From IMG/VR virus record IMGVR_UViG_3300021373_000903, positions 1 to 24,481 of that record: DNA of 24,481 bases, one strand, 5' to 3'. The translations under genes and the position numbers were made by a program. A model generated the notes under the pieces. That model made no database searches and was not told the origin of the DNA. It was given only the letters and a program-made list of their open reading frames with translations. Shown one piece after another: positions 1-24,481 of the stretch. Source of the stretch: a virus. Each line of letters starts with the position of its first letter. Positions within the stretch are counted from its first letter, which is position 1.

Positions 1-2
1 GC

Positions 3-710
3 CGTGTGGTACAAGGTTTCATTGCCGCTAACATGACTGAAACCAACAAGATTGGTTACATCGCTTCGTTCCCTATTCCAGAAGTAGTGCGTGGTATTAA
101 CGCATTCATGTTGGAAGCACAGAAGCACAATCCAGATATTGAAGTAGATATCATCTGGCTTTACACCTGGTTTGATCCAGCGAAAGAAGCTACCGCAGCA
201 CAGGCACTGATTGATGAAGGTGCAGATATTATCGTACAGCATACCGACTCCCCTGCTCCAGTACAAGTGGCAGAAAACAATGGAGTATACGCATTCGGTC
301 AGGCTTCTAACATGAGCCGCTTTGGACCTAATGCACACCTGGTTTCGATTGTAGACGATTGGGATTCTTACTACGTTGACCGTGTTGGTCAAGTAATGGA
401 CGGCACCTGGACTGGTGGCGATACCTGGTGGGGATTCACTAAAGACGGTCAAGGTGGTGAAGTAGGTATGGTTGCTCTGGAAAGCTACAACGTAGCTGCT
501 ATGGGGGCAGGACTTGTACAGCAGGCACAGGCTCTCGAAGCTCAGCTTGCCAGTGGTGAACGCCATGCATTCCCGTGTGAAGGTTTGCTGAAGCAAGATG
601 GTTCTGTTCCTGAGGAGTGTGCTGCTGGTGCAGAGCACTTGGACGACTGGCCAACTCTGCTGTCCATGAACTGGTTCGTAGAAGGCATTGACGCATCAGT
701 ACCGAACTGA
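3..710 (+). CDS. BMP/PnrA-family ABC transporter substrate-binding protein, 5'-truncated
   Basis: The frame is open to the left edge, so the N-terminus (signal peptide, lipobox and roughly the first third) lies outside the window; the GTG at 6 is not a credible start. The visible 235 residues follow the basic-membrane-protein (BMP, PnrA-like) family closely: TNKIGYIASFPIPEVVRGIN, then an FDPAKE stretch, DEGADIIVQHTDSPAP, and a C-terminal segment with WFVEGI. Family members are periplasmic lipoproteins that bind purine nucleosides or related ligands for an ABC importer. No permease or ATPase gene is visible, so the protein would have to work with the host transporter, as phage PstS proteins are thought to do. 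Base composition matches the phage genes downstream. It may be a host-derived auxiliary metabolic gene. The family call is firm; the ligand is not known. Confidence 0.85.
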   Translation, partial: RVVQGFIAANMTETNKIGYIASFPIPEVVRGINAFMLEAQKHNPDIEVDIIWLYTWFDPAKEATAAQALIDEGADIIVQHTDSPAPVQVAENNGVYAFGQASNMSRFGPNAHLVSIVDDWDSYYVDRVGQVMDGTWTGGDTWWGFTKDGQGGEVGMVALESYNVAAMGAGLVQQAQALEAQLASGERHAFPCEGLLKQDGSVPEECAAGAEHLDDWPTLLSMNWFVEGIDASVPN

Positions 711-889
711 TTAATCTCTACGTAGTCATCCAGTATGACGAAGAAGACTGCTGGGCACCGCCTAAAACGGTGTCTGCCAGACTTTCCTATTATGATGCTA
801 TGGATGAAATGGAAAGATTAAAAGAAATAAATCCAGTTGATCTGCATCAAGTTATGATGATAGAATGCAATCAACCAGGAAAGAAATAG
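695..889 (+). CDS. small hypothetical protein without a canonical start codon
   Basis: The reading frame is open from 692 and reads as a compact protein containing LYVVIQYDEEDCWAPPKTVS, then ARLSYYDAMDEMERLKEIN and VMMIEC, ending at TAG 887-889. It has the look of real coding sequence, with varied composition, acidic and aromatic residues and a codon style like its neighbours. No ATG, GTG or TTG precedes the conserved-looking part; the first ATG is at 800, which would remove half of it. An AGAAGG sequence at 679-684 lies 10 nt before ATC 695; CTG 707 and ATT 710 are other possible rare starts. The start coordinate is therefore a guess. It overlaps the end of the BMP gene by about 16 nt. Function unknown. 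Confidence 0.5.
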   Translation: MSTELINLYVVIQYDEEDCWAPPKTVSARLSYYDAMDEMERLKEINPVDLHQVMMIECNQPGKK

Positions 890-897
890 TATAAATA
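890..897 (+). promoter_or_regulatory. T4-type late promoter TATAAATA
   Basis: An exact TATAAATA, the T4 late-promoter -10 element read by the gp55/gp33/gp45-modified polymerase, lies 34 nt before the ATG at 932 and just after the preceding ORF. Same-strand position and spacing match the copies at 14237 (plus), 7217 and 1574 (minus), which supports a genuine promoter. Confidence 0.7.
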
Positions 898-931
898 ATA
901 TAGTGTGCACGCATTATATAAGGAATTAGAT

Positions 932-1252
932 ATGGATTTCCATAAATTACGACAGCAGTTAGCTGAAGCTACTAATTCAGCAAAAGATCATGTATCAGCA
1001 TCATATGACTATATGCCTGATCATAATAAAAAAGTAGTTTCTAGAAAAGAGGTTTTAAACCATGCTCAACAGCATGGCGGAAAATCTATTAAAGTTACGA
1101 ACATGTATCAAGGTGCCGGAGGTGGCGGTAGCGCAGAAGTACATATTAAAGGACATGTTAAGCATGTCATGAAATTTATAAACCATCACCATGATGAAAA
1201 TTATTCACATGATCATGCTGGTCATAAACAGTTCAAAAAAGACTTTGGTTAA
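932..1252 (+). CDS. His-rich small protein with a capsid-targeting-like N-terminus
   Basis: The start is placed at ATG 932 because AAGGA at 920-924 sits 7 nt upstream; an in-frame start at 905 would add nine residues and has no such site. The 106-residue product begins MDFHKLRQQLAEATN, where LAE followed by A fits the prohead-protease site (L/I)-x-E of T4-like phages. The rest is basic and histidine-rich, with a Gly-rich turn (GAGGGGSAE) near residue 66 and clustered His towards the C-terminus (NHHHDE, HDHAGHK). Its composition resembles that of the His-rich proteins at 19005 and 21004. It is read from the late promoter at 890 and ends at a strong terminator. It could be an internal head protein; no family recognised. 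Confidence 0.75.
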   Translation: MDFHKLRQQLAEATNSAKDHVSASYDYMPDHNKKVVSRKEVLNHAQQHGGKSIKVTNMYQGAGGGGSAEVHIKGHVKHVMKFINHHHDENYSHDHAGHKQFKKDFG

Positions 1253-1259
1253 TAAAAAA

Positions 1260-1286
1260 GGGGGACCAGCGATAAGCCAGTCCCCC
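1260..1286. terminator. bidirectional Rho-independent terminator
   Basis: GGGGGAC (1260-1266) pairs with GTCCCCC (1280-1286) around a 13-nt loop. A run of A precedes the stem and TTTTT follows it, so the hairpin has a U-tract on either strand. It lies between the convergent genes ending at 1252 (plus) and 1309 (minus), where a shared terminator is expected. Confidence 0.93.
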
Positions 1287-1308
1287 TTTTTGTAATATTA
1301 AACTATTA

Positions 1309-1542
1309 CTATTTGTTCTTCCAAATCATCCAGAGTACCCAGACTGCCAACAGTCCTACAAGACCACTGGAGCCAAGGGAATCTACTACACCAGTTACAT
1401 TGTCGATTACGCTGACGCCGTCTGGCATAAATGGTACCGCACCGAGACCAAGCAGCTCAGCTACGATAGTAAGAGCGAGAAGGCTTACGCCGAGATCAGC
1501 AAGGTGACCTACCCAGCCTTTTACACTTTTGATGATATCCAT
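1309..1542 (-). CDS. 77-residue membrane protein
   Basis: Starts at ATG 1542, 5 nt after a strong GGAGGA ribosome site, and has its own late promoter at 1574-1581. The product has two hydrophobic spans, about residues 15-38 and 55-73 (ending LVGLLAVWVLWMIW), joined by a loop with the polar sequence DGVSVIDNVTG, and finishes in a short basic tail KNK. The N-terminal part (MDIIKSVKGWVGHL) is amphipathic. Size and topology would suit a holin, an antiholin or a small virion membrane protein, but nothing identifies it further. The dedicated late promoter implies substantial late expression. Confidence 0.75.
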   Translation of the reverse strand: MDIIKSVKGWVGHLADLGVSLLALTIVAELLGLGAVPFMPDGVSVIDNVTGVVDSLGSSGLVGLLAVWVLWMIWKNK

Positions 1543-1573
1543 TATATCCTCCGTTAATGTTAATATAACTAAG

Positions 1574-1581
1574 TATTTATA
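1574..1581 (-). promoter_or_regulatory. T4-type late promoter TATAAATA (minus strand)
   Basis: The plus strand reads TATTTATA, so the minus strand carries an exact TATAAATA 32 nt before the start of the 77-residue membrane protein. The spacing equals that of the other late promoters in the window. Confidence 0.7.
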
Positions 1582-1600
1582 AGTTGCTTAATTGCACGAC

Positions 1601-2803
1601 TTATAATTGAATACCCATACGATCTGCTGCACGAGTGTAGCCGTTCTTAGTCCGAAGGAACGTACGCTTACCCTTAGTCATAATATCATCGCTCATTGTG
1701 ACTTCCCAGATTCCAGTACCTTTAGGACCTACCTCAAACCTAACGTAGATGACTTTCTCTTCAATTGCGTCTGTGAATATCCCATTCATATCGATCTCAC
1801 CGGACTTAGTTAATGCCTGAAGCATCTTCTCACACTCATACATAATTTGTATGATAGTCGGATTGCTTTGCTTTTTAAGATAATCGTTTTGCGAAATGAA
1901 GTTGACAAAATCTCCAAGATCATATTTGTTCTTTTCAGTCCTGCCTGCGGCCTTTGGATCAATGAGATTGGGGTGTAGCGAAGCTACAGCTCGTATTGGT
2001 CCCATAACAATGCTAGCATCTCTGAGCTGCTCTAGAATTTTTTGCTGATGAGTATTCTGCCAGTGGCGCTTCTTCTTATCATCTATAGAAAGCAGCTTTA
2101 AAATATCTCCTGGTTTTACTGTGTTGGTAGTCTTACCACTCTTTGCTGATATAGTATAGAGCCTGCCTTTGTCTTCTATACCATAGTCCATCAGCGGCTC
2201 GTTTGGTCTAATGGGCACATAGATTCGAGCGCTACTAGAAAATTTTATACCCTTAGACTTCATCATTTGCTGATTGATTATACCGATCGGACCTAGTACC
2301 TCACCAAAGTCCTTGTTAATATCGTTAAGTGGAATATCATTCTTGACTTTATTGAATATATTAGCTAGCTCTTGCTTAGTCTTATTGCCATTGTAGTGCT
2401 CTACCAGATAGAACAGATATGACTTGAGTTCAGGCTTTAAGTCCTTGCGATCGGCAATCGCATCATATACGTTTTTATTATATTCCTTTAAAGTCCATCT
2501 TTTATCTTCAGAGGCCACGTTAAAGGACTGCGGCTTGAGAGACACTGCGGCAGATGCCTTGACTCCGGGTTTTGTAATGTTATTAAAAGTCACTCGACCT
2601 TTCTTATCATCTACTAAGATAAGAGCTCTAGGTTCATATGAAGGAGAAGATACATATGTGATCTTAGTTCCAGCCTTAACTTCTCCTATGACTCTAGCAG
2701 TGTCAATAGGATCGTAGATCTTACTGTCTTTTCTAATTGTAGTAGGAACGTCTCCTCTACCTTGAAAATACTTTGTCCATGCTGCTGCACCTAAAGAGGC
2801 CAT
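1601..2803 (-). CDS. 400-residue hypothetical protein, SH3-like N-terminus
   Basis: Starts at ATG 2803 after GGAGACGTGA. Residues about 15-75 (GDVPTTIRKDSKIYDP, VIGEVKAGTKITYV, then ALILVDDKKGRVTFNNI) have the spacing of a bacterial SH3-like barrel. The remainder is a mixed alpha/beta region including FGEVLGPIGIIN, PNEPLMDYG and YTISAKSGKTTNTVKPGDIL. The D-then-S-A-K order faintly recalls a PD-(D/E)XK nuclease core, but the acidic residue before x-K is missing, so I do not assign a nuclease. It has no signal peptide and is the last long gene of the late minus-strand cluster. It may be a virion component. Real gene; function unknown. Confidence 0.8.
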   Translation of the reverse strand: MASLGAAAWTKYFQGRGDVPTTIRKDSKIYDPIDTARVIGEVKAGTKITYVSSPSYEPRALILVDDKKGRVTFNNITKPGVKASAAVSLKPQSFNVASEDKRWTLKEYNKNVYDAIADRKDLKPELKSYLFYLVEHYNGNKTKQELANIFNKVKNDIPLNDINKDFGEVLGPIGIINQQMMKSKGIKFSSSARIYVPIRPNEPLMDYGIEDKGRLYTISAKSGKTTNTVKPGDILKLLSIDDKKKRHWQNTHQQKILEQLRDASIVMGPIRAVASLHPNLIDPKAAGRTEKNKYDLGDFVNFISQNDYLKKQSNPTIIQIMYECEKMLQALTKSGEIDMNGIFTDAIEEKVIYVRFEVGPKGTGIWEVTMSDDIMTKGKRTFLRTKNGYTRAADRMGIQL

Positions 2804-2812
2804 TCACGTCTC

Positions 2813-3301
2813 CTAGTTAGCTAGCGGGTTATCCAGCGCTTCCTGAATCTTAGCCATTAGCCGTTCTTCTAATTGTTCTATTTCTCTATCTGTATCACGG
2901 TAGAGCTGATCGCGCTTGTTATCAAACCTCTGATCTGCAATATCAATCATCTCTCTGACCTCAGTCTCAGCTTCTCTTACAGCATCTTCAATACGATCAA
3001 CCATCAGCTCTAGGCGAGCAACATCATCTTTTAAATCATTCTTAATGTTTCTAGTATACTCTGTTGCTTGTAGTACTGACTCTTCAGTCCGCTGCATCTT
3101 TTGTTCCATGACAGATAGCTGTTCTTGGAACCCGCTGAGATCAGGAGCCACGTATGAGGTGATCATCTCCTTCATGTCCATGTAGTCCTTATAGACTTCA
3201 AAGCCACCATAGAGACCACCTACGAGAGTGGACAGACCCATAGCCACAGCTACCATCTTACCACCTTTGAACTTGATCCCAGCGAATTCTATCTCAGCCA
3301 T
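2813..3301 (-). CDS. membrane-anchored coiled-coil protein
   Basis: Starts at ATG 3301, 6 nt after AAGGA. The 162-residue product has one hydrophobic span at about residues 13-35 (MVAVAMGLSTLVGGLYGGF). A long heptad-rich region follows (from about residue 55: SVMEQKMQRTEESVLQATEY, then repeated E/R/L segments to LEERLMAKIQEAL), strongly predicting a parallel coiled coil that carries most of the protein. This layout suits a spanin-like or structural tether, or a membrane-bound scaffold. There is no lipobox or cleavable signal. It lies among other small membrane proteins in the late cluster. Function not assigned. Confidence 0.8.
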   Translation of the reverse strand: MAEIEFAGIKFKGGKMVAVAMGLSTLVGGLYGGFEVYKDYMDMKEMITSYVAPDLSGFQEQLSVMEQKMQRTEESVLQATEYTRNIKNDLKDDVARLELMVDRIEDAVREAETEVREMIDIADQRFDNKRDQLYRDTDREIEQLEERLMAKIQEALDNPLAN

Positions 3302-3303
3302 TT

Positions 3304-3414
3304 TTAGTCCTTAATAGCTTTCTTGTTTAACTGCTTAGCAGTAATAAATCCTGCAACAAAGGCGATAGCCATACTACCTACCAGGAGTGCAGAGTGCCAA
3401 AGAATAAATGCCAT
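3304..3414 (-). CDS. 36-residue single-span membrane peptide
   Basis: The ATG at 3414 directly follows the stop codon of the EF-hand gene (TAA ATG), and the TAA at 3304-3306 is two bases before the next gene. The product, beginning MAFILWHSALLVGSMAIAFV, is one hydrophobic helix followed by a basic tail rich in Lys (KQLNKKAIKD). The snug fit between two genes and a positive-inside tail argue for a real gene. Confidence 0.65.
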   Translation of the reverse strand: MAFILWHSALLVGSMAIAFVAGFITAKQLNKKAIKD

Positions 3415-3741
3415 TTACTTCTTCATCCCTTCTAAACCTTCCTTTGCATAGAATGCAGCTACAATAGCAGCAACCGATACAAAGTACGTTGGAGCAATAT
3501 CTTTCAGTAGACCGGAAGCTGTTTCCTGTCCAATGAGAGACGCGATAACAATGGCAAAAGGATAGAGTAACATACCAAAGAGAGCGAACCACGCCATCCC
3601 TCTCTGAGCATCCTGCTTCTTATCATCGTTTTCGATTTGAAGCATTCGTTCAGCTTTTGCCATTTCTTCGTCCGTTACGATTCCATCTCCGTCCTCGTCG
3701 AACTGATTATATATGGAATCCGCTTGTAGGGTTTTAGCCAC
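3415..3741 (-). CDS. EF-hand calcium-binding membrane protein
   Basis: The start is GTG 3741, 5 nt after GGAGG, overlapping the end of the upstream gene. Residues 15-26 (DEDGDGIVTDEE) are a textbook 12-residue EF-hand loop: Asp at 1, 3 and 5, Gly at 6, Ile at 8 and Glu at 12. Two hydrophobic spans follow, about residues 50-72 (WFALFGMLLYPFAIVIASLI) and 82-102, then a short charged tail. Only one EF hand is present, so Ca2+ binding would need dimerisation or may be weak. Seawater is rich in calcium, so a periplasmic or extracellular sensor or stabiliser is conceivable, but the role is unknown. Confidence 0.85.
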   Translation of the reverse strand: MAKTLQADSIYNQFDEDGDGIVTDEEMAKAERMLQIENDDKKQDAQRGMAWFALFGMLLYPFAIVIASLIGQETASGLLKDIAPTYFVSVAAIVAAFYAKEGLEGMKK

Positions 3742-3976
3742 CTAAACCTCCTACACTTTCGAATGCTGATGTAAGTTGCGGTGCAAAGGAGGATGCTGCC
3801 CAGAGCATAGCACCGATAGCACCTACACCGATAATTACCCACTTCATCTTCATGTCATCTACAGACATACGAATACCAATTAACTCATTGCTAAGAATAC
3901 GCAGAGACAGTTCCATCTTGCCTTCTGGCATATCGATTGGAACCTGAGGTTCATTTTTCTTTTGCTCTTCAGCCAT
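3734..3976 (-). CDS. 80-residue membrane protein
   Basis: Starts at ATG 3976, overlapping the stop of the nuclease gene by one base, behind AAGGA. The N-terminal half is soluble and charged (AEEQKKNEPQVPIDMPEGK), followed by a short amphipathic helix. There is one membrane span at about residues 46-64 (WVIIGVGAIGAMLWAASSF) and a Gly-rich tail (SVGGLGG). Its end overlaps the start of the EF-hand protein by 8 nt, indicating translational coupling and perhaps a shared complex. No family recognised. Confidence 0.8.
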   Translation of the reverse strand: MAEEQKKNEPQVPIDMPEGKMELSLRILSNELIGIRMSVDDMKMKWVIIGVGAIGAMLWAASSFAPQLTSAFESVGGLGG

Positions 3977-4434
3977 TACTTTAATCCTTCATCTAAGATA
4001 TCTTCTAAAATAACAACACCTTTTGCTACCAATCTTTCTCTATTGGAAAGGTGTAAAGCGTGAATATCATCCTTACTTTGGCCATGATACGGTACCGCAT
4101 GGCCTTCATCAATCATAATTTCAGTCAGCAGCTTCTTGTCATGACCTATATAAAAGTCACCAAGAATTCTACCAAACTTACCTTTCATATCTTCTCCGTC
4201 CTTGGCAGCAAATGTCTTGAGAACCACGTTTTCACCCAGTAACTCAATGACGCGGTTTTTAGCTGCAAGGCCGAATAACTTTTCGACTTTGTCAGATGTT
4301 CTAGATTCTGGTGTGTCGATGCCCATGATGCGAACACGCTCATCCTTTAACCATACTCCGAATCCTAAATCAATGTCGACGTCAACGGTATCACCGTCAA
4401 CAACCTTAACTAAATTCGCTTTATACTCGTACAC
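3976..4434 (-). CDS. staphylococcal-nuclease-type (thermonuclease) protein
   Basis: The start is GTG 4434, with AGGAG 9 nt upstream. The 152-residue product is a full SNase domain. It has DGDT at 13-16, an acidic stretch to Asp20/Asp22, ERVRIMGIDTPES at 32-44 with the catalytic-type Arg35, metal-site Asp40 and Glu43, and GKFGRILG near 85-92 supplying the second Arg. SNases are Ca2+-dependent phosphodiesterases cleaving DNA and RNA. There is no signal peptide, unlike the exported genes upstream, so it probably acts in the cytoplasm or in the virion. Its place in a late cluster makes host-DNA scavenging only one option. Confidence 0.9.
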   Translation of the reverse strand: MYEYKANLVKVVDGDTVDVDIDLGFGVWLKDERVRIMGIDTPESRTSDKVEKLFGLAAKNRVIELLGENVVLKTFAAKDGEDMKGKFGRILGDFYIGHDKKLLTEIMIDEGHAVPYHGQSKDDIHALHLSNRERLVAKGVVILEDILDEGLK

Positions 4435-4446
4435 TGTTTGTTTCTC

Positions 4447-4875
4447 CTATTGGAACTGTAATGCCCGAAGTTGTTGTATCTCTTGTTCAAGTCGCATCAC
4501 TTCCAACTGTTTCTTACGCAGTTCGAGTAAATATAGTTCATTGCAATCAATTCTAGCTTTTGGCTTTTGACCTAAAGGAATGATAATTCTAGCAAAGACG
4601 CCAACGTCTCCGACGCGCGAATCAACATAACCACTAAGGGGATCAGTATATCCCCTGCCAATAATGCCGGTTACCCCAAACTCTAAGTTGGTAGCAGAAC
4701 CAATTGCATTAGAACAATCTAGATCACCCGCCTTGAACCTATCTGACTGGTATGAACCAGGTGCAGTAGGCAAGGATAGGTTTAAAGAGCTAGACTGTCC
4801 AAATGCAACAGAGGCATATAGTAGTAACATTATAAGAATTATGAGGAATACTTGAAATTTGGAGTAACTAATCAT
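4447..4875 (-). CDS. exported protein with C-terminal coiled coil
   Basis: Two in-frame ATGs occur (4881 and 4875). The second is preferred because AAGG lies 10 nt before it and only 4 nt before the first. A clear signal peptide (SKFQVFLIILIMLLLYASVAFG, cleaved near QSSS) leads a roughly 120-residue mature protein with two Cys (LDCSNAIG, IDCNELYL), a Gly-rich beta-like middle (GVTGIIGRGY) and a C-terminal helix with heptads (RKKQLEVMRLEQEIQQLRAL). It sits directly downstream of two other exported proteins. It could be an assembly partner or periplasmic tether; no family recognised. Confidence 0.75.
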   Translation of the reverse strand: MISYSKFQVFLIILIMLLLYASVAFGQSSSLNLSLPTAPGSYQSDRFKAGDLDCSNAIGSATNLEFGVTGIIGRGYTDPLSGYVDSRVGDVGVFARIIIPLGQKPKARIDCNELYLLELRKKQLEVMRLEQEIQQLRALQFQ

Positions 4876-4880
4876 AATCA

Positions 4881-5255
4881 TTATACCTTAGAACAGATTC
4901 TAGACTCTACGCCAGACACTGGAGCATTCAACTCGAACTGCTTGGAGGTAGTACAGATGTATTCAATGCGGTCGCAGTCTGCTTCTCTGATGTAAATTTC
5001 TACAGACTCTTGACCTAAGTAACCGACGTTGATAAGCTTTTGAGTTGTTGCAAACGGGACTGTGTTCCATTCCTCGTCATAGACTGCAATCTCATAGTAC
5101 TCAACGTCTTTTCTTTTATTGAAAATCTTCATAGTGGTCACGACGATACCATCCATGAACGATGGTTCGAACTTGGGATACGTTGGTGTCCACTCATGAG
5201 CATATGCGGTAGTGGCCATCAAGGCTGCCACTACCGATGTTAATAAAGTCTTCAT
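4881..5255 (-). CDS. exported Ig-like, pilus-chaperone-like protein
   Basis: The start is ATG 5255, overlapping the stop of the pilin-like gene (TAATG), because the signal peptide MKTLLTSVVAALMATTAYA begins there; a start at 5270 would only add five residues. The mature part (about 105 residues, from HEWTPTYPKFEP) reads as alternating beta strands. The pattern of a proline-rich first strand, FNKRKDVEYYEIAVYDEEWN and an EIYIREAD strand resembles the N-terminal domain of PapD/FimC-type chaperones, but only one domain is present. Three Cys occur late in the chain. The chaperone idea is a weak fold-level inference strengthened by the neighbouring pilin-like protein. Confidence 0.75.
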   Translation of the reverse strand: MKTLLTSVVAALMATTAYAHEWTPTYPKFEPSFMDGIVVTTMKIFNKRKDVEYYEIAVYDEEWNTVPFATTQKLINVGYLGQESVEIYIREADCDRIEYICTTSKQFELNAPVSGVESRICSKV

Positions 5256-5752
5256 TAGCTGGCGATGCACTCCGCTACTACGTTAGCAGCATATTCGCCA
5301 CCAGGGAAAGACTTGCCATAACCATAGTCTACGGAAGATTCAATCTGGAACCAAGTAGAACCAGCAACAGTTAAGTCGTATTCTGTCACGTTGTCGTACT
5401 CGACCTTAGCTGCTTCATAGCCAGCCATTCCAGTATCAGATGTTTGCGATACAGTTACCTCACCATCCCACGCAAGTGCATCATCAAGTGTTGGTGATGT
5501 TGCAAAAGAGTTAGGCCAGGAAATTTTGGCAATGTAGTAGTCTGCAGCAGTAACGTCAAAACGTACCACTGGATCTACGCCACCTTTAACAGGATCTGTA
5601 TCTAATTGGTCTGGAGCTGGGTTTCCGTATACGCCTGCTACGGAAGTGTAGATGGAGCACTTAGAAGCCACGTTTCCCGTGATTGGGACGCTTTCAGCAT
5701 TAGCCGTAGTACCTACGACTGCAACTGCGAGCGCTGCAAAAAGTCTTAACAT
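5255..5752 (-). CDS. exported pilin-like beta-sandwich protein
   Basis: Starts at ATG 5752 behind GGAGA. A signal peptide (MLRLFAALAVAVVGTTANA, cleaved before ESVP) precedes about 146 residues beginning VPITGNVASKCSIYTSVAGV. The early Cys (CSIYT) and the final Cys (AECIAS) could form the disulphide seen in chaperone-usher and spore-coat-U-type pilins, and the protein has the size and beta-rich composition of those families. No usher gene is visible. The product would be exported to the periplasm, perhaps to the surface. The pilin comparison is inferred; homologues with this N-terminal pattern seem familiar from marine myoviruses, but I could not check. Confidence 0.75.
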   Translation of the reverse strand: MLRLFAALAVAVVGTTANAESVPITGNVASKCSIYTSVAGVYGNPAPDQLDTDPVKGGVDPVVRFDVTAADYYIAKISWPNSFATSPTLDDALAWDGEVTVSQTSDTGMAGYEAAKVEYDNVTEYDLTVAGSTWFQIESSVDYGYGKSFPGGEYAANVVAECIAS

Positions 5753-5755
5753 TTG

Positions 5756-6676
5756 TTATTCTCCGGTTAATTGTTCTCTATCATATTGAGAGCGTACCAT
5801 AGAATAATGTTTGGCATCACTAGCCAACTGTCTCAGCGCCCTGTTATTATCAGGCAATGATGTATCTTCAAGTTGCAGAGTATCCTCATATACTAATACT
5901 TCAGGATAGTCTACTTCATAATATGGTTGAATTAGAGGATCGTTTGCAAGCTGTTGTAATAATCCCTGTTGAATAAATCCATCGATGAATCCACCAACGT
6001 CAGGATCAGTCTGCATACTCTTTTCTAAATCTTCCTCTTCATCTTCGACGATTTCTACTTTTTCGTTTTCGTTTTCAATTTGTCTGCCCTCTTGCATCTC
6101 TAACCAGTATTCATAGAACTCATCTTCTGGATCGACATACTCGATGGTGCTTACATATTTATAAACAGCGTCCAAAAAACCTGGACAATTTGGATCAGCT
6201 AAGGGGTTGGTGCATATAATATTTGTTTCATCAATATCCATTCTGTAAAGGTATATAACAGATGCATCACTAACCGTTCCATCACCGTCTACAGTGATAG
6301 AACCATCGCCCCATTGCTCTCCAGGAATACCATCGAATCTAAAATTCTTTAGAATCGAGTTACCAGGCAAACCAGACCAGTCATCAACTTCTTCAAAAAC
6401 GTATCCACCATTTATAGCATCTTCGTTTCTGACATATACGGTAGCATCAGCCGCTGGGTCCTTAGACATAACATAATAGTATGTTACGCCATTGACCTGC
6501 AATGATACGTTGGGTGATGAAAAATCTGGTAGAACATTTACGGGTGACCAGGTTAATCCGTCATTGACTGCGTTATTAGTAACTCCGTAGGTGGTATCAG
6601 CCTCCGCCGAGTAAGACGGCAAGAATACCGAGAACGAGAGCGCCACCGATAAGAGTGGTCCTAGTGTCCGGATCAA
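5756..6676 (-). CDS. acidic exported protein, TTG start
   Basis: The start is TTG 6676, 7 nt after AGGA, and produces a good signal peptide (MIRTLGPLLSVALSFSVFLP, cleaved near SAEA). This makes the first 80 nt overlap the end of the upstream gene. The mature protein is about 280 residues and very acidic. An N-terminal beta-rich half (LQVNGVTYYYVMSKDP, SVIYLYRMDIDETNIICTN) with a Cys pair is followed by an extremely charged Glu/Asp helix near residues 195-225 and a C-terminal helical tail. It resembles no family I recognise. It lies directly upstream of the pilin-like gene, in the same transcription unit. Confidence 0.75.
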   Translation of the reverse strand: MIRTLGPLLSVALSFSVFLPSYSAEADTTYGVTNNAVNDGLTWSPVNVLPDFSSPNVSLQVNGVTYYYVMSKDPAADATVYVRNEDAINGGYVFEEVDDWSGLPGNSILKNFRFDGIPGEQWGDGSITVDGDGTVSDASVIYLYRMDIDETNIICTNPLADPNCPGFLDAVYKYVSTIEYVDPEDEFYEYWLEMQEGRQIENENEKVEIVEDEEEDLEKSMQTDPDVGGFIDGFIQQGLLQQLANDPLIQPYYEVDYPEVLVYEDTLQLEDTSLPDNNRALRQLASDAKHYSMVRSQYDREQLTGE

Positions 6677-7187
6677 TGTTCATTCCTATACCTGGTTGAG
6701 AATCGGGTCTGCGTGACTGGTTGGACGGATCGTTCCATTCTGACTTTGCTTCTTCACCGATCTTACCGTCGATAGGGCAAGGTGTACCTGCGTCCATCAT
6801 GGCCTGAAAGATTCTGCCATCTTGACACATAACTGATACGGCAGCAACTTTCATACCCATATCGTATAGAGTCTTGGCGTTCTTTAGCTTCTCACAGTTC
6901 ATGTCTCTGACAGTAGATCCTGCCGAGATCCCCAGGATCTGCGTCTGTACAGCACCTGATACGCCGACCGTACACAGGTCAGAGTTTGCTGTATTGATGT
7001 TAGGAGAGATTGCCGTAGGAGGTGCAGTGATGACTGTGTTGGTCGAGTCACTGGTTGTCGTTACGGTACTTGTTGTGGTATTCTCTGTGACAATGGGATC
7101 ATTTGTCGTGGTCGTGGTCTCTTCCTGAGCCACCGCTGCTGAAGCCGCCAGTGTCATGATAAAAGCAGCAAACATTCTTTTGAACAT
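6597..7187 (-). CDS. Thr-rich exported protein with C-terminal membrane anchor
   Basis: First gene of the minus-strand late cluster: ATG 7187, AAGGG 9 nt upstream, TATAAATA 30 nt further up. A signal peptide (MFKRMFAAFIMTLAASAAVA) is followed by a low-complexity Thr/Ser/Asn linker (residues about 22-65), perhaps an extended stalk. Next comes a compact domain with four Cys (SDLCTVGVSGAVQT, MNCEKLKNAKTLYDMG, VMCQDGRIFQAMM, AGTPCPIDGKIG), suited to two disulphides. The last 20 residues (LIGGALVLGILAVLLGGG) form a membrane anchor. It may sit in the inner membrane facing the periplasm. I recall this Cys domain from other marine T4-like phages, but its role is unknown. Confidence 0.8.
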   Translation of the reverse strand: MFKRMFAAFIMTLAASAAVAQEETTTTTNDPIVTENTTTSTVTTTSDSTNTVITAPPTAISPNINTANSDLCTVGVSGAVQTQILGISAGSTVRDMNCEKLKNAKTLYDMGMKVAAVSVMCQDGRIFQAMMDAGTPCPIDGKIGEEAKSEWNDPSNQSRRPDSQPGIGMNIDPDTRTTLIGGALVLGILAVLLGGG

Positions 7188-7216
7188 GGCGTTTGCCCTT
7201 TATGATATTAGTATAA

Positions 7217-7224
7217 TATTTATA
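7217..7224 (-). promoter_or_regulatory. T4-type late promoter TATAAATA (minus strand)
   Basis: The plus strand reads TATTTATA; the minus strand is an exact TATAAATA 30 nt before the ATG at 7187. It is the obvious promoter for the long minus-strand cluster and lies back to back with a likely sigma70-type early promoter for uvsX. Confidence 0.75.
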
Positions 7225-7229
7225 AAAAA

Positions 7230-7263
7230 AGAGGTGTACATTCAAGCCTGAATAATATATAAT
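7230..7263 (+). promoter_or_regulatory. putative early promoter for uvsX
   Basis: TGTACA (7235-7240) lies 17 nt before a perfect TATAAT (7258-7263), 29 nt upstream of the uvsX start. The -35 is embedded in AGAGGTGTAC, a 10-mer also found at 12997 and 13686, each with an AT-rich -10 at 16-17 nt. Confidence 0.6.
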
Positions 7264-7291
7264 AACTCTCTAGAAATAGAAAGGAGCCCCT

Positions 7292-8353
7292 ATGTCTTCC
7301 GTTATGGATAAACTTAAAAAGAACTCTAGGCTTAATCACACAGCAGTCCTGTCTGAGTCTAAGTTCTTTACTGAAAAAGATATGATTCCAACTGACGTTC
7401 CTATGCTGAACGTCGCCCTGTCTGGTTCACTTGAAGGTGGACTGACTCCAGGCCTTACGGTTCTTGCCGGTCCATCCAAGCACTTTAAAAGCTCATTCGC
7501 TCTAAAGATCGCATCGGCTTATATGAAGAAGTATCCTGAAGCAGTGATGCTGTTCTATGATTCCGAGTTTGGTTCGCCACAGGAATACTTCCAGAACTTC
7601 GATATCGATACTGGCCGTGTACTGCACACTCCTATTACCAACGTTGAGGAACTAAAGTTTGACCTGATCAACCAGCTCGAGCAGCTGGAACGTGATGATA
7701 AGGTGATCGTCATCATTGACTCTATCGGTAACATCGCTTCCAAGAAGGAACTGGAAGATGCACTGAATGAGAAGTCTGTAGCCGATATGTCACGTGCAAA
7801 AGCATTGAAAGGTCTGTTCCGTATGGCAACACCATACTTGAGTATGAAAGACATTCCGATGCTTGCAATCAACCATACATACCAAGAGATCGGTCTGTTC
7901 CCTAAGGCTGTTGTTTCTGGTGGAACAGGAATCTATTACTCAGCAGATAACATCTGGATCATTGGCCGTCGCCAGAACAAGGTGGGCACCGAGATTGAAG
8001 GGTATGACTTTGTAATCAACGTGGAGAAGTCCAGATATGTACGGGAAAAGAAAATCATTCCTATCTCAGTTACTTGGGAAGGTGGCATTGATGAGTATTC
8101 CGGTCTACTTGATGTGGCTCTGGCAGGTCAGTTCGTCGTCAAACCGAAAAACGGCTGGTACGCCAAAGTCGACCAAGAAACAGGAGAGATCGATGGGAAA
8201 AACTTTAGGCAAAAAGAGTTAACAAAAGACTTCTGGTATGATATAATTACCTCTGATAAATTTAAGAAGTTTATTGAAGATCAGTACAAGATTGGTATCG
8301 TACCTGAAGAGGTCGTAACAATCGTAGATGAGGACGAGCTTGAAAATGCATAA
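7292..8353 (+). CDS. uvsX: UvsX-type RecA-like recombinase
   Basis: ATG 7292 follows AAGGAG. The 353-residue product is a T4 UvsX homologue. The P-loop GPSKHFKS (residues 60-67) has the lysine-phenylalanine spacing typical of UvsX rather than the usual GxxxxGKT. Walker B is VIVIIDSIG (138-146), followed by a RecA-like core with an INHTYQEIG segment and the GGTGIYYSADNIWII strand. UvsX forms ATP-dependent filaments on ssDNA and drives strand exchange for recombination-dependent replication, working with UvsY, gp32 and the Dda/gp41 helicases in the cytoplasm. It heads the replication block, one small ORF before helicase 41. Length is close to the family norm (about 390 in T4, shorter in marine phages). 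Confidence 0.95.
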   Translation: MSSVMDKLKKNSRLNHTAVLSESKFFTEKDMIPTDVPMLNVALSGSLEGGLTPGLTVLAGPSKHFKSSFALKIASAYMKKYPEAVMLFYDSEFGSPQEYFQNFDIDTGRVLHTPITNVEELKFDLINQLEQLERDDKVIVIIDSIGNIASKKELEDALNEKSVADMSRAKALKGLFRMATPYLSMKDIPMLAINHTYQEIGLFPKAVVSGGTGIYYSADNIWIIGRRQNKVGTEIEGYDFVINVEKSRYVREKKIIPISVTWEGGIDEYSGLLDVALAGQFVVKPKNGWYAKVDQETGEIDGKNFRQKELTKDFWYDIITSDKFKKFIEDQYKIGIVPEEVVTIVDEDELENA

Positions 8354-8675
8354 GAGAGATGTAGACTATGAGCTCCTTGAAGGTCCAGAAGAAAAGTACA
8401 TCTATTTCAAAATAATGTCTGGGGAATACAAAGACGTCATCTTGTACTATTATGATGTAGGTATCTCAGAAGAAGTTGAAGAAGATGATGTAGTATTGTC
8501 CTTTAGCTATAATATTATGTCTGGTCATCATATTATCGAAGACACTTCTAAGTTTGAAACATACCTTGGAGATCTTTTTTCCGACGCTCTTATTAATGGC
8601 TTAACAGATGGGAACCTTGAAATTCATGCCGGAGACTCTGAACAGGACGATATTACGATCACTCTTGACGAATGA
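8346..8675 (+). CDS. small acidic protein between uvsX and gene 41
   Basis: The start is probably ATG 8346, overlapping the uvsX end by 8 nt, with GAGGA about 11 nt upstream; an ATG at 8328 is also open but would overlap more. The 109-residue product is strongly acidic, with beta-like segments (KYIYFKIMSGEYKDVILYY and SFSYNIMSGHHIIEDT). The repeated MSG turn suggests two related half-domains. I associate similar small proteins with the uvsX-41 interval of marine T4-like phages, where they are uncharacterised. A helicase-loader or recombination-mediator role is conceivable from position only. Confidence 0.8.
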   Translation: MHKRDVDYELLEGPEEKYIYFKIMSGEYKDVILYYYDVGISEEVEEDDVVLSFSYNIMSGHHIIEDTSKFETYLGDLFSDALINGLTDGNLEIHAGDSEQDDITITLDE

Positions 8676-9996
8676 GAGTTATCTACGTAAAGTTATTCCA
8701 TTCCTAAAACCAAACTACTTTGAAGGTCCGCTGAAAGTAATCTTTAAGCAGATCGGCGCCTTTGTGGATAAGCACAACACCTTACCTACTCTGGAAGCAT
8801 TCCGTATTGATCTTGAACAAGATGAACGTATGTCTGATGACATGTTCACTGAGATTTCTGCAATGCTTCCAGAGATCTTTTCTGCTGTAGATATCGATGA
8901 GGACTTCCTACTAGAAAAGACTGAGAAGTGGTGCCAGGAACGCGCGCTGCATATTGGGATCATGAAGTCTATCGATATCCTGGATGGTAAGGACGATAAG
9001 CTGACCAAGAATGCTATTCCTGACCTATTAACTGAAGCATTGGGTGTTGCTTTTGATTCATATGTAGGTCACGACTATATCGATAACGCTGAAGAGCGCT
9101 ATGAATTCTATACTCGTGATGAAGAGAAGCTCCCGTTCGATCTGGATAACTTCAATAAGATCACTAAAGGTGGTCTGCCTGATAAGACGCTGAACATCGC
9201 ACTGGCAGGAACTGGTGTTGGTAAATCCTTGTTCATGTGTCACGTTGCAGCAAGCTCAATGCTTCAGGGTAAGAATGTCCTATATATCACTATGGAGATG
9301 GCTGAGGAACGTATCGCTGAACGTATTGATGCCAATCTACTTGATATTCCTATTGATCAGTTGGAGAAGCTTCCCAAGACAATGTTTACCGAAAAGGTCA
9401 ATGCCATCGCTAAGAAGACCGTTGGTAAACTGATCGTTAAGGAGTATCCCACTGGAGCAGCCCATGTGGGGCACTTCCGCGCCCTGATGAAGGAGCTTAA
9501 GCTTAAGCGATCATTTGTACCCGATATCGTATTCATTGACTACCTCAATATCTGTGCATCTTCCCGCATGAAGGCAATGGGTGGTGCTATCAACTCCTAC
9601 ACCTATGTCAAGGCTATCGCCGAAGAACTGCGTGGACTGGCGGTTGAATTTGCGGTACCTCTGGTTAGTGCAACACAAACCACCAGGTCTGGTTATGGTA
9701 ACTCCGATCCTGGACTTGAGGATACCTCTGAGTCGTTTGGTCTGCCTGCTACGGCTGACCTAATGTTTGCTCTGATCTCTAATGAGGAACTGGAACAGTC
9801 TGGGCAAATCATGGTCAAGCAGCTTAAGAACAGGTACAACGATCCAGGCAAATACAAGCGCTTTGTACTTGGAATAGATAGATCAAAGATGCGGCTCTTT
9901 GACGTAGATGTTAAAGAGCAGACTCTTGTAGATGACGGGATTCCCGTATTTGATAAAACGCCTTCCGGTGATAAATTTAAGGACTTTAAGATATGA
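8626..9996 (+). CDS. 41: DnaB-type replicative helicase (T4 gp41-like)
   Basis: The start is ambiguous: ATG 8608 or 8626. The second is preferred because it places MPETLNRTILRSLLTNESY at the N-terminus, as in gp41-like proteins; neither has a strong ribosome site, and both overlap the previous gene. With the second start there are 456 residues: an N-terminal helical domain to about residue 140, a linker, then a RecA-fold motor with Walker A GTGVGKS (195-201), Walker B IVFIDYLN (301-308) and the H4-type region VPLVSATQTTRSG. gp41 is the hexameric 5'-3' helicase of the T4 primosome. The partner primase and loader are not in this window. Confidence 0.93.
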   Translation: MPETLNRTILRSLLTNESYLRKVIPFLKPNYFEGPLKVIFKQIGAFVDKHNTLPTLEAFRIDLEQDERMSDDMFTEISAMLPEIFSAVDIDEDFLLEKTEKWCQERALHIGIMKSIDILDGKDDKLTKNAIPDLLTEALGVAFDSYVGHDYIDNAEERYEFYTRDEEKLPFDLDNFNKITKGGLPDKTLNIALAGTGVGKSLFMCHVAASSMLQGKNVLYITMEMAEERIAERIDANLLDIPIDQLEKLPKTMFTEKVNAIAKKTVGKLIVKEYPTGAAHVGHFRALMKELKLKRSFVPDIVFIDYLNICASSRMKAMGGAINSYTYVKAIAEELRGLAVEFAVPLVSATQTTRSGYGNSDPGLEDTSESFGLPATADLMFALISNEELEQSGQIMVKQLKNRYNDPGKYKRFVLGIDRSKMRLFDVDVKEQTLVDDGIPVFDKTPSGDKFKDFKI

Positions 9997-10691
9997 ACCA
10001 AACCGTGCTTCCAGTTGGCATCACTTCCTCAATGATTAATGCCTATGCAGATGGCACAGGTAAGAAAATGTCTGCTCAAGATATTATTGTGTATTGTGCC
10101 AGAATTTCCAATCCTAAAAATCAAAACAGTGATGCACCTGCAGACAAGCTTCTAAAGTATTTGATGGAACACAAGCACTGGTCACCTTTCGAGATGGTTG
10201 ATATGGTGATGGAGATTAATACGACACGAGATATTGCTCGTCAGATTCTTCGGCACCGTTCATTCTCTTTCCAAGAGTTTAGTCAGCGGTATGCTGATCC
10301 GACCCGGGACTTGGCAGTGTACATGCGTGAAGCACGGCTGCAGGATACCAAGAATCGTCAGAATTCCATTGAGACGGATGATGACGAACTGAAGTGGGCG
10401 TGGGAAGCTAAACAAAAACAAATTGTCCATGAGGCCCAGTTGGCGTACAAGTGGGCTATTGAGAATGGGATTGCTAAGGAGCAGGCACGTGCGGTACTGC
10501 CAGAGGGTAACATGCAGTCTCGCATGTACATGAAAGGCAGCGTTCGATCATGGATTCACTATTGCGAACTACGCTGTGCCAATGGTACACAGAAAGAACA
10601 CCGTGAGGTTGCCTATAAGTGTGCAGGTATTCTAAAAGATCATCTGCCATTCCTAAAGAAATGGTACAAGGAATTGGAATATGACAGATAA
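9993..10691 (+). CDS. thyX: FAD-dependent thymidylate synthase ThyX
   Basis: ATG 9993 overlaps the stop of gene 41 (ATGA). The 232-residue product carries the ThyX signature RHRSFSFQEFSQR (residues 87-99; consensus RHR-x7-S-x-R) and the upstream KHWSPFEMVDM substrate-binding segment. A C-terminal RAVLPEGNMQSRMYMKGSVR stretch supplies dUMP-binding residues. ThyX methylates dUMP to dTMP with methylene-tetrahydrofolate and FADH2, raising dTTP for phage DNA synthesis in the host cytoplasm. Many marine phages use it in place of the T4 td enzyme. It is co-transcribed with the replication genes. Confidence 0.96.
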   Translation: MNQTVLPVGITSSMINAYADGTGKKMSAQDIIVYCARISNPKNQNSDAPADKLLKYLMEHKHWSPFEMVDMVMEINTTRDIARQILRHRSFSFQEFSQRYADPTRDLAVYMREARLQDTKNRQNSIETDDDELKWAWEAKQKQIVHEAQLAYKWAIENGIAKEQARAVLPEGNMQSRMYMKGSVRSWIHYCELRCANGTQKEHREVAYKCAGILKDHLPFLKKWYKELEYDR

Positions 10692-10872
10692 AATTCTAAT
10701 CTCCGAATACTGGATTCAGGACAATGGTGGACTGGTTAAGGTATACAGAAGCGGCGCGACCTATGAATTGGTAGCTGAAGATATGGATGGTACGGTATTT
10801 CTTAGATCTGAAAACATCAGAACTTTGCATTCAGCAGAGAACCGCGCAGAGGAAATAGCACTGTTAGTGTGA
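10681..10872 (+). CDS. 63-residue hypothetical protein
   Basis: ATG 10681 lies inside the last codons of thyX, giving an 11-nt overlap, with AAGGAATTGG just upstream. The product begins MTDKILISEYWIQDNGGLVK. It reads as a small beta-rich domain (VKVYRSGATYELVAEDMDG, then VFLRSENIRTLHSAENRAEE), acidic overall, with no membrane segment. Its stop overlaps the next start. The tight coupling supports it as a real gene; function unknown. Confidence 0.75.
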   Translation: MTDKILISEYWIQDNGGLVKVYRSGATYELVAEDMDGTVFLRSENIRTLHSAENRAEEIALLV

Positions 10873-11048
10873 TGGATAAACGTAAAGAAGCAGCTAGGTT
10901 ATTCTGGATGGTTAAAGGTTACTTGATGCCTGAGCACTTCACGGATAGTGACATTGAATATATACTAACAAGCTACACAAAAAGAGTGTGGCATAATCAT
11001 GAAGTGAATGATGAAGGCTTTGAAGAGGCCTGGGAGAATAGAGAATGA
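10872..11048 (+). CDS. 58-residue hypothetical protein
   Basis: ATG 10872 shares a base with the previous stop, and the TGA at 11046-11048 overlaps the kdsA start by 4 nt (ATGA), so the frame bridges two genes exactly. The product begins MDKRKEAARLFWMVKGYLMP, is helical and charged, ends in acidic residues (EEAWENRE) and contains Trp and His in a WHNHEV stretch. No motif recognised. Confidence 0.7.
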   Translation: MDKRKEAARLFWMVKGYLMPEHFTDSDIEYILTSYTKRVWHNHEVNDEGFEEAWENRE

Positions 11049-11809
11049 AGATCATTGCCGGCCCATGCCAGCTGGAAAGAAACTCACTAGGCGTGGCAAG
11101 ATACTGTCAGAACATGGCAGAAAAATACGGTTTAGAATATTACTTTAAGGCAAGTTTCGATAAAGCCAATCGTACATCAATGGGTGCAGAGCGGGGCGTA
11201 GGACTAGAATCTGCCATGATTATCTTTGATGAGATTAAGGCGGAACTTGGATGTAAGATCGTAACCGATATACATACTACAGGTCAGGCAGCTCTGATCA
11301 AGAGTTCTGTCGACGTACTACAAATCCCTGCTTTCCTGTGCAGGCAGACCGACCTATTACTGGCAGCAAAGAACACTGGAAAGATCGTAAACGTAAAAAA
11401 GGGTCAGTTCCTAGCACCGTGGGACGTTGCAGGAATTATCAGCAAGATTGGAGAAAACAATGTCTGGATTACTGAAAGGGGCACTAGCTTTGGCTATAAC
11501 ACCCTTGTTAATGACTTTACTGGTCTTCAGTACATTGCTGAGAATTATAGTACTCCCCTTATTTTTGATGCCACTCATAGCGTTCAGAAACCCGGTGGCC
11601 TCGGCGGTTCTTCTGGTGGTAATCGTAACTATGTATCTGCTTTGGTACGTGCCGCTGTTGCAACTAAGAATGTAGATGGCATCTTCGTTGAGGTTCATCC
11701 TGATCCTGACAACGCACCATCCGACGGACCAAACAGCTTAAACCTTCCACAATTTGAAATGGTATGCAGAGACATTCGTACTCTGTGTGATGCACTGGGG
11801 ATTGACTAA
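11045..11809 (+). CDS. kdsA: 3-deoxy-8-phosphooctulonate (Kdo-8-P) synthase KdsA
   Basis: Catalyses condensation of arabinose-5-phosphate and phosphoenolpyruvate to Kdo-8-phosphate, the committed step towards the LPS inner-core sugar Kdo. The 254-residue chain carries the family landmarks in order: AGPCQLE (5-11), FKASFDKANRTS, LQIPAFLCRQTDLL, VNVKKGQFLAPWDV, ERGTSFGYNTLV, DATHSVQKPGG and VHPDPDNAPSDGPN. The Cys in AGPC and the acidic residues of the metal site are consistent with a working enzyme. It is slightly shorter than the about 280 residues of bacterial KdsA. ATGA overlap with the preceding ORF and TAATG overlap with kdsB show one translationally coupled unit. Confidence 0.96.
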   Translation: MKIIAGPCQLERNSLGVARYCQNMAEKYGLEYYFKASFDKANRTSMGAERGVGLESAMIIFDEIKAELGCKIVTDIHTTGQAALIKSSVDVLQIPAFLCRQTDLLLAAKNTGKIVNVKKGQFLAPWDVAGIISKIGENNVWITERGTSFGYNTLVNDFTGLQYIAENYSTPLIFDATHSVQKPGGLGGSSGGNRNYVSALVRAAVATKNVDGIFVEVHPDPDNAPSDGPNSLNLPQFEMVCRDIRTLCDALGID

Positions 11810-12633
11810 TGCGACTAAAGCCAATTATTATTATTCCTGCACGTTATAACTCTAGCCGATTCCCTGGCAAGATGCTAGAGAAGTTAGGTGACAAGACCGT
11901 ACTAGAACAGACGATCGAGACTGGTAAGCGTACTGGTCTTCCTGTCTATGTTGCTACTGATGATCGACAAATTGCAGACCTCTGTATCCGTATCAATCAA
12001 GAATACGTAATGACAAGTCCTGACCAGAAGAACGGTACGGAACGTGTAGCGGAGGCTATGGTAAAGCTGATCGATAAACACGGTGAAGAGTTTAGTAACG
12101 AGTTTGATTATGTAATTAACCTGCAAGGTGACTCTCCACTTATTCCGCATTATGTATTCAGTATGATGATGGAAGAGTATGAGCGTATGTATGCCTTTGA
12201 CAAACCATTTGATGTCATCACTCCGACATTCAGAATGAATATGGAAACTGCTGAACGGTTCTTGGATTGCCGTGCAGAAGGCAGAGCTGGTGGTACGACT
12301 GTGGTAACTGATACCGATGGAGCTGCGCTGTACTTCTCTAAAGAGATGATTCCATATGGTGCAAACCTGACTAACGTACAGTCCACGTCTTCCAAGATTC
12401 CCATGTACTATCATATCGGAATGTATGCATACAAGCCAGAAGCTTTGTTTGAATACTCTATGCTAGAGGAAAGTCCACTAGAAAAGACTGAAGGCTTGGA
12501 GCAGATTCGATTCCTGGAGAACGGTTACACAATCCATTGCATGAAGATGAATCCCTTGCACTTTGACTTTTGGGAAGTAAACAATCCTGAGGATATCGAG
12601 ATCGTTGAAAAGAGCTTGCATCATGTGAGATAG
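11809..12633 (+). CDS. kdsB: CMP-Kdo synthetase KdsB (3-deoxy-manno-octulosonate cytidylyltransferase)
   Basis: Activates Kdo with CTP to CMP-Kdo, the donor for Kdo transferases. The N-terminal nucleotide-binding segment IIIIPARYNSSRFPGKML is textbook, followed by VYVATDDRQIAD, INLQGDSPLIP and the C-terminal HIGMYAYKPEALF, SPLEKTEGLEQIRFLENG and NPEDIEIVEKSL. Two differences from host enzymes: LQGDSPLIP replaces the usual QGDEP, and the protein is 274 residues rather than about 250, with an extra stretch around residues 125-165. It may therefore use a variant sugar. It lacks a neighbouring KdsC phosphatase and KdsD isomerase, so the host would have to supply those steps. Confidence 0.95.
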   Translation: MRLKPIIIIPARYNSSRFPGKMLEKLGDKTVLEQTIETGKRTGLPVYVATDDRQIADLCIRINQEYVMTSPDQKNGTERVAEAMVKLIDKHGEEFSNEFDYVINLQGDSPLIPHYVFSMMMEEYERMYAFDKPFDVITPTFRMNMETAERFLDCRAEGRAGGTTVVTDTDGAALYFSKEMIPYGANLTNVQSTSSKIPMYYHIGMYAYKPEALFEYSMLEESPLEKTEGLEQIRFLENGYTIHCMKMNPLHFDFWEVNNPEDIEIVEKSLHHVR

Positions 12634-12662
12634 ACTCCATTCAACTGTAACATTTAAGTACC

Positions 12663-12709
12663 ACCCCTAATTTGATTTAGCAATAAGTCACTTTAGGGGT
12701 TTCTTTTTT
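12663..12709 (+). terminator. hairpin A and U-tract, likely Rho-independent terminator of the uvsX-kdsB unit
   Basis: ACCCCTAA (12663-12670) pairs with TTAGGGGT (12693-12700). A second stem inside, TGATTT/AAGTCA (12673-12678/12685-12690), is capped by a 6-nt loop, and TTTCTTTTTT follows. It lies 30 nt after the kdsB stop. The same two-stem structure recurs at 12964. Confidence 0.75.
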
Positions 12710-12732
12710 GTGAATAATGATTATATTATAAT
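12700..12732 (+). promoter_or_regulatory. putative early promoter A
   Basis: After hairpin A, TTTCTT is followed 16 nt later by TATATT (12722-12727), overlapped by TATAAT at 12727-12732; the TGATTATATTA segment is identical to copy B. The -35 is poor, so a phage-specific or extended -10 promoter is likely. The downstream ORF starts at 12758 with AAGGA 10 nt before ATG. Confidence 0.45.
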
Positions 12733-12757
12733 TATCACAACGTAAGGAATACACCAC

Positions 12758-12946
12758 ATGTCTGCTCAAACTTCTATCCAGCTCGACGTTTCTTCCGAAG
12801 CCTCTTTGGCCGATGTTCAATACTATGCTCGGGAATATAACTGTACCGCTGAACTTGTCACCGAGTTTGGCCCAGCCGGCGGAAACCCGATTTACGAATT
12901 CTTCGGTCGACTCGAAGATCTTCAACGTCTCGAAGCAGAATTTTAA
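12758..12946 (+). CDS. 62-residue acidic early-type protein
   Basis: ATG 12758 follows AAGGA. The product begins MSAQTSIQLDVSSEASLADV; it is acidic, soluble and probably alpha/beta, with an EFGPAGGNPIYEFFGRLEDL segment that could form a strand-turn-helix. It is monocistronic, flanked on both sides by the duplicated hairpin-promoter unit, which suggests strong, separately controlled early expression. Acidic proteins of this size in T4-like phages often bind host enzymes; this is only an analogy. Confidence 0.75.
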   Translation: MSAQTSIQLDVSSEASLADVQYYAREYNCTAELVTEFGPAGGNPIYEFFGRLEDLQRLEAEF

Positions 12947-12963
12947 CTGTTACTGAAATGTAA

Positions 12964-13003
12964 CACCTCTAATTTGATTTTACAAAAAGTCATTTTAGAG
13001 GTG
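12964..13003 (+). terminator. hairpin B, terminator or regulatory stem-loop
   Basis: CACCTCTAA (12964-12972) pairs with TTAGAGGTG (12995-13003). The inner stem TGATTT/AAGTCA is at 12975-12980/12987-12992 with a 6-nt loop. Only a short TTTT follows, so termination would be weaker than at hairpin A. Its right arm overlaps the AGAGGTGTAC promoter element. Confidence 0.6.
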
Positions 13004-13029
13004 TACTTTTGTGTGAAAGTGATTATATT
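12997..13029 (+). promoter_or_regulatory. putative early promoter B
   Basis: AGAGGTGTAC (12997-13006) followed by TGATTATATT; TGTACT and TATATT (13024-13029) are 16 nt apart, 30 nt before the ATG at 13060. This resembles the unit in front of uvsX and the T4 early-promoter pattern (GTTTAC -35). Confidence 0.5.
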
Positions 13030-13059
13030 AGTATTATCAACTGAATGGAAGAGACTATC

Positions 13060-13203
13060 ATGACTAAGAAGCAAAAGGTATCAGCCAAGGCCAAAGCCGC
13101 TGGCATGCGTAAGCAGATTCGGCTCGTTAAGAAAGAGTTGAAGGGTTTCAACGAAAAGATGGAAGCTCTTCACGTTCAGTTCACTGCACTCATCGAAGGA
13201 TAA
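13060..13203 (+). CDS. 47-residue basic protein
   Basis: ATG 13060 sits 7 nt after GGAAGAG. The product begins MTKKQKVSAKAKAAGMRKQI and ends in an amphipathic helix (KELKGFNEKMEALHVQFTAL). The N-terminal half is almost entirely Lys, Ala and Arg, as in small nucleic-acid-binding proteins. It is the first gene of a chain of six closely spaced small ORFs. Confidence 0.65.
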   Translation: MTKKQKVSAKAKAAGMRKQIRLVKKELKGFNEKMEALHVQFTALIEG

Positions 13204-13208
13204 CACTA

Positions 13209-13451
13209 GTGTTGGGTAAAAACTTTCAGATTGGCTTGGCCAATCGCATCATGGCTGATAACGTATGTGTTATGGAAGGTGATGAGGCTGAGCTTCAGCA
13301 GGCCTGGTCTACCATCTCTACTTGGCGTATGACTGAAGAATGTCGTGAGCGTAAGATCGACCATGACTTTGTTCGGCGCTGTAATGATGCTGAGCATGCA
13401 ATTAGCCGACGTGTGGCTGAACTCAAAGCGATTGACGCTGCAACTGACTAA
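13209..13451 (+). CDS. 80-residue hypothetical protein, GTG start
   Basis: GTG 13209 is chosen because GAAGGA (13195-13200) precedes it by 8 nt; the in-frame ATG at 13251 has no comparable site. The product is helical and charged (NFQIGLANRIMADNV, EGDEAELQQAWSTIST, then a Cys/Arg segment ECRERKIDHDFVRRC). Two Cys near residues 42 and 58 are not in a recognisable metal motif. Function unknown. Confidence 0.7.
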   Translation: MLGKNFQIGLANRIMADNVCVMEGDEAELQQAWSTISTWRMTEECRERKIDHDFVRRCNDAEHAISRRVAELKAIDAATD

Positions 13452-13462
13452 AGGATAATATA

Positions 13463-13684
13463 ATGATTGAAAGTGTTGATATGCCGAACCAAGAGCTGAT
13501 CCTCATTAAGTTTGAGGACTCCGCTGACTTTATTCAGGTTAACACCATGGACTCTGCATGGAAAGAAATCCTGGAGCGTGGCCCAGACACTCTTGAGTAT
13601 ATCGAGACCTGGGACCCTGAAAAGGAAGAGCGTGCAGCTGCTCGTGCAAAAGCTGCAGACGTTGATGACTTAAAGCTTATGTAA
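13463..13684 (+). CDS. 73-residue acidic protein
   Basis: ATG 13463 lies behind AAGGA. The N-terminal half is beta-like (ESVDMPNQELILIKFEDSAD), then comes a helix and a charged Glu/Ala/Arg-rich tail (WDPEKEERAAARAKAADVDD). It is acidic and lacks membrane spans or Cys. Part of the small-ORF chain; function unknown. Confidence 0.75.
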   Translation: MIESVDMPNQELILIKFEDSADFIQVNTMDSAWKEILERGPDTLEYIETWDPEKEERAAARAKAADVDDLKLM

Positions 13685-13685
13685 A

Positions 13686-13719
13686 AGAGGTGTACATGGA
13701 AGCTCACATAATGTATGAT
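13686..13719 (+). promoter_or_regulatory. third copy of the AGAGGTGTAC element
   Basis: AGAGGTGTAC at 13686-13695 contains TGTACA, 17 nt before TATGAT (13714-13719). Here AAGAGG is also the ribosome site of the gene starting at 13696, so the match may owe its existence to that. It might be an internal promoter for the next ORFs. Confidence 0.3.
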
Positions 13720-13881
13720 GATAAGATGTCAGAACTCGAGTCTGACACCGTACTACGTATCGCACACTTTGCTCGTTCTCGCGGCTTTGACTATCACGCC
13801 GCAGCTTACACACCGGAAGGTCGTCGTGCAGCTGCTAAGCTCTTTTGGGATCACTACTTTGAAACCGAGGTTGAACTATGA
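13696..13881 (+). CDS. 61-residue hypothetical protein
   Basis: ATG 13696 is preferred over GTG 13690, because AAGAGG (13685-13690) is 5 nt before the ATG and overlaps the GTG. The product (MEAHIMYDDKMSELESD, then RIAHFARSRGFDYHAAAY) is helical, with aromatic and His residues in the middle and an acidic end. No family recognised. Its stop overlaps the next start by 4 nt. Confidence 0.7.
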   Translation: MEAHIMYDDKMSELESDTVLRIAHFARSRGFDYHAAAYTPEGRRAAAKLFWDHYFETEVEL

Positions 13882-14093
13882 GTAATCAACGACCGGGAAG
13901 GACACACCGAGCAACTGCAGGTGACAACCGAGGTATGGGAACAATGGCCTTCTTTAAGCAGGCTGCAATTGCACTAAATGAAGCTGGATATGAAGATCCA
14001 GCTTTTTACTTTGAACAGGTTGTAGATCATCTCCGCAGTGGAGGCTCTCTTCCTACAACACAGCGTGAAGTTGAAAAGGTTCTTGGGCTATGA
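13878..14093 (+). CDS. 71-residue hypothetical protein
   Basis: ATGA overlap with the previous gene. The basic N-terminus (MSNQRPGRTHRATAGDNRGM) looks disordered. The C-terminal half is helical (FFKQAAIALNEAGYEDPAFY, then HLRSGGSLPTTQREVEKVL), with the look of a small helix-turn-helix, though no DNA-binding family can be named. Part of the coupled small-ORF chain. Confidence 0.7.
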   Translation: MSNQRPGRTHRATAGDNRGMGTMAFFKQAAIALNEAGYEDPAFYFEQVVDHLRSGGSLPTTQREVEKVLGL

Positions 14094-14233
14094 ATTATGT
14101 TGCAAATGAGGCAGACGCTAAGTTCGCCTCTAACCTCATTAAGGCGGTAAATGCTTATCAGGCTAAAAAAGGTAAACCCCAGTTTCAAATTCAAACTAAA
14201 AAGAAAGATATCTACGTCATATTAAGATCTTAA
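14090..14233 (+). CDS. 47-residue basic protein
   Basis: ATG 14090 overlaps the stop of the previous gene (ATGA), and the TAA at 14231-14233 ends 3 nt before the late promoter. The product begins MNYVANEADAKFASNLIKAV and ends in a Lys-rich beta-like tail (QIQTKKKDIYVILRS). It closes the early-type small-gene cluster. Function unknown. Confidence 0.65.
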   Translation: MNYVANEADAKFASNLIKAVNAYQAKKGKPQFQIQTKKKDIYVILRS

Positions 14234-14236
14234 TTG

Positions 14237-14244
14237 TATAAATA
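14237..14244 (+). promoter_or_regulatory. T4-type late promoter TATAAATA
   Basis: Exact TATAAATA, 37 nt before the ATG at 14282, exactly at the border between the small early-type ORFs and the virion region. It probably drives the long late transcript that follows. Confidence 0.75.
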
Positions 14245-14281
14245 TATCCGTATATACAGTTTAGATTTAATGGGATAATCG

Positions 14282-15067
14282 ATGGCTCAGTATTCAGTTA
14301 CCCGCAAAGGGAAATTCTCTTCCCATAACAGAGACATACATGAAGTAGTAATGCTTGCCGATAAAGACGGCAACATTATTAATACTGCAGGGTCTGCATC
14401 GAATATCCCAATTGCTGGCGGTGATGTCAGCGGATACTCACATATCAATAAGTTTGGATATCGAGACGTTATTGCTGGTTCATACCAAACCATTTGGGAC
14501 AAAGCAGCAGACTATACATATGTGGCTGCAGGTCCATTGCTTGTAACTTCTAGTAACACTGCGGATGATAATGGTGGTACCGTTGAAGTTCAAGGATTGG
14601 ATGAAAACTATCTCCCTGTCACTGAAGTATTGACTATAGGCGGAGCTGCTTCTACAGCTCAATTCTCTAGAGTTTTTAGAGCGCTAATGATTACATCTAC
14701 AACAAATGGAACGAATCAAGGCACTATCAGCATTAAGAATGGAGCAACTGATGTTGCTCTTATTCGTCCCGAGAATGGCCAAACTCTAATGGCTTTATAC
14801 ACGATTCCAGCAGGAAAGACAGGTTATCTTCTTAAAGTTCATGGTTCTGTAGATGCTAATAATGATGCGACTTTCAGAATTTATGCCAGACCTTTTAGTG
14901 GATCTTTTAATGTTAAAGGTATGTTCGGCGTTTTTGCCAATAGCTTTGACTATGACTATCCTGTACCTTTAAGGTTTGAAGAAAAAACAGACCTTGAGAT
15001 TAGAGGATTATCTCAAAATGGGGTAGGTGGAGGAGCAATCTTCGACTTAATCTTGGTGGATAACTAA
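14282..15067 (+). CDS. putative virion structural protein, beta-rich
   Basis: First gene after the late promoter. The 261 residues are dominated by beta strands, Gly, Thr, Asn and Ser, with almost no Cys, as in phage decoration, fibre or tail-surface proteins. Landmarks are VSGYSHINKFGYRDVIAG near residue 50, IWDKAADYTYVAAGPLLVTS, DDNGGTVEVQGLDENYLPV, TIPAGKTGYLLKVHGSVDAN and a C-terminal GGGAIFDLILVDN. The region around residues 80-110 resembles repeats in podovirus and myovirus structural proteins of marine phages that I recall as uncharacterised. There is no signal peptide. Most likely part of the capsid or tail surface; exact position unknown. Confidence 0.7.
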   Translation: MAQYSVTRKGKFSSHNRDIHEVVMLADKDGNIINTAGSASNIPIAGGDVSGYSHINKFGYRDVIAGSYQTIWDKAADYTYVAAGPLLVTSSNTADDNGGTVEVQGLDENYLPVTEVLTIGGAASTAQFSRVFRALMITSTTNGTNQGTISIKNGATDVALIRPENGQTLMALYTIPAGKTGYLLKVHGSVDANNDATFRIYARPFSGSFNVKGMFGVFANSFDYDYPVPLRFEEKTDLEIRGLSQNGVGGGAIFDLILVDN

Positions 15068-15068
15068 T

Positions 15069-15323
15069 ATGGCTTGGACAGATATCCTTATGGGTGATGG
15101 AAACCCACACCCCTACTGGCAATACAACAACTCTCCGGCTGATCCAGGTGCTAACAGTCCATTGCGACCTTTATGGCAAAAACAGACAAACGGAATTAGA
15201 GCATATGGACTCAATAGTCAGAGAGAGGTCTATGTGCAGGTTAGAAGAACATCTGATCCAACCGATCTAGACTTTTCCGCCGGTGAACTTAGCAAAACAT
15301 TTTGGGACAATAACGTAGTATAA
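15069..15323 (+). CDS. 84-residue hypothetical protein
   Basis: Starts one base after the preceding stop; its own stop shares a base with the next ATG (TAATG). The product (MAWTDILMGDGNPHPYW, then GIRAYGLNSQREVYVQVRR) is Trp- and Asn-rich, with a proline-rich middle and beta-like tail. Probably a small virion component given its position; no family known. Confidence 0.7.
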   Translation: MAWTDILMGDGNPHPYWQYNNSPADPGANSPLRPLWQKQTNGIRAYGLNSQREVYVQVRRTSDPTDLDFSAGELSKTFWDNNVV

Positions 15324-16543
15324 TGAATACGTTTAAGAAATTCGTAGCTGAACAGAAGAATACCCATATGACTCACATCGAGGATAATGTCCTCTATGGC
15401 GGAGTCAAAGGAACTAGAGATGCTATCCTAGCGCTCAGGTCTTTACGTGATATGATGAAAGGTCAGCATGCAGGAAAGGTCAGCGTGAAGTGGGATGGTG
15501 CACCTGCAGTCTTCTGTGGCACTGATCCTACTGATGGTAAGTTCTTTGTTGCTAAGAAAGGTATCTTCAATAAGAATCCTAAAGTATACAAGACAGAAGC
15601 TGATATCGATGCAGACACATCTGGTGATCTGTCATGGAAGCTGAAGGTTGCGCTTAAGTTTTTTGCTAGACTTGGAATCAAAGGAGTCATTCAAGGTGAT
15701 TTACTTTTTACAAAACCTGATATTAAATCCGAAAAGATCGATGGAGTGGATTACATCACGTTTCATCCTAATAAGATTGTCTATGCTATCGAAAAGAACA
15801 GCAAGGATGCTCAAGAAATTAGAAAAGCGAAAATCGGAGTTGTCTGGCACACATCCTACACAGGAGACAGCTTCGAAAACATGAAGGCTTCGTATGGAGT
15901 AGATGTTACTAAGCTTAAAAAGACTAGCGATGTATGGCAGCAGGATGCAATGCTCCGTGACCTGACTAATATTGCAACTCTTTCTGACAAAGAGACTTCA
16001 GCAGTAAACAGACATTTGTCTGAAGCAGGTAAGCTATTCAATCAGATCAAAAGTTCTACTTTAAAAGAACTTCATAATGATCGTAATTTAGCAGAAATGA
16101 TTGAACAATTCAATAATACATTTGTAAGATCAGGTACACAGATCGGTGATACTACTCAGCATGTTCGTAATCTCATCGCTTTTATCAGTAATAAATATCA
16201 GAAAGAAATTGATTCTAAAAAGTCTGAACAAGGTAAGCAAAACTGGAAAAACAAGCAATCTGAAGTAATGAAGTTCTTCTCTCCTGATAATAAGAAGAGC
16301 TTAAAGGCCATGTTTGACCTTCAAAAGTCAATTGTGGCCGCAAAGTTATTGCTTATAAATAAACTGAACAGTATTAAGAACATTAAAACGTTCTTAAAAA
16401 CAACCAAAGGGTTCAGGTCAACTGAGCCTGAAGGTTACGTCGCTATTGATAAGCTGGCTGGTAACGCTGTTAAGCTAGTGAATCGTTATGAGTTTTCAAC
16501 AAACAACTTTGACCCAACTATTTTAGCGGGTTGGAGTAAATAA
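15323..16543 (+). CDS. ligase-like (KxDG) protein with a capsid-targeting-like N-terminus
   Basis: ATG 15323 overlaps the previous stop by one base. The N-terminus MNTFKKFVAEQKN resembles the T4 internal-protein targeting peptide ending at (L/I/V)-x-E. Residues 54-64 (SVKWDGAPAVF) contain K56-W-D-G59, matching motif I of ATP-dependent nucleic-acid ligases and capping enzymes, in which Lys takes the AMP. GVIQGDLLF (121-129) could be motif III, with Asp126 for the usual Glu, and KIGVVWHT (170-177) motif IV. The C-terminal half is a Lys-rich helical extension. The protein resembles a family in T4-like marine phages that I believe is catalogued as DUF6267. If correct, it is a virion-packaged ligase or nucleotidyltransferase; activity is inference. 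Confidence 0.8.
   Translation: MNTFKKFVAEQKNTHMTHIEDNVLYGGVKGTRDAILALRSLRDMMKGQHAGKVSVKWDGAPAVFCGTDPTDGKFFVAKKGIFNKNPKVYKTEADIDADTSGDLSWKLKVALKFFARLGIKGVIQGDLLFTKPDIKSEKIDGVDYITFHPNKIVYAIEKNSKDAQEIRKAKIGVVWHTSYTGDSFENMKASYGVDVTKLKKTSDVWQQDAMLRDLTNIATLSDKETSAVNRHLSEAGKLFNQIKSSTLKELHNDRNLAEMIEQFNNTFVRSGTQIGDTTQHVRNLIAFISNKYQKEIDSKKSEQGKQNWKNKQSEVMKFFSPDNKKSLKAMFDLQKSIVAAKLLLINKLNSIKNIKTFLKTTKGFRSTEPEGYVAIDKLAGNAVKLVNRYEFSTNNFDPTILAGWSK
16354..16361 (+). promoter_or_regulatory. possible internal late promoter TATAAATA
   Basis: Exact TATAAATA inside the ligase-like gene, 194 nt upstream of the outer-membrane protein start. AT-rich coding sequence may produce it by chance, but same-strand orientation before an abundant-looking late gene makes it worth noting. 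Confidence 0.35.
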
Positions 16544-16554
16544 AGAGGAACGAT

Positions 16555-17190
16555 ATGAAATATCTTATTTCCGCAATTGTGGCTACTGTTGTAGCTGCTC
16601 CTGCAATTGCACAAGATGCTGCTGATAATGGATCCGCTCTTATGTCCAACGCAACTGTCGGCGTATCTACCGATCTGGAAGGTAACGCAGACTGGACCGT
16701 TGGTGCAGAGTTGGGTATCGCTGGATTCGGTGTAGATGCAGGTTTCACACTCAATGACCGTGGTGACAACGCTGAAGATGACTATGCAATTAGTCTCGGC
16801 TCGGGCATGGACCTTGGTTTTGCCTCCCTCGACACCAGCATCAGCTATGCATGGGGTGCAACATCCGGTGCAGACCTGATTGGTCGCGGTGACGGTAACA
16901 CCTGGGGTGATGTAACACTCAACCCAACCCTGAACATTACTCCTGGCATTATCGGCGGTGAGTATGTATGGGTAGGTGGTTCTATGGACCTCGCTTCCGA
17001 CGGCGCTATTGACGTTGGTTGGGGCGGAGCTTCCTACGGAATCGGTTATACTCATGACCTGAACGACCGCGCGTCTATCGGTGTTAGCTGGGGTTGGTCT
17101 GTTGACGTGGTTGAGGATGAACTCACCGACGTCAATGACTGGGTAACCACTGCTGACGGTATGAAAATTGGCGTAGGCTTCAAGTTCTAA
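16555..17190 (+). CDS. phage-encoded outer-membrane beta-barrel protein
   Basis: A strong ribosome site (AGAGGAA) precedes ATG 16555. A signal peptide (MKYLISAIVATVVAAPAIAQ) leads a mature protein of about 190 residues, rich in Gly, Asp and aromatic residues, with alternating strands (ATVGVSTDLEGNADWTVG, LGIAGFGVDAGFTLND, SYGIGYTHDLNDRASIGVSW). It ends in VGVGFKF: the terminal Phe is the standard BAM signal of outer-membrane proteins. The expected fold is a barrel of about 8-10 strands. It could be a porin, a receptor-blocking or superinfection-exclusion protein, or a receptor decoy. Its GC-rich, Trp-rich codon use differs a little from the Lys-rich neighbours. Confidence 0.85.
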   Translation: MKYLISAIVATVVAAPAIAQDAADNGSALMSNATVGVSTDLEGNADWTVGAELGIAGFGVDAGFTLNDRGDNAEDDYAISLGSGMDLGFASLDTSISYAWGATSGADLIGRGDGNTWGDVTLNPTLNITPGIIGGEYVWVGGSMDLASDGAIDVGWGGASYGIGYTHDLNDRASIGVSWGWSVDVVEDELTDVNDWVTTADGMKIGVGFKF

Positions 17191-17191
17191 T

Positions 17192-17617
17192 ATGATTGGG
17201 TTTAAAGACTTCCTCTCCGCTTTAGCTGAGACTTCCTCTCCTAGTGAGGGGGAGTCTTTAGCCCTGTCTGAAGTACTGACTTTCCAAGGAAGACGTAAGA
17301 AGGCTATCGCCGCAAGACGCTACAAGCAGAAGCTTCAGCGGCAGAGAAAGATTGCTTTGAGAAGACCAGCCACTTTAGACAGATTAAGAAAAAGAGGTCG
17401 TAGATCAGCTACAGATGCTATCACCAAAAGATTCTATGGCGGAAAGAGTAAAAGAACCATGTCTTATGCTCAAAAAGCAAGAGTAGAAAAAAGGATCGCA
17501 ACAAAGCATCAGCCGGCCATGTCCAGAATCTCAAAGAGACTCCTCCCATCTAAAAGAAAGCTCGATGTTGCTAGACGCTCTGGCGGTAAGCGCCCGTCGG
17601 CACCAAAGGTATATTGA
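17192..17617 (+). CDS. very basic protamine-like protein, predicted internal head protein
   Basis: ATG 17192 begins one base after the previous stop. The N-terminus MIGFKDFLSALAETSS holds LAE, and about 12 residues on SLALSE occurs: two candidate prohead-protease sites. After them the chain is almost wholly Arg, Lys, Ala and Gln (for example GRRKKAIAARRYKQKLQRQR, then RLRKRGRRS and KRLLPSKRKLDVARRSG), with roughly a third basic residues and hardly any acidic ones. The acidic leader would be removed on cleavage, leaving a DNA-binding polycation. This suits an internal protein bound to packaged DNA. The stop is overlapped by the next ORF. No family named. Confidence 0.8.
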   Translation: MIGFKDFLSALAETSSPSEGESLALSEVLTFQGRRKKAIAARRYKQKLQRQRKIALRRPATLDRLRKRGRRSATDAITKRFYGGKSKRTMSYAQKARVEKRIATKHQPAMSRISKRLLPSKRKLDVARRSGGKRPSAPKVY

Positions 17618-17619
17618 TT

Positions 17620-18762
17620 ATGATTAATGGTTTTAAGCAGTATCTAGAAGAACAGTCCTCCGTAGGTTATCTCGTCTTTGGACGATTTAATCCACCGACG
17701 ACTGGTCACGAAAAGCTACTGGATAAGTTAGCTAAGACCGCTAGAGGTAGTAACTATTTTATCTTTACCTCACACTCTACAGATTCTAAAAAGAATCCTC
17801 TGGACTACTCCACTAAAATTAAGTTCATGCGCAAGATGTTTCCTAAGCATGCGCGGAATATTATTATGGATAAGTCTGCAAAGATGTGGTATGATGCTGT
17901 GATGCACATCTACAACAAAGGCTTTAAGAACCTAGTTATGGTTGTAGGTTCTGACCGTGTACAAAAATTTGAAAAAATTTTAAATGACTACAACGGTAAA
18001 AAAGCTAAGCATGGAATGTACAAGTTTGATACTATCAAGGTAGTATCAGCTGGAGAGCGTGATCCTGATTCTGATGATGTGTCAGGAGTGTCTGCTTCTA
18101 AGCAGCGTGAGAATGCAAAGAACAATGATTTCCGTAAATTTTCAATAGGTCTCCCTAAAGGAGTTAATGATTCCTTAGCAAAAGATCTGTTTAATGCAGT
18201 TCGAAAAGGAATGAATCTCAATGAAAATAAATCATTTGCTCAACATGTTATGCTGGCGCCAGTTTCCGAAACACGTGAGAGCTACGTTAGCGGGGAACTA
18301 TATGCTGTTGGCAGTTCGGTTCGGTTAAAAGAATCCGAAGAGATTGGCACCGTACACCATCGTGGTTCTAACTATCTGATCGTAGAGTTTGATGGTAATA
18401 AGAAGCGTGTATGGTTAGATGCTGTAGAAGAGGCCTGTTGGGACAACTACAAGCAGGTTGGAATGAAGATGAAGAACGGTAAGAAAGTTCCCAACTGCGT
18501 TCCGGAAAACAGTAAGACTTCTAGCCCACAGGACCCAGACATTAAAGACCGCAAAGGTACTCAACCTGCGGCATATCATAAAGGCCTCTCTAAGTCTACT
18601 AAGGCAAAGAGAGATGCACAGTTTAAGAAACAAGCTAAGATGGCTGACGATGATCCCAAGGCATACAAGCCTGCGCCTGGAGATAAGTCTACTAAGACTA
18701 AGCCATCCAAGCACACGTTAAAATTCAAGCATATGTATGGAGAAGCTCATGCTTACCTTTAA
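17620..18762 (+). CDS. nucleotidyltransferase (HxGH-like) with a capsid-targeting-like N-terminus
   Basis: ATG at 17614 or 17620; the second gives MINGFKQYLEEQSS, in line with the targeting peptides of neighbouring genes. Residues 17-34 (YLVFGRFNPPTTGHEKLL) are the nucleotide-binding loop of the nicotinate/nicotinamide-mononucleotide adenylyltransferase superfamily, with the first His of HxGH replaced by Thr. SGVSASKQR (about 165) is a variant of the C-terminal ISSTxxR motif. The catalytic domain ends near residue 195. A CTS-like linker follows (LNENKSFAQHV, then VSET), then a small beta domain near 230-265 and a Cys-containing CWDNYKQVGMKMKNGKKV module before a basic tail. The substrate is unknown (NAD precursor, CDP-sugar or other). 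Probably virion-packaged. Confidence 0.85.
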   Translation: MINGFKQYLEEQSSVGYLVFGRFNPPTTGHEKLLDKLAKTARGSNYFIFTSHSTDSKKNPLDYSTKIKFMRKMFPKHARNIIMDKSAKMWYDAVMHIYNKGFKNLVMVVGSDRVQKFEKILNDYNGKKAKHGMYKFDTIKVVSAGERDPDSDDVSGVSASKQRENAKNNDFRKFSIGLPKGVNDSLAKDLFNAVRKGMNLNENKSFAQHVMLAPVSETRESYVSGELYAVGSSVRLKESEEIGTVHHRGSNYLIVEFDGNKKRVWLDAVEEACWDNYKQVGMKMKNGKKVPNCVPENSKTSSPQDPDIKDRKGTQPAAYHKGLSKSTKAKRDAQFKKQAKMADDDPKAYKPAPGDKSTKTKPSKHTLKFKHMYGEAHAYL

Positions 18763-19000
18763 ATCATATCTTAACGAAGACGCAACTGCAGGATTAAAGA
18801 AAAAAGCTGAGAAGAGTGGAATGCCATTAGGTATTTTGCGTCAGGTTTATAATCGCGGGGTGGCTGCATGGAAGACAGGACATAGACCCGGGACCACTCC
18901 TCAACAATGGGGAATGGCTCGGGTCAATTCATTTGTAACCAAGTCTTCTGGTACCTGGGGTAAAGCAGACAAAGACTTGGCTTCTAAAGTAAGGAAATAA
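18749..19000 (+). CDS. small basic protein, DUF5824-like
   Basis: ATG 18749 (GGAGA just upstream) is chosen over 18737, because it places the motif MLTFKSYLNEDATAG at the N-terminus, as in the other targeting-type proteins. It overlaps the preceding gene by 14 nt. The 83 residues include GMPLGILRQVYNRGVAAWKT and a GHRPGTTPQQW segment. These match a short domain I recall as DUF5824 in phage proteins, usually fused to larger proteins; here it stands alone after its leader. Basic and probably DNA-associated. Family assignment from memory. Confidence 0.75.
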   Translation: MLTFKSYLNEDATAGLKKKAEKSGMPLGILRQVYNRGVAAWKTGHRPGTTPQQWGMARVNSFVTKSSGTWGKADKDLASKVRK

Positions 19001-19004
19001 ACTA

Positions 19005-19382
19005 ATGAACTATTTTACTTTTAAAAAGAATCTAACTGAAGCAGTTATTAAAGAAAATCAATATATGCCAAAAGGCGCCACTTCCCGGTCTGCATCAGAT
19101 CATCATCAAGACCATGCTGAAGATCATAAAGAAATGGCTAAAAAACACCGTAAGATCGGTGGACAAAAGCATGAGGCTGCTGCTAAACAACATGATAAAG
19201 CATCTGGCTTGCACCAGGATGCTTCTGACCACCACTATGAAATTAGTATGCACAGACAATCTGGTGGAACACACGATGCTGCACATCGCCAGAATAAAAA
19301 AGATGCGATGAATAACAGTAGAGCTGCAGCAACTGCATCTAAAACAGCATATAGCACTAGCCATACGTTTGGTGTAAAATAG
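19005..19382 (+). CDS. His-rich putative internal head protein
   Basis: AAGGAAATAAACTA precedes ATG 19005. The N-terminus MNYFTFKKNLTEAVIKENQ has LTE followed by A, a good prohead-protease site. The mature part is a long helical His/Asp/Lys/Gln/Ala-rich region (SDHHQDHAEDHKEMAKKHRK, GGQKHEAAAKQHDKASGL) with about 20 His in 125 residues. His/Asp pairs could bind metal or buffer packaged DNA, but no known motif is present. Related in composition to the proteins at 932 and 21004. Confidence 0.75.
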   Translation: MNYFTFKKNLTEAVIKENQYMPKGATSRSASDHHQDHAEDHKEMAKKHRKIGGQKHEAAAKQHDKASGLHQDASDHHYEISMHRQSGGTHDAAHRQNKKDAMNNSRAAATASKTAYSTSHTFGVK

Positions 19383-19392
19383 GTTTATAGAA

Positions 19393-19692
19393 ATGCAACG
19401 GTTTAAAGAGTACTATGAGATTGGTACTGATAAGTATACTAAGCACACCAAGAAGATGACTCCAGGTCAGATGGATGAAGGACCCGGTAAGTCTGAATCT
19501 TGGGAAGCTGGTTATAAGCGTAGGGTCGTAAAGACTACTAAGCCTGAGCATAAAGAAAAAGGTTATAAGTGGAGAATCAAAGGTAAAGACCGCCCTGAGA
19601 TTTCCATTAAGCTTTATAAAGCAAAGCCTTCTTATAAAGAGTTTACAAATCAAATGAAGCGTGTAGCTGGTCACGAGTTTGGGAGCCGATAA
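19393..19692 (+). CDS. 99-residue basic protein with a targeting-like N-terminus
   Basis: Starts MQRFKEYYEIGTDKYT: FKEYYEIG fits the N-terminal pattern more loosely, as Y-E replaces L-x-E. The rest is Lys-rich and soluble (GYKRRVVKTTKPEHKEKGYK), with a short C-terminal helix (YKEFTNQMKRVAGHEFGSR). The ribosome site is weak. The stop overlaps the next ATG (TAATG). No family known. Confidence 0.7.
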   Translation: MQRFKEYYEIGTDKYTKHTKKMTPGQMDEGPGKSESWEAGYKRRVVKTTKPEHKEKGYKWRIKGKDRPEISIKLYKAKPSYKEFTNQMKRVAGHEFGSR

Positions 19693-20393
19693 TGAAGTTT
19701 AAAAAATTACGCAATAAAACCAAAGCATGTGAAGACAACGAAGTCTCTAACCGCTCTGCTGCTCTAAAGCCTCAGATGTACAACGATCCTGTTACTGGCA
19801 AAAAGAAGGTAAGGATGGTTCCTGCCAAGACTAACATCGTTAAGACCAACGATAAAAAAGACATTGAGGAAGCTCATGATCCTAAGCACGTCAAGATGGC
19901 TATCGGTGTTGCTTCTGATAAGCGTTACAAGCAAGGTAACTACAGCGGTGCAGTACGTGCTATCGAGAAGATCAAGAAAGGTCTGTCTAAGCATCCACAA
20001 GTTGCTGCTGTCCTTAAAAGACAGAATGAAGCCAAAGACCCTGGTGAGTACGACAACGAGGGTGAAATGGCTAAGAACCAGCTTAAGTCTATTCTCCGTG
20101 ATGCTGGGCATATGGTCAAAATGTTTGATGATGAAGAGAATCTTCCTGAGTGGGTTCAGAATAAGATTACCAAGGCACAAGATTATCTTCAGTCTGCACA
20201 CAGCTATATGATGGGGCAGGATAATGGAGATGACAATGACGACGATGATGATGATAAAGATGTAAAAGAATCCCTTAATGATAAGATTAAGGAGAGAGAT
20301 AGGGCCAGAAGAGAAGCCATGAAGCGCATGACTCAAAGACGGAAAGAAGCCGAAAAGAGAGTGCGCCAAGGATATAAAGGATCTCAAAAATGA
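19692..20393 (+). CDS. lysine-rich modular protein with an acidic stretch
   Basis: ATG 19692 shares a base with the previous stop. A basic N-terminus (MKFKKLRNKTKACEDNE) is followed by a helical repeat-like region (GNYSGAVRAIEKIKKGLSKH) and the module GEYDNEGEMAKNQLKSILRD ... EENLPEWVQNKITKAQDYLQ (about residues 117-172). I recall that module repeated in prohead-core and internal proteins of T4-like marine phages. Next come a poly-Asp run and a very basic C-terminal helix (IKERDRARREAMKRMTQRRK). Opposite charges at the two ends fit a core or scaffold role in the head. Function not established. Confidence 0.75.
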   Translation: MKFKKLRNKTKACEDNEVSNRSAALKPQMYNDPVTGKKKVRMVPAKTNIVKTNDKKDIEEAHDPKHVKMAIGVASDKRYKQGNYSGAVRAIEKIKKGLSKHPQVAAVLKRQNEAKDPGEYDNEGEMAKNQLKSILRDAGHMVKMFDDEENLPEWVQNKITKAQDYLQSAHSYMMGQDNGDDNDDDDDDKDVKESLNDKIKERDRARREAMKRMTQRRKEAEKRVRQGYKGSQK

Positions 20394-20704
20394 AATCATT
20401 CGGCTGCTTTATAGATGAACCACCAATTGTGGAACAAGCAGAATACCAGGGTCGTAAGGTAAAGCTTAACGATCCATTCCGCTCCAATGACGGAAAGAAA
20501 AAATTTTATGTCTACGTTAAGAATGAAAAAGGTAACGTAATTAAACTTGGCTTCGGTGATCCAAACATGGAGATCAAAAGAGACGATCCCAATCGCCGTA
20601 AGAGTTTCCGTGCTAGACATAACTGTGAGAATCCTGGGCCTAAGTGGAAGGCTCGGTATTGGTCATGCTATCAATGGAGAGCAGGAGCAAAGGTAGACAA
20701 CTAA
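20390..20704 (+). CDS. small basic Cys-containing protein with a targeting-like N-terminus
   Basis: ATG 20390 overlaps the preceding stop; AAGGA is 9 nt upstream. The N-terminus MKSFGCFIDEPPIVEQAEYQ has IDE and, later, VEQ. The remainder is a compact basic domain (GRKVKLNDPFRSNDGKKKFY, VYVKNEKGNVIKLGFGDPN, then RRKSFRARHNCENPGPKW and ARYWSCYQWRAG). The two late Cys with His and Trp may form a metal site. The FGDPN plus RHNCxNPGPK pattern is widespread in phage genomes as an uncharacterised domain. Probably a DNA-binding internal or head protein. Confidence 0.8.
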   Translation: MKSFGCFIDEPPIVEQAEYQGRKVKLNDPFRSNDGKKKFYVYVKNEKGNVIKLGFGDPNMEIKRDDPNRRKSFRARHNCENPGPKWKARYWSCYQWRAGAKVDN

Positions 20705-20991
20705 TGGCAACTAACGCAGAGCGCATGGATCGGATTGAAAGTAAAATTGATAAGCTCTCTGAAGTTCTCGTACAAATGGCACGAGTTGAAGAGAAACTGA
20801 TTAATCAAGAAGAAGATCATAAGATCCTAAGAAAAGATATTTACGAACTATATGATAAAGTAGGCCAGATGGAAAAAGTGGTTCAAAAGAACCAAATAAC
20901 AGTAAATATTATAAATAGAATCAGTTGGATAATTATCACAGGCGTGGTGGGTGGTTTCGGCACCTTAATCACCTACCTGTTCAATAAGTAA
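20704..20991 (+). CDS. coiled-coil protein with C-terminal membrane span (XhlA-like)
   Basis: ATG 20704 overlaps the previous stop (TAATG), making a 95-residue protein; an earlier start at 20644 would lie inside the preceding gene. An N-terminal heptad helix (AERMDRIESKIDKLSEVLVQ, through LRKDIYELYDKVGQ) is followed by one membrane helix near the C-terminus (SWIIITGVVGGFGTLITYLF) and an NK tail. The layout matches haemolysin XhlA-type phage proteins linked to lysis, but this fold is generic. Confidence 0.75.
   Translation: MATNAERMDRIESKIDKLSEVLVQMARVEEKLINQEEDHKILRKDIYELYDKVGQMEKVVQKNQITVNIINRISWIIITGVVGGFGTLITYLFNK
20910..20917 (+). promoter_or_regulatory. possible late promoter TATAAATA
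   Basis: Exact TATAAATA inside the end of the coiled-coil membrane gene, 86 nt before the ATG at 21004. It could give separate late expression of the large modular protein, but a chance match in AT-rich coding DNA is not excluded. Confidence 0.4.
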
Positions 20992-21003
20992 GGAATAATA
21001 AAA

Positions 21004-22572
21004 ATGTCTGTTAAATCTATGCATACCGCCTTGATGGAAATGGCACAGAATCAATCAGAGGCAGTGGCTTATAATACAAAAGCTGCTAAATCTCGCTTGG
21101 ATGACAGAAGAGAAACAAATTCTCGTATGTTGAAGAGAGATTTTAATAAAAGTGGAATTAGTCATACCCATTCAACAAAAGCTGGACCTGATGGCTCCAA
21201 GCACGATCACTTTGATATAGGTAAACATACTAAAGTTATAAGTACTCATAATAGTTACAAAGTTCTTCATAAGGGTAAAGAAACCCATTATCAAGGAGAC
21301 CCCGAGCATAGGGATAACCGAAACCGGGTTATAGACAAAGTTTTACAGCATGTAGGAAAAAACGAGTCTGTTAAGATGCAAGAACGTGCGTCATGGGTGC
21401 CAGAAGCAATCACTGATGAAGATGCAGCCAACTTCATGGGTGCTGCAGCAGCTGCTAAGAAAGCTGGTAAGTCCCACTTTGACTTTGGTGGTAAGAAATA
21501 CAAAGTTACCATGAAGCATGACGCTGCTAAGAAGATCGGCGAGTCTGCCGAATGCCCTACGTGCGGAGACGGCGAGTGCCAGTGCGAGCAGCCAGTAGAA
21601 GAAGCAAAAATTGATGAGGTTTCTTACAAGACCGCTATGAAGTCTTATCAAAAGGCAATGGGTCAGTCTAAAGATGCTGATGATGCAGGTGATAAGGAAA
21701 CTGGCGACAAAAAATTTGATCAGGCAGTGAAGTTCGGTCGCTACGCTACTAAGAAATTTAAATCTAGCAGAAACAAGAAAAAGCTGGTAAGTACTTTAAG
21801 AAAAGAAGAGACTGTAGAGGTAGAAGAAAACTACACAGACAAGCAGGATGCTTCATACCGCGATGAGCCTACACCAAAGGGTGCACAGAAGAGATTAAAG
21901 GCTCTTCACAAGAAAGCTCTTGCATACCGTAAGAAGCATGGGGTATTCCCTAGTGTTCGGAAGAGACAGAAAGACCTTGCTATGAAAAAGGCTAAGTCGG
22001 ATTTAAAGTTTGAATCTGTAGAAGAAGCTGTATCTGTAAAGAAGCAAGACTATAAGTGGGGTCGTATGATGACCGTACATCACGGCAAATCTCACTCCTA
22101 TCCGCTTCATCCTGAACATCAATCGGCAATTAAAAAGCTTAGCGATGATCAAAAGACTAGCTTTAAAGATGAGACAGGTACTAAGGTAACTGCACATCGC
22201 CAGGGTGATACAGTGCACCTTTCTAGTTCTAAAACAAATAAGAAGACTCCAGTAGCGCATTCACACTTTACTGAATCTGTCAATGAAGCTGCAGGAACCG
22301 CACAACACAAGCCTACTCCAGAAACTTCTGATACCTGGGATAAGCAGCTTGCTACCCGTAAGGGAGAGAAAGATTTTATTGATCAGCATACTATGGATGT
22401 TGCTCTCGATGCTGAGAAGATCTATCAGCAGAATAAATATGAAGCACTGAGCCAGACTCCTGCTCGCAGAGGAGATCAAAAGGTCGGTGATAAGAATCCA
22501 GTTAATCCAGTTAAAGCAAATCCTATTGAAGGAATGAGAAAAGTCTTGGCCGGAATCCGAGCTAAAGGTTAA
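21004..22572 (+). CDS. large modular internal-head-type polyprotein
   Basis: ATG 21004 after GTAAGGAATAATAAAA. The 522 residues lack membrane spans and break into short His/Lys-rich domains separated by acidic linkers, each with candidate (L/V/I/P)-x-E sites: ALMEMAQ near residue 9, KMQERASWVPEAI at about 130, ESAECPTCGDGECQCEQP near 178, EETVEVEENY near 269, FESVEEAVS near 340 and FTESVNEAAG near 424. Between them lie a His-rich domain, an ANFMGAAAAAKKAGKSHF module, a very basic YRKKHGVFPSVRKRQKDLAM module and a second HHGKSHSYPLHPEHQS module. The Cys pattern CPTCGDGECQC could bind zinc. I interpret it as a precursor cut by the prohead protease into several internal peptides; this is an inference. 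Confidence 0.75.
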   Translation: MSVKSMHTALMEMAQNQSEAVAYNTKAAKSRLDDRRETNSRMLKRDFNKSGISHTHSTKAGPDGSKHDHFDIGKHTKVISTHNSYKVLHKGKETHYQGDPEHRDNRNRVIDKVLQHVGKNESVKMQERASWVPEAITDEDAANFMGAAAAAKKAGKSHFDFGGKKYKVTMKHDAAKKIGESAECPTCGDGECQCEQPVEEAKIDEVSYKTAMKSYQKAMGQSKDADDAGDKETGDKKFDQAVKFGRYATKKFKSSRNKKKLVSTLRKEETVEVEENYTDKQDASYRDEPTPKGAQKRLKALHKKALAYRKKHGVFPSVRKRQKDLAMKKAKSDLKFESVEEAVSVKKQDYKWGRMMTVHHGKSHSYPLHPEHQSAIKKLSDDQKTSFKDETGTKVTAHRQGDTVHLSSSKTNKKTPVAHSHFTESVNEAAGTAQHKPTPETSDTWDKQLATRKGEKDFIDQHTMDVALDAEKIYQQNKYEALSQTPARRGDQKVGDKNPVNPVKANPIEGMRKVLAGIRAKG

Positions 22573-22589
22573 TTGTAAAGGATATTATT

Positions 22590-22928
22590 ATGTTGAAACC
22601 CCCTGCATCAAGACCAGACGCTGTACCTACTCCACAGGGTTGGGTCGACCCAACTACTGGTGAGATTCTAGTATCCAGATTGCTAAGCCAGAGACAAATC
22701 ACTGAGTACAATAACTTTTACAATGTTTATTATGAGCCGAGTGATCAAAGTTCAAGTACAATCTCAGTTGAGAGTGTCTCTGGCTCTAGCGAATCACCTG
22801 AGCCTGAGTTATCATCAATGACAAAGGCTCAGCTGGCTGAATACTCCCTGAGTACATATAATGTAGAGGTAAATACTACTCAGACTAAAGCTGAAATGAT
22901 TTCTGAAATTGAATCACTAAAAGGATAA
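22590..22928 (+). CDS. HeH/SAP-type tandem paralogue 1
   Basis: AAAGGA lies upstream of ATG 22590. The N-terminus LKPPASRPDAVPTPQGWVDP and ISxxxIxEY-type segment (LSQRQITEYNNF) match the next gene. A Ser-rich acidic linker follows, then a C-terminal two-helix motif SSMTKAQLAEYSLSTYNVEV ... TKAEMISEIESLKG of the HeH/SAP/Rho-N type, which usually binds nucleic acid. At 112 residues it is a typical size for a small head or head-tail accessory protein in marine phages. Function unknown. Confidence 0.75.
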   Translation: MLKPPASRPDAVPTPQGWVDPTTGEILVSRLLSQRQITEYNNFYNVYYEPSDQSSSTISVESVSGSSESPEPELSSMTKAQLAEYSLSTYNVEVNTTQTKAEMISEIESLKG

Positions 22929-22932
22929 GAAA

Positions 22933-23262
22933 ATGTTAACACCACCTAAGAAGCGACCTGGGGCTATTCCTACATTAGAAGGATGGAGCTATAAGGGTAA
23001 GATTATTGCTAGACGAAAGATCTCTCAGTCTGATATCGATGAGTATATGGGTAAATCTCCTGCAGCGGCTCCTATCATTGAAGCAGATCCTGTAGTTGAA
23101 GAGGCTGCACCTACAGCAGAGCCTCTAATTGAAGCTGATCCAGAATCAGATGACTTGTCTTCTATGACTAAGGCAGAGCTCATTGAGTGGGGAGCTGAGA
23201 TTGGAATCGAATTAGATTCAACTATGACAAAAGCTGAGATGCTTTCTGAACTTGAAGGTTGA
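22933..23262 (+). CDS. HeH/SAP-type tandem paralogue 2
   Basis: Begins 4 nt after the stop of its paralogue, with AAAAGGA upstream. The N-terminus LTPPKKRPGAIPTLEGWSYK and ISQSDIDEYMG align with gene 1. The linker contains two near-identical EADP repeats (IIEADPVVEE and LIEADPESDD). The C-terminus SSMTKAELIEWGAEIGIELD ... TKAEMLSELEG is the same two-helix motif. The pair arose by tandem duplication; divergence in the linker and of many surface residues suggests it is old. Confidence 0.75.
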   Translation: MLTPPKKRPGAIPTLEGWSYKGKIIARRKISQSDIDEYMGKSPAAAPIIEADPVVEEAAPTAEPLIEADPESDDLSSMTKAELIEWGAEIGIELDSTMTKAEMLSELEG

Positions 23263-23278
23263 GCTTTAAAGCTTTTTA

Positions 23279-23656
23279 ATGAAAATATTTAATGAATATG
23301 TCGACGTAAATGAAGAGAACTACATTATCGTCGCAGCACAATATTATAGCAATCCCCAGTGCTCTAGTACTGAAGAGTTTTATGAAGACTTGAACAGGAT
23401 CAAGTATATCAAGAGACTCATCAATCGGTACCAAGACACTGGTGATTTGTCTGATAGGTTACTGATGAATCATATCATAGTATTTTGTAATGTGTTTACA
23501 ATTCCTATTGGTATCAAGCTCATGGCGCTGAAGTTGGAATATAAATATTGGTCAGTAATCAAACCGTTTTTAGTATATCTTAAGTATATTACAACGGAAG
23601 ATCTATCAGGTATCCAGATGGATCAAAAAGTAGTAGAAGTTTTAAGGAAGATCTAA
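23279..23656 (+). CDS. conserved T4-like phage hypothetical protein
   Basis: ATG 23279 lacks a good ribosome site (only a weak GGTTGAGC upstream), so the start is supported mainly by the frame and by a possible targeting-like MKIFNEYVDVNEENY. The 125 residues are helical: AAQYYSNPQCSSTEEFYEDL, then IKYIKRLINRYQDTGDLSDR and NHIIVFCNVFTIPIGIKLMA. The YYSNPQC plus EFYEDLxRIKYIKR pattern is familiar from conserved small proteins of marine T4-like phages of unknown role. Its stop is overlapped by the next gene (TAATG). No function assigned. Confidence 0.8.
   Translation: MKIFNEYVDVNEENYIIVAAQYYSNPQCSSTEEFYEDLNRIKYIKRLINRYQDTGDLSDRLLMNHIIVFCNVFTIPIGIKLMALKLEYKYWSVIKPFLVYLKYITTEDLSGIQMDQKVVEVLRKI
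23540..23547 (+). promoter_or_regulatory. possible late promoter TATAAATA
   Basis: Exact TATAAATA inside the preceding gene, 108 nt before the ATG at 23656. Weak by itself, as the surrounding sequence is AT-rich coding DNA. Confidence 0.25.
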
Positions 23657-24126
23657 TGGCAGTATCTACAATTGCTGATACCATTTACACATATAGATTC
23701 TTAAAACTCTTGGTGACTCCATTCCGTGAGACCGAGGCATTTAAGCTCGGGATCATTGATGAGAAAGGAAAGCGTCTAAAGGACAAGCAGATCACCACAA
23801 CTGAGGAGCGGGCAGCGTTTAACCTGTTCCATAGACTAGTGTTTAATTTAAAGAGATTGATTGAATTGGCCCCTGGAGGAAGAACCAGGGTTGCGTCGTA
23901 TGTTGCTGCATTGGCTCTTTTAAAAGAACACTACGATATTGATGTGAATAAGGCCCTCACTGAAATGAAGGTCAACTCACTTGATAAGAAGAAGATTCTA
24001 AAAGAGATTCAGCCTAAAAAGAAAAAGAAGGCTGAAGAAGAGATAGCAAATACGACCGCCGGCATTGCAATGATTCCTACACCTATGAAGTTTAAGGCGT
24101 TCGTTAGGAGAAAAAGGCCTAACTAA
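23656..24126 (+). CDS. conserved T4-like phage structural-region hypothetical protein
   Basis: ATG 23656 overlaps the previous stop, with AAGGAAGATCTA before it. The 156 residues open TIADTIYTYRFLKLLVTPF, then FNLFHRLVFNLKRLIELAPG and ASYVAALALLKEHYDI, all helical, and end in a Lys-rich tail (QPKKKKKAEEEIA, FVRRKRPN). The TIADTIYTYRFLK...PF pattern recurs in marine T4-like phage genomes next to the previous gene type, in structural gene regions. Probably a virion or assembly protein; no specific role known. Confidence 0.8.
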   Translation: MAVSTIADTIYTYRFLKLLVTPFRETEAFKLGIIDEKGKRLKDKQITTTEERAAFNLFHRLVFNLKRLIELAPGGRTRVASYVAALALLKEHYDIDVNKALTEMKVNSLDKKKILKEIQPKKKKKAEEEIANTTAGIAMIPTPMKFKAFVRRKRPN

Positions 24127-24481
24127 TGTTCGCACTACTTGGATCCGTCCTTGGATTCGGAACGTCTTTTGCGCCTAAGATTTTAGACACGATCAACAAA
24201 GGTCGTGAGCAAAAGCATGAACTTGCCAAGATGAAGATGAATGCTGAGATCAAGATGCAGATGCAGGACGCTGAGTTCACGCATATGCAGGATATGGCAC
24301 AGCACGAAGAGCACAAGCGCCTGATCGAGCATGACATTGCAATCTCCAAAGAGACCGGATTCTTTGCGGGTTTAAAGAAAGGTGTACGTCCTATTATTAC
24401 GTACTGTTTCTTTGGCTTTTTCTTATTCTATAAAACCGTACTAGTAATGGAAGCGATGAAGGCTGGCCAGAATATGGCCGA
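24126..24481 (+). CDS. holin-like membrane protein, 3'-truncated by the window edge
   Basis: ATG 24126 overlaps the previous stop (TAATG); no stop occurs before 24481. The visible 118 residues have an amphipathic N-terminus (MFALLGSVLGFGTSFAPKI), a long charged helix rich in Lys, Glu, Met and His (LAKMKMNAEIKMQMQDAE), then KKGVRPIITYCFFGFFLFYK, the start of a membrane hairpin. A helical middle followed by GVRPxxTY and membrane helices is typical of the phage 3TM/GTA-type holin family. Likely the holin releasing endolysin; the endolysin is not in this window. Confidence 0.7.
   Translation, partial: MFALLGSVLGFGTSFAPKILDTINKGREQKHELAKMKMNAEIKMQMQDAEFTHMQDMAQHEEHKRLIEHDIAISKETGFFAGLKKGVRPIITYCFFGFFLFYKTVLVMEAMKAGQNMA

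Follow-up and report, generated by a model that had tools for sequence, protein, structure and literature searches.

The closest described systems to the locus analysed here are chaperone-usher pili, the curli modules of marine phages and the spanins. Chaperone-usher pili (FimC/FimA, Caf1M/Caf1 and the archaic CsuC/CsuA-B) combine an usher with a two-domain periplasmic chaperone, whose N-domain has the PapD fold, and with subunits that carry an A-strand Cys motif and a Gly at position -14. Curli (type VIII) modules are carried by pelagiphages and by methylophage Melnitz, as exported multi-gene sets for which a function in surface fibres or in lysis has been proposed (PMC7029224, PMC9599517, PMC9004378). 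Spanins (Rz/Rz1, T1 gp11) are either two-component systems, in which an i-spanin with an N-terminal anchor and a coiled coil is paired with an outer membrane lipoprotein (o-spanin), or unispanins, which unite a lipoprotein signal and a C-terminal anchor in one protein; overlapped spanin genes are known (PMC6139136).

The window, a stretch of 24,481 nt from the virus record IMGVR_UViG_3300021373_000903, encodes five consecutive minus-strand ORFs, E1 to E5 (7187-4447), which a sequence-only reading had described as a late cassette of exported proteins with a pilin-like and a chaperone-like member. The window also encodes Kdo-pathway genes, which could alter LPS. The features of the cassette and its surroundings are:

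7217..7224, minus strand: site of a T4-type late promoter, TATAAATA, lying 30-37 nt upstream of the start of E1
6597..7187, minus strand: E1, 196 aa, matching phrog_20531 (E 4e-15), with pelagiphage and roseophage homologues
6597..6676, minus strand: dual-coded E1/E2 overlap of 80 nt, E1 membrane anchor and E2 signal peptide in different frames
5756..6676, minus strand: E2, 306 aa, TTG start at 6676, signal peptide
5255..5752, minus strand: E3, 165 aa, exported, pilin-like motif, homologous to phrog_25895 of Vibrio phages
4881..5255, minus strand: E4, 124 aa precursor, exported, single predicted PapD-like Ig domain
4447..4881, minus strand: E5, 144 aa, small exported protein homologous to Vibrio phrog_37374
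3976..4434, minus strand: accessory staphylococcal-nuclease-like gene (PF00565), beside the cassette in 24/73 loci
3734-3976, minus strand: accessory small membrane protein, present in 23/73 loci
3415-3741, minus strand: accessory EF-hand-like, transmembrane, holin-sized protein, 27/73 loci
2813..3301, minus strand: g2813, 162 aa, sixth constant cassette member

The earlier reading would have been undermined by a scattering of these genes; they stay together in about 110 related IMG/VR loci, where the order E1-E2-E3-E4-E5 is constant and always followed by g2813. This sixth member had been overlooked. All five ORFs carry Sec-type signal peptides, as had been proposed, and their homologues retain them: a heuristic that also scores membrane anchors as positive recognized a signal peptide in 96% (E1), 87% (E2), 95% (E3), 95% (E4) and 96% (E5) of the homologues, compared with 15% among 751 ORFs of these loci that lie outside the cassette. 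The label "late" is supported by the site TATAAATA, which occurs eight times in the window against 1.2 expected and precedes E1 in 44 of 72 distinct relatives against a background of 3.1%. A Bmp gene at 6-710 raised the suspicion of a chimeric contig, which was rejected on finding such a gene in two relatives as well. When IMG/VR was scanned by pattern for the E5 profile, at least 600 stretches matched, of which at least 580 were confirmed relatives; judged by these matches, the cassette is very common among marine phages. Unlike chaperone-usher pili, it is known from phages, and a pattern-based search for E5, which distant relatives could escape, gave no relative in 84,980 bacterial and archaeal genomes. 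The six genes, in fixed order and behind a late-type promoter, constitute a late, phage-specific module: five of the products are Sec-exported, and the sixth is a coiled-coil protein with a membrane anchor. Each of its families is either annotated as of unknown function or missing from the databases used, and a literature search, with subscription papers and preprints mostly outside it, found no published account of this cassette or of a chaperone-usher-like pair in phages. The six-gene late set appears to be undescribed so far. The late-type promoter would also suit proteins that are exported and then attach as decorations to particles freed at lysis, and Ig-like domains are frequent as virion decorations. 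Virion proteins of tailed phages are normally not Sec-exported, and two members of the cassette bear membrane anchors, which makes this function very improbable.

E4 is predicted to share with chaperone-usher systems the fold of the PapD N-domain, as the earlier reading of an Ig-type chaperone domain had anticipated. Its AlphaFold model (pLDDT 80) aligned with FimC (4dwh) at Z 10.8 (rmsd 2.7, 97 residues), with Caf1M at 10.6, PapD at 10.1 and CsuC at about 10, and the top Foldseek match was the chaperone FaeE (E 8e-5). MSP domains and the Ig domain of CsxA scored equally high against the model, and hence the similarity is one of fold and not of function; the model supports a PapD/MSP-type Ig fold. 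The Cys pair of E4 (Cys101, Cys121) sits on the last two strands of the predicted domain, as does that of Caf1M. Periplasmic pilus chaperones have two domains where E4 has one, and sequence profiles gave no match: neither E4 nor its Vibrio homologues hit the Pfam pilus chaperone families (PF00345/PF02753) at E up to 1, and hhalign comparisons without signal peptides against seven E. coli chaperone N-domains were not significant.

The gene adjacent to that of the chaperone-like protein encodes the subunit-like E3, which displays after its signal peptide the motif I-x-G-x-V-x3-C-x-I, a Gly at -14 and a Cys at -4. The "terminal Cys pair" of the earlier reading corresponds to Cys32 and Cys162, and the Cys at -4 is present in 84/84 homologues, in contrast to pilus subunits, which have a Tyr at -2. 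A test pattern chosen after viewing both families (hydrophobic-x-G-x-hydrophobic-x3/4-C-x-hydrophobic plus Gly at -14) occurred in 81/81 E3 homologues, in 12/14 E. coli pilus subunits and in 1/1053 background ORFs, the single hit being a Vibrio homologue of E3. The Gly is kept, but not the A-strand motif, in the T5-like homologues from Vibrio phages, in D81 and in FBKp24. Foldseek placed the predicted fold of E3 near the PapG pilin domain (E 2.9e-3), FimG (1.1e-2) and CfaB (1.9e-2), whereas the top VIA match (Z 7.2) was an MSCRAMM and not a pilin. With signal peptides removed, hhalign gave no signal between E3 and the E. coli pilins, the E3 and E4 profiles had no significant match among PDB sequences, and BFVD returned for E3 a single marginal match to an uncharacterised phage protein. 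E3 is compatible with a pilin-like exported protein, strongly by motif and weakly by fold match; of the two folds expected earlier, the chaperone domain came out strongly and the pilin as compatible, its fold matches being weak.

The usher family PF00577 was detected in 0/20 records (4 complete phage genomes, the other 16 possibly fragments; E. coli control positive) and CsgG (PF03783) in 0/22 (controls positive in 4 genomes), and E1-E5 and the scanned neighbours had no Pfam match to CsgF or the curlin repeat at E up to 1. The impression that usher, CsgG and curlin repeat are missing was thus borne out at Pfam sensitivity, and it separates the cassette from chaperone-usher pili as well as from the phage curli modules. 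These results bear on the reading as a true fibre, in which E3 would polymerise by donor-strand exchange with E4 as its chaperone and leave through an unrecognised or host pore, forming a thin pilus or a capsule-like layer that perhaps holds cells together, comparable to the "sibling capture" proposed for phage curli. The pilin motif with Gly(-14) in E3, the PapD fold of E4, a small barrel-like exported protein encoded directly upstream of E1 in 18/73 loci and the precedent of curli in marine phages (PMC7029224, PMC9599517) speak for a fibre; with usher and CsgG absent from the records scanned, the second chaperone domain missing from E4 and the predicted fold of E3 lacking a clear pilin match, it is unlikely. 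A phage-made envelope structure, as first suggested, is a reasonable description, since the cassette stays intact across the loci and the predicted folds agree with a chaperone domain for E4 and are compatible with a pilin for E3; as a pilus it is at most a putative one.

E1 consists of a signal peptide, a Ser/Thr-rich linker (residues 21-65, on average 38% S/T in the homologues), a four-Cys domain (residues about 70-140) and a C-terminal hydrophobic anchor, in agreement with the stalk, Cys domain and membrane anchor noticed before. E2 had no family match in PHROG or Pfam searches; it has a beta-rich N-terminal half, an acidic linker and a conserved C-terminal motif PDNxRALR...SQY. The two genes overlap by 62-83 nt, with n mod 3 = 2 without exception (92/92 loci with both placed), and the export signal of E2 nested in the end of E1 recalls the overlapped spanin genes. 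The identification of E1 as CsgF, on the string "QxQILG" common to both, was rejected as Pfam gave no match, as was a kinship of E1 and E5, since the hhalign alignment covered the signal-peptide end alone. E5 has the conserved core GDVGVYARIxIPLG...DCNxLYELELRKKQLE and a helix-like stretch at its C-terminus. The sixth protein, g2813, has a layout that would fit an i-spanin, with an N-terminal inner-membrane anchor, a coiled-coil-like region and the C-terminus NPLAN (NPLx in relatives); its match to the PHROG Rz-like family was weak (E 0.56). In contrast to two-component spanins, no constant cassette member is an outer membrane lipoprotein, and in contrast to a unispanin, E1 has a C-terminal anchor yet no lipobox. 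A lipobox was absent from all homologues of E1 (78/78), E3, E4 and g2813 and rare in those of E2 (4/82) and E5 (5/85). With no member consistently a lipoprotein, the cassette is not a standard spanin pair.

Partial cassettes occur in cultured phages. The Vibrio phages pVp-1, Ceto and 252E42.2 encode E3-E4-E5 in the same gene order (phrog_25895-phrog_25455-phrog_37374, function unknown; hhalign without signal peptides E 5e-7, 5e-7 and 6e-11), but neither E1 nor E2 adjoins the triad, which is followed instead by a small lipoprotein gene. The Vibrio triads come straight after large tail-like genes. The protein of 790-860 aa encoded before E3 was considered as an usher and dismissed: it lacks a signal peptide, is tail-like (phrog_10818) and matched no usher profile. 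Behind the triad, pVp-1 and Ceto have holin and endolysin genes, and 252E42.2 has a gene for a membrane protein and another for a lysozyme-like protein; phage D81 has the triad without an annotated lysis neighbour. Pelagiphages (HTVC023P gp45-gp48, HTVC115P, Baldr, Mosig) possess, without E3-E5, an unnamed trio consisting of an E1 whose Cys domain is homologous to that of the cassette (50-56% identity), a large exported acidic-linker protein and a membrane coiled coil ending in NPLx. The second of these is far larger than E2, and its C-terminal resemblance to it was judged by eye alone. In HTVC115P a g2813-related protein follows E1/E2, and in HTVC023P an M15 peptidase follows the trio.

The marine loci have further neighbours of this kind. 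A Hydrolase_2 cell-wall hydrolase was present in 17/73 loci, at 1.5-2.6 kb upstream of E1 in 6/8 records having one and 25-30 kb from the cassette in two records, and in 10 loci a class 3 lipase gene lies directly downstream of g2813; within the 24,481-nt window no endolysin or recognised holin was found. The hydrolase, the lipase and the holin-sized EF-hand protein, together with the Vibrio holin and endolysin and the M15 peptidase of HTVC023P, suggest a part in lysis, and the gene neighbourhoods in other phages point to lysis at least as much as to a surface appendage. The adjoining holin-sized protein and the late promoter would also fit a periplasmic timing device, akin to an antiholin or lysis inhibition, that senses the state of the envelope or superinfection and controls the holin. 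The periplasmic antiholin of T4 is RI. Known antiholin systems need no more than one or two small proteins, and the family searches gave no RI-like match, so that such a device is quite improbable.

The Ser/Thr-rich stalk of E1 and the adhesin-like, beta-rich regions of the pelagiphage E2 relatives would also suit a surface role. An exported complex on or under the outer membrane could hide or jam the receptor late in infection, like T5 Llp, which would spare progeny from sticking to debris and keep rival phages out. The export or membrane anchoring of every member, the position of the Vibrio triad right behind tail-like genes and a possible change of LPS by the Kdo-pathway genes are in line with such masking or exclusion. 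The match of the E4 profile to T5 Llp also points this way, but was weak (E 0.13, partly signal peptide) and was set aside as not significant; moreover, such factors are usually single small proteins, in contrast to six proteins behind a late promoter. Masking or exclusion is a possible but doubtful function, and the main rival of a role in breaching the envelope.

We tentatively favour, at somewhat less than even chances, a late envelope-spanning complex that aids the breach or weakening of the outer envelope for release. From the predicted folds and the motifs, E4 would be a holding chaperone with a single PapD-type domain. It would prevent E3, a pilin-like subunit with an incomplete Ig fold, from becoming insoluble in the periplasm and would pass it on in a manner resembling donor-strand exchange, without an usher. 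The topology of the proteins suggests that the assembly is held in the inner membrane by E1 and g2813 and that E2, E3 and E5 form its periplasmic or outer part. To judge from the neighbouring genes in other phages, the assembly may act at the cell boundary at the end of infection, opening the outer envelope as an alternative or addition to spanins. It is conceivable, though rather speculative, that the cassette descends from chaperone-usher systems, or is analogous to them, in a form specific to viruses and lacking an usher. The chaperone with its single domain would then load the pilin-like subunit into a trans-envelope machine, made of E1, E2, E5 and g2813, by which the outer membrane is breached or sealed at the end of infection. 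If true, ocean phages would commonly possess exit or envelope machinery of a new class, and donor-strand assistance between E3 and E4 would mean an usher-less use of that chemistry by phages at the host envelope. If the cassette serves lysis, it would suggest a way for marine phages that lack recognised spanins to get through the outer membrane. The two ideas are testable in the laboratory, with the cultured Vibrio phages and pelagiphages that have related sets as genetic handles. In Klebsiella phage FBKp24, E4-like and E3-like genes, judged by eye and without profile support, adjoin an E5-like gene (E 3e-4).

The 24,481-base window, a complete IMG/VR virus record, carries genes for a UvsX-like recombinase, a DnaB-like helicase, ThyX, DUF6267 and a phage cytidyltransferase. 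This gene content marks it as a T4-like phage fragment, and its relatives derive from marine-type contigs. The genes studied here are E1 to E5 and, further down, g2813 (3301-2813, minus strand), which encodes an N-terminal membrane anchor and a coiled coil ending in NPLx.

7187 down to 4447, minus strand: E1 (7187-6597), E2 (6676-5756), E3 (5752-5255), E4 (5255-4881) and E5 (4881-4447), all junctions overlapping or abutting
6597-6676: dual-coded overlap, E1 C-terminal hydrophobic anchor and E2 signal peptide in two frames

All of E1 to E5 begin with an ordinary Sec-type signal peptide; the sequence-only reading had described signal peptides in five consecutive minus-strand genes. A test for an uncharged hydrophobic core followed by a small-x-small site was positive for 87-96% of the distinct homologues per family versus 15% of 751 other ORFs from the same loci, figures that serve as a guide because the test does not tell signal peptides from membrane anchors. 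Lipoprotein signals were absent from the scanned homologues of the E1, E3, E4 and g2813 families and rare in those of E2 and E5. The E3/E4 and E4/E5 junctions share the motif TAATG. Wherever both starts could be located (92 loci), E2 begins within E1, and the two genes overlap by 62 to 83 nt (80 nt in the window), a length that is always 2 modulo 3. One stretch of DNA therefore encodes both the E1 anchor and, in another frame, the E2 signal peptide, and the conserved overlap supports a TTG start of E2 at 6676.

A scan with E3 yielded 35 viral loci, in which tblastn recovered E1-E2-E3-E4-E5 and then g2813 further down, in an order constant up to the contig ends, while the other neighbours varied. 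A further scan, with a profile of E5, gave at least 580 confirmed relatives. In 77 new loci, profiles of the six genes recovered E1>E2>E3>E4>E5>g2813 on a single strand as before, with losses at contig ends only; the nuclease and two small membrane proteins adjoining the window cassette were present in a minority of them. The constant order amid changing neighbours defines a cassette of six genes. When bacterial and archaeal genomes were scanned once, with an E5 profile, no relative turned up.

The T4 late promoter sequence, TATAAATA, lies at 7224-7217 directly upstream of E1; the window holds eight such sites versus 1.2 expected from shuffles. Among the relatives it occurs in 44 of 72 distinct E1 upstream regions, mostly 20-60 nt before the start, and in 3.1% of random stretches of the same loci, in keeping with the late expression assigned to the cassette earlier. 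A few relatives have apparent ordinary sigma-70 promoters in its place; the cassette therefore probably transfers between phage types.

E4 was modelled with AlphaFold2 from a 23-sequence alignment (mean pLDDT 80, pTM 0.69) and is predicted to be all-beta after the signal peptide. Its best structural match was the N-terminal domain of FimC (4dwh; Z 10.8, rmsd 2.7, 97 residues), nearly equalled by those of Caf1M, SafB, DraB, PapD and CsuC; the top Foldseek match was the chaperone FaeE (E 8e-5). Since MSP domains and a glycosidase Ig domain are also among the top matches, the model argues for a PapD-like fold, as expected for the chaperone-like Ig domain proposed from sequence, with a chaperone function that is putative. 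Sequence profiles detected no relation of E4 to pilus chaperones. The last two strands each carry one nearly invariant Cys (Cys101 and Cys121), a pair that recalls the F1-G1 disulfide of Caf1M-type chaperones. E4 corresponds to the first chaperone domain only, finishing with its last strand; the second domain is absent.

The E3 model (pLDDT 79.7, pTM 0.73) consists mostly of beta structure and leaves residues 1-21 unordered. Its Foldseek matches include the PapG pilin domain (E 2.9e-3), FimG and CfaB among other Ig-like proteins, none below 1e-3, and the best VIA match (Z = 7.2) was an MSCRAMM. All E3 proteins have the motif hydrophobic-x-G-x-hydrophobic-x3-C-x-hydrophobic directly after the signal peptide and a Gly 14 residues from the C-terminus. 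This pair, with 3 or 4 residues before the Cys, is shared by 12 of 14 E. coli K-12 pilus subunits, which counts as support and not as a blind test because the motif was picked after viewing both families. Of 1053 unrelated ORFs in these loci, four had the motif, 51 the Gly and one both, the last being itself a Vibrio phage E3 homologue. The pilin-like assignment is thus supported by motifs, while the fold matches are weak.

As the sequence-only reading had noted, pilus and curli exporters are missing: with working positive controls, the usher (PF00577) was found in none of 20 records, four of which are complete phage genomes carrying E3-E5-type genes, and CsgG (PF03783) in none of 22. A true fibre is a possible product of the cassette, but one that lacks an exporter. 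Curli modules are on record for pelagiphages and a methylophage, with proposed functions in aggregation, uptake and lysis (PMC7029224, PMC9599517, PMC9004378); their gene set differs from that of the cassette. Neither an established pilus nor an established curli system, the cassette is a widespread, so far unnamed set of phage genes with chaperone-like and pilin-like members, and the earlier reading had seen something real and described its parts well.

Two parts of the cassette recur separately. The E1 Cys domain is found in pelagiphages (50-56% identity) and, more weakly, in roseophages and one N4-like phage. Behind it, pelagiphages encode a large exported protein whose linker is acidic and whose C-terminus resembles by eye that of E2, and then a coiled-coil membrane protein sharing the NPLx end of g2813; no E3-E5 accompany this trio. 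In Vibrio phages E3, E4 and E5 keep their order but have no E1/E2 with them (profile matches with signal peptides removed: E 5e-7, 5e-7 and 6e-11, respectively). The window cassette unites both sub-modules. Klebsiella jumbo phage FBKp24 (locus L044, 5628-6939) has an E5-like gene with E4-sized and E3-like exported neighbours; the E3-like one has Gly at -14, and profiles gave the homology of these two neighbours no support.

A late trans-envelope complex is the most likely reading: E4 would hold E3 and deliver it to an assembly for which E1 and g2813 would provide the anchors and which would act on the outer envelope at the end of infection. Its main rival is that the cassette masks a receptor; the function is open to direct test. 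For the trans-envelope complex, a role in lysis is inferred solely from gene neighbours. In Vibrio phages pVp-1 and Ceto the E3-E5 triad has tail-like genes on one side and an annotated holin and endolysin on the other; in Vibrio phage 252E42.2 the genes after it encode a membrane protein and a lysozyme-like protein. In pelagiphage HTVC023P the gene next after the E1/E2/coiled-coil trio encodes an M15 peptidase. Of 73 non-redundant loci with the full cassette, 17 encode a Hydrolase_2 (SleB-type) cell-wall hydrolase near it, mostly upstream. Eight records were placed in detail for this hydrolase: in six its distance upstream of E1 is 1.5-2.6 kb, and in two it is 25-30 kb away. In 27 of the 73 loci a holin-sized EF-hand membrane protein is encoded within or close to the cassette, and in ten a class 3 lipase gene sits immediately downstream of, or adjoining, the g2813 homologue. 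The window, itself a fragment, has no recognised endolysin.

4243-4962 of L090 (a related locus): class 3 lipase (PF01764), also in nine other loci

Further genes of the window were recorded. A partial Bmp/PnrA-like ABC transporter substrate-binding protein (6-710, plus strand; PF02608) is a phage-carried host-type gene, because two related phage contigs have it (L001, 91%; L019, 81%). KdsA-like and CMP-Kdo-synthetase-like genes stand side by side at 11045-12633 (plus strand; PF00793, PF02348), and by their annotation the phage may change the host LPS. The exported protein encoded at 16555-17190 (plus strand) resembles an outer-membrane barrel and has GFKF as its last residues; in 18 of 73 loci a gene roughly 0.4 kb upstream of E1 specifies another small, barrel-like exported protein, from a different family.
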